Shown here one piece after another: positions 1 through 46,346 of a stretch of DNA of 46,346 nt. The stretch's first letter is position 1; every line of letters begins with the position of its first letter. The notes beneath the pieces are model-generated. The model saw nothing but the letters and a program-made list of their open reading frames with translations, had not been told where the DNA came from and did no database searches. Position numbers and translations under genes: made by a program. Source of the DNA: Pseudomonadota bacterium (GTDB lineage: Bacteria > Pseudomonadota > Alphaproteobacteria > Acetobacterales > Acetobacteraceae); contig JAJZCG010000010.1 of NCBI GenBank assembly GCA_021846225.1, positions 1-46,346 on the forward strand. The letters are read 5' to 3'.

Positions 1-210
1 AATCGCCCTCTTAAAACTAGCGCGGTCGTTTGAGGCTCGCCCAACCGGGCGAGCCGAAAGCGTGAATCGCCCTCTTAAAACTAGCGCGGTCGTTTGAGCC
101 TCGCCCATCTGGGCGAGCCGAAAGCGTGAATCGCCCTCTTAAAACAAGAGCGCGGTCGTTTGAGGCTCGCTCATCTGGGCGAGCCGAAAGCGTGAATCGC
201 CCTCTTAAAA
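1..210. repeat. Tandem array of structured ~64-bp repeats (type A)
   Basis: Units begin with AATCGCCCTCTTAAAA at 1, 65, 129 and 195, so the period is 64, 64 and 66 bp; the fourth unit is cut short after its first 16 bases. The array probably continues left of the window. Each full unit carries TCGTTTGAGG, a GC-rich hairpin and CCGAAAGCGTGAATC. In unit 1 the hairpin arms are GGCTCGCCC (34-42) and GGGCGAGCC (47-55), with loop AACC. Unit 3 changes one stem base but keeps a G-U pair, and units 2 and 3 change the loop to ATCT. There are no unique spacers, so this is not a CRISPR array. It lies directly 3' of the minus-strand dihydroorotase gene. Confidence 0.9.
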
Positions 211-224
211 AACAGCTTCTTGTC

Positions 225-266
225 TGAGCGAAAGCTCGTCAGGTCACACTATGAGCGAAAGCTCAT
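225..266. repeat. Duplicated GAAA-loop hairpin over the dihydroorotase stop codon
   Basis: TGAGCGAAAGCTC occurs at 225-237 and again at 252-264, 27 bp apart. Each copy folds as GAGC/GCTC around GAAA; the second extends to ATGAGC/GCTCAT. The second copy encodes the last five codons of the minus-strand gene, whose TAG lies at 249-251. On the minus strand a T6 run follows further on (205-211), so the region may help end the transcript, but the fit to a classical terminator is poor. Confidence 0.55.
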
Positions 267-1574
267 CGCGCGGCCCACCGGCTCGCCTTCCACCGCGCCC
301 TCGCGCATCACAATCTGCCCGCGCACCACGCTGGCCACCGGCCAGCCGGTGCAGGACACGCCCTCAAACGGCGTCCAGCCGCACTGGCTGGCAATCCATG
401 ATTTCTCGATCCGGCGCGTCGCCCGCAAATCCACAATGGAGAAATCCGCGTCATACCCGGCGGCGATCCGCCCCTTGTTCACCGCGCCATAAACCCGCGC
501 CGGCCCGGCGCACATCAAATCCACCAGCCGCAACAGCGAGAGCCGGCCCTGGGCCACCTGCTCCAGCATCATCGGCAACAGCGTCTGCACCCCGGTCATG
601 CCGGAGGCGCAGTCAGGCCATGGTTTTTCCTTCGCCGCCTTGGAATGCGGCGCATGGTCGGAGGCCAGCGTATCCACCGTGCCATCAGCCACCGCGGCCC
701 AGGCGGCTAGGCGGTGGCGCTCATCGCGCACCGGCGGGTTCATCACGCCATACGGCCCCAGCCGGTCATAAATATCCGGGGCCGATTGCACGAGATGGTT
801 CAGCAACACCTCGGTGGTCACCAGCGCGCGATAATCCTTGAGATACGCAAATTCCTCCTCGGTTGACACATGCAGAATATGCACCGGCCGCCCGGTCTTG
901 CCCGCCAGCGTCGCCACCCGGCGCGTGCCGAGAAACGCGCATTCCGGGTCGCGCCATAGCGCGTGACTGGAATACGGATCGCCACAGCTGAAACGCGATT
1001 TACGCTCGACCAGCCGGTATTCATCCTCAGAGTGGAACGAAACCCGCCGCCGCCCGCTGCGCAGCACCCGCTCGATGCTGGCATCATCCTCCACCAGCAA
1101 ATTCCCCGTCGAAGACCCCGCGAACACTTTGATGCCGCACACCCCGGGCATGCTCTCCATCATGCCGAGCTGCTCGATATTCTCCTTGTTGGCGCCAACA
1201 TAAATGCCAACGTCGCAATACGCCCGCCCGGCGATGTAATCATGCTTGCGGGTCAAATTCTCAGCATCGGTGGCGGCCGGGTTGGTGTTGGGCATGTCGA
1301 ACACACAGGTCACCCCGCCCAGCACCGCGCCCAGCGTGCCTGAGCGCATGTCCTCCACCCCCGCGATGCCGCCCATCCCGCCATCGCGGAAATGCACATG
1401 CGGGTCGATCACGCCCGGCAGCACATGCAGGTTCGCCACATCAAAAACCTGCGCGGCGGGGCCAAGGTTTTTGCCAATGGCGGCAATATGCCCCGCGCGC
1501 ACGCCGATATCGGCCTGGACCTCGCCCCAGGGCAGAACCACGGTGCCGTTTTGCAACAAAAGATCAAAACTCAT
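249..1574 (-). CDS. pyrC: Dihydroorotase-type cyclic amidohydrolase
   Basis: A 441-aa class I dihydroorotase-like enzyme, which would close carbamoyl-aspartate to dihydroorotate in cytosolic pyrimidine synthesis. The metal-binding DPHVHFRD motif lies near residue 57. GIKVFAGSSTG holds the lysine expected to be carboxylated, and HSED, HILHVST and SDHAPH supply the remaining ligands and the catalytic Asp. The overall pattern, including the WIASRCGWTP-like C-terminal block (here WIASQCGWTP), matches the alphaproteobacterial dihydroorotase group PRK09060 as I remember it. The start is ATG at 1574 behind GAGGCTGGT. It follows the glycosyltransferase gene by 31 bp on the same strand and may be cotranscribed. 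No pyrB is adjacent, so a hydantoinase or allantoinase role is a weaker alternative. Confidence 0.9.
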   Translation of the reverse strand: MSFDLLLQNGTVVLPWGEVQADIGVRAGHIAAIGKNLGPAAQVFDVANLHVLPGVIDPHVHFRDGGMGGIAGVEDMRSGTLGAVLGGVTCVFDMPNTNPAATDAENLTRKHDYIAGRAYCDVGIYVGANKENIEQLGMMESMPGVCGIKVFAGSSTGNLLVEDDASIERVLRSGRRRVSFHSEDEYRLVERKSRFSCGDPYSSHALWRDPECAFLGTRRVATLAGKTGRPVHILHVSTEEEFAYLKDYRALVTTEVLLNHLVQSAPDIYDRLGPYGVMNPPVRDERHRLAAWAAVADGTVDTLASDHAPHSKAAKEKPWPDCASGMTGVQTLLPMMLEQVAQGRLSLLRLVDLMCAGPARVYGAVNKGRIAAGYDADFSIVDLRATRRIEKSWIASQCGWTPFEGVSCTGWPVASVVRGQIVMREGAVEGEPVGRAMSFRS

Positions 1575-1605
1575 ACCAGCCTCACATACATAAAATCACC
1601 GCGCG

Positions 1606-2622
1606 TCACGGCAGCAGTTTCTGCAAATTTTCCAGCCAGATGCCGAGCACCGCCTGCGGCGAGAACTCTCCCGCAAAGCGCTGGCGCGCCACCAGCGCCA
1701 GCTTCACCCGCAGCCGCGTGTCACTGAAAATCCGCAGCGCGGCGGCGGCCAGGGCCTCGGCGTCGTCCACCGGCACCACCAGCCCGTCCTCACCATCGCG
1801 CACCACCCCGTGCTCGCCTTCAACATCGGTGGCGAGCACCGGCGTCTGCGCGGAAAACGCCTCCAGCACCGCCGTGCCCAGCGGGCGCTGCCGCGCCGGG
1901 CATACAAACACATCCGCCGCCTTCAGCAACGCCCCGGTATCGCGCCGCGCGCCGATCAGGCGCACCCGCTTCTCCAGGCCCAGTTGCACGATCAACCGGC
2001 CCAGCGCCGCGCGCTCCGGCCCTTCGCCCGCAATCAGGCAATACACCTCCGGCAGCCGCGCCGCCGCGCGGATCAACGTATCAAACCCGCGGGCGCGCTC
2101 CAGCGGCCCCAGCCCCAGCAGCAGCGGAGCATCCTCGGGCACCCCCAGCGTCTCGCGGCGCGCCGGGTCATCACGGATGTAATCTTCCACGCAATCGGGC
2201 AGATACAGCACCTTGGCGGGCGAAAATCCGCTTTGCACGATGTGGCTGACAATGCCGGGCGTACTCCCCGCCAGATACGCGCAATGGCCAAACTCGTTAC
2301 GCCCGTAATAGCCATCCAGCCGGCCGGCATTCACCCACGGCCCGCGCGGCAGAAACGAGGCGGCGCGGCCGCTCCAGGCAAGGGCGATCTGCGCCTTGCG
2401 CTCCTGCAAAACCTCCCGGATTCCCTTCAACGTCGCAAAATCCAGCATCCCGCCGAATTCGAGCGTCATGGGCGGCAACGCGCCCGTGCGCAGCCGCAGT
2501 TCCAGCCCAGGGTCCGCGCTGATGATGGGAAACACCTGATGCCCGTTATGCGCGAACAGCAGCGCCATGCGCTCATAGAATCCGTTAGCGCCGCCCCCGG
2601 CGATGATCTGGGCTATACGCAT
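1606..2622 (-). CDS. GT-B glycosyltransferase, family 4-like (group 1)
   Basis: A 338-aa retaining glycosyltransferase. It has a short N-terminal Rossmann half starting MRIAQIIAGGGANG and a C-terminal nucleotide-sugar half. The latter includes LLGLGPLERARGFDTLI, LIAGEGPERAAL and the E-x7-E type region around GTAVLEAFSAQTPVLATD. The start is ATG at 2622 with GGAGG six bases upstream. It overlaps the end of the upstream family 9 glycosyltransferase gene by 10 bp, so the two are translationally coupled. Together they most likely act on lipopolysaccharide core or another envelope glycan at the inner face of the membrane; the sugar specificity cannot be read from the sequence. Confidence 0.85.
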   Translation of the reverse strand: MRIAQIIAGGGANGFYERMALLFAHNGHQVFPIISADPGLELRLRTGALPPMTLEFGGMLDFATLKGIREVLQERKAQIALAWSGRAASFLPRGPWVNAGRLDGYYGRNEFGHCAYLAGSTPGIVSHIVQSGFSPAKVLYLPDCVEDYIRDDPARRETLGVPEDAPLLLGLGPLERARGFDTLIRAAARLPEVYCLIAGEGPERAALGRLIVQLGLEKRVRLIGARRDTGALLKAADVFVCPARQRPLGTAVLEAFSAQTPVLATDVEGEHGVVRDGEDGLVVPVDDAEALAAAALRIFSDTRLRVKLALVARQRFAGEFSPQAVLGIWLENLQKLLP

Positions 2623-3506
2623 AGCAACCTCCGCGCGGCGGCGGCCACGGTCTCCACACTCAACCCCTCCATCGGCGCGCCTCCCGCCGGGCCTGGGGCC
2701 ACGGCAACTTGCGTGCGCACACCGGCCGGAGCGTATTCATCAGCCCGTGAGCGTCCAAACAGCCCCAGGGTGGGCGCCCCGGCGGCGGCGGCCAGATGCA
2801 TCAGTCCCGAGTCGTTGCCAATGAAAATGGCGCAGCGGCGCAAACAGGCGGCCACTTCCGGCAGGCTCAAATTCCCCACCAGGTCGATCGCCCCCGGCAA
2901 CGCCGCCAGCACCGGCTCAGCCAGCGCGCGTTCATGCGCCCCCGGCCCCGCGAACACCGCCACCCGCGCCTCTGGAAACAGCCCGGCCAACACATGGTAC
3001 AAGGCCACGAATCGTTCCGGCGGCCATATTTTCCCAGCCCAATTCGCCGTCGGCCCAAGCCCTATCACCACACCCTCGCCCAGCAGCGCGGCGGCCTTGG
3101 CATCATCCGCCGGGGCGGTCCAGGCCACGGGCAAAGGCGCCGGCGAGAACCCCATGGCCGCGCCCAGCTGCTCATAACGCCGGCCTGGCCTGCGCCCGCC
3201 CTTCAAAATCTTGCGCCGCCCCGCCGCCAGAAAAAACGAAATGCCCGAGGAGCGCACATCCACCACCTGGCTCCAGAACCTCCCCACCAACCGGGTCCAC
3301 AGCCGCAGCCAGTGCAGGTCGAAGCCTTCCTTCTCAAACACGATCAACTGTTCCAGCCCCGGCATCCGGGCAAACACCCCCGCCGCCACCACGCCACACG
3401 CAACCGTGAAGCGTGCGCGCGGATTTTCAAGCCGCAAGCGTTCCAAAATGCCACAGGAAATCACGGCGTCGCCAATCCGCGACGAGGTTATAAAAAGGAT
3501 TCGCAT
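2613..3506 (-). CDS. Glycosyltransferase family 9 (heptosyltransferase-like)
   Basis: A 297-aa ADP-heptose:LPS heptosyltransferase-type protein. The N-terminal MRILFITSSRIGDAVIS is the typical start of the family, and the C-terminal half has FIGNDSGLMHLAAAAGAPTLGLFG, the donor-binding GNDSG/H block. It is slightly shorter than E. coli WaaC/WaaF (about 320-350 aa). It is the first gene of a minus-strand run with the GT4 gene and the dihydroorotase gene. An LPS inner-core role is inferred from family and pairing; other GT9 members act on different glycans. It is divergent from the YgfZ-like gene across a short 58-bp gap. Confidence 0.85.
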   Translation of the reverse strand: MRILFITSSRIGDAVISCGILERLRLENPRARFTVACGVVAAGVFARMPGLEQLIVFEKEGFDLHWLRLWTRLVGRFWSQVVDVRSSGISFFLAAGRRKILKGGRRPGRRYEQLGAAMGFSPAPLPVAWTAPADDAKAAALLGEGVVIGLGPTANWAGKIWPPERFVALYHVLAGLFPEARVAVFAGPGAHERALAEPVLAALPGAIDLVGNLSLPEVAACLRRCAIFIGNDSGLMHLAAAAGAPTLGLFGRSRADEYAPAGVRTQVAVAPGPAGGAPMEGLSVETVAAAARRLLCV

Positions 3507-3564
3507 CTGCTCTTGCGTCTAGCACGGCTTGCGGCTTTCGCGCCAAGCACCCATTTGCACGGCC

Positions 3565-4413
3565 ATGAGCTTTCTCGCACACCTGCCGCAACGCGGCGTC
3601 ATTTCCCTCACCGGCGCCACACGAGTCGCCTTTCTCAACGGGCTGATCTCCAACGACGTTGCCCTCGCCACCCCCGGCCGCGCGGTCTGGGCAGCCCTGC
3701 TCACACCGCAGGGCCGCTATCTGTGCGATTTTTTCATCTACGCCGAGGCTGACCGGCTGTTGCTGGAAGCCCCGCGCGAGGCCCTGGCGGGTCTGCTCGC
3801 GCGGCTGAAGCGCTTCCGGCTGCGCGCCGCGGTGGAGCTGACTGATATTTCCAGCACCCTCCACGTCTATGCCGGCTGGGGCGGCCCCGCGCCGCAGGGC
3901 GCCAACATTGAGCCGACTGGCGCCAACATTGAGCCGGATGGCGCCATCACCGCGCCGGACCCGCGCCTGCCCGCGGCCGGGTGGCGCACGCTAAGCGCAA
4001 CCCCGCTCACCCCCAACGCCACCGCGGCTGATTACGCAGCCCACCGCATCCCCCTTGGCCTGCCCGACGGCCCGCCAGACCTGGAGGCGGAAAAAACCCT
4101 GCTGCTGGAAGCCGGATTCGATGAGCTGCACGGCGTCGCCTGGAATAAAGGCTGCTACATCGGCCAGGAGCTGACCGCACGCACCAAATACCGCGGCCTG
4201 GTCAGGCGCCGCCTCGTCCCCGTGCACTGCAGCGAGCCGCCGCCGCCGGGAACCCCTGTGCTGGCCGATGGCGTGGAGGTTGGCGTCATCGGCTCGCACG
4301 CCGGGCATATGGCCCTGGCCATGCTGCGGGTGGACGCCCTGGGTAAACCCCTGCACGCCGGCGCCGCCCTGTTGCAGCCCATGCCGCCATCCTGGTTGCG
4401 CCTTGAGCCATGA
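3565..4413 (+). CDS. ygfZ: YgfZ/GcvT-type folate-binding protein
   Basis: A 282-aa member of the YgfZ (IbaG/GcvT-like) family, which in E. coli uses folate to help build or repair certain Fe-S enzymes, including MiaB. The diagnostic KGCYIGQE motif sits near residue 196 in the context WNKGCYIGQELTAR. ATG at 3565 (MSFLAHLPQ) is preferred to an in-frame ATG at 3529, because family members begin directly with this segment and the longer form would use up nearly all of the divergent promoter gap. An unusual low-complexity insert, GANIEPT/GANIEPD/GAITAPD, lies at residues 112-132. The gene ends before a hairpin that serves the opposite strand. Confidence 0.88.
   Translation: MSFLAHLPQRGVISLTGATRVAFLNGLISNDVALATPGRAVWAALLTPQGRYLCDFFIYAEADRLLLEAPREALAGLLARLKRFRLRAAVELTDISSTLHVYAGWGGPAPQGANIEPTGANIEPDGAITAPDPRLPAAGWRTLSATPLTPNATAADYAAHRIPLGLPDGPPDLEAEKTLLLEAGFDELHGVAWNKGCYIGQELTARTKYRGLVRRRLVPVHCSEPPPPGTPVLADGVEVGVIGSHAGHMALAMLRVDALGKPLHAGAALLQPMPPSWLRLEP
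3898..3960 (+). repeat. 21-bp in-frame tandem repeat inside the ygfZ-like gene
   Basis: Three 21-bp units (3898-3918, 3919-3939, 3940-3960) encode GANIEPT, GANIEPD and the diverged GAITAPD. The first two differ only in the last codon. The period is a multiple of three, so unit gain or loss keeps the frame. The insert lies between the two conserved halves of the protein. Confidence 0.9.
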
Positions 4414-4423
4414 AGCGGGCAAC

Positions 4424-4454
4424 AAAAAACCGCCGGAGGCAAGTCTCCGGCGGT
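4424..4454 (-). terminator. Rho-independent terminator of the cytochrome c gene
   Basis: A perfect 10-bp stem (ACCGCCGGAG at 4429-4438, CTCCGGCGGT at 4445-4454) has a 6-nt loop. Read on the minus strand, the hairpin is followed by T6 (4424-4429 on the plus strand). It lies 46 bp past the cytochrome stop and just after the convergent ygfZ stop, so it may also protect the plus-strand gene. Confidence 0.85.
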
Positions 4455-4500
4455 CACGTCAAGGCGTTGTTACTTTAAGTTACGCTAAGTTACTATAAAC

Positions 4501-4914
4501 TTACTGCGCCTGGGAAACGAACGGCACAGTGGACTTCATATCCGTCGCGTAGCTCAGCGCGGTGGTCCCGGCCGGATAGCCGTTCTTGCTGAGGATGTAG
4601 GACATGACATCGGTATACTGATCATGCGACAGGCTGCCCGGCGCGCTCACCGGCATCTGCTGCGAGATCTCGGTGAACACCGAGCCGATCGTGTACTTGT
4701 TACCCGGCGCCGCAAAAGTCGGCCCGATAAGCGCGGGGCCTGCCACGCCTTTAAGGTCCGCGCCGTGGCACATCGCGCAATTCTGCGCGAACACTGCGGC
4801 ACCAGCGGTCGCCTGCGTCTGGGTGTACAGTGCGGGGGGCGTCGCCGCCATTGCCGCAACAGTTGCCAGCAGCAAACCGGCCGCCGCCAATCCAGTCACT
4901 TTTAATGCGTTCAT
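4501..4914 (-). CDS. Small exported c-type cytochrome
   Basis: A 137-aa monoheme class I cytochrome c, expected in the periplasm. A Sec signal peptide runs to about residue 23 (hydrophobic GLAAAGLLLATVAAMA). The heme-attachment motif CAMCH is at 46-50 and the likely sixth ligand is Met87 in QQMPVS. The mature domain is about 110 aa, normal for the class. It is a single-gene unit with its own terminator; the gap upstream to the divergent rarA is about 190 bp. It probably shuttles electrons to an oxidase or dehydrogenase, but no partner gene is nearby to say which. Confidence 0.9.
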   Translation of the reverse strand: MNALKVTGLAAAGLLLATVAAMAATPPALYTQTQATAGAAVFAQNCAMCHGADLKGVAGPALIGPTFAAPGNKYTIGSVFTEISQQMPVSAPGSLSHDQYTDVMSYILSKNGYPAGTTALSYATDMKSTVPFVSQAQ

Positions 4915-5104
4915 CGGACTACTTTCATAAGCTAGCTGTTCGAAAATTTTCAGACTCGCACAGCCAGCTCAAAAGACGGCCAAGGCAAAAAACGGCCAGC
5001 GCCCAGGTTGAGCTTGTGCAGTGCGCCGTCATTCTGCACCCGCGGCACCAAAAGCGCAACGAGGCCCGCTTCAATCCTGGCCGCGCGCGGGTTACAATGG
5101 GCAA

Positions 5105-6418
5105 ATGCCCGAGGATGATCTGTTCTCCCCCAATGTCACCGAATCGTCACCAATCCAGGGCCAACCGCTGGCCGAGCGCCTGCGCCCGCGCAGCCTGGGT
5201 GATATTGCGGGCCAGGAACACCTGCTTGGACCGCAGGGCAGCCTTACCGGAATGCTGGCACGCGGCTCCCTCGCCTCGCTTATTCTGTGGGGTCCGCCCG
5301 GTGTTGGCAAAACCACCATCGCACGCCTGCTCGCCGCCGGCGCCAATTTGCATTTCACGCAAATCTCCGCTGTGTTTTCCGGCGTGGCCGATCTCAAGCG
5401 CGTGTTCGACGATGCGCTGAAACTAAAAAAAGCAGGCCGCGCCACGCTTCTTTTCGTCGATGAAATCCACCGCTTCAACCGCGCGCAGCAGGACGCCTTC
5501 CTACCTGTGGTTGAGTCCGGAACCATCGTGCTCATTGGCGCCACTACGGAGAATCCATCCTTCGCCCTCAACGGCGCGCTGCTCTCTCGCTGCCAGGTGC
5601 TGGTGCTGCGGCGGCTGGACGATGAAGCCATGGAGCTTCTCCTCCAGCGCGCCGAGGCCGAGACCGGCCAGCACCTTCCCCTCACCCTGCAAACCCGCGC
5701 AATGCTGCGCGCCATGGCCGATGGCGACGGCCGCGCCCTGCTCAACATGGCCGAGCAACTCTTCGCCTTGCCCGAAGGCGAACCGCTAAACGAGGAAGGG
5801 CTGAGCCGCTTGCTCTCGCGCCGCGCCGCCCTTTATGACCGTGACCGCGAGGAACATTACAACCTCATCAGCGCGCTGCATAAATCCATGCGCGGCTCGG
5901 ATGCCGACGCCGCCCTCTACTGGCTGGCCCGCATGTTCACCGGCGGCGAGGACCCGCGCTTCATCGCCCGCCGGCTCACCCGCTTCGCCTCGGAGGACAT
6001 TGGCCTGGCCGACCCGCAAGCCCTGCCCCAGGCCCTGGCCGCATGGGACGCTTACGAACGCCTGGGCTCGCCCGAAGGTGAGCTCTGCATCGCCCAGGCC
6101 GTGCTCTACCTCGCCACCGCCCCCAAATCCAACGCCGCCTACAAAGCGCTGGGCGCCGCCACCCGCGCCGCGAAGGAAACCGGCAGCCTCATGCCGCCGC
6201 AAAACATCCTCAACGCCCCCACCAAACTGATGAAAAACCTCGGCTACGGCGCGGGCTACACCTACGACCACGACACAGACGAAGGCTTCTCCGGCGATAA
6301 CTACTTCCCCGAAGGCATGGGCCGGCCCGATTTCTACCGCCCGGTGCAGCGCGGTTTTGAGCGCGACATCGCCAAGCGGCTCGCTTATTGGGCGAAATTG
6401 CGCGAAGAGGGCGCATGA
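5105..6418 (+). CDS. rarA: RarA/MgsA replication-associated AAA+ ATPase
   Basis: A 437-aa AAA+ protein of the RarA (MgsA, WRNIP1) family, which acts at stalled replication forks and binds SSB and DNA ends. Visible parts are the N-terminal PLAERLRPRSLGDIAGQEHL, Walker A GPPGVGKT at 63-70, Walker B LLFVDEIHRFN, sensor 1 GATTENPSF, and the C-terminal tetramerisation block with FIARRLTRFASEDIGLADP. ATG at 5105 (MPEDDLF) is preferred to an upstream in-frame ATG at 5021, whose extra 28 residues are basic and not family-like. The stop overlaps the rluC-like start by ATGA, so the two are coupled. Confidence 0.93.
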   Translation: MPEDDLFSPNVTESSPIQGQPLAERLRPRSLGDIAGQEHLLGPQGSLTGMLARGSLASLILWGPPGVGKTTIARLLAAGANLHFTQISAVFSGVADLKRVFDDALKLKKAGRATLLFVDEIHRFNRAQQDAFLPVVESGTIVLIGATTENPSFALNGALLSRCQVLVLRRLDDEAMELLLQRAEAETGQHLPLTLQTRAMLRAMADGDGRALLNMAEQLFALPEGEPLNEEGLSRLLSRRAALYDRDREEHYNLISALHKSMRGSDADAALYWLARMFTGGEDPRFIARRLTRFASEDIGLADPQALPQALAAWDAYERLGSPEGELCIAQAVLYLATAPKSNAAYKALGAATRAAKETGSLMPPQNILNAPTKLMKNLGYGAGYTYDHDTDEGFSGDNYFPEGMGRPDFYRPVQRGFERDIAKRLAYWAKLREEGA

Positions 6419-7386
6419 CACTCACATTTGAAGTCCCCGAGGCTGAAACCAACACCCGCCTCGACCGTTTTCTGCGCCGCAATGTCGAAGGGCTGACCCA
6501 GGCGCATATCCAAAAATTCCTGCGCGCGGGCAAAATCCGGGTGAACGGCGCCAAGGCCGAGGCCAACACACGCCTCGCCCTGGGCGACACCGTAACCGCC
6601 CCCGAGATCACCCCGCCGAAGGAAATGCCAAAGGTCCGGCAGGTGATGACCATGGACCCGCACATGATCCGCGACCTCGAAGCCATGATCCTCTACCGTG
6701 ATGACTCGGTGATCGTGCTCAACAAACCCGCCGGCCTCGCCAGCCAGGGCGGCAGCGGCATCACCGTGCATCTCGACGGCATGCTCGACGCCCTGCGCTT
6801 CGATGGCACCGAACGCCCCAAACTCGTCCACCGGCTGGACCGCGACACCTCCGGCGTTCTCCTCCTGGCGCGCGGGGTCAAACCTGCCAGCAAACTCGCC
6901 ACCGCCTTTCGCGGCCGCGATGTCGAAAAAACCTACTGGGCGCTGGTCTGGGGCGTGCCCGATGTGCTGCAAGGCCGCATCGACCTCCCCCTGGTGCGCG
7001 TGGAAGTGAGCGGCATGTCGCGCTCCGAGCCCGCCAACCGCAAAGACCCCGAAGCGCTGAAAGCCGTCACCGCCTACCGGGTGGTGGAATACGCGGGCAA
7101 AAAATTCGCCTGGATGGAGCTGCAACCCCAAACCGGGCGCATGCACCAGCTGCGCGCCCACATGCTCGCGCTCGGCACCCCCATCCTGGGTGACGCCGCC
7201 TACGGCCAGGCCTTCGCCGACGGTTTCGCCCCGCAACTCCACCTGCACGCCCGCCGCCTGCAATTCCCCCACCCTGACGGCGGCACCCTAACCGTCGAAG
7301 CCCCCTTGCCCAAACACATGCGCGACAGTTTTTCACACCTGGGTTTTACCATCCCGGAGACAATGAAACCGAAACGCAACGTTTAG
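6415..7386 (+). CDS. rluC: RluC/RluD-family 23S rRNA pseudouridine synthase
   Basis: A 323-aa enzyme that would isomerise specific uridines in 23S rRNA. An S4 RNA-binding domain occupies about residues 12-65 (RLDRFLRRNVEGLTQAHIQ). The catalytic domain has the HRLDRDTSG motif with the nucleophilic Asp142, followed by the YWALVWG and GRMHQLRAHM blocks. ATG at 6415 overlaps the rarA stop (ATGA), so the longer frame beginning at 6388 is rejected. RluC specificity (positions 955, 2504 and 2580 in E. coli) is the likeliest, but RluD cannot be excluded from sequence alone. Confidence 0.88.
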   Translation: MTLTFEVPEAETNTRLDRFLRRNVEGLTQAHIQKFLRAGKIRVNGAKAEANTRLALGDTVTAPEITPPKEMPKVRQVMTMDPHMIRDLEAMILYRDDSVIVLNKPAGLASQGGSGITVHLDGMLDALRFDGTERPKLVHRLDRDTSGVLLLARGVKPASKLATAFRGRDVEKTYWALVWGVPDVLQGRIDLPLVRVEVSGMSRSEPANRKDPEALKAVTAYRVVEYAGKKFAWMELQPQTGRMHQLRAHMLALGTPILGDAAYGQAFADGFAPQLHLHARRLQFPHPDGGTLTVEAPLPKHMRDSFSHLGFTIPETMKPKRNV

Positions 7387-7604
7387 AGCCAAAAAGCCGC
7401 AACGCAAGTGCGATGGCGCTGGATAACCCGCCACGCACGGCCCCGCGCATCACGTACCTAAACCTTCGAAATCATTCCTTTTCCGCACCAAACCCGCACA
7501 AATTGGGGTGCAAGTAAAAAATTAAACTTCATAAACAGCGCCTTGCCGCACGAACTTCACAAATGCTCCACGTGAAGCACCGCACCAGCACAAAACACAG
7601 GCAC
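7387..7604. other. Gene-free stretch downstream of rluC
   Basis: No ORF with coding character is visible. A small hairpin (CGCAAGTGCG inside GCC...GGC) lies about 15-35 bp after the rluC stop, but no T-run follows. The central part (about 7480-7600) is AC-rich and less GC-rich than the genes around it. Nothing else is recognised. Confidence 0.5.
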
Positions 7605-7638
7605 AAAAAAACGCCGCGCGGTTTCCCACACGGCGTTT
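7605..7638 (-). terminator. Minus-strand terminator beyond the rpsO 3' region
   Basis: Stem AAACGCCG (7609-7616) pairs with CGGCGTTT (7631-7638) around a 14-nt loop. On the minus strand it is followed by T7 (A-run 7605-7611 on the plus strand). It lies about 220 bp past the rpsO stop and beyond the two type B repeats, so it could be the final stop for the truB-rpsO transcript. Confidence 0.65.
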
Positions 7639-7641
7639 CAA

Positions 7642-7779
7642 GATTCTGATCGTTTGAGGCTGATGCGCACCAGCGTGGCAACCGAAAGCGTGAATCAGCC
7701 TCTTATCAAAGAGTCTAATCGTTTGAGGTTGACCCGCACCAGCGTGGCAACCGAAAACGTGAATCAGCCTCTTGTCAAA
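7642..7779. repeat. Two structured 69-bp repeats (type B)
   Basis: Two units with a 69-bp period start at 7642 and 7711. They share CGTTTGAGG, CACCAGCGTGGCAACCGAAA and CGTGAATCAGCCTCTT. In unit 1 GAGGCTGAT (7655-7663) pairs perfectly with ATCAGCCTC (7694-7702), enclosing a small CCA-GCG-TGG hairpin. The outer flanks (TCGTTTGAGG and CCGAAAGCGTGAATC) are the same as in the type A array at 1-210, while the core between them differs. The array lies 3' of rpsO on the minus strand, in the same relative orientation as the first array. Confidence 0.85.
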
Positions 7780-7843
7780 AATTTAAAGCGCGTTCGGCGG
7801 GTGGGCGCTTTTGCGTCAACCCAAACCTATCGCGCTTTAAATT
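7777..7843 (-). terminator. Long-stem terminator-like inverted repeat after rpsO
   Basis: A perfect 13-bp inverted repeat, AATTTAAAGCGCG (7780-7792) and CGCGCTTTAAATT (7831-7843), encloses 38 nt that can form a nested GGGT/ACCC and GCGC/GCG stem. On the minus strand it begins 13 bp after the rpsO stop and is followed by a T-run (7777-7781 on the plus strand). It may be the primary rpsO terminator, or an RNase-protected 3' end. Confidence 0.6.
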
Positions 7844-7856
7844 CAGCCCTGAAAAA

Positions 7857-8126
7857 TCAGCGGCGCAGGCTCAACCGGCCGATCAGGTCCTGGTAGCGCT
7901 TCACATTCTTGCGCTTCAGGTAATCCAGCAGCGAGCGGCGCTGGCCAACCAGCACGAGCAGGCCACGGCGCGAATGGAAGTCCTTCGCGTGGGTCTTGAG
8001 ATGCTCGGTAAGGTTGGAGATGCGCTCGGAGAGCAGGGCAACCTGCACTTCGGGGCTGCCGGTGTCATGTTCGGCGGTCGCGTATTCGGCAATCAGCGCC
8101 GTGCGGCGCTCTGGCGTAATCGACAT
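7857..8126 (-). CDS. rpsO: 30S ribosomal protein S15
   Basis: An 89-aa protein of standard length with the S15 signature region [17 protein letters not shown] and [16 protein letters not shown]. It is a primary 16S rRNA binder in the 30S platform. ATG at 8126 (MSITPERR) has GAAGGAT about eight bases upstream, so the longer frame reaching 8177 is not used. It follows truB by 11 bp, the common truB-rpsO pairing. The usual downstream pnp gene is absent; two structured repeats and two terminator-like hairpins follow instead. Confidence 0.97.
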
Positions 8127-8137
8127 CGTGATATCCT

Positions 8138-9073
8138 TCACGAAAATTGTTGAATCAACCGCTCCGGCTTCAGCCACCCATCGGAGAGTCGGGCCAGTGC
8201 CAGAACGCGCCCCGCCGCCAGTACGCGAACCAGCCCTTCATCGGGATTGGCGGCATCTGGAATCCGCCCCATCAGGTCGACCAGGTTAATCGGCTGGCCT
8301 TGTGAGAGGGCATGAGCCTCAACTGCCGTCAGGGCCAGTGCCGGGATGTCGTCCAGCGCGGTCTCGAGCGGCCGAACAAGCTCGGCAAGTGCGCCCGGCG
8401 TATGCGACGGATCGAGGATCGTGTCCATACCAACCGCCATGTTTTCCAGGAATGGCCCCACGCGCAGCCGCCGCAGCACCACGATATGCCCCACCGTGCC
8501 GCAGGCCCGCGCCAGGTCGCGCGCCAGCGAGCGCATATAAACCCCCTTGCCGGACTCCACTTCAAACTCGGCCGTGTCGGCATCGGGGCGGCCGATCAGC
8601 TCAAAACGGTCCACCTGCGCGGGGCGCGGCGGCAATTCCGGCGGCGCCCCGGCCCGCGCCAGGTCATAGGCGCGCTCGCCATCAACCTTGATGGCCGAAA
8701 ACGCCGGCGGAATCTGCATGATACTGCCCCGGAACGCCGGCAGCGCCGCCTGTATCTGCTCATCCGTGGGGCGCGCATCGGAGGTCGCCGTCACCGCGCC
8801 CTCGGCATCATCAGTGTCGCGCGCCTCGCCAAAGCGGATGGTGAAATGGTAAAGCTTGGTGCCATCCATTACATACGGCACGGTTTTGGTCGCGTTGCCC
8901 AAAGCGATCGGCAGAATACCGGTGGCCAGCGGGTCCAGCGTGCCGCCGTGCCCTGCCTTCTGCGCATCCAGCGCGCGCTTCACCTTATTCACCGCCTGCG
9001 TGCTGGTAATCCCCTGGGGTTTATCCAGAATCAGCCAGCCGTCGATCTTGCGGCCACGCTTTTGTTTAGCCAT
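8138..9073 (-). CDS. truB: tRNA pseudouridine(55) synthase TruB
   Basis: A 311-aa enzyme that makes pseudouridine 55 in the T-arm of most tRNAs. The catalytic motif [16 protein letters not shown] carries the nucleophilic Asp (about residue 44), preceded by [33 protein letters not shown] and [11 protein letters not shown] are further TruB blocks, and a PUA-like C-terminus follows. ATG at 9073 (MAKQKRGRK) with an upstream GGA is preferred to an in-frame TTG at 9088. It is transcribed with rpsO and is divergent from the cpaE-like gene. Confidence 0.95.
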
Positions 9074-9278
9074 ATTAAATCCAATCAAGAATGAGACACG
9101 GCTGATAGCGAAAGCCGCGCGCCGCGAAAAGCCATGAGCTGCGAAAAGCCATGCGCCTCAGACATTTATTCATATTTTTTCCACCCAAGGTTGCCCGTTA
9201 ACCCCGCGGCAACTTGGTTCTGTTGAAAAAGACATGTCGGCGACAAGTCCGGCGCCCCTCACCAGGAGGATTGCCCAC
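9074..9278. promoter_or_regulatory. Divergent truB/cpaE intergenic region with a 17-bp direct repeat
   Basis: GCGAAAAGCCATG occurs at 9124-9136 and 9141-9153, a 17-bp period, with a related GCGAAAGCC just before. An AT-rich stretch (about 9165-9182) follows. The region must hold promoters for both directions, but I could not place convincing -35/-10 pairs. AGGAGG at about 9262 is the ribosome-binding site that fixes the cpaE start. Confidence 0.45.
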
Positions 9279-10544
9279 ATGTCAGATATAGGCACGTCAG
9301 ATACAGGCACGTCAGGTATAATTTTTTCAAAACATCCCCTCTCGCGCGTGGCGCCCTCCTATCCTGCCGCCTTCGGGCCGCCGCTGTCCCAGCCGCAGGC
9401 CCTGCCCAAACGGGAAAAATTCATCGGCTTCGCGTCTGATGCGGCAAGCGCGGCCCTGCTGCACCGGGTACTCTCGCCCTACCTGCATGATAACAACCAG
9501 ATCCATGTGGTCGATTTCTGCACAAGCCTGGGCATTCTCGCAGCCATGACCACGCCCGAAATCGTGATCATCGACGTTTCCGGCGAGGACCAGCCGATCA
9601 ACGCCATCATGGAGCTTGCCGAGGTGGTCGAGGCCGGGACGACCGTGCTGGCCATCGGCGAGACCATGAACGTGAATTTCTACCGCACCGTGACCAAGGG
9701 CATGGGAGTCAAGGAGTATCTCCCCAAACCGCTCAACCCGGCGAGTCTGGAGGAGAATTTCCTGCCCATCATCCGCAACATGGCCCAGGAGACCGGCAGC
9801 CGGCGCAACGGGCGGCTCGTGGTGTTCACCGGCACACGCGGCGGCGCCGGCACTTCCACCGTCGCCACCAACCTCGCTTGGCTGATCGGCAATGAATTGC
9901 ACCGCCACACCGCGCTGGTGGATGCCGACCTGCACACCGGCACCATCGCACTCAACCTTAATCTCAACGCCAACAACGGGCTGGGAACCGCGCTGGCGGT
10001 GCCCGAGCGGGTGGACCAGCTGCTGCTGGAGCGTTCCATGCAACCGGCGGGGGACCGTTTGCATGTCCTCGCCGGGCAGGAAGGTTTGGGCAAGGACTTT
10101 GACTACAAGCCCGGCAGCGGCGCAACGCTCGTCAGGGCGCTGCACGCGCGGTATAATTTTGTCGTGATGGATACCGGCAACCGGCTTTCCGCCTTCTCGC
10201 GCGACCTCATGAGCCTGCCGCAGCAGCGCGTCATCGTCATGGACCCGAGCATGATCTCCGTGCGCAACCTTGAGCGGCTGCAAGCCCTGGCGCGCAATTA
10301 TCCCCAAACCTCCCGGCCGCTTGTTGTACTTAACAAGGCGCAGGTGCCGGGCGGGCTCTCCCAGAGCTATCTGGAGCAGAATATGGGGATGCGCTTCGAC
10401 GCGGTGATCCCCGACCTGCCGCGGATCGTGCCCAAGGCGAGCCAGTTCGGCACCCCGGCGGCCTCGGTGCGCGGCCCCTTCCGCGATGCGATCGCCACCC
10501 TGGCCAAGGCGCTGGGCGCAACGCCTTCAACAGAGGCGCCATAA
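9279..10544 (+). CDS. cpaE: CpaE-like pseudoreceiver-MinD/ParA ATPase
   Basis: A 421-aa protein of the CpaE (TadZ) type, which places Flp/Tad pilus machinery at the cell pole in Caulobacter. A receiver-like domain (about residues 45-175, with IVIIDVSGED and EYLPKPLN) precedes a MinD/ParA ATPase with a deviant Walker A, GTRGGAGTSTVATN, a switch region ALVDADLHTGTIALNL and FVVMDTGN. ATG at 9279 is chosen over ATG at 9234 because AGGAGG lies nine bases upstream. The first residues are a short repeat (SDIGT, SDTGT). No tad or cpa genes are nearby, so either the pilus genes are elsewhere or this copy has another positioning role. Confidence 0.8.
   Translation: MSDIGTSDTGTSGIIFSKHPLSRVAPSYPAAFGPPLSQPQALPKREKFIGFASDAASAALLHRVLSPYLHDNNQIHVVDFCTSLGILAAMTTPEIVIIDVSGEDQPINAIMELAEVVEAGTTVLAIGETMNVNFYRTVTKGMGVKEYLPKPLNPASLEENFLPIIRNMAQETGSRRNGRLVVFTGTRGGAGTSTVATNLAWLIGNELHRHTALVDADLHTGTIALNLNLNANNGLGTALAVPERVDQLLLERSMQPAGDRLHVLAGQEGLGKDFDYKPGSGATLVRALHARYNFVVMDTGNRLSAFSRDLMSLPQQRVIVMDPSMISVRNLERLQALARNYPQTSRPLVVLNKAQVPGGLSQSYLEQNMGMRFDAVIPDLPRIVPKASQFGTPAASVRGPFRDAIATLAKALGATPSTEAP
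9282..9320 (+). repeat. 15-bp in-frame repeat at the cpaE N-terminus
   Basis: TCAGATATAGGCACG (9282-9296) and TCAGATACAGGCACG (9297-9311) are followed by a partial third unit, TCAGGTATA. They encode SDIGT, SDTGT and SGI directly after the start codon. The repeat is in frame, so copy number changes would alter only the N-terminal tail. Confidence 0.85.
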
Positions 10545-10556
10545 GCCGGGGATTAG

Positions 10557-13064
<2,508 letters not shown>

Positions 13065-13076
13065 GGCGCCATCGGC

Positions 13077-13119
13077 CTGCCCCTTCAGCCCGCCGCGAAT
13101 GCGGCGGCGTTAGGGGCAG
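13077..13119. terminator. Strong two-part hairpin between convergent gyrB and nadK
   Basis: The outer stem is CTGCCCCT (13077-13084) with AGGGGCAG (13112-13119), and the inner stem is CCGCCGC/GCGGCGG around GAAT. It sits 12 bp after the gyrB stop and 4 bp past the nadK stop. No T-run follows on either strand, so it is a terminator by position and stability only. Confidence 0.65.
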
Positions 13120-13123
13120 GACG

Positions 13124-13882
13124 CTATACCGTAAACTGCTCGGTGATAATGCGTTCGGAGAGGGCGCGGTCAGGGTCGAAGAGGACGGTCGCGCCGACGC
13201 TGCGATCCTCGCTGACCGCGACGGAGACGACGTTGCGGACCTCGGTAAAATCCGCCACCGCGGCGACAGGACGTTTATCCGGCTCCAGAATCTCAAACAG
13301 CACATCCACCGTGGAGGGCAGCAGCGCGCCGCGCCAACGCCTGGGGCGGAAGGCGGAGATGGGGGTGAGCGGCAGCAGATTGGCGCTGAGCGGGATGATG
13401 GGCCCGTGAGCGGAAAGATTATAGGCGGTCGAACCGGCGGGGGTGGCAATCAGCACGCCATCGCAGATCAGTTCTTCCAGGCGCACGGTATGGTCCACAT
13501 GGATGCGGATTTTGGCGGCCTGGCGCAGCTGGCGGAGCAATGAGACCTCATTGAGGGCCATGGCCTCTTCCACCACGCCCGAGGCGGTGATGGCGTGCAT
13601 GCGCAACGGATGGAGAATGCTGGGATGCGCGCGGGCAATGCGCTCCTCCAGGCCGGGCTCCAGGAATTCGTTCATCATGAAGCCGACAGAGCCGCAGTTC
13701 ATGCCGTAAACGGGTTGATCGGTGCCCAGAACCTTATGCAGACATTCGAGCATCAGCCCGTCGCCGCCCAGGGCGACGATGACATCTGCCTCACGCTGAT
13801 CGCAATTGCCATAAATGGCGGTCAGGCGCGCCTGGGCGGCCTCGGCGATCTCGGTGCGCGCCGCGATGAAGGCGATTTTCAA
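13124..13882 (-). CDS. nadK: NAD kinase
   Basis: A 252-aa NAD(+) kinase that makes NADP+ from NAD+ and ATP. It shows the GGDG motif ([14 protein letters not shown]), the [11 protein letters not shown] block and the [23 protein letters not shown] signature. The frame is open much further upstream, but the family N-terminus (KIAFIAAR) begins at a TTG codon at 13882, and no ATG or GTG lies between it and the catalytic core. That TTG overlaps the nitrilase stop as TTGA, with GGAAG five bases before it, so the start is a coupled TTG. It is the last gene of a long minus-strand run. Confidence 0.92.
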
Positions 13883-14709
13883 ACGAGCTTCCGGTGTTCG
13901 AGCACCGGCATGTTGGCGCGCACGCGGGCGGTGAAGGTTTTGTCGATGCGCGCGGTGGCCCAGCCGATGCCGTCGGAGGCTTTGGCGACGACATGCCCCC
14001 AGGGGTCGAGGATCATGGAATGGCCGTAGGTGGCGCGGTCCTCGCCGTCGGCATCGCGGTGGATGCCGGTGCAGGCGGGGGCTGCGAACCAGCATTGCGT
14101 CTCGATCGCGCGGGCGCGCAGCAGCACCTCCCAATGGTCCTTGCCGGTTTGCAGGGTGAAGGCGGCGGGCAGAATGATGAGGTCAACGTTCTTGCGGCGC
14201 AGGGCAAGGAAGAGTTCGGGAAAGCGCAGATCGTAGCAAATGGCGAGGCCGATATGCGTGCCGCCAGCGTGGCAGGTGACAACCTCCTCCCCGGCGCCGT
14301 AGGTCGCACTTTCACGGTAGCCTTGGCCGTCGGGGGTGGTGATGTCAAACAAATGGATTTTGCGGTAGCGGGCGAGTTCAACGCCTACGGGGCTGAACAC
14401 CAGGCTGGTGTTATAAAGCCGCTCCCCCGCAAGCTCGCCGATGGAGCCGCCGTGGATGTGGATGCCGTTGGTCTCGGCCATCTGGCGCAGGAACTCATAG
14501 GCCGGGCCGCCCATCTCACCGGCGGCGGGCAGCGCCTCGGCGGCGGCGAATTTCTGCTCGCGGCTGCCGCCCAGGCAGGACCACATTTCCGGCAGGGCGA
14601 TGAGGTCCGGCTTGTCCGCCGCGATCGCGCCCTCAATCAGGGCGCGGGCCTGGGCGATGTTCTGTGCTTTGTCCGCCCCTGGGGACATTTGAATCACGCT
14701 CATGCGCAT
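13879..14709 (-). CDS. Carbon-nitrogen hydrolase (Nit1/2-type omega-amidase)
   Basis: A 276-aa nitrilase-superfamily enzyme with the full Glu-Lys-Cys triad: Glu41 in IALPEMW, Lys117 in YRKIHLFD and Cys158 in [12 protein letters not shown]. Sequence style ([31 protein letters not shown]) matches the Nit1/Nit2-like group. Those enzymes repair deaminated glutathione or hydrolyse omega-amides such as alpha-ketoglutaramate. The start is ATG at 14709 behind AGGAG. It lies 36 bp after the methyltransferase gene and is coupled to nadK by a TTGA overlap. The precise substrate is inferred from the group. Confidence 0.87.
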
Positions 14710-14745
14710 ATGTCCGCTCTCCTTTAATCTGGGCCGAACATAGCT

Positions 14746-15480
14746 TTAATCCGCGGCGCTGACCACGGCCAGCAGCGAGAGGCCAAAGGGCAGATTGGCC
14801 CGTGGCAAAACCCAGGCCTCCGCGCCGAACACCCGGGTGAACAGGGCGTTCACCGGCCCCGGGGGGATGCTGGTGCCGCTGGACTGCCGCGCGCCGCGCA
14901 GCCGCTCCAGCCAGCGCAGCGCAAAGGCGAGCGGGGCCAGTGCCATGTTCATGAAGCTGAGCTTTTGCACCCGCAGCCCGGCGGCGCGCAGCTTGGCCGT
15001 CAGCTCAGCGCTGGTGTAGCGGCGCTTGTGGTGCAAGGCGATATCGTGCGGGCCGAACAGGAAGGGATGCGCCGGCACGGTGATGAGCGCACGCCCGCCC
15101 GGCGCCAACAGACCGCGGATTGCACGCAGAGCGGCTTCGTCCGCCTCGACATGCTCCAGCACATCGAACAGGCAGACGAGATCGAATTCATGACCGTCAA
15201 AGGGCAGATCCTCAGGCAGAATGCCGTGGTGGACGGTAGCCTCCCCTCCTCTAGCTTTGGAAATCTCCCGCGCGGTCTCGTTCATCTCAACCGCGGTGAC
15301 GCTGCCGAATTTGGCCAGCAACGCGAAATTGCCGCCCGTGCCCGAGCCGAGTTCAAGGATTCGCGCGTTGGCCGGCAGCCTCAGGCCGCCGATGAGCGCA
15401 CCCAGGATGCGCCGCCGCCCGGCAAACCACCAGTGCCGCGCCTCGACCGCCGCCATATCGAGATAGGCTTCAGGCTCCAT
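14746..15480 (-). CDS. SAM-dependent class I methyltransferase
   Basis: A 244-aa methyltransferase. Motif I is ILELGSGTGGNFALL (about residues 40-54), with FDLVCLFDVLEHVEADEAALR and GGRALITVPAHPFLFGPHD downstream. The preceding HWWFAGRRRIL segment is common in methyltransferases of glycan clusters. ATG at 15480 (MEPEAYLDMAA) overlaps the end of the polyprenol glycosyltransferase gene by 11 bp; the longer reading frame is rejected because its extra residues are antisense to that gene. The substrate is unknown. Its coupling to GtrB- and GT-C-type genes suggests it methylates a polyprenol-linked or exported sugar, or a partner lipid. Confidence 0.85.
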   Translation of the reverse strand: MEPEAYLDMAAVEARHWWFAGRRRILGALIGGLRLPANARILELGSGTGGNFALLAKFGSVTAVEMNETAREISKARGGEATVHHGILPEDLPFDGHEFDLVCLFDVLEHVEADEAALRAIRGLLAPGGRALITVPAHPFLFGPHDIALHHKRRYTSAELTAKLRAAGLRVQKLSFMNMALAPLAFALRWLERLRGARQSSGTSIPPGPVNALFTRVFGAEAWVLPRANLPFGLSLLAVVSAAD

Positions 15481-16414
15481 CAGAGCTCCCATAAGTTTTG
15501 CGGATGAGGTAGCTCGGCCGCTGTTTGGTCTCAACATAGATGCGGCCGATATATTCACCCAGCAGGCCGATGCTGATGAGCTGCACGCTGCCAAAAAAGG
15601 TGATGGCGACGAAGAGCGAGGCATAGCCTGGGACTTTGTTGCCAAATACCACGGTGTAGATAACGATATAGAGCGCGTAGAGGACCGTGCCCAGCGCGGT
15701 GAGCGCGCCGAGATACGTCCAGATTTTCAGCGGCGCGGTGGAGAAGCTGGTAAAGCCCTCCAGCGCAAAATTCCACAGCGCGAGGCCGGAGAATTTGCTC
15801 TCCCCCGCCGCGCGCGGGGCGCGGGTGTAGTCAATGGTGAGGGTGCGGAAACCGACCCAGGCGAACAGGCCCTTCATGAAGCGCTGGCGCTCAGGCAATT
15901 GTTTTAAGGCGTTGACCACCACGCGGTCCATGAGCCGGAAGTCACCCACGTTCTCGGGAATTTTCGTGTGCGACATGCGGTTGTGCAAACGGTAGAACCA
16001 GGCTGCGGTTTTACGCTTGAGCACGCCGTCGCTGGTGCGGTCCGTGCGCCGGGCCAGCACGACCTCGGCCCCCGCCCGCCAGGCGGCGAGCATCTGGGCG
16101 ATCAACTCCGGGGGGTCTTGCAGATCAGCATCAATGGGGATGACGGCGGCGCCGCGAGCCGCGTCGATCCCCGCTGTCAGCGCGGCTTCCTTGCCGAAAT
16201 TGCGTGAGAATTCGATGACACGGAAACGAGGGTCGGCCTGCGCCAAGGCGACGAGCTGCAGCAACGTGGTATCGGCGCTGCCATCATCGACGCAGATGAT
16301 TTCCCAGTCCGTTCCGGGGATGGCCTCCAGCACAGGCAGCAGCATGGCGCGGAAATGCGGAATCGCTTCGGCCTCGTTATAAAACGGGACGACGAGGGAG
16401 ACCAGCTCGGTCAT
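15470..16414 (-). CDS. GtrB/DPMS-type polyprenol-phosphate glycosyltransferase (GT2)
   Basis: A 314-aa inner-membrane GT2 enzyme of the GtrB/ArnC/dolichol-phosphate mannose synthase type. It would load a sugar from a nucleotide donor onto undecaprenyl phosphate at the cytosolic face. Visible features are SLVVPFYNEAEAIP, IICVDDGSADTT, the DXD-like IDADLQDPPE, RNFGKEAALTAG and two C-terminal membrane helices (about 228-255 and 262-288) followed by GEYIGRIYVETKQRPSYLI. Its start overlaps the stop of the upstream GT-C-like gene (ATGA). The pairing with two GT-C-like proteins resembles the gtrB/gtrC logic of O-antigen modification. Confidence 0.88.
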   Translation of the reverse strand: MTELVSLVVPFYNEAEAIPHFRAMLLPVLEAIPGTDWEIICVDDGSADTTLLQLVALAQADPRFRVIEFSRNFGKEAALTAGIDAARGAAVIPIDADLQDPPELIAQMLAAWRAGAEVVLARRTDRTSDGVLKRKTAAWFYRLHNRMSHTKIPENVGDFRLMDRVVVNALKQLPERQRFMKGLFAWVGFRTLTIDYTRAPRAAGESKFSGLALWNFALEGFTSFSTAPLKIWTYLGALTALGTVLYALYIVIYTVVFGNKVPGYASLFVAITFFGSVQLISIGLLGEYIGRIYVETKQRPSYLIRKTYGSSDGA

Positions 16415-18063
16415 GGCGCGGGCACGGTGAACACGGTTACGTCGTCGATCCTTTGTGCGTGCCAGTCAAGTGCCTGCATCTGCGCCATGATGTGAGCGCT
16501 GGTGCCGGGGCCCGCAACCACGAAATCCGTGTGGGTGGATTGGCAGAAACGGATGAAATCAGGCGTGAAGCCGGGGTAGTCCCGCCCGAAGTAGAACCGC
16601 AGGATGGGTTTGTCGGCTTGAATGGCGGCAGGCGGGTAGCCCAGATAACCGCCTGTTTGTGCGAAGCTGAAACGGCTTTCCTGCTGCCAGAAGGAGGATG
16701 GCCCCGTGATGCCAAAGGGGAGCAGCAAAAGGCGCGGGTGCGGACCTAGCGCCGCCTGAACATGGCCGGGACGAAAAAATGTCAGCGCCGGAGAGGGCGA
16801 TACAGGGTGCCACGCGGGCTTGAGTGAAAGGCAGGCCAGCGCGCCGGCGATAATGCGCAACCGCTGCGCGCGGGCTGCGACCCAGCCAGAGAGAATGATG
16901 GCAATCAGCAGGCTGCTGTAGAGCGCCATGCGAGAGGGTAGCGCCGCACCCAGCAAGGGCAGGTGCAGCAGCAAGGTCCAGGGCAGCGCAATGCCCGTGG
17001 CATGGCCCGCGATGTGTAATTCTGGCCCCAGGCTCGCCAACAGAACGACCGCCAGCACAATAAAAAGCAGCCGATATTCCGGGCGATGCCAGAAATTGCG
17101 GCACGCGATAAGAAGCAGCGCAATCACAGGCAGGCCAAGGTAGCCCGCCTGTTCGTCCAGCCCGCCGGAGAAGGTTTTGGTGAAGCGGTGGAACAACGCA
17201 CCGCCGTATGCGCTGGTTTTGGTGGGGAGGATGAAATTCAGCAGGTCGGTGGAGAAAATATAGGGCCATTGCGGAGGATGCGCGAGATCATACGGGCCGG
17301 TGAGCATGGCGTAGAGAATGGGGGCGCTGAGCAGCAGGGCAATGGGGGCGGCAAGCGTGAGATCTAACAGCAGGACGGCGAGCTGGGCGCGGCGCGGCGG
17401 CAGCAACCAAAAGGTCAGCGGCAGCGCGATGCCGCTGACCAAGGCGCTGGTCGCCAGAATTTCGGGGCAGATAAGAAATTGCGCGCCAAGCAGCAGACCG
17501 AATGCCACGACACTGAATGCGCGCCCAGACTTGCCGCGCATCCGGCGGACCACGGCCAGCAGCAGCAAAGGCAGCAGGCAGGTGAAATCAAGGTTCAGAT
17601 GGTCGATTGTCTGCGCTGCCTCGTAGGAGGAAAAGCCAAACAGCCAGCCGCCGATAAGCGCGGCGGGCGGGACCGCGAAAAGCTCAAGGCACAGCAGGTA
17701 AGCAGCAGCAGCAGCCAGCGCTGGTGCCGCAAGGGTGAGGACGTTGAAAGCCAGAATAGAGCCGCCCAGGAGCGTGAACGGCAGGCCCAATAATGCCAAC
17801 AACGGAACACTGGTGGTCCAGGCAAGGTTGAGACCTGCCGGCTGCCACAAAAGATGCGTTTGCAGAGAGGTGATGTGATGCGCGGCCGCCCAAGGCCAAT
17901 AGCTGAGGAACCACATGATCAACGAAGGGTCGGAACCCAGGCCGAGGACAGATTTTGTCAGCGGCGCGGCGTGGTCCAGATACAGCCAGGATTCGGCGGC
18001 GTAGGCGAGCAGCGCGGCCAGGTGCCAGCGCCAGGAGATTTTTTTGTCAACCACGGCCAACAC
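16411..18063 (-). CDS. Multi-pass GT-C-like membrane protein (paralogue 1)
   Basis: About 550 aa with roughly a dozen hydrophobic segments and a C-terminal soluble domain of about 110 aa. I recognise no named family with certainty. The first extracytoplasmic loop has LGLGSDPSLIMWFL, whose acidic residue fits the catalytic Asp of GT-C transferases. Blocks shared with the next gene include GFSSYEAAQ, LPTKTS, LPWTLLLHLPLLGAALPSR, LLLLPFGITGPSSFWQ and VVAGPGTS. The start is probably GTG (18063 or 18054), overlapping the paralogue's stop; the exact codon is unclear. Coupled to GtrB, it likely transfers a polyprenol-linked sugar on the periplasmic side. Confidence 0.7.
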   Translation of the reverse strand: MLAVVDKKISWRWHLAALLAYAAESWLYLDHAAPLTKSVLGLGSDPSLIMWFLSYWPWAAAHHITSLQTHLLWQPAGLNLAWTTSVPLLALLGLPFTLLGGSILAFNVLTLAAPALAAAAAYLLCLELFAVPPAALIGGWLFGFSSYEAAQTIDHLNLDFTCLLPLLLLAVVRRMRGKSGRAFSVVAFGLLLGAQFLICPEILATSALVSGIALPLTFWLLPPRRAQLAVLLLDLTLAAPIALLLSAPILYAMLTGPYDLAHPPQWPYIFSTDLLNFILPTKTSAYGGALFHRFTKTFSGGLDEQAGYLGLPVIALLLIACRNFWHRPEYRLLFIVLAVVLLASLGPELHIAGHATGIALPWTLLLHLPLLGAALPSRMALYSSLLIAIILSGWVAARAQRLRIIAGALACLSLKPAWHPVSPSPALTFFRPGHVQAALGPHPRLLLLPFGITGPSSFWQQESRFSFAQTGGYLGYPPAAIQADKPILRFYFGRDYPGFTPDFIRFCQSTHTDFVVAGPGTSAHIMAQMQALDWHAQRIDDVTVFTVPAP

Positions 18064-19705
18064 CCGGCACTGTGAATATCGTTACATCATCAACCTGCCG
18101 CGATGGCCAATGCAGCCTTGCCAGCACGGTCAGCATCGCCGCCGGGGTTCCGGGCCCGGCCACGACATATTGGGTGTTCGTTTGCTCGCAGAATTTAACG
18201 AAATTCGCGGGGAAATCCGCTCCCCACTCACTACCCAGCATCTGCCAGATGGCCTTGAAATGCTGCATCGCCTTGGGCGGAAAACCGAGATAGCCGCCCG
18301 TCTGGGTGAAGCCGAAATTATTTTCAGCCTGCCAGTAGGATGAGGGGCCGCTGATCCCGAAGGGAAGCAGCAGCAGGCGCGGGTTCGGCCCCAACTGAGC
18401 CTGGACTTCTTCCGGCGCAAAAAATTTTGATTCCGGAACTTTCATCCAGGGGTGAAACGCCGGGAGCAAGGCCAGGCAGGCCAGCGCACATAATGCGGCA
18501 CGACGCCTTCGTGATGGTTGCGTGCGCGCGCCGGACAGCCAGATGGCCGCGATGATTGCGGTGATGAGCGATACGAACAAGGCGAACCGCGCCGGCAGGG
18601 CCATGCCAAGCAACGGCAGATGCATAAAGAGAGCCCAGGGCAGGGAAATATTCGTAGGGTGCCCGGCGATCCATAATAACGGGCCAAAACTTGCGACCAG
18701 CAGAATGAGGAATAAGACAACGAGAAAGCGCCCGGTGGGGGTTTGCCATTGCCCTCTGGCAAAAAGCGCCAGAACCAGCAGCAGCGGAAGCCCGATATAG
18801 GCATCCTGCTCCTGCGCGCCGCCTGCCGCATTTGTTATATAAAGTGGAATGATGCTGGTTTTTCCGGGCAGAATGACGTTCAATGGGTCCGCGGCAAAGT
18901 AGTAAGGCCAAAGAGCAGGTAGATTGACCGTGCCGCGATGCAGAAACATCTGCCAGAGCAAAGGCGAAAGCGCGATGGCGACAATTGGCGCTGCCAATAA
19001 TCCGTCAATGAAAAGCCTCACTAATATGCCGCGCTGGGCCGGGATAAAAGAGAGCGCGAGCAGCCAGGCGATGCCGCCAAATATAAATATCATCGCAAAA
19101 ATTTCGATGCTGGTAAGAAACTCCGCAGCAAGACACAGCGACGCCAGCAAGACCGCGCGCAAGCGGCCGATTTTATCCTGCAACCGCAACACCACAACCC
19201 ACAACAGGGCCGGCACAAAACATGTGAAGCTCAGGTTCAGAACAGCAGAATCCTGCGCCATCTCATAGGTGGAAAAACCAAAGAGAAAGCCGCCGAGCAG
19301 CGCTGCCAGAGGGTCTTGCGCAAGAGCCAGGCAAAGCCGGTAGGCAAACCAGGCCGAGGCAACAGGGGCGATGATGATGACTAAATTATAGCTCACCCCG
19401 GGGCCGAACAGCAAAGTCACCGGCGCGCCAGCCAGCGCCAGCAAGGGAACCGGCGTTGCCCAGCTCAACGCCACACCCACCGGCTGCCAGAGAAGACTGG
19501 TGAAAAACGGATTCAGATGATGGGTCAGCGCATAAGGCATCCAAGCCATGAACCAGACAAAGATAAACGGGTCACTGCCATGCCCGGCCAGAAACCGCTG
19601 CGGGTTCACACCATGATCGACAACCAGAACCGCGAGGGCTGCGTATAGTCCCAAAGCGCCCAGATGCCAGCGCCAAACCGGGGGGTTGTGTTTTGTTTCA
19701 GTCAT
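18047..19705 (-). CDS. Multi-pass GT-C-like membrane protein (paralogue 2)
   Basis: A 552-aa paralogue of the following gene, with the same topology and shared blocks: GHGSDPFIFVWFM in the first loop, LLWQPVGVALSWATPVPLLALAG, GFLFGFSTYEMAQ, LPGKTS, LPWALFMHLPLLGMALPAR, LLLLPFGISGPSSYWQ and VVAGPGTP. The ATG is at 19705 with only a weak AGG upstream. It ends inside the start of paralogue 1 (17-bp overlap). Both genes are visibly less GC-rich than their neighbours, which could reflect the Ile/Phe-rich membrane segments or transfer. The function is inferred as a periplasmic glycosyltransferase using the GtrB product. Confidence 0.7.
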   Translation of the reverse strand: MTETKHNPPVWRWHLGALGLYAALAVLVVDHGVNPQRFLAGHGSDPFIFVWFMAWMPYALTHHLNPFFTSLLWQPVGVALSWATPVPLLALAGAPVTLLFGPGVSYNLVIIIAPVASAWFAYRLCLALAQDPLAALLGGFLFGFSTYEMAQDSAVLNLSFTCFVPALLWVVVLRLQDKIGRLRAVLLASLCLAAEFLTSIEIFAMIFIFGGIAWLLALSFIPAQRGILVRLFIDGLLAAPIVAIALSPLLWQMFLHRGTVNLPALWPYYFAADPLNVILPGKTSIIPLYITNAAGGAQEQDAYIGLPLLLVLALFARGQWQTPTGRFLVVLFLILLVASFGPLLWIAGHPTNISLPWALFMHLPLLGMALPARFALFVSLITAIIAAIWLSGARTQPSRRRRAALCALACLALLPAFHPWMKVPESKFFAPEEVQAQLGPNPRLLLLPFGISGPSSYWQAENNFGFTQTGGYLGFPPKAMQHFKAIWQMLGSEWGADFPANFVKFCEQTNTQYVVAGPGTPAAMLTVLARLHWPSRQVDDVTIFTVPGVGRG

Positions 19706-19782
19706 GCGCCTGGTCCGTTAGATACGACACCGCCTCTCACTTCAAGCGAAGAACGAGCCCCGCCCCGCACGGCGGCAGCTGT

Positions 19783-20679
19783 TCAGACCTTCGGGTCATT
19801 CAGCCCCGTGGCGCGGATGCGGGCGGCTTCTTCGTCCCAGCCGGGGCGCTCATTCACGCGCAGGAAGAGGTCTACCTTGGTTTCCAGCACCTTGGTCAGC
19901 TCCTTGCGGGCGCGCATGCCGATCTCCTTGATCCGCGCACCCTTGGCGCCGATGAGGATGGCCTTGTGGCTGGCCTTGGTGACGTAGATCACCGCGTCGA
20001 TCCGCACGCCTGATTTCTGCACCTTGAAGCTCTCGGTCTCGACCGTGGTGCCGTAGGGGACTTCGTCGCGGGTTTGCAAGAATATCTGCTCGCGCACGAT
20101 CTCTGCGGCGAGCAGGCGGTCCGGCAGGTCGGTCAGCTCGTCGTCAGGGTAGAGATGCGGGCCTGCGGGGAGTTTGGCGACGCAGAAATCCAGCAGCACC
20201 TCAAGCCCGTCGCCGGTGGCGGCCGAGATCATGAAGACCTGTTCAAAATCCGCCAGGGCGGCGAGGTCCTGCGTGAGCGGCAGGAGCTTCTGGCGGTCGA
20301 TCAGGTCTACCTTGTTGAGCACCAGGGAGAGTTTGCGCCCGGTGGCGGCGATCTGGCTGACAATTTCGCGCACGGCCGTGGTCAGCCCCTGCTTGGCGTC
20401 AACCAGCAGGAGCACATAATCAGCCTCGGTGGCGCCATCCCAGGCGGCGGCGACCATCGCGCGGTCCAGCCTGCGTTTGGGGGCGAAGATGCCCGGCGTG
20501 TCAACGAACAAAATCTGCGCCTCGCCGCGCGGCAGAATGCCCAGCACGCGGGCGCGCGTGGTTTGGGCCTTGGGCGTCACAATCGAGAGTTTGGCGCCGG
20601 TGAGGCGGTTGAGCAGGGTGGATTTGCCCGCATTCGGCGCGCCGATGAGGGCGATGAAGCCGCATCTACTTGTTGTCAT
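19783..20679 (-). CDS. era: Era GTPase
   Basis: A 298-aa GTPase that binds the 3' end of 16S rRNA during 30S assembly. G1 is GAPNAGKS at 13-20, the switch region is TPKAQTTRARVLGI, G3 is DTPG, G4 is NKVD and G5 is SAATG. The C-terminal KH domain has YVTKASHKAILIGAKGARIKEIG. The ATG overlaps the rnc stop (ATGA). It is the third gene of lepB-rnc-era, a conserved order in alphaproteobacteria; a 77-bp gap then leads to the GT-C paralogues. Confidence 0.97.
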   Translation of the reverse strand: MTTSRCGFIALIGAPNAGKSTLLNRLTGAKLSIVTPKAQTTRARVLGILPRGEAQILFVDTPGIFAPKRRLDRAMVAAAWDGATEADYVLLLVDAKQGLTTAVREIVSQIAATGRKLSLVLNKVDLIDRQKLLPLTQDLAALADFEQVFMISAATGDGLEVLLDFCVAKLPAGPHLYPDDELTDLPDRLLAAEIVREQIFLQTRDEVPYGTTVETESFKVQKSGVRIDAVIYVTKASHKAILIGAKGARIKEIGMRARKELTKVLETKVDLFLRVNERPGWDEEAARIRATGLNDPKV

Positions 20680-21347
20680 TCCGGTAAAACTCCCAATAAC
20701 GCCTGCGCCGCCGCCTGCTCCGCGGCGCGTTTGGAGCCTGCCTCGCCTCGTCCTGCCGCATCACCCACGCTTACTTTGATAACAAAATGCGGCGCATGCG
20801 AAGGACCGGACATTTCCACCACCTCATAGGCCGGCAACGGCAGGGCGCGCTTGAGCACCCATTCCTGCAAGGCCGTTTTTGGATCTTTCGGCGGAATGAA
20901 TTGTTTGTCCACCACATCCCCCATAACCCGGCGGATGAAATTACGCGAGGCGTCCAACCCGGCATCGAGGTAGAGCGCGCCGATGACCGCCTCCAGCGCG
21001 TCGGCCAGCACGGTGGCCTGGTTGCGCACGCCGCGCTTGGATTCACCCGCCGCGACGTTGAGCAGCGGCGCCAGGCCGTTATTTTGGGCGATTTCCGCCA
21101 GCGACGGCTTGGAGACAAGGGCCGCCATGCGCGGGCCGAGCTTGCCCTCCTGCTCGTTGGGAAAGCGCTCGATCAGCCATTCCGCCACGATCAGCCCCAG
21201 CACACGGTCACCGATGAACTCCAGCCGCTCATTGGAGCCGACCCCCTTGGCGCCGGCGGCGGAGCGGTGGGTCAACGCCTCGGCCAGAAGTTCCGGCCGG
21301 GCGAAACGGTGCCCCAGGAGCGTCTGGGCGTGGTCCAGCCGGTTCAA
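20676..21347 (-). CDS. rnc: Ribonuclease III
   Basis: A 223-aa double-strand RNA endonuclease for rRNA and mRNA processing. The catalytic domain has NERLEFIGDRVLGLIVAEWL, the signature region with the metal-binding acidic residues (Ile replaces the common Leu in EFLGD). The C-terminal dsRBD begins DPKTALQEWV and ends SKRAAEQAAAQALL. The start is TTG at 21347, overlapping the lepB stop as TTGA; no ATG or GTG is near the family N-terminus (LGHRFARPELLAEALTHRS). No clear Shine-Dalgarno precedes the TTG, so translation is probably by reinitiation after LepB. Confidence 0.95.
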   Translation of the reverse strand: MNRLDHAQTLLGHRFARPELLAEALTHRSAAGAKGVGSNERLEFIGDRVLGLIVAEWLIERFPNEQEGKLGPRMAALVSKPSLAEIAQNNGLAPLLNVAAGESKRGVRNQATVLADALEAVIGALYLDAGLDASRNFIRRVMGDVVDKQFIPPKDPKTALQEWVLKRALPLPAYEVVEMSGPSHAPHFVIKVSVGDAAGRGEAGSKRAAEQAAAQALLGVLPE

Positions 21348-22090
21348 GAGATTTTGTGGAACATCCGGTCCCAGCGGATTTCAGCCGGCCAGTACCAGAA
21401 TTCAAAGAAGGGATGCCGCAGGTCGATGGAGAAGAAGATCATGTCCGCCGGGCCGATGACGTTCTCCAGGGGGACATAGCCGACCGGGCCGTCCATGAAG
21501 CGCGAATCCTCGGAGTCGTCGCGGTTGTCGCCCATCATGAACAGATCCCCCGCCGGGACGGTATAGAGGGGGGTGTTGTTGGCGAAACCGCCGTCGGTCT
21601 CTTTCAGAATCGCGTGAGATTTGCCGTTCGGCAGGGTCTCTGTGTAGTCCTTCGCCTCCACCGGGCCGCCGGAGCTGGTGTCAGTATAGTTGCCAACGAA
21701 GGTGCGCGGCACGAGCTGGCCGTTGATGTAGAGCTGGCCGTCGGTGACCTGCACGGTATCACCCGGCAGGCCGATCACGCGCTTGATGAAATCCTCGTTA
21801 GGCAGGCCGGGCGGGCGGAACACCACCACCGCGCCGCGCGGCGGCAGCTTGCCCATGATGCGGCCGGAGAAAATATCCGGCGCGAAGGGGAAGGAGTAAT
21901 GCGAGTAGCCGTAGGCGAATTTGTTCACAAACAGATAGTCGCCAACCAGCAAAGTGGGGACCATGCTGCCCGAGGGGATGAAAAATGGTTCATAAAGAAA
22001 GGTGTGAATGCCTACCGCGATAAGCCCGGCATAGAAGATCGTCTTGAAGAATTCAGCTGCCGTGCCGGTTTTACTGTCGTGCCGCGCCAT
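21344..22090 (-). CDS. lepB: Signal peptidase I
   Basis: A 248-aa membrane protease that removes Sec signal peptides on the periplasmic face. It has a single N-terminal membrane anchor (about 14-33). The catalytic Ser42 is in IPSGSMVPTLLVGD and the general base Lys103 in NEDFIKRVIGLPGD; the later FMMGDNRDDSEDSR block is the family's third signature. ATG at 22090 (MARHDSKTG) is chosen. The frame is open far upstream, but that part is antisense to the carboxypeptidase gene. It heads lepB-rnc-era and is divergent from the dacA-like gene across 111 bp. Confidence 0.96.
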   Translation of the reverse strand: MARHDSKTGTAAEFFKTIFYAGLIAVGIHTFLYEPFFIPSGSMVPTLLVGDYLFVNKFAYGYSHYSFPFAPDIFSGRIMGKLPPRGAVVVFRPPGLPNEDFIKRVIGLPGDTVQVTDGQLYINGQLVPRTFVGNYTDTSSGGPVEAKDYTETLPNGKSHAILKETDGGFANNTPLYTVPAGDLFMMGDNRDDSEDSRFMDGPVGYVPLENVIGPADMIFFSIDLRHPFFEFWYWPAEIRWDRMFHKIS

Positions 22091-22201
22091 GTTTACGCCC
22101 AATCCGTTGAGTTGGCGCATCAAGCCCGGCGCTTGCGGCTTGTCAAGAAATCGGTGCAAAAGCCCTTCACTTGTCTGCCCCGCATGAAGAAAGAGCTGTG
22201 C

Positions 22202-23452
22202 ATGAAGAAATCGACCGGCATTTCCCTGATGGTTCTGAGCCTTGCCATGGGCGCCGCCCCGGCGCTGGCCAAAACACCGCATTACGGCGCGCATGCCGCG
22301 GCCCCGAATGCCCAGAACAAGGACACCGCGACGGCTGCGCCCTCCGGCCCGCCGCCGGTGCCCGATAGCCCGATCGCCGACAAGAACACCCCTACCCCGC
22401 CAACGCTGCCGCAGGCCACCGCCTATGTGCTGATGGATGCCGCGACCGGCGCGATTATGGCCGAGGCGGCGCCCAACCTGCAGGTGGCTCCGGCGAGCCT
22501 GACCAAGCTGATGACCGCGCACATCGCCTTCCAGGCGCTGCATGGCGGGTCGCTGAAGATGGATCAGGTGGTGCCGGTGAGCGCGGCCGCCTGGCATGCC
22601 GGCGGCTCCACCATGTTCATCGACACCACCAGCACGGTGACTGTGGACCAGCTGCTGCATGGGTTGATCATCGTCTCGGGCAATGACGCCGCCGTGGCCC
22701 TGGCCGAGCAGATTGCCGGCACGCAGGGCGCCTTCGTGCAGATCATGAACAAAGACGCCGCCGCGATGGGGATGACCAATACGGTCTTTACCAATGTGGA
22801 CGGGCTGCCCGACCCGGCCGAGCATACCAGCGCCATGGATGTTGCCATTCTCTCGCGCAATATCATCAAGGATGAGCCGGAGTTCCTGAACATCTCCAAG
22901 GAACAAAGCTACACGTACAACGGCATAACGCAGGCGAGCTGGAACCCGGTGCTGGCGCACGACCCGACGGTGGACGGGCTGAAAACCGGGCTGACGGATG
23001 CCTCCGGCCACTGCATCGACGCCACCGCGCAGCGCGGCGACATGCGGCTGATTGCCGTGGTGATGGGCGGGCCGACCTGGAGCGCCAGCACCGCCGCGAT
23101 TGAGGCGCTGCTGGACTACGGGCAGAAATTCTTCACTGACGAGAAAATCGCCACTGCCGGGCAGCAGCTGGCCACGCTGGCCAGCGGCGCGCTGAACACC
23201 GGCACCGTGCCGGTGGGCCCTGGAAAGGATATCACCCTTACCCTGCCCAGCGACGCCGCTACACGAATTGCCCATAACATTGTCTACACCGCCGATTTGA
23301 CGCCCGGCGCCACCAAGGGCGAGACGCTGGGGACGATTACCTATACGCTGGACGGCAAGACGCTTGCCACCGCCCCGGCGATTGCCCTGGCGGACGAAGC
23401 GCCCGCCAGTTTTGTCACCAAACTCAAACGCAAACTGAGCAAATACATATGA
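22202..23452 (+). CDS. dacA: D-alanyl-D-alanine carboxypeptidase (PBP5/6 family)
   Basis: A 416-aa penicillin-binding protein that trims the terminal D-Ala from peptidoglycan stem peptides in the periplasm. A signal peptide covers about residues 1-23 (ISLMVLSLAMGAAPALA), followed by a Pro/Ala-rich linker. The SxxK motif is S99-L-T-K102, SxN is S159-G-N161 and KTG is 261-263. A C-terminal beta domain and a basic tail (KLKRKLSKYI) may contact the membrane. ATG at 22202 follows AAGAG; ATG at 22184, six codons earlier, is possible. The stop overlaps the DUF3297 start (ATGA). Confidence 0.93.
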   Translation: MKKSTGISLMVLSLAMGAAPALAKTPHYGAHAAAPNAQNKDTATAAPSGPPPVPDSPIADKNTPTPPTLPQATAYVLMDAATGAIMAEAAPNLQVAPASLTKLMTAHIAFQALHGGSLKMDQVVPVSAAAWHAGGSTMFIDTTSTVTVDQLLHGLIIVSGNDAAVALAEQIAGTQGAFVQIMNKDAAAMGMTNTVFTNVDGLPDPAEHTSAMDVAILSRNIIKDEPEFLNISKEQSYTYNGITQASWNPVLAHDPTVDGLKTGLTDASGHCIDATAQRGDMRLIAVVMGGPTWSASTAAIEALLDYGQKFFTDEKIATAGQQLATLASGALNTGTVPVGPGKDITLTLPSDAATRIAHNIVYTADLTPGATKGETLGTITYTLDGKTLATAPAIALADEAPASFVTKLKRKLSKYI

Positions 23453-23697
23453 GCGATACGCCCCCCGACCATCTGAGCAACGACCCCAAATCGCCGTTCT
23501 TCAACGAGCCCGTGCTCGAGCGCGGCATCGGGATCCGTTTCAACGGAGTCGAGAAGACCAATGTTGAAGAATATTGTGCCAGCGAAGGCTGGGTCCGCGT
23601 TGCCGTGGGCAAGACCGTGGACCGGCACGGCAAACCGCTGACGATGCGGCTCAAAGGCAAGGTGGAAGCCTATTTCAAGGAAGCCGTCGCCGATTAA
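23449..23697 (+). CDS. DUF3297 family protein
   Basis: An 82-aa protein matching the small, highly conserved DUF3297 family by recall: it starts SDTPPDHLS and contains ERGIGIRFNGVEKTNVEEY and EGWVRVAVGKTVDRHGKPL. There is no signal peptide or membrane segment, so it should be cytosolic. The function is unknown. The ATG overlaps the carboxypeptidase stop (ATGA), so the pair is cotranscribed, and a strong hairpin follows the stop. Confidence 0.85.
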   Translation: MSDTPPDHLSNDPKSPFFNEPVLERGIGIRFNGVEKTNVEEYCASEGWVRVAVGKTVDRHGKPLTMRLKGKVEAYFKEAVAD

Positions 23698-23710
23698 GCG
23701 CCGGAAGGCG

Positions 23711-23742
23711 CCTCCGCGGGATTTCAAGCAAGCCCGCGGAGG
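23711..23742 (+). terminator. Hairpin terminator after DUF3297
   Basis: A perfect 10-bp stem, CCTCCGCGGG (23711-23720) and CCCGCGGAGG (23733-23742), encloses a 12-nt loop 13 bp past the stop codon. There is no T-run, so it may need Rho or serve as a 3'-end stabiliser. Confidence 0.6.
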
Positions 23743-23762
23743 TGTATCATTACGCCATCGGC

Positions 23763-23819
23763 ATGCATGATCGCGCTTTCGTGGAAGTGCCTGTTACCGA
23801 GGAGGCAGAGTTTAAATGA
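23763..23819 (+). CDS. Possible 18-codon leader ORF coupled to the HicA-like gene
   Basis: An ATG at 23763 opens MHDRAFVEVPVTEEAEFK and stops in an ATGA overlap with the HicA-like start at 23816. The GAGGAGG near its end doubles as the ribosome-binding site of the next gene. It has no visible ribosome-binding site of its own and no known homologue, so it may be chance. If translated, it could couple or modulate the downstream gene. Confidence 0.25.
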   Translation: MHDRAFVEVPVTEEAEFK

Positions 23820-24094
23820 ACCATAAGCACCGCAACACACTGCACGCGCTGTTCGCGCATCCGGTGAGCAGCAATATAGATCCGCGGCTGGTTTATGCCG
23901 TGATCGAGGGCCTGGGCGGGGAAGTGGCCCATGGCGGCAACGGCCATGTGAAGGTGAAGCTGAACGGCCATACGCATGGGTTTCATGACACGCAGCACGC
24001 GCTCTCCAAGGAGGAGGTCGTGGAAATGCGCAAGTTTCTGGAGGCGGCGGGGATTGATCCGGCGCGCGACTTCCCGCTCGAAGCCGGGGTGTGA
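23816..24094 (+). CDS. HicA-like (mRNA interferase fold) small protein
   Basis: A 92-aa protein resembling chromosomal HicA-family entries that start with NxKHRxTLxALFAxPV. It has the small double-stranded-RNA-binding-like fold pattern, with GGEVAHGGNGHVKVKLNG in place of the classical G-S-H-x-x-F catalytic strand; the His in GNGHVKV could be the catalytic one. AGGAGG lies about ten bases upstream of ATG 23816. No HicB antitoxin gene adjoins it, so it is either an orphan, a domesticated nucleic-acid-binding protein, or toxic only in a regulated setting. Confidence 0.65.
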   Translation: MNHKHRNTLHALFAHPVSSNIDPRLVYAVIEGLGGEVAHGGNGHVKVKLNGHTHGFHDTQHALSKEEVVEMRKFLEAAGIDPARDFPLEAGV

Positions 24095-24113
24095 GCGAAG
24101 CCCTGTCCGTTTT

Positions 24114-24734
24114 CTATTTTGGCCGGGACATGTCCAGCCGGGTCTGGGGTTGGATTTCAGCATAGGCTGTGGCCCCGCCAGCGCGAAGCAGGATGCCGGC
24201 GCCGAATGTGTCAAACACGCCGCCGGGGAGCAAAGCGGGGTCTATGTGAACCCCCACCACCTCGCCCAGCACCAGCCAGGACGGCACCAACACGCCGGCT
24301 GCGGATTTTAGCTGAACGATATCAGCCAGCTTGCACTCGAAATTAACCGGGCTCTCGGCCACGCGCGGCGGCGCGACCAGCCGTGAAGGCGCCTTGGTGA
24401 GACCTGCCTGGGCGAATTCATCAACACCATAAGGCACCGGGGCGCTGCTTTCATTCATCGCGGCGCCCAGGGCGCGGGTGGTGAGGTTCCACACGAACTC
24501 CCCGGTTTCCCGCACGTTGCGCAGCGAGTCCTTCGCGCCGATGCTGGAGAATCCGATGATCGGCGGGTGGTAGTTAAAGGCGGTGAAGAAACTGTAGGGC
24601 GCCAGATTCACCGAACCATCCGCGCCCTTGGTCGCGACCCAGCCGATTGGGCGCGGCCCCACGATGGCGTTGAACGGATCATGCGCCAAGCCATGGCCTG
24701 AGGCGGGTTCGTAGAAATATTTCTCGGCATCCAT
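24114..24734 (-). CDS. Flavin reductase-like FMN-binding protein
   Basis: About 206 aa, of the flavin reductase/DIM6-NTAB FMN-binding split-barrel family. Characteristic blocks are NAIVGPRPIGWVATKGADGSVNLAPYSFF, GFSSIGAKDSLRNVRETGEFVWNL and FECKLADIVQL. ATG at 24734 (MDAEKYFYEP) is preferred; the in-frame ATG at 24791 would overlap the preceding gene by 25 bp and adds a non-family N-terminus. It would reduce flavin with NAD(P)H or act as the reductase partner of a monooxygenase, but no such partner is nearby. It follows the first GGDEF-like gene by 32 bp on the same strand. Confidence 0.85.
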   Translation of the reverse strand: MDAEKYFYEPASGHGLAHDPFNAIVGPRPIGWVATKGADGSVNLAPYSFFTAFNYHPPIIGFSSIGAKDSLRNVRETGEFVWNLTTRALGAAMNESSAPVPYGVDEFAQAGLTKAPSRLVAPPRVAESPVNFECKLADIVQLKSAAGVLVPSWLVLGEVVGVHIDPALLPGGVFDTFGAGILLRAGGATAYAEIQPQTRLDMSRPK

Positions 24735-24766
24735 CGGCGCAGCATACCCCGGCCGGGCGGGCGCGA

Positions 24767-26116
24767 TCAACTCACGCGGTTTTTGCTCCAATATGTCAGA
24801 TCCAGCGCCTGGGGCGGGTTGTGGAAGTCATACAGGTCGCCGTTCAGGCTCAGATCAAATTTCACGACGCGGTTCCGGCCTTCGGTTTTGGCTTTGTCCA
24901 GCGCCTGGCCGGCGCGGCGCACCAGCTCTTGCGGGTTGTTGACATCCGCCAGGCTGGTGAAGGCCGCGACGCCGCAGCTGACCGTGAGGAAGCCGGAAGC
25001 AGTGCCTTCGTGGAGAATTTGCAGCGCTTGCACGGCTTCAAGAATGACGGTGGCGACACGCTCAGCGCCTTTATCATCAGCCAGCGGCAGCAGTACCGCG
25101 ATTTGCCCGCCCCGGTGGCGGGCCACGACATCCCCGGTGCGGCGGGGAATGGATTTGACCGCCTGCGCGACGCGGCGCAGGCAGGCATCACCCGCGATGC
25201 TGCCGTAGATCGTGTTGTAAGCGCGGAAATTGTCAATGTCGATGAGCGCCAACCCCAGCGGCAAGCCGCTGCGCACCGCGCGCTTGAATTCATGCACCAG
25301 GCTGAGATCGAACTGGCGGCGGTTGGAGAGGCCGGTGAGGTCGTCCTCAAGGGTGAGTTCACGCAAGGCCGTGCTGGCGTGCAGGGCGGCGGCGGTGGCC
25401 TCGCGCAGGCGGGCTTCGGCCTGATGCTGGGCTGTGACGTCCACCAGGACGCCGCAGACGGTGCCCGGCCCCACGGAGCGGCCGCTCATGATGACATGGC
25501 GCAACTCGCCATCGGCACGGCACAGGCGCAGCCTGAGTTCAAATTCGCCGCCTTCGGCCAGCGTGGTCAGGAGGGCGTTGGTGAGGGATTGGCGGTCATC
25601 GGCGTGAAAGCACGCCAGCACCACATCCAGCGAGGGGAGAAACGTGGCCGGGGCGGCGCCGTGAATGCGGTACATGGCGGCGGACCATTCGAACACCCTG
25701 CCCGCCAGATCCACCTGCCAGTGGCCAAACTGCGCCGTGGCTTCAGCCTGTTCCAGCGTCGCGCGGGAGGCCTTGGCGAGGGCTTTGGCCTGATCAATCT
25801 GCCGCTGCACGCCGCGCCCCATGGCACCTGCGAGCTGAGGTTTTATGCCCGCCAGCAAGACCCACAGGCCAATGCCCGCGACGAGCTGCCCGGCGGCGGC
25901 GGGCAAGACGAAAGCCGCTGCCCCGCCCCGCGCGAGGCCAAATAGCAGCAGCGCCTGCAAGCCTGCCGCTGCCGCGAGGACCGCAACGAGAAGCCAGCGG
26001 TGGATGCCCAGGACCAAGGCAGCGCGTGCGCGGAAGAGATAAAGCAGCGCCAAGGCGGCTGAAACATACGTCAGCGCGCTCATCAGTACGGTGAGTTCAG
26101 CTTGCCAGATTGCCAT
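24767..26116 (-). CDS. Membrane PAS-GGDEF protein with degenerate active site (RGGQI)
   Basis: About 449 aa: three or four N-terminal membrane helices (to about residue 90), a short coiled linker, a PAS domain (about 128-240, FGHWQVDLAGRVFEW to VLVDVTAQHQAE) and a GGDEF-type domain. The domain keeps DDLTGLSNRR and the metal residues of DIDNF, but the signature reads RGGQI (about 335-339) where active cyclases have GG(D/E)EF, and YNDxYG reads YNTIYG. It is therefore probably unable to make c-di-GMP and may bind GTP or act as a sensor or scaffold. ATG at 26116 has GGAGG nine bases upstream; an in-frame TTG at 26125 is rejected. It is the near paralogue of the next gene. Confidence 0.82.
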   Translation of the reverse strand: MAIWQAELTVLMSALTYVSAALALLYLFRARAALVLGIHRWLLVAVLAAAAGLQALLLFGLARGGAAAFVLPAAAGQLVAGIGLWVLLAGIKPQLAGAMGRGVQRQIDQAKALAKASRATLEQAEATAQFGHWQVDLAGRVFEWSAAMYRIHGAAPATFLPSLDVVLACFHADDRQSLTNALLTTLAEGGEFELRLRLCRADGELRHVIMSGRSVGPGTVCGVLVDVTAQHQAEARLREATAAALHASTALRELTLEDDLTGLSNRRQFDLSLVHEFKRAVRSGLPLGLALIDIDNFRAYNTIYGSIAGDACLRRVAQAVKSIPRRTGDVVARHRGGQIAVLLPLADDKGAERVATVILEAVQALQILHEGTASGFLTVSCGVAAFTSLADVNNPQELVRRAGQALDKAKTEGRNRVVKFDLSLNGDLYDFHNPPQALDLTYWSKNRVS

Positions 26117-26268
26117 TACGTTCAACCTCCAAGGCAGATTAGGCCCTGCGCCGCCAAATTACCGTGCCAGCGTCCCGTGCGGTGGTCCTGAACATTCAGG
26201 CCCAGCTCAGCGTAGGGCGCGAGAGTTTAACATTCCGCTAATCGGCCCTGATGTTAATCGGCCATGTT

Positions 26269-27549
26269 TCAGACGCGCGCTGCGAGAATGCCCAGCAGCT
26301 CCACCTCGCGGTAACCGCAGGCGCGGTTGCCTCCCATCTCCTTGGCCTCGGCCAGGGCGCGGGCGGCGCGGCGGGTGAGTTCCAGGGGGTTGTAGAGATC
26401 GTCCACGCCGGCGAAGGCGGCGGCACCGCAGGCGGCGCTGAGGATGCCCGCCTCGTGCCCGGCGTGGGGCAGGCCAAGGGCGCGCACGGCTTCGAGGATC
26501 TGCGTGGCCACGCGCTGCGCGCCGGCAGTGTCGGCCAGGGGCAAGAGCACCGCGATTTCGGTGGCGCCGTAGCGGGCCACGACATCGCCAGTGCGCCGCG
26601 GCACCGCCTGCACCGCCTGGGCCACCGCGCGCAGGCAGGCATCAGCCTCCAGAGTGCCGTAATGGGCGCCGTAATTGGAGAAATGATCGATCTCCAGCAG
26701 CACCATGCCCAGCGGTTTGCGGCTGCGCACGGCGCGCTTGAATTCATGCCCCAGGCTGAGGTCGAACTGGCGGCGGTCCGCCAGGCCGGTGAGTTCATCC
26801 TCCAGCGGCAGGCCGCGGCTCCCCGAGAGCGCCAGTTGCGCCTCGGCGCGCTTGGGCTCGGTGACATCCACCAGCACGCCGTTCAGCTCGCCCACCTGCC
26901 CGTCCGCATCCAGCGCCGCGGCGCCGCGCAGAATGACGTGGCGGATCTCGCCATCAGGCCGGCGCAGCCGCGCCGCAACCTCGAACTCGCCCTGGTTGGC
27001 GGCGGCCTCCTGCAGCAACACCCCGATGCGCTTGCCGTCCACCGGGTGGAAGGCGGCCAGCGCACTCTCAATGCGCGGCGTGTAATGCTCGCGCCACAGG
27101 CCGTGAATACGATACATTTCATCCGACCAGCGCAGGTCATAATCCGGCACGCTGAGTTGCCAGTGCCCGACATGCCCGCTCCGCTCAGCCAGAGCGAGCC
27201 ATTTGTGCGCCGCGACCACGGCGGCCTCCGCCCGCTGCGCGCGCAACAGCAGCCGGGTATTGAGGATACGGAGCTGGCCACGCTTGAGCCGCGCCACCAC
27301 GGGCCAGAAGGTGAGCGGCACCGCGACCAGGCAGAATGCCGCCAGCATCCGCAATGCCGGCAGGGCGGAGTTGAAATTGAAATGCGCGGCCAGGCCCAGC
27401 AGCATCTGCACCAGCGCCCCGGTGCCGAGCACCGCCAGCAGCGCCCCGCGCCGCCGCCCCAGCACGGAGGCCTCGCTCGCCATGGCGAGATCGTTCACGG
27501 CGAAGGCCATCGCAATATACGCAATCGCGCCAAATGTGTTTGCGAGCAT
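26269..27549 (-). CDS. Membrane PAS-GGDEF protein with degenerate active site (GATEI)
   Basis: About 426 aa with the same layout as its neighbour: N-terminal membrane helices (about 5-85), a PAS domain with GHWQLSVPDYDLRWSDEMYRIHG, and a GGDEF-type domain. Decay is deeper: the signature is GATEI (about 328-332), the first metal Asp of DxDHF is Glu (EIDHF), and YNDxYG reads YGAHYG. Catalysis is very unlikely. ATG at 27549 has AAGGTGG five bases upstream and is preferred to ATG at 27573, which has no ribosome-binding site. A 152-bp gap separates it from the second gene, so the pair could be one transcript. Confidence 0.82.
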   Translation of the reverse strand: MLANTFGAIAYIAMAFAVNDLAMASEASVLGRRRGALLAVLGTGALVQMLLGLAAHFNFNSALPALRMLAAFCLVAVPLTFWPVVARLKRGQLRILNTRLLLRAQRAEAAVVAAHKWLALAERSGHVGHWQLSVPDYDLRWSDEMYRIHGLWREHYTPRIESALAAFHPVDGKRIGVLLQEAAANQGEFEVAARLRRPDGEIRHVILRGAAALDADGQVGELNGVLVDVTEPKRAEAQLALSGSRGLPLEDELTGLADRRQFDLSLGHEFKRAVRSRKPLGMVLLEIDHFSNYGAHYGTLEADACLRAVAQAVQAVPRRTGDVVARYGATEIAVLLPLADTAGAQRVATQILEAVRALGLPHAGHEAGILSAACGAAAFAGVDDLYNPLELTRRAARALAEAKEMGGNRACGYREVELLGILAARV

Positions 27550-27622
27550 TTGTTCCACCTTGGAAAGAAACATGCCGGATTAGTTAATCTCCGGTTTCAT
27601 TCGTATGGTAGGCGGAACAAGG

Positions 27623-28033
27623 TTAACCGGCAGCTAATGGCTCGGCTGAAATAATCACCTGCGCGAAGGCGTAGGGGTATTCATCGGTCAACGAGAGGGC
27701 GATATGCGCCGCGTGCCCCGGCGGCAGCATGGAACGCAGCCGGGCCAGGGCGCCGCCGTGCAGCTCCAGAGCCGGCTGGCCGGACGGCAGGTTGACCACG
27801 GACAGGTCCGACAGGAAAACCCCATCACGAAAGCCGGTGCCCAGAGCCTTCGCGCAGGCCTCCTTCGCCGCGAAGCGCTTGGCGTAGCTGGCCGCGCGCG
27901 CATGCGGGCGCCGCTCGGCCCGGGCGCGCTCGACCTCGGAGAACACCCGGTGGGTGAAACGCTCGCCGAACTTGGCCAGGCTGGCCTCGATGCGGCGGAT
28001 GTCGCACAGGTCGGAGCCGAGGCCGAGGATCAT
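27623..28033 (-). CDS. acpS: Holo-[acyl-carrier-protein] synthase
   Basis: A 136-aa phosphopantetheinyl transferase that activates acyl carrier protein using CoA. The Mg-binding [11 protein letters not shown] (residues 6-16) and [16 protein letters not shown] carry the family's catalytic Asp and Glu residues, and [16 protein letters not shown] is the C-terminal block. The ATG overlaps the rsh stop (ATGA). In many relatives acpS is followed by lepB; here the two degenerate GGDEF genes follow instead. Confidence 0.96.
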
Positions 28034-30288
28034 GTTCTGGCGCGCTCGACCTGGGCGATGCCGGAGGCGCCGCGCAGCCCGCCGATGACCTGGCCGAGAT
28101 GGCGCGAATCGCGGACTTCGACATCGACGAGGGCTTCGAAAAAATCCTGCTGGCGATGAATGATTTTTAAGTTGGCGATCGCGCCGTCCTGCTTGGCGAC
28201 GGCGTTGGTGAGCGCCGCCAGTACGCCGGGGGCGTTGCTGGCGATGACGGTGATACGGCCGGTGAAGCGGCCGGATTTGGGGCCGGCCCGGTTGAGATGG
28301 GCGGTGTCCCAGTCGACATCGATAAAGCGTTCCGGCGTGGCGGCGAAGGTTTCGAGCGTCGCGCAGTCCTTGGTGTGGACGGTGATCCCCTTGCCGGTGG
28401 CGACGATGCCGACGATTTTGTCCCCAGGCAGCGGATGGCAGCAGCCGGCGTAGTGCACGTCCATCCCCGCGACGAGGCCGGTGACGGCCATGCCGGCTTC
28501 CGCCTTGTGGCTCGTGCCGCGTGGCGAACGGGGGTTGAGCGACTGGCCCATGAAGGCGGGCAGCATGCGCGGGGCGCGGGCTTCCTTCAGCTCGGGGTAG
28601 GCGGCGTAGACGACATCCTTAGGCCCGAGCGCACCGGTGGCGACCGCGACGAACAGGTCGTCAAGCGACGCCTGTTTGAGAATTTTTGCCGTTGCATCCA
28701 GCACTTTTTCAGAGCCATCGACGCCTTCCTGGCGGAAGGCCTTGGCCAGCGTGGATTTGCCCGCATCGCGGTGCTGTTCGCGCACCTGCTGCGTGAGAAA
28801 GCGGCGGATGCGCGCGCGCGCCTTGCCGGTGACGACAAAACGCTCCCACGCGGGAGAGGGCGTGCCGCCGCGCGCGGTGAGGATTTCCACCTGGTCGCCG
28901 TTCTGCAGCTCGTAGCGCAGCGGCATGAGCCGGCCGTTGATGCGCGCGCCAACGCAGGAATCGCCAATCTGGCTATGCACGGCGTAGGCGAAATCAACCG
29001 AGGTGGCGCCGCGCGGCAGCTGGATGAGCTGGCCCTTGGGGGTGAAGCAGAACACCTGGTCCTGATAGAGCTCAAGCTTGGTGTTTTCGAGAAATTCGTC
29101 GGGCGCGGCGGAGTTTTCCAGAATTTCCAGCAAATCCTGCACCCAGCGGAATTGTTTGATGTCAGACTGGGAAGCGCCGGCTTGTTTGTAGAGCCAGTGG
29201 GCGGCGACGCCGTTTTCAGCGACCATCTGCATATCGGCGGTGCGGATCTGGATTTCGATTTTCTGGTTGCGCGGGTGGCGCAGGGTGACCCCGGTGTGCA
29301 GCGACTGGTAGCCGTTGGCCTTGGGGGTTGAGATATAATCCTTGAAGCGCCCGGCGATGACGGGAAAGGCGGCGTGGATGCCGCCCAGCGCGACGTAGCA
29401 GGCCTCGCGCGCCGGCACGATGATGCGGAAGGCCATGATGTCCGACAGCTGCTCGAACGCCACGTTGCGGCGCTGCATTTTTTCCCAGATGGAATAAGGC
29501 GATTTCTCACGCCCGGAGATTTCCGCGACATCAACCCCCGCCTCGCGGCAGACTCGCAGCAGCTCCTGGCGGACTTCCTCGATAACATCCGCCCCCTGGC
29601 CGCGCAGGAAGTTGAGGCGGGCCTGGATGGTGTCATAAGCCTCGGGGTCGATCTCGGCGAAAGAACGGGTTTGCAGCTCGGTCTTCACCGATTCCATGCC
29701 AATGCGCTCGGCCAGCGGCGCGTAGATTTCCATGGTCTCGCGCGCGATGCGCTGGCGCTTGTGGGCGGCGCCGATGGCGCCGATGGTGCGCATGTTGTGC
29801 AGCCGGTCCGCCAGCTTGACGATGAGAACCCGGATGTCCTTGCTCATGGCCAGGACAAGCTTGCGGAAGTTCTCGGCCTGTTTGGTGCGGTCTGATTGCA
29901 GTTCCAGACGGGTCAGCTTGGTTACGCCATCAACCAGCCCAGCGACCTCCGGCCCGAAACGCTTCTGCACCATCGCCAGGGTGACGGAGGTGTCCTCCAC
30001 CACGTCATGCAGCAGAGCGGTGATGATGGAGGCACAATCCAGCCGGTAGCCGGCCAGGATGCTGGCCACCGCCAGCGGGTGGGTGATGTAGGGTTCGCCG
30101 TCGTCGCGCTTCTGGTCCTCATGCGCCTTGAGGGCGACGCTATAGGCATCGTCGATCAGCGCGGGGTCGGCCCTGGAATCATAGGCGGTCACGCGTGAGA
30201 GCAGGCCGCCCAGTTCCGGGTGGAACCCTCCAGCCCCCACGCCCTCCGGCGCAAAACAAACAACTGGTCCCCTGCAAGCTGTTAGCAT
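28030..30288 (-). CDS. rsh: Bifunctional (p)ppGpp synthetase/hydrolase (RelA/SpoT homologue)
   Basis: A 752-aa alarmone enzyme that makes and degrades (p)ppGpp. The HD hydrolase domain keeps [15 protein letters not shown] and LLHDVVEDT, so hydrolysis should be active. The synthetase domain has [24 protein letters not shown] and [23 protein letters not shown] ([28 protein letters not shown]), a middle helical/zinc-type region with [12 protein letters not shown] and a C-terminal ACT domain ([20 protein letters not shown]) follow. The first about 30 residues before [10 protein letters not shown] are unlike the family, so the start may lie somewhat downstream of the ATG used. It sits between rpoZ and acpS, as in other alphaproteobacteria. 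Confidence 0.95.
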
Positions 30289-30327
30289 GATAGGGCCAGC
30301 TTAGGGCAGCGATGCTGCGGTGCAAAG

Positions 30328-30357
30328 CACTGAATGCGGCCGCAGCCGCATGCAGTG
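30328..30357. other. Stable hairpin between rpoZ and rsh
   Basis: Nested stems CACTG (30328-30332)/CAGTG (30353-30357) and ATGCGG (30334-30339)/CCGCAT (30346-30351) flank a 6-nt loop. On the transcribed minus strand the T6 run precedes the hairpin instead of following it, so it is not a normal terminator. It may act as an RNA processing or attenuation element between rpoZ and rsh. Confidence 0.5.
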
Positions 30358-30373
30358 AAAAAACTTATCCGGA

Positions 30374-30781
30374 TCAGCGGCGGGTTTTGCCGCCGAGCTC
30401 GGCCTCGATGGCGGCCTGGATGTCTTCCGGGGTCATCTCCTCGGCTTCGGCGGCCATGGCGGCAGCTTCTTCCTCGGCGGAGACGTCCTGCAGGCCGAAG
30501 ATATTCTGATCGGTCGGGATCAGGTCCGCCACTTCCTCGTCGATCGGCTCCGGCTCGGGCACGCGCGAGAGGGATTTGACCAAATCCTGCTCAAGATCCG
30601 GCAGGGCCAGGGTTTCCTCGGCGATTTCACGCAAGGCGACGACCGGGTTTTTGTCGTTGTCACGGTCGATGGTCAGCTGCTCGCCGCGGCTGATGTTGCG
30701 GGCGCGCTGAGCCGCCAGCAGAACCAGCTCGAAGCGGTTCGGCACTTTCAAAACACAGTCTTCAACGGTGACGCGGGCCAT
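30374..30781 (-). CDS. rpoZ: RNA polymerase omega subunit
   Basis: A 135-aa omega subunit that assists RNA polymerase assembly. The N-terminal [30 protein letters not shown] is the family signature, followed by [14 protein letters not shown]. An acidic C-terminal tail ([20 protein letters not shown]) is typical of alphaproteobacterial omega. The start has GGAGC ten bases upstream. It lies between folK and rsh on the same strand. Omega also forms part of a ppGpp site in some bacteria, so the rpoZ-rsh linkage is functionally sensible. Confidence 0.96.
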
Positions 30782-30846
30782 CCGAAATGCTCCAGGCAGA
30801 AAATTGAACGCTCGCCTTACTCTGCGCGCCTGCGTGATGCAACCCT

Positions 30847-31350
30847 TTAGGAATGCTCCTCATGCCAGGGCTGTATGCCTTGCGGGGGGAGTTCGGCCAG
30901 CAGGGTGGCGACGCTCTGGTGCAGGACGGGGTGGCGCCAGCCCGGCGCGACGTCAAGAATCGGACGCAGCACAAAGGCGCGCTGGTGCGCGCGCGGGTGG
31001 GGCAGAATGGGGTCCGGGGTGGCGCGGATGGCGCCGTTGAGGTCGATGAGGTCCAGATCCAGCGTGCGGGCGGCGTTGAGCCCGGCGCGCTGCCGGCCGA
31101 AGCGATCCTCGACCTCATGCAGGCGCGCGAGCAACTCCGCCGGGCCGATCTCACCGAAAAAGCGGATGGCGCCGTTGCAATAGTCAGGCTGTTCAGCGCG
31201 CGGCTGCGGCGCCGTGCGATACCAGCCGGATAGAGCGACAAAGGAAAGCCCCGGGATCTCGCACAGCAGCGGCACGGCGGCGCGGCAGGTCTCAATCGGG
31301 GCGGAGCCATCGACCCCGGCCAGATTTGCACCGATTGCAATTAGTATCAT
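30847..31350 (-). CDS. folK: 6-hydroxymethyl-7,8-dihydropterin pyrophosphokinase
   Basis: A 167-aa HPPK of the folate pathway, which moves pyrophosphate from ATP to hydroxymethyl-dihydropterin. It shows IAIGANLAG at the N-terminus, SGWYRTAP, the DYCNGAI substrate region, [12 protein letters not shown] with the two metal-binding Asp residues, and [24 protein letters not shown] at 31350. It starts the minus-strand folK-rpoZ-rsh-acpS run, with a 65-bp gap to rpoZ, and is divergent from the NYN gene. Confidence 0.95.
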
Positions 31351-31479
31351 AAGCTAAAGCGCTTCAACGGATTATCTTCCAGAAAATACAAAACGCATGT
31401 AAGTTTGTCTTTATTCTAACACTTTTTTCGATATTGTATATTCTTTTAACTCGTTTTTTACTCGCAGGAAATAATCCAT
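31351..31479. promoter_or_regulatory. AT-rich divergent promoter region folK/NYN
   Basis: This 129-bp stretch is markedly AT-rich in a GC-rich neighbourhood, especially 31400-31460. Candidate plus-strand elements are TTGTCT at 31405 and TATTGT at about 31432, but the spacing (about 21 bp) is too long for a confident sigma-70 call. AGGAAAT just before ATG 31480 is the NYN ribosome-binding site. Confidence 0.5.
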
Positions 31480-32055
31480 ATGCGTTTTGCCCCCCAGGAA
31501 CGTACCGCTCTCTTTATAGATGGTGCGAATTTCTACGCCGCAACCCGTAGCCTGGGACTTGACATTGATTACCGCAGGTTGCTGGATTTTTTTAGCGGAA
31601 AATCCAATCTGGTGAGGGCTTATTATTATTCAGCCCTGTTGGACACTGAGGAATACTCGCCGCTGAAGCCGTTGACCGACTGGCTGGCTTATAACGGGTA
31701 TAGCCTGGTCACCAAGCCGGCGAAGGAGTTCACCGATGCGCTGGGGCGCCGGCGGATAAAGGGCAATATGGATATCGAGCTGGCAATCGACATGCTGGAG
31801 CTGGCGCCCAAGATTGAACATGCCGTGCTGTTCTCGGGCGACTCGGATTTTCGCCGCTTGGTCGAGGCGGTGCAGCGCAGGGGCGTGCGGGTGAGCGTGA
31901 TCTCGACGATCAAGACCAATCCGCCGATGATCGCCGACGAGCTGCGCCGCCAGGCGGACCATTTTGCCGAACTCTCGGAGATTGCGGCGGAGTTCACGCG
32001 CAAGCCGGCGGATGCGCGCGGGCGGACGGCAAGCCGGGAGGAGGACCCCGCTTGA
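31480..32055 (+). CDS. NYN (LabA/DUF88-type PIN-like) domain protein
   Basis: A 191-aa protein with one NYN domain, a PIN-like nuclease fold. The acidic set is Asp in LFIDGANFY (residue 14), DIELAIDM and the C-terminal SGDSDFRRLVEAV, the pattern of metal-dependent ribonucleases. The last about 25 residues are charged and probably disordered. LabA-like proteins are often presumed RNases; here RNA cleavage is inferred. It is coupled by a TTGA overlap to a uracil-DNA glycosylase gene, so it may be part of a nucleic-acid maintenance pair. Confidence 0.88.
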   Translation: MRFAPQERTALFIDGANFYAATRSLGLDIDYRRLLDFFSGKSNLVRAYYYSALLDTEEYSPLKPLTDWLAYNGYSLVTKPAKEFTDALGRRRIKGNMDIELAIDMLELAPKIEHAVLFSGDSDFRRLVEAVQRRGVRVSVISTIKTNPPMIADELRRQADHFAELSEIAAEFTRKPADARGRTASREEDPA

Positions 32056-32684
32056 CGCCGGACCGCGATTGCCCCCGCTGCCCGCGGCTGGTGGCGTACC
32101 GGGGGGAATACCGGGCGCGCGAGCCTAGCTGGTTCAACGCGCCGGTGCCGAGTTTCGGCGGGCTGGACGCGGCGTTGCTGGTGGTTGGGCAGGCGCCGGG
32201 GGTGAATGGGGCGAACCGGACGGGACGGCCCTTTACCGGGGATTATGCCGGGGTGCTGCTCTACAACACGCTGGTGAAGTTCGGCTTCGCCCGGGGCGAA
32301 TACCAGGAGCGGGCCGATGACGGGCTGGAGCTGGTGAACTGCCGGATCACCAATGCGGTGCGCTGCGCGCCGCCGCAGCATAAGGTCGAGACCTCGGACA
32401 AGGCGCAGTGCAACCCGTTTTTGGTGGCCGAGATTGCGGCGATGCCGAAGCTGCGGGCGATTTTGGCGTTGGGGGGGATTTCGCACCTGATGACGCTGAA
32501 GGCGCTGGGGGTGAAGGCGGCAGGGCATGTGTTCGCGCATGGCGCGCTGCACGAGCCGCGCGCCGGGCTGTTGCTGGCGGACAGCTACCATGTCTCGCGT
32601 TACAACACGAGCACGAAGCGGCTGAATGCGGCGATGTTTGAGAAGGTGGTGGGGGATATAAAGGGTTTTTTGCCGGGGGCGTAA
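32052..32684 (+). CDS. Uracil-DNA glycosylase, family 5-like (UDGb)
   Basis: A 210-aa Fe-S uracil-DNA glycosylase-superfamily protein that removes uracil or other deaminated bases from DNA. Cys7 and Cys10 (DCPRCPRL) plus the Cys residues in VNCRITNAVRCAPPQ and KAQCNPF supply 4Fe-4S ligands. The active-site block is GQAPGVNGANRTGRPFTGD (an Ala-Pro-Gly type, as in family 5), with DSYHVSRYNT near the C-terminus. The start is TTG at 32052, overlapping the NYN stop as TTGA, with GGAGGAGG about eight bases upstream; no ATG fits the family N-terminus. It converges on smpB. Confidence 0.9.
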   Translation: MTPDRDCPRCPRLVAYRGEYRAREPSWFNAPVPSFGGLDAALLVVGQAPGVNGANRTGRPFTGDYAGVLLYNTLVKFGFARGEYQERADDGLELVNCRITNAVRCAPPQHKVETSDKAQCNPFLVAEIAAMPKLRAILALGGISHLMTLKALGVKAAGHVFAHGALHEPRAGLLLADSYHVSRYNTSTKRLNAAMFEKVVGDIKGFLPGA

Positions 32685-32690
32685 CCGGGT

Positions 32691-32782
32691 GGCGGGTTAC
32701 GCTACGCTCACCCACCCTGCTTCTTTCTATTCATGTGGCGGGTTACGCTGCGCTCACCCACCCTACTTCTTCCTATTTGTTG
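32691..32782. repeat. 46-bp direct repeat, widespread GGCGGGTTACGC type
   Basis: Two units starting GGCGGGTTACGCT at 32691 and 32737 (46-bp period) share CGCTCACCCACCCT and a C/T-rich tail. The arms GGGT and ACCC give an imperfect palindrome. Sequences of this kind occur as interspersed repeats in many unrelated bacteria, from memory. The second unit overlaps the smpB stop codon (32773-32775), and the pair fills the gap between convergent udg and smpB. Confidence 0.8.
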
Positions 32783-33264
32783 CGTAGCAGCCGGGCTTTG
32801 TCGCGTTGCCAGTCGCGCGCGGCGATGGCGTGGCGTTTGTCGTGTTTCTGGCGCCCCTCGGCGATGCCCAGCGTCACCTTGGCCAGGCCACGCGGGTTGA
32901 AATGGATGTCGAGCGGGACGACGGTGGCGCCTTCGCGGTTGATGGCGCCGAAGATCTGGTTGCGTTCCTTTTTCTTTACCAGGAGTTTGCGGGTGCCGCG
33001 CACGTCAAACCGCGAGAGCACGCCGCCCTGGTATTCGGGAATGTAGGCGTTGAAGAGGCAGAGTTCGCCGTCGCGCTCGCCAGCCCAGGCTTCGCTCAAC
33101 GTGGCGCGGCCCAGGCGCAGGGATTTCACCTCCACGCCCTTGAGCACGATCCCGGCCTCGATGGTCGAGAGGATTTTATAGTCAAACCGGGCCTTGCGGT
33201 TCTGCGAGGCGATCCCGTGCGAGATATAGCCGGATTTGCTCTTTTCCTTGTCCTTGGCGCTCAA
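32773..33264 (-). CDS. smpB: SsrA-binding protein SmpB
   Basis: A 163-aa partner of tmRNA in ribosome rescue. Family blocks are [50 protein letters not shown] and the basic tail [30 protein letters not shown]. The start is TTG at 33264, overlapping the dapA stop as TTGA; no ATG precedes the conserved region. dapA-smpB adjacency is common in alphaproteobacteria. No ssrA gene is visible in the window. Confidence 0.95.
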
Positions 33265-34139
33265 GTGAGCAGACCCACTTCCAGCATCGCCGCCTTGATG
33301 CGCCCGGCGGATTCGGCGGTGACCTCGGCCAGCGGCAGGCGCACCGCGTTGGCGCCGAAGCCGAGCAGGGAGGCTGCGTATTTAACCGGGCCGGGGTTGC
33401 TCTCGCAGAACATGGCGTCATGCAAGGGCAGCAGGCGCATCTGGATGGCCATGGCTTCCTTGAGGTCGCCGCGCGCCCAGGCGGCATGCAGCTGCGCGCA
33501 GAGCTTGGGCGCGACGTTGGCGGTGACCGAGATGCAGCCGCGCCCGCCCGCGGCGAGATAGGCCAGGGCGGTATGGTCCTCGCCGGAGAGCTGGATGAAC
33601 TCCGGCCCGCAGGCGCGCAGCGTGTGCAGCGGGCGGGCGAGGTTGGCGGTCGCGTCCTTCACGCCCACGATGTTTTTATGCGCGGCGAGGCGGGACATGG
33701 TTTCCACTGACATGTCGATGACCGAGCGGCCGGGGATATTGTAGATGAACAGCGGGATGTCCACCGAATCCGCGATCGCCATGTAGTGGCGGAACAGGCC
33801 CTCCTGGGTCGGCTTGTTGTAATAGGGGGTGACAACCAGCACCGCATCGGCGCCCGCGCGCTTGGCATGGGCGGCCAGGCCGATGGCCTCGGCGGTGGAA
33901 TTGGAGCCGGCGCCCGCGATGACAGGCACCCTGCCCCGCGCCGCGGCGATGGCGAGTTCGACCACGCGCTTATGCTCCTCATGCGAGAGCGTGGGGGATT
34001 CCCCGGTCGTGCCCACGGGGACGATGCCCTGCGTGCCCTGCTCGATCTGCCAGTCGATCAGACGCGAATAGGCGGCTTCGTCGATGCTGCCGTCAGCGTG
34101 CATCGGCGTCACCAAAGCGGTTAATGAGCCATGAAACAT
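33261..34139 (-). CDS. dapA: 4-hydroxy-tetrahydrodipicolinate synthase
   Basis: A 292-aa TIM-barrel lyase of lysine and diaminopimelate synthesis, condensing pyruvate with aspartate semialdehyde. The Schiff-base Lys161 is in GVKDATAN, the proton relay has Tyr133 (IYNIPGRS) and Thr44-Thr45 ([11 protein letters not shown]). ATG at 34139 with AGGAG upstream (GCAGGAGTAGATA). It supplies diaminopimelate for the peptidoglycan that nearby envelope genes modify; it is divergent from the lytic transglycosylase gene. Confidence 0.96.
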
Positions 34140-34215
34140 TATCTACTCCTGCTGAGGATGAGACGTAATCGCCCCGGGGGTAGCCTGCAAGCCGCCAGAT
34201 GCTACAAGAGCGCGC

Positions 34216-35805
34216 ATGAGATATCTGGCTGCCCTGCTGATTACCCTCGTCCCGGTTCTGGGTTTCGCGCAAACCCCGGCTTCACCGCAAATTATGGCGG
34301 ATGTGAAGGCGGGCGATTTTGCCGCGGCGCAGGATTTGGCGTCCGCCACCGGCGACCCGCTGATGGTGAAACTCGTGACATTTTTCAAGCTGCTGGACCC
34401 GGGCGGCGGCACGGCCGATGAGATTCGCGCGTTCATCACCGCGAATCCCGACTGGCCGGAACAAGGGCTGCTGGCGCTGCGCCAGGCGCAGGCGGCGGGT
34501 ACGCAGTCGCCCAGCATGGCCAATGCGGTGCCCGATTTTCTGGTGCAGGTGAAAGCGCTGCACGCGGCCGGGCAGGATGCCCAGGCGGCGGCGCTGTGGG
34601 TGGCGCAGGGCAAGACGGCGGCGGCAGCGGCGGATTTTGAACAGCAGCTGATGTTCTGGCCGGCGCAGAACGCGCTGGCGCGGGCGCTGCTGGCGGCGGG
34701 GGATGCCAAGGACGCCTATGCCGTGGTGACCGCCGTGAACCCGCCCGCCGATGGCCTCTACGCGATGGAACAGGTGGAGGACCGGGATTTTCTGGCCGGT
34801 TTTTTACAACTCCGGTTCCTGAAACAGCCCGGACAGGCGGCGATCTGGTTCACCAACCTGGCCAGCCTCTCGCCCTCGGTGATTACGCAAGGGCGGGCCT
34901 GGTACTGGCTGGGGCGCAGCCAGAGCGGGGCGCAGGCGCAGGCGGATTTTGCCCGCGCGGCGCAGTATCCCGATACATATTACGGGCAGTTGGCCGCAAT
35001 CGCCCTGGGTGACACGCCGCAGCAGCTGGCGGCGCGGATTTTGAGCGCGGGCGAGCCCACGTTCAGCGCCGCCAATGCGCTGGATTTTGGCCTGATGGAG
35101 CTGCCGCGCGCCGCGGCGCTGCTGGTGCAGATGGACGACACCAGGGACGCCTCGATATTTTTGAACCGGCTGGGCCAGGTGGCGATTGACGACCGCACCC
35201 GCGAGATGGCCGCGAAGCTGGCGCTGGGGCTGGGGATTCCCCAGAGCGCGGTGGCCATCGCGCGCACCGCCGGCAGCGACGGACAGATGCTAATCCGCGA
35301 GGGCTGGCCGCTGGCCGTGACACCGCCGCAGGGCGCGCTGGAGTCGGCGGTGGCCGATGGCATCATGCGCCAGGAAAGCAGTTTTGATGCCGGGGTGGTC
35401 TCCGGCGCGGGGGCGGTGGGGCTGATGCAGCTGATGCCGGCCACGGCAAGGATGACGGCGCGCAAATACGGGTTGAGCGATGACAACTTGTTCGACCCGG
35501 CGCAGAACATGATGCTGGGGAGTGCCTACTTCGCCGGGCTGGTGCGCCATTTCGGCAATTGCCTGCCGCTGGCCATCGCCGCGTATAACGCCGGGCCAAC
35601 CAATGTGGCCAACTGGCTCACCGAATACGGCGACCCGGAGCTGGGCGCGCGGGCCGGCGGGGCGGATATGATCGACTGGGTGGAGGAAATTCCCTTCAAC
35701 GAGACGCGCAATTATGTGCAGCGGGTGGTGGAGAGCATTACCATATACCGGGCGCAGCTTACCGGCTCGGCGGATTCCCCCCTCAGCCCCTGGATGGAAA
35801 AATGA
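34216..35805 (+). CDS. slt: Soluble lytic murein transglycosylase (Slt-type)
   Basis: A 529-aa periplasmic enzyme that cleaves peptidoglycan glycan strands with 1,6-anhydro ring formation. A signal peptide covers about residues 1-19 (LAALLITLVPVLGFA), a long alpha-superhelical region follows, and the C-terminal SLT domain has the catalytic Glu in GIMRQESSFDAG. AVGLMQLMPATARMTA and AIAAYNAGPTNVANWL complete the signature. ATG at 34216 follows AAGAG. Its stop overlaps the pgpA start (ATGA), heading a tightly coupled run. Confidence 0.94.
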   Translation: MRYLAALLITLVPVLGFAQTPASPQIMADVKAGDFAAAQDLASATGDPLMVKLVTFFKLLDPGGGTADEIRAFITANPDWPEQGLLALRQAQAAGTQSPSMANAVPDFLVQVKALHAAGQDAQAAALWVAQGKTAAAAADFEQQLMFWPAQNALARALLAAGDAKDAYAVVTAVNPPADGLYAMEQVEDRDFLAGFLQLRFLKQPGQAAIWFTNLASLSPSVITQGRAWYWLGRSQSGAQAQADFARAAQYPDTYYGQLAAIALGDTPQQLAARILSAGEPTFSAANALDFGLMELPRAAALLVQMDDTRDASIFLNRLGQVAIDDRTREMAAKLALGLGIPQSAVAIARTAGSDGQMLIREGWPLAVTPPQGALESAVADGIMRQESSFDAGVVSGAGAVGLMQLMPATARMTARKYGLSDDNLFDPAQNMMLGSAYFAGLVRHFGNCLPLAIAAYNAGPTNVANWLTEYGDPELGARAGGADMIDWVEEIPFNETRNYVQRVVESITIYRAQLTGSADSPLSPWMEK

Positions 35806-36248
35806 ATTTCTGGACGATTCTCGCCTCCGGCTTTGGCTCCGGCTACGCGCCCAAGGCGCCGGGCACGTTTGGCTCGCTCGTGGGATTGGCGATCGGCGCG
35901 GCGCTGCTGCAATATGGGCATCTGCCGCTGCTGCTGGGGATTGTGGTGTTCACCGTGACGGGGGTGGAGGCGATCCGCGCCACGGGCGCGGCCGCACAGG
36001 ACCCCAAATGGATTGTGGTGGACGAAATCGCCGGGCAGATGATTCCGCTGCTGCTGCTCAGCCATGTGGGGTTTCTGGGGGTGGCTGTCAGTTTCGCGCT
36101 GTTCCGGCTGTTCGATATTCTCAAGCCCGGGCCGGTGGCCTGGGCCGATGCGCGGCATGATGAATATGGCGTGATGGGCGATGATCTGATCGCGGGGGTG
36201 ATGGCGGCGGTTGTGGTGGCGCTGCTGCGCCTGGTGCTGCCGCTATGA
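35802..36248 (+). CDS. pgpA: Phosphatidylglycerophosphatase A
   Basis: A 148-aa inner-membrane phosphatase that makes phosphatidylglycerol. GTFGSLVGL near the N-terminus and IVVDEIAGQMIPL (with the metal-binding Asp/Glu) are the family signatures, and LFRLFDILKPGPVAWAD and VMGDDLIAGVMAA are further blocks. Three to four membrane segments. It overlaps slt upstream and the pncC gene downstream, both by ATGA. Its product is the substrate of cardiolipin synthase, which may be the PLD protein 3.3 kb downstream. Confidence 0.94.
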   Translation: MNFWTILASGFGSGYAPKAPGTFGSLVGLAIGAALLQYGHLPLLLGIVVFTVTGVEAIRATGAAAQDPKWIVVDEIAGQMIPLLLLSHVGFLGVAVSFALFRLFDILKPGPVAWADARHDEYGVMGDDLIAGVMAAVVVALLRLVLPL

Positions 36249-36712
36249 GTGCGGCGCGGCTGGTGGAGGTCTGCAAGGCCAAGGGGCTGCGCATAGCCGC
36301 GGCGGAGAGCTGCACGGGCGGGATGCTCGCCGCGGCGATTACCGCCGTGCCGGGGGCCTCGGCGGTGTTCACGCATGGGTTTGTCACCTACGCCGACGCG
36401 GCGAAAACGCAGATGCTGGGCGTGCCTGATGAGCTGATCGCGGAGCTGGGCGCGGTATCGGAAGCGGTGGCGGGGTGCATGGCGGTGGAGGCGCGGGAGA
36501 AATCCGGGGCGGATCTGGCGGTCTCAATCACCGGGATCGCGGGGCCGGACGGCGGCAGCGCGCTCAAGCCCGTGGGGACGGTGTGGTTTGGCCTGGCGAT
36601 GGCCAGCGGAGTCACCATTTATCACAAGGTTTTCAGCGGTGGCCGCGACGAGGTGCGGCAGGCGAGTGTGGCATTCGCCCTGGAGCTGCTGAGCGAAGGA
36701 GCGCACGCATGA
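36245..36712 (+). CDS. pncC: CinA C-terminal domain / NMN amidohydrolase
   Basis: A 155-aa stand-alone CinA C-terminal domain protein that converts nicotinamide mononucleotide to nicotinate mononucleotide in pyridine salvage. IAAAESCTGGMLAAAITAVPGAS carries the catalytic Ser, and SITGIAGPDGGSALKPVGTVW the conserved glycine loop. There is no N-terminal molybdopterin-like domain, as usual in Proteobacteria. It is linked by ATGA to pgpA upstream and panB downstream; pgpA-cinA order is common. Confidence 0.94.
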   Translation: MSAARLVEVCKAKGLRIAAAESCTGGMLAAAITAVPGASAVFTHGFVTYADAAKTQMLGVPDELIAELGAVSEAVAGCMAVEAREKSGADLAVSITGIAGPDGGSALKPVGTVWFGLAMASGVTIYHKVFSGGRDEVRQASVAFALELLSEGAHA

Positions 36713-37485
36713 GCAAAAATCTGGGCGTATGGGAAAAGGCTAAGCGCGAGGGCCGCAAGATGAGCATGATCACGGCCTATGACTACCCCTTTGCGCGCCT
36801 CGCGGAGGCGGCCGGGATGGATGCGGTGCTGGTGGGCGATTCATTGGGCATGATGGTGGCCGGCGATGCCGATACGCTGCGGGTTTCACTCGAACAGATG
36901 CTCTACCATACGCGCATTGTGGCGAAGGGCGTGGCGCGCGCGCTGGTGATGGCGGATCTGCCCTTTGGCAGTTTCGAGGAATCTCCGGCGCAGGCCTTCG
37001 CGAGTTCCGCGGCGCTGCTGAAGGCGGGGGCGGATATCGTGAAGCTGGAGGGCGGGATGCCGATGGTGGAGACGGTGAGATATCTCTCGCAGCGGGCAAT
37101 CCCGGTGTGCGCGCATATCGGGCTGACGCCGCAGCATGTGCGCCAGCTGGGCGGCTTCAAGCGCCAGGGCAAAACGCAGGAAGCCGCCGCGCGGATTTTG
37201 GAGGAGGCGCTGGCGCTGGAGGAGGCGGGCGCGCGCATGGTACTGATGGAGGCAATTCCCAGCGAGCTGGCAGCCGCGATCACCCGGCGGCTGAGCGTGC
37301 CGACGATCGGCATTGGCGCGGGGCCGGACACGGACGGCCAGGTGCTGGTGCTGCATGATGTGTTGGGGCTGAACATGGACCGCGCGCCGGGATTTGCCCG
37401 CCAGTATGTGAACGGCGCGGCGCTGATGCAGGCTGCCCTGAGCGATTACGCGGCTGACGTGCGCGACGGGAAATTCCCGGCTTAA
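36709..37485 (+). CDS. panB: 3-methyl-2-oxobutanoate hydroxymethyltransferase
   Basis: A 258-aa TIM-barrel enzyme, first step of pantothenate synthesis (ketopantoate from alpha-ketoisovalerate). MITAYDYPFARLAEAAGMDAVLVGDSLGMMV and VKLEGG hold the Mg and substrate ligands, with IPVCAHIGLTPQHV and IGIGAGPDTDGQVLVLHDVLG further on. ATG at 36709 overlaps the pncC stop (ATGA); the longer frame from 36475 is a shadow of pncC. It supplies the CoA pathway that ends at coaD in this window. Confidence 0.96.
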   Translation: MSKNLGVWEKAKREGRKMSMITAYDYPFARLAEAAGMDAVLVGDSLGMMVAGDADTLRVSLEQMLYHTRIVAKGVARALVMADLPFGSFEESPAQAFASSAALLKAGADIVKLEGGMPMVETVRYLSQRAIPVCAHIGLTPQHVRQLGGFKRQGKTQEAAARILEEALALEEAGARMVLMEAIPSELAAAITRRLSVPTIGIGAGPDTDGQVLVLHDVLGLNMDRAPGFARQYVNGAALMQAALSDYAADVRDGKFPA

Positions 37486-37602
37486 AGTGCCCGGCAGAAC
37501 GCGCCGGTCCGATCAACTTTCAGCCGCCGGTGCCCGCTGATGGTGGACTGATCAGCCAGATTGCAGTCTAACCACTTCAATCCGGACAGATTGCGGGGGG
37601 CT

Positions 37603-38931
37603 GTGCACCAATTCACCGAAACACCCGATACGCCGCCCGAGACTCCCCGCCCCGCGGGCGCGCTCCGGCGGTTCTTCCGGCTGCTGGGGCCAGGGGTGAT
37701 CACCGGCGCGGCGGATGATGACCCCTCCGGCATCGCCACCTATTCCCAGACCGGCGCGCAGTTCGGCTTTGGCCAGCTATGGACAGCACTTTACCAGATA
37801 CCGCTGATGGTGGCGGTGCAGGAATGCTGCGCGCGGATCGGCTCGGTGACCGGCCAGGGCCTAGCCGGGGTGATCCGCCAGCATTACAGCCGCCCCATCC
37901 TGGTTGTGATGGTGCTGCTCGTGGTGGTGGCCAATACCATCAACATCGGCGCGGATATCGGCGCGGTGGGGGCGGCCTCGCAGCTGGTGGTGCACGCGCC
38001 GCTCTGGGTGTTCACGGTGCTGACCACGGTGATCGTGGTGACGCTGGAGGTGCAGATCAGCTATAAAACCTATGCGAAGGCGCTGAAATGGCTGGCGCTG
38101 GCGCTGCTGGCCTATCCGGCCACGGCTTTCATGATCCGCGAGCCGTGGGGCGAGATTTTGCGCGCCACCGTGATCCCGCATGTGGAATTCACGTTTCAGT
38201 TTCTCTTCATCGTCACCGGCGTGTTCGGCACCTCGATCTCGCCGTATATGTTTTTCTGGCAGGCATCCGAGGAGGTTGAGGAGGAGATCGCCCTGGGGGT
38301 GCCGAGCGGGGATGACGGGCAACCCCGGCTGCCCTGGGATTTTCTCAGCAACATGCGCATCGACACCGCGGTTGGCATGGTTTTCGCCGAGTTGGCGCAA
38401 TGGTTCATCATTATCACCACGGGTTCGGTGCTGTTCAGCCATGGGATCACGAATATCGCCACGGCGGCCGATGCGGCGGAAGCGCTGGAGCCGCTGGTGC
38501 GCTCCTTCCCCAACTCCGGCCAGGTGGCGAGGGATTTGTTCGCCGTGGGGGTGATCGGCCTGGGGCTGCTCGCGATTCCGGTGCTGGCCGGCTCGGCGGC
38601 CTATGCGATGGCGGAGGCTTTTCAGTGGCGGGAGGGATTGTCGCGCAAGTTTGGTGAAGCGCGCGGGTTTTACGGGGTCATCATCGTCTCGACCGGGGTC
38701 GGCCTGCTGCTGAATTTCACGCATATCAACCCGATGAAGGCGCTGGTGTTCACCGCCGTGTTCAACGGCATCGCCGCGGTGCCGCTGCTGTTCATGATCG
38801 CGCGGATCAACGCCAGCCGGGAGATACTGGGCGCAAACCGGGGCGGCGCGGCATCGCGGACGCTGGTATGGCTGACCTTTGCCATCATGGGGCTGTGCGC
38901 GCTGGGAATGTTCGCCACATTGCTGCCCTGA
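37603..38931 (+). CDS. NRAMP-like divalent metal transporter, atypical motif
   Basis: About 442 aa with about eleven membrane segments of the NRAMP/LeuT-type superfamily. TM1 reads GPGVITGAADDDPSGIATYSQTG, where classical NRAMPs have a DPGN metal site, and the TM6 region reads FGTSISPYMFFWQASEE, where classical ones have a metal-binding Met in MPH. So it is an NRAMP-related clade with altered ligands; Mn or Mg transport is possible but unproven. GTG at 37603 with GGGGGG upstream is preferred; TTG at 37561 is the alternative. It follows panB by about 117 bp, probably with its own promoter. Confidence 0.8.
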   Translation: MHQFTETPDTPPETPRPAGALRRFFRLLGPGVITGAADDDPSGIATYSQTGAQFGFGQLWTALYQIPLMVAVQECCARIGSVTGQGLAGVIRQHYSRPILVVMVLLVVVANTINIGADIGAVGAASQLVVHAPLWVFTVLTTVIVVTLEVQISYKTYAKALKWLALALLAYPATAFMIREPWGEILRATVIPHVEFTFQFLFIVTGVFGTSISPYMFFWQASEEVEEEIALGVPSGDDGQPRLPWDFLSNMRIDTAVGMVFAELAQWFIIITTGSVLFSHGITNIATAADAAEALEPLVRSFPNSGQVARDLFAVGVIGLGLLAIPVLAGSAAYAMAEAFQWREGLSRKFGEARGFYGVIIVSTGVGLLLNFTHINPMKALVFTAVFNGIAAVPLLFMIARINASREILGANRGGAASRTLVWLTFAIMGLCALGMFATLLP

Positions 38932-39002
38932 AGGCGGGGTTTGCTTGGGCGGGAAACAGGCGCAGTGTCGGGGCACCGGAACCACACAGGAGGGACAACA
39001 CC

Positions 39003-39521
39003 ATGTCAGCCACTTACCGGGAAGCCGTTGCCGTGTTCGATTCCGCCGAGGCGCTCGACGCGGCGGTGTTCGCGCTGGAGACGCATGGGTTTGACCGCGC
39101 GGCGTTCTCGCTGCTGGCCAGCGAGGAAGCCGTGGCGCAGAAGCTTGGCCACCATTATCAGCTCGTCAAGGAGGTTGAGGACGATCCGGCGGCGCCGCGC
39201 GGTACGTTTTATTCGCGGATCTCACGGCTGGAGGCCACCTATCTGCCAGCGCCCGCGCTGGCGGCCATCGGCGGGCTGATGTTTGCGGGAGGCACCGTGG
39301 CCCTGCCGGCGGTGATCGCGGCGGGCGGCGGGTTTGTGCTGGGCGCCGCGCTGGGCGGATTGATCCACCGGCATTATGCCGCGCGGGTGAAGGAGCAGCT
39401 GGAACGCGGCGGGCTGGTGCTGTGGGTGGGCCTGCGCGAGGCGGCCCTGGAGGAGAAAGCGCTGGAGATTCTGCGCGCGCAGGGAGGCCATGATGTGCAT
39501 GTGCATGAAATGCCGGCCTGA
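39003..39521 (+). CDS. Hypothetical protein, general-stress-like N-terminus plus glycine-rich hydrophobic segment
   Basis: A 172-aa protein. The N-terminal about 90 residues (EAVAVFDSAEALDAAVFALETHGFDRAAFSLL) resemble the small alpha/beta domain of general stress 17M-like proteins. A Gly/Ala-rich hydrophobic stretch follows (about 95-125, LAAIGGLMFAGGTVALPAV and AAGGGFVLGAALGGL), likely a glycine-zipper membrane insertion. ATG at 39003 has AGGAGG ten bases upstream, so longer frames are rejected. It precedes the PLD gene by 50 bp and is probably cotranscribed. Its role is unknown. Confidence 0.7.
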   Translation: MSATYREAVAVFDSAEALDAAVFALETHGFDRAAFSLLASEEAVAQKLGHHYQLVKEVEDDPAAPRGTFYSRISRLEATYLPAPALAAIGGLMFAGGTVALPAVIAAGGGFVLGAALGGLIHRHYAARVKEQLERGGLVLWVGLREAALEEKALEILRAQGGHDVHVHEMPA

Positions 39522-39530
39522 CCGGGCGGC

Positions 39531-39571
39531 CGGAAAGTGAAGCCCGGAAAGTGAAGCCCGGAAAGTGAAGC
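39531..39571 (+). repeat. 14-bp triple repeat carrying the PLD gene's ribosome-binding site
   Basis: CGGAAAGTGAAGCC occurs at 39531-39544 and 39545-39558, with CGGAAAGTGAAGC at 39559-39571 directly before ATG 39572. Each unit holds a GGAAAG-type Shine-Dalgarno element, but only the last is at normal distance. Perfect tandem identity makes slippage plausible. Confidence 0.9.
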
Positions 39572-40987
39572 ATGGAGCTGCTTGACGCGCTGCTGGCCGA
39601 GGATTTCCGCCGTGTCGCCGAGGCGCGGCATGCGGCGGGGAACCAGGTGCTGCTGCTGCGCGACGGGCCGGAGACGTTCGGCGCCTGGCTGGCGGCGATC
39701 GGGGCGGCGAAGCGCTATGTCTGGCTGGAGAATTACATCATCCAGGACGACGCCATGGGCGCGGCATTCGCCCAGGCGCTGATCGCCGCGGCGGGGCGCG
39801 GTGTGAGCGTGCGGGTGCTGTATGACTGGCTCGGCTGCCTGCGCCGGACCCGCCCGGACTTCTGGCAGCGCTTGCGCGCGGGCGGGGTGAAGGTGCGCGT
39901 GTATAATCCGCCGCACCCGCTGCACCCGTTGCGCTGGATCAGCCGGGACCACCGCAAGGTGCTGTGCGTGGACGGGGAGAGCGCCTTTACCGGCGGCTTG
40001 TGCATCGGCGATGACTGGTACGGCGATGCGGCGCGCGCCATGCCGCCGTGGCGCGATACGGCGGTGGCGATTGAGGGGCCGGCGGTGGCTTATGTGGAGG
40101 CCGCGTTCGTGGACAGCTGGGAAGCCGCCGCCGGACTGCCGCAACGCGATGTGGAGGCGGCGCCAGGTGCCGATGCGCGGCCGGGCGGGGTGGAGGTATC
40201 GGTGATCGCGGGGCGGCCCGATAGCCTGGGGCTGTACCGGCTGGAGCAGCTTATCGCGGAGATCGCGGAGCGCAGGCTCTGGCTGACGGACGGGTATTTT
40301 GTCGCCACCACCGCCTATGTGCGCGCCCTGGCCGGGGCGGCGCGCGGGGGGGTGGATGTGCGGCTGCTGGTGCCGGGCTCCAGCGACTGGCCGCTGGTCG
40401 GCGCGCTCTCCAAATCAGCCTACCGCCCGCTGCTGCAGGCGGGGGTGCGGGTGTTTGAGTGGAACGGGCCGATGCTGCACGCCAAGACCGCCGTGGCGGA
40501 TGGGTGCTGGAGCCGGATCGGGTCCAGCAACTCCAATCTGGCGAGCTGGATTACCAACCGGGAACTGGACGTAACCATAAAGGACCATGCGCTGGCAGCG
40601 CAGATGGAGGCGATGTACGAGGCGGACATGACCAACGCGACCGAGGTGGTGCTGGCGCGCGGGCGCAGCGGAATACCAAGGCCGGTGGCGCCCGATGGCC
40701 ATGCGCAGGAGCGCACCCCCGCCAAGGCCGGGCGGCTGCTCTCGGGCGCTATCGGCCTGGGCAGCACGCTGAGCGCCTCCTTCACCCGGCGGCGCCAGCT
40801 CGACCCCACGGAGTCACTCGTGGTGCTGGGCGGCGGCATGGTGCTGCTGCTGCTCGGGGCCATGGCGGTATTTCTGCCGCGGCTGGTCGCCTGGGTGGTT
40901 GCGGTGTTCGCGCTGTGGCCCGGCGTGGGGCTGGTGGTGCGGGGTGTGAGGCTATGGTGGGCGAGCCGGAATGACGCCGCCCGCTGA
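39572..40987 (+). CDS. Cardiolipin synthase-type phospholipase D protein
   Basis: A 471-aa two-motif PLD-superfamily enzyme. HKD motif 1 is H127-R-K129 with Asp134 (RDHRKVLCVDGESAFTGG) and motif 2 is MLHAKTAVADG with GSSNSN, so both active-site halves are intact. ENYIIQDDAMGAAFAQAL and YDWLGC are typical of ClsB-type enzymes. Unusually, two membrane helices lie at the C-terminus (about 408-455) and not the N-terminus. It overlaps the EEP gene by 17 bp. In E. coli, clsB (ybhO) also pairs with an EEP protein (ybhP), which supports a phospholipid role: phosphatidylglycerol to cardiolipin or an exchange reaction. Confidence 0.87.
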   Translation: MELLDALLAEDFRRVAEARHAAGNQVLLLRDGPETFGAWLAAIGAAKRYVWLENYIIQDDAMGAAFAQALIAAAGRGVSVRVLYDWLGCLRRTRPDFWQRLRAGGVKVRVYNPPHPLHPLRWISRDHRKVLCVDGESAFTGGLCIGDDWYGDAARAMPPWRDTAVAIEGPAVAYVEAAFVDSWEAAAGLPQRDVEAAPGADARPGGVEVSVIAGRPDSLGLYRLEQLIAEIAERRLWLTDGYFVATTAYVRALAGAARGGVDVRLLVPGSSDWPLVGALSKSAYRPLLQAGVRVFEWNGPMLHAKTAVADGCWSRIGSSNSNLASWITNRELDVTIKDHALAAQMEAMYEADMTNATEVVLARGRSGIPRPVAPDGHAQERTPAKAGRLLSGAIGLGSTLSASFTRRRQLDPTESLVVLGGGMVLLLLGAMAVFLPRLVAWVVAVFALWPGVGLVVRGVRLWWASRNDAAR

Positions 40988-41582
40988 ATTCAGGATCATC
41001 AGCTGGAATCTGCTGCATTCCGTGGGGGCCGAGGCCGCGCATGTGCGCGCGCTGATCGAGCGCCACGACCCCGATTTATGCCTGATGCAGGAGGCGGCGG
41101 CGGGGATAGACGATTTGCCGGAGCAGCTGGGCGGGCATTATGCGCGCGTGGCGCTGCCGGGGCGCCACCATGGGCTGGCGGCCTGGAGCAAGCGCCCGTT
41201 TCATGCGCCAGCGGGAAGTTTGGCCTTGCAGCGCGGCATGCTTGTGCGCCGGGTGTGCCAGATACTCGACCTCGGCGGTTTCAGCGTCGCCAATGTGCAT
41301 CTCTCGCACGGGCAGCTGCTCAACCGGCGGCAGTTGCGCCGCATTGCGGGCGTGCTGCCGCCCCAGGCGGCGATTCTGGGCGACTGCAACCTGCTGGGCG
41401 CGCCGCTGCTGCCGGGGTTTGAGGATGTGGGCGCGCGGATTGCGACGCACCGGATGAGCGGCGTGCTGCCCCTGCGGCTGGACCGCTGCTTCGTGCGCGG
41501 GCTGCGCTGCACCAGGGCGGAGGTTCTGGAGCAAGGGGCTTCGGACCACCGGCCACTGCTGGTTGTGCTGGCATCTGGTTGA
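40971..41582 (+). CDS. Endonuclease/exonuclease/phosphatase (EEP) family protein
   Basis: A 203-aa EEP-fold metal-dependent phosphoesterase. ISWNLLHS (metal Asn), CLMQEAAAG (Glu), NVHLSHGQL, ILGDCNLLG (Asp/Asn) and GASDHRPLLV (catalytic Asp-His) are all present. It is shorter than most EEP domains (about 250 aa), so some loops are lost. ATG at 40971. The overlap with the PLD gene mirrors E. coli ybhP-clsB, suggesting action on phospholipids or their headgroups more than on DNA. Confidence 0.86.
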   Translation: MTPPAEFRIISWNLLHSVGAEAAHVRALIERHDPDLCLMQEAAAGIDDLPEQLGGHYARVALPGRHHGLAAWSKRPFHAPAGSLALQRGMLVRRVCQILDLGGFSVANVHLSHGQLLNRRQLRRIAGVLPPQAAILGDCNLLGAPLLPGFEDVGARIATHRMSGVLPLRLDRCFVRGLRCTRAEVLEQGASDHRPLLVVLASG

Positions 41583-41609
41583 ACGCCCCGGCATGGGCTA
41601 CGAACACCT

Positions 41610-42188
41610 ATGAGTGATGCGCGGCGGGCTTACCGGAAAAATGCATTCATGCGGCGCAAATGGGTGAGGCAGCTGCGCGATGTGCTGCTGCTGCCCCCTG
41701 CCCTGCTGTATGTGATCGTCGAGGAGATTTTCTGGAACGGGGCCACGGCGCTGCTGCGCCAGGTTGCGCGGACCTGGCCGGTAAGGGCCTTGCAGAAGCA
41801 GCTCGTGGCCTTGCCCGCCCCGGTTATTCTGCCGCTGTTTCTGGTGCCCGAAATTCTAAGCCATATCGGCGGGTTCTGGGCGGCTTATCTGATCACGCGC
41901 GGGGAGTGGGCGGCCGCGATGCTGGCTGGGATCGTGATTAAAGGCAGCGCCACGCTGATGGTGGTTTGGATCTACCAGAGCTGCGAGCGCAAGCTGCTCT
42001 CCATCCGCTGGTTCGCCGTGGTGCACCGGCAGGCGCTGCGCGGGCGCGATTGGGTGCTGGAGACGATAAGGCCGGGCCGGGAGCTGGCGCTGCGCCTGTT
42101 GCGGCGCAGCCGGGCCGGGATTGTGCGGCGCTTTGCCGCGATCCGCCAGGTGCTGGCGATGAAGCTGGGGTTCAGACGGCGGGGCTGA
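41610..42188 (+). CDS. Hypothetical basic membrane protein
   Basis: A 192-aa protein I do not recognise. A basic N-terminus (RRAYRKNAFMRRKWVRQLR) leads to two or three hydrophobic segments (about 24-48, 68-95 and 100-122), then a strongly basic, helical C-terminus rich in Arg (about 125-192). ATG at 41610. It follows the EEP gene by 27 bp, so it is likely cotranscribed with PLD-EEP. It takes the place that the membrane protein ybhN has beside ybhP-clsB in E. coli, but is not visibly homologous. The basic faces would suit binding to anionic phospholipid. Confidence 0.65.
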   Translation: MSDARRAYRKNAFMRRKWVRQLRDVLLLPPALLYVIVEEIFWNGATALLRQVARTWPVRALQKQLVALPAPVILPLFLVPEILSHIGGFWAAYLITRGEWAAAMLAGIVIKGSATLMVVWIYQSCERKLLSIRWFAVVHRQALRGRDWVLETIRPGRELALRLLRRSRAGIVRRFAAIRQVLAMKLGFRRRG

Positions 42189-42242
42189 GCCGCCGCGACT
42201 CAGGCGGGCAGTGCCGCCCGGCTCTTAATTAGATAAATACCG

Positions 42243-42266
42243 GCCGATGATGACTTAATCATCGGC
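42243..42266. terminator. Hairpin between the membrane-protein gene and tRNA-Lys
   Basis: A perfect 9-bp stem, GCCGATGAT (42243-42251) and ATCATCGGC (42258-42266), has loop GACTTA. It lies 55 bp after the plus-strand gene and 28 bp past the 3' end of the minus-strand tRNA, so it may end transcription from both sides. There is no clear T-run. Confidence 0.5.
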
Positions 42267-42293
42267 GCCATTCGCATAATCAGTTGAAAATAT

Positions 42294-42368
42294 TGGTGAG
42301 CCCGGTGGGGGTCGAACCCACGGCCATTCGATTAAAAGTCGAATGCTCTACCACTGAGCTACAGGCTC
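42294..42368 (-). tRNA. tRNA-Lys (anticodon UUU)
   Basis: On the minus strand the acceptor GAGCCTG pairs with CGGGCTC (one G-U), the D-arm is GCTC/GAGC around AGTGGTA, the anticodon stem is TTCGA/TCGAA with loop CTTTTAA (anticodon TTT), and the T-arm is GTGGG/CCCAC around TTCGACC. The discriminator is A and CCA is encoded (42294-42296). The fold is complete. Confidence 0.97.
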
Positions 42369-42373
42369 TCCGT

Positions 42374-42402
42374 GCAGGGGGTGAACCAGATTTGCCCCCT
42401 GC
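42374..42402 (-). other. 8-bp hairpin just upstream of tRNA-Lys
   Basis: GCAGGGGG (42374-42381) and CCCCCTGC (42395-42402) form a perfect stem with a 13-nt loop, five bases before the mature tRNA 5' end on the minus strand. It may separate the cyclophilin transcript from the tRNA, or mark a processing site in the tRNA leader. A TTGACG box (42403-42408, minus strand) adjoins it as a possible -35, without a convincing -10. Confidence 0.5.
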
Positions 42403-42482
42403 TCGTCAATAGACACAAACGGATTGCTGACCGGTTTTACCGGAAATACCAGTAAAAACCTGATCATGCGTCCCGATTGCCG

Positions 42483-43034
42483 TTAAGCGGCCAGGGTCAT
42501 CTTGAGGATCGAATCGGGGTCGATCACCTTGCCGCTCTGCGGATCGCCCTTCTTGATCTGCTGCACGAAATCCATGCCGGCGGTAACCTGGCCCACGATG
42601 GTGTAATTACCATCCAGGAAGGTCGCCGGGGCGAAGCAGATGAAGAACTGGCTGTTGGCGGAATTGGGGTCCGAGGTGCGGGCCATGCCCACCGTGCCGG
42701 TGAGGAAGCTGGCGTCCTGGGTGAATTCCGCCGGCAGGTTGGGCAGGTCGGAGCCGCCCATGCCGGTGTTGGTGGCATCGCCGGTCTGCGCCATGAAGCC
42801 CGCGATGACGCGGAAGAACTTGCAGCCGTTGTAATAGCCCTGGGCGGTGAGCGTCCGCAGGCGCTCAGCGGCTTTCGGCGCCAGGTCCGGGCGCAGCTCG
42901 ATGGTCACGGTGCCGTATTTCAGCTCCATCAGCAGGGTGTTGGAGGTGTCGGCGGCGGCGGGTTCAGTCATGGCGAGTTCCGTTAAAAAAGGGGTTGCAG
43001 CGGCAGTGCTGATGAGGGTCCGGCGTTTCAACAT
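42483..43034 (-). CDS. Exported cyclophilin-type peptidyl-prolyl isomerase
   Basis: A 183-aa cyclophilin. An N-terminal MLKRRTLISTAAATPFLTELA has twin arginines and a weak hydrophobic stretch, so export by Tat or Sec is possible. The catalytic core has CKFFRVIAGFMAQTGD (with the key Arg), GTVGMARTSDPNSANSQFFICF and FLDGNYTIVGQV. It lies 2 bp after coaD on the same strand and is the last gene of gyrA-coaD-ppi. If periplasmic, it assists folding of exported proteins; the signal peptide is not strong, so location is uncertain. Confidence 0.92.
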   Translation of the reverse strand: MLKRRTLISTAAATPFLTELAMTEPAAADTSNTLLMELKYGTVTIELRPDLAPKAAERLRTLTAQGYYNGCKFFRVIAGFMAQTGDATNTGMGGSDLPNLPAEFTQDASFLTGTVGMARTSDPNSANSQFFICFAPATFLDGNYTIVGQVTAGMDFVQQIKKGDPQSGKVIDPDSILKMTLAA

Positions 43035-43036
43035 GG

Positions 43037-43540
43037 TTACTTCCTCAGTTTGGCAAGGGTACGTTCCAGCGTGAGCTTGGGGACGAAGGAGGAAATATCC
43101 CCGCCCAGCAGAGCAATGTCCTTCACGAAGCGCGAGGAGATGAACTGATGGCGTTCGCTGGCCATGAGAAACACCGTCTCGATCCCCGGGTCCAGCCGGT
43201 AGTTCATCCCCGCCATCTGGAATTCGTAGTCAAAATCGGAGACCGCGCGCAAGCCCCGCACGATCATCTTCGCGCCGACCTGTTCGGCGAAGGAGATCAG
43301 CAGCGCGTTGAAGGAGCGCACCTCGATCACCGCGCCGGTTTTCTCGGCGATCGGCGCGACTTCGTCTTCGATCAGGGCAATCCGCTCCTCCAGATTGAAA
43401 ATCGGGTCCTTGCCGGCGTTGATGCCAAGCCCGATCACCAGCCGGTCCACCAATTTGGCGGCGCGGCTGATAATGTCCAGATGCCCGTTGGTCACGGGGT
43501 CGAACGTACCGGGGTAGAGGGCAACGCGGGCTTCAGGCAT
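43037..43540 (-). CDS. coaD: Phosphopantetheine adenylyltransferase
   Basis: A 167-aa hexameric nucleotidyltransferase, the penultimate step of CoA synthesis. The T/H-x-G-H motif is in [16 protein letters not shown], the ATP-binding block is [23 protein letters not shown] and [14 protein letters not shown] is near the C-terminus. ATG at 43540 ([10 protein letters not shown]) overlaps the end of gyrA by 8 bp, so the two are coupled; the longer frame is a gyrA shadow. gyrA-coaD linkage is common in alphaproteobacteria. Confidence 0.96.
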
Positions 43541-46256
43541 CCTCGGTCTCCTGCTCCAGCACGGGGAATACGCTGGTGACACGCTCATCGTCATCCAGGC
43601 GGAAAAGGGTGACACCCATGACCGAACGGCCGGTGATGCGCACCTGGTCCACCGGCACGCGGATCAGCCGCCCGCCGTCGGTCACCAGCATCACGTCGTC
43701 ACCCTCGCGCACCTGGAAGCTGGCCGCCACCGCCTTGCCGTTGCGCCTGGCGCTGAGCGTGATGTTGGCAATGCCCTGGCCGCCGCGGCCGGTGACGCGG
43801 TATTCATAGGCCGAGGAGCGCTTGCCAAAGCCGGAATCAGTGACGGTGAGGAGAATTTCCTCCGCCGCCGCCAGCTCGGCGATTCGCGTCTCGGAGAGGG
43901 CGATATCAGCCACCGCCTCCTCGCTCTCGCCGGTCTCGGCTTCCTCATCGCCCATGCGCCGCTGCGCGGAGGCATATTTGAGATAGGCGGCGCGCTCGTC
44001 CGGCGTGGCCTCAACATGGCGCAGCACGGAGAGGCTCATCACCTCATCATCCGCGCCAAGCTTGATGCCACGCACGCCCGCGGAATCACGGCCCGAGAAC
44101 ACGCGCAGATTATCGTCGGTGATCTGGAAGCGGATGCAGCGGCCGAGCTTGGTGGCGAGGAATACATCGTCGCCATCGCGGCAGGTGGCGACACCAATGA
44201 GCCGGTCGCCCTCGTCCAGCTTCATCGCGATCAGCCCGGAGGCGCGCATGTTCTTGAAGTCAGCCAGCTTGTTGCGCCGCACGCCGCCGCTCGCGGTGGC
44301 GAAAACGAGATGCAGGTTCTCCCACAGCCCCTCATCCTGCGGCAACGGCAGCACGGTGGTGATCTCGTCCGAACCAAGCTCGGGCAGCAGATTGACTAGC
44401 GCACGCCCCTTGGCGGTGGTGGTGGCTTCCGGCAGGCGCCAGACTTTCTCGCGGAAGGCCTTACCGCCGGAGGAGAAGAAAAGCACATATTGGTGCGTGT
44501 GCGCGTTGAAGCTGCGCGTCACCACATCGTCGCCGCGCGTGGAGGTGGCCGAACGCCCGCGCCCGCCGCGATTTTGCGCGCGGAACACCTCCAGCGGCGT
44601 GCGCTTGATGAAACCATCGCGCGTGATGGTGACAACCATCTGCCCGGGTTCGATCAGGGCTTCGTCGTCCTGGTCGGTCTCGAAATTCTCGATGCTGGAG
44701 CGGCGCGGATTCGCGATTTTTACACGCGCGGCCACCAGCTCCTCGCGCATCACCTCCAGGCGGCGGATGCGCGAGCCGATGATGTCCAGCAGCTCGCTGA
44801 TACGCGCCGCGACCTCGGCCAGCTCGGCCTGGATTTTATCGCGCTCCAGCCCGGTGAGGCGGGCCAGGCGCAGCTCCAGAATGCCGCGCGCCTGCGCATC
44901 GGTCAGGCGCATGGTTTTCTCGGGCGTGATGGTGTTGCCCACATCGTCGATCAACGCCAGCAGCGGCGCCACATCCTCAGCCGGCCAGTGGCGCTCCATC
45001 AGCGCCGCGCGGGCGGTGTTGGAATCCGGGCTGGCGCGAATGATCCTGATGACTTCATCGATATTCGCAACCGCGGTGGCCAGGCCGATGAGCAGATGGG
45101 CGCGGTCGCGCGCCTTGTTCAGCTCGAAGCGGGCGCGCCGCAGGATCACCTCCTCGCGGAATTCGATGAAGAGGCCAAGCAGTTCCTTGAGCCCCATCTG
45201 CCGGGGCTTGCCGCGGTCCAGCGCCAGCATGTTGATGCCGAAGCTGGTTTGCAGATTGGTGTAGCGGTAAAGATGGTTCAGCACCACCTCGGCGGTGGCG
45301 TCGCGCTTCAGCTCGATGACAATGCGCATGCCGTCGCGGTCGCTCTCGTCGCGCAGATCGGCGATGCCTTCGATGTCCTTGGCGCGCACCAGCTCGGCGA
45401 TGCGCTCCAGCAGCGCGGATTTGTTCACCTGATACGGAATCTCGGTGACCACGATGGCGTCACGGTCCTTGCGGATCTGCTCGATGGCGGCGCGCGCGCG
45501 GATGGTGATGGAGCCGCGCCCCGTCTCGAAGGCGGCACGGATGCCCGAGCGCCCCAGGATGATGCCCGCGGTCGGGAAATCCGGCCCGGGGACGATCTGC
45601 ATCAGCTCTTCGAGCGTGATCTCGGGGTTGGCGATCAGCGCCAGCGTGGCATCCATGATCTCGGTAGGGTTGTGCGGCGGAATATTGGTCGCCATGCCGA
45701 CGGCGATGCCGTTGGAGCCATTGATGAGCAGGTTGGGGAAGGCCGCCGGCAGCACGCGCGGCTCGGTCTCGCTCTCGTCGTAGTTCGGCTGAAAGTCGAC
45801 CGTGTCCTTGTCGATATCGCCAAGCAGCAGCATCGCCGCCGGGTCCAGCCGCATCTCAGTGTAACGCATGGCGGCGGGCATGTCGCCGTCGATGGAGCCG
45901 AAATTGCCCTGGCCGTCGATCAGCGGCAGGCGCATCGAAAAATCCTGCGCCATGCGCACGGCGGCGAGATAAATCGCGCTGTCGCCATGCGGATGGTAGG
46001 TACCCATCACGTCACCGGTCATGCGCGCGGATTTGCGGTAAGGCTTGTCGGGCGTGTTGCCCGATTCGTTCATGGCGTAGAGGATGCGCCGGTGCACGGG
46101 CTTCAGCCCGTCGCGCGCATCCGGCAGGGCGCGCGACACGATGACGGACATGGCATAATCGAGATACGATTTGCGCATCTCCTGCTCGATGGCCACAGGC
46201 TCCGTACCGCGCAGCGGCAATGGTTCCGCGCCGGATTCGCCGGTCATATCGCTCAT
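43533..46256 (-). CDS. gyrA: DNA gyrase subunit A
   Basis: A 907-aa breakage-reunion subunit of gyrase. The catalytic Tyr is in [10 protein letters not shown], the winged-helix region has [20 protein letters not shown], and the GyrA box [10 protein letters not shown] marks it as GyrA, not ParC. In the quinolone-determining region Ser93 equals E. coli Ser83, but Leu97 takes the place of the usual acidic Asp87. An acidic insert ([18 protein letters not shown]) occurs in the C-terminal beta-pinwheel. ATG at 46256 has no clear Shine-Dalgarno. It leads gyrA-coaD-ppi. Confidence 0.96.
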
Positions 46257-46346
46257 GTCAGATCAGGTTGCGGATGGCGGCGGCGGCAGACTCGCCGGAC
46301 CGATGGTAACAGACTGAGATCATTAAGAATTTTATCCTGAGTTCAG
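46257..46346 (-). promoter_or_regulatory. Upstream region of gyrA (cut by window edge)
   Basis: Ninety bases, GC-rich near the gene and AT-rich at the distal end (about 46318-46335). No convincing promoter pair or ribosome-binding site is seen; the real promoter may lie beyond the edge. Confidence 0.3.

What the first reader, a model, noticed from the sequence alone, without database searches (positions are those of the whole stretch)
1..7779. A modular repeat family: constant flanks, exchangeable hairpin cores
The arrays at 1-210 and 7642-7779 share TCGTTTGAGG on one side and CCGAAAGCGTGAATC plus CCTCTTA on the other, but have different cores. Type A holds a 9-bp GC hairpin (GGCTCGCCC/GGGCGAGCC). 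Type B holds CACCAGCGTGGCAA and closes with an outer GAGGCTGAT/ATCAGCCTC stem. Conserved shells with swapped, structure-keeping cores suggest selection on folded RNA or DNA, or a mobile REP-like element. Both arrays lie 3' of minus-strand genes in the same relative orientation.
Basis: partly seen in the sequence, partly recalled or inferred. Interest (0 to 1): 0.7.

Follow-up and report, generated by a model that had tools for sequence, protein, structure and literature searches.

The report
Stop-codon-targeting double-hairpin mobile repeats
The two repeat arrays belong to a family of small hairpin-forming mobile DNA pieces of Alphaproteobacteria that insert at a TA, often inside a gene's stop codon in a way that leaves a working stop codon, probably using the enzyme of a common jumping gene (IS630).

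Summary
The window's genome (an Acidocella, inferred) holds at least 146 copies. Both cores are hairpins, and pairs covary across 37 sequences from Acidocella, sphingomonads, Caulobacteraceae and Hyphomicrobiaceae.

The full element is a double hairpin. Module 1 (M1, sometimes in tandem) is followed by a linker of about 10 nt and an inverted, diverged module 2 (M2). The shared frame is Y-TAGAG-NNN-GAT-[free stem]-TGA-ATC-NNN-CTCTA.

It is not a RAYT-driven REP: the RAYT model hits 2 of 18 carrier genomes and 3 of 18 non-carriers. Four empty-site comparisons at three sites show insertion at YTAR with TA duplication, one right copy mutated. In 24 of 71 arrays the TAG at the left end is the upstream gene's stop codon, about 3.5 times the share among insertable YTAR sites. 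In 13 of 31 IS630 loci examined the best ends are TAGAG[C/T], all with Y/R flanks.

Architecture, TA termini and GANTC sites match the published CIR repeats, whose mobility a 2007 review left open. Best reading: CIR-like MITEs moved by an IS630-family transposase. Roles in RNA or methylation control are untested.

The parts
1..15 (+). 3' end of a further M1 type A unit, cut by the contig start
   Evidence: contig C60 (L164) ends with a like array and the same right flank
16..79 (+). M1 unit, type A core (GGCTCGCCC/GGGCGAGCC)
   Evidence: R1 64.4 bits
80..143 (+). M1 unit, type A core
   Evidence: R1 57.7 bits
146..209 (+). M1 unit, type A core
   Evidence: R1 73.1 bits
7640..7707 (+). M1 unit, type B core; degenerate left end (AAGATTC instead of TAGAG)
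   Evidence: R1 67.1 bits; boundary
7709..7776 (+). M1 unit, type B core
   Evidence: R1 70.1 bits
7782..7841 (+). M2, inverted partner hairpin of array 2: TTTAAAGCGCG...CGCGCTTTAAA, with GCGTCAACC/AAAC/ATC resembling the reverse complement of the M1 left half
   Evidence: sequence; MFE fold; only a weak R1 match, 13.5 bits, E 0.33
249..1574 (-). amidohydrolase-family gene (PF01979; dihydroorotase-like by inference), neighbour of array 1
6415..7386 (+). RNA pseudouridine synthase gene, upstream neighbour of array 2 (254 bp away)
7857..8141 (-). rpsO (ribosomal protein S15), convergent neighbour of array 2
37474..37492 (.). empty target site: the TAA stop of the + gene ending at 37485 (TTAA); L066 (G011) carries a type A element exactly here with TA duplicated
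   Evidence: gene end

Best explanation
These are CIR-like miniature transposable elements of Alphaproteobacteria (105 and 129 bp in one type A and one type B copy measured). Each is two hairpins facing each other over a linker of about 10 nt, with ends (Y)TA-GAG...CTC-TA(R).

Shown: insertion at YTAR with duplication of TA. Shown: because the element starts with G, insertion into the TA of a TAA stop codon rebuilds a stop (TAG), so the gene keeps its length; where stops of convergent genes overlap (TTAA), both survive. Shown: many IS630-family elements of the class have the same ends and target.

Inferred: an IS630-family (Tc1/mariner-type) transposase moves the elements in trans. Inferred: M1 then multiplies locally in tandem (1-5 copies) by slippage or unequal recombination, and the hairpin cores drift freely as long as pairing is kept.

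Not shown: whether the hairpins act as RNA (3' UTR processing, termination or stability), as transposase sites, or only as mutational products; and whether the GANTC site in the bulge matters.
For: At least 146 copies. Covariation in both stems. M2 is an inverted relative of M1; linker 10 or 11 nt in 11 of 11 strict facing pairs, overlapping loci counted twice. Empty sites: L170/L084 (TA duplicated, both convergent stops kept), L066/window, and at one site L048/L086 and L152/L086, the last with the right TA mutated to TC. Y before TAG in 45 of 52 arrays that start TAG. Left end equals the upstream stop codon in 24 of 71 arrays, against 9.7% of insertable YTAR sites being stops, p about 3e-8; still 7e-5 at 15%. 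Best TA-bounded ends start TAGAG[C/T] in 13 of 31 IS630 loci (1 in 64 expected); these 13 have spans of 1,048-1,065 bp and Y/R flanks in 26 of 26 ends, neither asked for; 4 of 24 distinct ends carry GATTC near the place where the inner arm has it, against 0.18 expected. IS630 domain in 16 of 21 carriers against 7 of 22 hand-picked non-carriers, p=0.006; all carriers searched 23 of 36, p=0.03. Patchy spread: 18 of 386 class genomes with R1, 13 of 386 with the strict frame, control 0.
Against: Element and IS ends share firmly only (TA)GAG[C/T] and the target, short for a MITE and its parent. In the first set 8 of 15 carriers had no IS630 domain, several positives are fragments, and 18 of 31 IS630 loci gave other best ends (for example L320, L323). 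Two genomes with TAGAG-ended IS630 are non-carriers (G084, G112). The outer-stem positions differ between left and right end and covary within each hairpin, which a plain double-strand TIR model does not predict. No movement was observed. Of the ten empty-site rows printed (one site twice), five were not clean: c12, c52 (right end truncated), c53 (another element there), L074/L288 (66/81% identity), and window array 2 against L282 (degenerate ends).
Confidence: 0.68

Rival explanations
1. A REP/REPIN family spread as single-stranded DNA by a RAYT (Y1 HUH) transposase. The inverted M1-M2 pair would be a REPIN.
For: Inverted pair of bulged hairpins, extragenic, many copies. RAYT genes exist in 5 of 36 genomes tested, among them the carriers G009 and G011.
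Against: No Y1_Tnp in 11 further carrier genomes. No RAYT in 16 of 18 carriers including the window's own genome, and RAYT in 3 of 18 non-carriers. The four RAYT loci inspected (L036-L039) hold no copy. No GTAG tag: the base before TAG is C or T in 45 of 52. TA duplication.
Confidence: 0.06
2. Elements kept mainly as functional 3' UTR RNA: a hairpin starting at the stop codon that terminates transcription or steers mRNA decay, as described for ERIC.
For: Both neighbours on the M1 strand 15, both on the other strand 5 (p=0.04). Left end at a stop 24, right end at a stop 8 (p=0.007), though M2 is missing or cut in some arrays. The excess at stop codons over intergenic YTAR sites is not explained by loss of insertions in genes alone. 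G.U pairs lie on this strand (columns 14/49 and 21/42). Strong folding, z about -5 on both strands. The review reports orientation-dependent mRNA effects of ERIC.
Against: Some sites are empty in relatives 90-97% identical in the flanks, though others are shared (for example c9/L122, c27/L087, c41/L112). No U-tract seen after the hairpins. No expression data.
Confidence: 0.17
3. Covariation comes from hairpin-driven template switching that rewrites one arm from the other, not from selection on the fold.
For: Inner stems are free in sequence and nearly perfect (7.38 of 8 positions paired against 4.90 with arms exchanged). Units within a genome are often homogeneous.
Against: The mismatch at stem position 6 (15 of 37 paired, against 33 and 34 of 37 beside it) and the TGA bulge persist although repair would erase them.
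Confidence: 0.3

Closest known systems
CIR (Caulobacter CcrM/'CerM'-associated intergenic repeats, CIR1-CIR4; Chen & Shapiro 2003, known here only through the review PMC2229807, sections 4 and 7)
   Same: Alphaproteobacteria, intergenic, two arms joined by a linker, TA at the termini, GANTC sites conserved
   Different: Here M1 is often in tandem; GANTC sits at a side bulge (a terminal loop in the CIR description); sequences not compared because the primary paper is not held. The review lists TSD '?' and mobility mechanism unknown; here TA duplication is seen.
RUP of pneumococcus / IS630-Spn1 (PMC2229807 passages)
   Same: 107-bp MITE, TA target, proposed to be moved by an IS630 transposase, end similarity to the IS
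   Different: Different phylum; no double hairpin described in the passages seen
ERIC and Correia/NEMIS (PMC2229807, Table 1 and passages)
   Same: Small palindromic MITEs with TA termini and TSD, folded RNA
   Different: One overall stem-loop per the review; enterobacteria and Neisseria
GTAG and CGTC REPs (PMC3733652, section 4 part 1, section 6 and passages)
   Same: Hairpins, often inverted dimers; CGTC type common in alphas and not tied to transposases
   Different: 20-40 bp, with tags GTAG or CGTC that are absent here; CGTC stems 8-9 bp, almost always with AT at positions 1-2
Bru-RS repeats and IS711 (PMC2266754 passages)
   Same: YTAR target with TA duplication for IS711, and palindromic repeats that it prefers
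   Different: IS711 is not an IS630 element (family recalled); Bru-RS sequences not compared

Membership tests
CIR repeats | two arms joined by a linker | tested here: met
   M1-linker-inverted M2
CIR repeats | GANTC sites conserved in the repeat | tested here: met
   136 of 144 own M1 units in the bulge region; anywhere in the 68-nt match in 26 of 26 class-survey loci examined, 3 of 29 loci left out; the motif was part of model and patterns, so partly by construction
CIR repeats | GANTC at or in a terminal loop | tested here: inconclusive
   Acidocella units: at a side bulge; Caulobacteraceae and Brevundimonas M2 also has GAATC/GATTC beside the terminal loop
CIR repeats | TA at the termini | tested here: met
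   52 of 71 arrays start TAG; empty sites
CIR repeats | sequence similarity to CIR1-CIR4 | not testable with these tools
   primary paper not held
IS630-type MITE | TA target-site duplication | tested here: met
   three exact cases and one with a mutated right copy, at three sites; five other rows not clean
IS630-type MITE | ends like those of an IS630 element | tested here: inconclusive
   TAGAG[C/T] in 13 of 31 IS630 loci, GATTC in 4 of 24 distinct ends of these; match otherwise short
IS630-type MITE | autonomous partner in the genome | tested here: inconclusive
   IS630 domain in 23 of 36 carriers searched; the copy in G000 has TAGAGTCT ends but its reading frame is in two overlapping ORFs
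REP/RAYT | RAYT gene in the genome | tested here: not met
   absent in 16 of 18 carriers
REP/RAYT | GTAG (or CGTC) tag beside the hairpin | tested here: not met
   G before TAG in only 5 of 52; no CGTC beside the hairpin in alignment A1
Rfam RNA families | match to a curated family | tested here: not met
   no match on the arrays or on copies in 4 loci

The most novel reading that the evidence does not exclude
The GANTC site fixed in the bulge and inner arm of nearly every module is a cell-cycle switch. CcrM methylation of GATTC inside IS630/CIR transposase sites would allow mobilisation, or hairpin extrusion, only in the hemimethylated window after the replication fork passes, as Dam does for IS10 (recalled). 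The stop-codon-rebuilding end would make these insertions harmless 3' UTR modules that the host can use.
Probability: 0.1. Interest if true: 0.75.

Novelty: new variant of a known kind. Interest (0 to 1): 0.5.

Why it matters
CIR-like repeats have been known since 2003, but the review read here leaves their target duplication and mobility open. The empty sites and the ends shared with IS630 elements give a concrete, testable transposase and help explain why the repeats sit at gene ends: a YTAR target plus a leading G turns a TAR stop codon into TAG without changing the protein. The modular exchange of hairpin cores around a constant bulge offers a natural experiment for finding what the transposase, CcrM or RNases recognise.

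Tried and rejected
REP/RAYT: rejected after (domain absence; no copies at RAYT loci) and the missing GTAG tag. CGTC REPs: rejected on stem length and missing tag (text read). Known RNA family: no Rfam match. 4-bp target duplication: left and right flanks do not agree beyond TA by eye. Plasmid copies: two BLAST searches at E up to 1e-3 found none. Literature: searches found nothing; one search listed 18 papers, of which two were read in part (PMC3733652, PMC8266576); one search listed 6, one read in passages; one search listed two, not opened; one search listed nine, one read in passages; CIR was found through the review that one search listed. These searches cannot show that the family is undescribed in Acidocella. 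A window match at 13709-13765 (E 0.76) was set aside as chance.

Limits. The gene caller is home-made (76% coding) and probably undercalls genes, so the expected 9.7% is probably too low; the excess holds at 15%. In some searches, 144 of 172 model matches were used; the 28 dropped all score below 27.3 bits and most are the antisense of a counted unit. Six places or clusters were not fetched (C23:7907, C38, C57, C71, C87, C122). In one search at most 13 candidates per genome were scored. The 22 non-carriers were picked by hand from the list. The 13 IS630 loci were those of 31 whose best ends began TAGAG.
Full report
Observation. Both arrays exist as described. In the window's genome (G000, 2.69 Mb, 123 contigs; the window is contig C85) the 15-mer CCGAAAGCGTGAATC has 145 matches with up to one mismatch and 0 in the reversed control. 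A covariance model finds 146 copies, a lower bound. Seven of 41 genomes examined carry the pattern, all in the window's genus: G000 106, G009 75, G002 33, G011 33, G012 2, G016 1, G018 1.

Anatomy. An alignment of 37 M1 units supports two stems: an outer stem TAGAGNNNGAT/ATCNNNCTCTA and an inner stem. 91.6% of cells are paired against 78.0% in shuffles, 126 double-change cells against 43, and every slid version is far worse. Both first-reader cores are hairpins. G.U pairs at columns 14/49 and 21/42 mark the GTTTGAG strand as the better-pairing one. M1 is followed by a second hairpin, M2, which looks like an inverted, diverged relative: in type B its GCGTCAACC..AAAC..ATC..CTCTA matches the reverse complement of the M1 left half. 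In a class survey the inner stem sequence is free, and the frame TAGAG/GAT/TGA/ATC/CTCTA recurs. A strict search for that frame hits 13 of 386 genomes (11 genera) with no control match; R1 hits 18 of 386 (17 genera). In 37 distinct strict modules the first 8 inner positions pair in 7.38 of 8 on average, against 4.90 with arms exchanged. Stem position 6 is paired in only 15 of 37, against 33 and 34 of 37 for its neighbours. Facing modules are 10 or 11 nt apart in 11 of 11 strict pairs, overlapping loci counted twice. Tandem copies are of M1; 31 of 71 arrays have one unit, 40 have two to five. One type A element (L054) measures 105 bp and one type B element (L139) 129 bp.

Place. I fetched 60 stretches around copies, called genes with a home-made codon model and examined 71 arrays (144 units). 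38 lie between convergent genes, 15 have both neighbours on their own strand, 5 have both on the other strand, 1 is divergent, and 12 lack one neighbour. Where an upstream gene was called it is on the M1 strand in 61 of 67; the convergent cases say nothing on orientation. 52 of 71 arrays begin TAG, preceded by C or T in 45 of 52. In 24 of 71 this TAG is the stop codon of the upstream gene. Of 362 YTAR sites outside coding sequence, 35 (9.7%) are stop codons, so the excess is large (p about 3e-8, and 7e-5 if the true share were 15%). The M2 end is the stop of the downstream convergent gene in 8 arrays (my reading of the 31 listed).

Insertion. Four comparisons at three sites, with relatives lacking the element, show YTAR to YTA-[GAG...CTC]-TAR. 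L170 against L084: TTAA, where the stops of two convergent genes overlap and both are kept. L066 (G011 by record prefix) against the window at 37474-37492: the TAA stop of the gene ending at 37485. L048 (G011, type A) against L086 (G002). L152 (G000, type B) against the same L086 site, with the right TA now TC. So one site holds type A, type B or nothing in three species. At the array 1 site G009 has another, different element starting at the stop codon TAG of the same gene. Other rows were not clean: c12, c52 (right end truncated), c53 (another element in the relative), L074/L288 (low identity), and window array 2, absent from G011 but with degenerate ends. Some insertions are shared between species (c9/L122, c27/L087, c41/L112).

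Transposase. Y1_Tnp is absent in 11 of 11 further carrier genomes. The RAYT-specific model is absent in 16 of 18 carriers, present in G009 and G011, and present in 3 of 18 non-carriers. The RAYT loci L036-L039 hold no copy. IS630 domains occur in 7 of 15 carriers in one set, and in 16 of 21 carriers against 7 of 22 hand-picked non-carriers in another (p=0.006); pooled 23 of 36, p=0.03. For 31 IS630 loci I looked for the best TA-bounded inverted ends without asking for TAGAG. In 13 the best pair starts TAGAG[C/T]; these come from 8 carriers and 2 non-carriers. All 13 span 1,048-1,065 bp and all 26 outer flanks obey Y...R. 4 of 24 distinct ends carry GATTC near where the element's inner arm has it, against 0.18 expected. 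The other 18 loci gave other or no convincing ends. This makes an IS630-family transposase the most likely mover, not a proven one.

Known relatives. A review (PMC2229807; sections 4 and 7 and passages read) describes CIR repeats: about 110 bp, in Caulobacter, Brucella and other alphas, two arms with a linker, TA at the termini, GANTC sites, TSD unknown, mobility unexplained. Our elements meet the architectural features. GANTC is present in the bulge region of 136 of 144 own units and somewhere in 26 of 26 class matches examined, partly by construction. The primary CIR paper is not held, so sequence identity with CIR1-CIR4 is untested. RUP (IS630-Spn1) is the mechanistic parallel in the same review. 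REPs of the GTAG and CGTC kinds (PMC3733652, section 4 part 1, section 6 and passages; PMC8266576, passages) differ in size and tag. IS711 (PMC2266754, passages) uses the same YTAR/TA target and prefers Bru-RS palindromes. RIMEs were seen only as a name (PMC2573895, passages).

Verdict. A real, widespread, modular family; the REP/RAYT reading is wrong, the mobile-element reading right. New here, as far as the searches reach: TA duplication, rebuilt stop codons, M2, tandem M1, same-site exchange of types, and the IS630 end match.

Noticed in passing
window 7493-7514 with flanks (also L143, L182, L191, L195 in the own genome; L059, L070, L123, L282 in relatives): A second conserved repeat, about 75 bp (TTTTTCG..CCAAACCCGCACAAATTGGGGTGCAAGCAAAAAATTAAGCTACACTAACA), of unknown kind, perhaps a regulatory site.
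   Followed up: partly
L185:6780-6846, L150 downstream of the array, L281 beside the array 1 site: Further core types of the same double-hairpin frame (for example TAGAGGCGGATTCAGACAT...) coexist in Acidocella.
   Followed up: partly
L036-L039, L212-L221: RAYT genes (NF047646) in 5 Acidocella genomes, six matches in G020; their own REP family, if any, was not sought.
   Followed up: no
window 200-232 and L164:2683-2715: Contig C60 ends with the same 33 bases as the right edge of array 1, so C60 and C85 are probably neighbours split by the array; the last repeat units differ by a few bases, perhaps strain variation in the assembly.
   Followed up: yes
G297 (L253, L265, L273, L279): 125 strict double-hairpin modules in one 5.5-Mb genome of unnamed genus, a good system for studying the family.
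   Followed up: no
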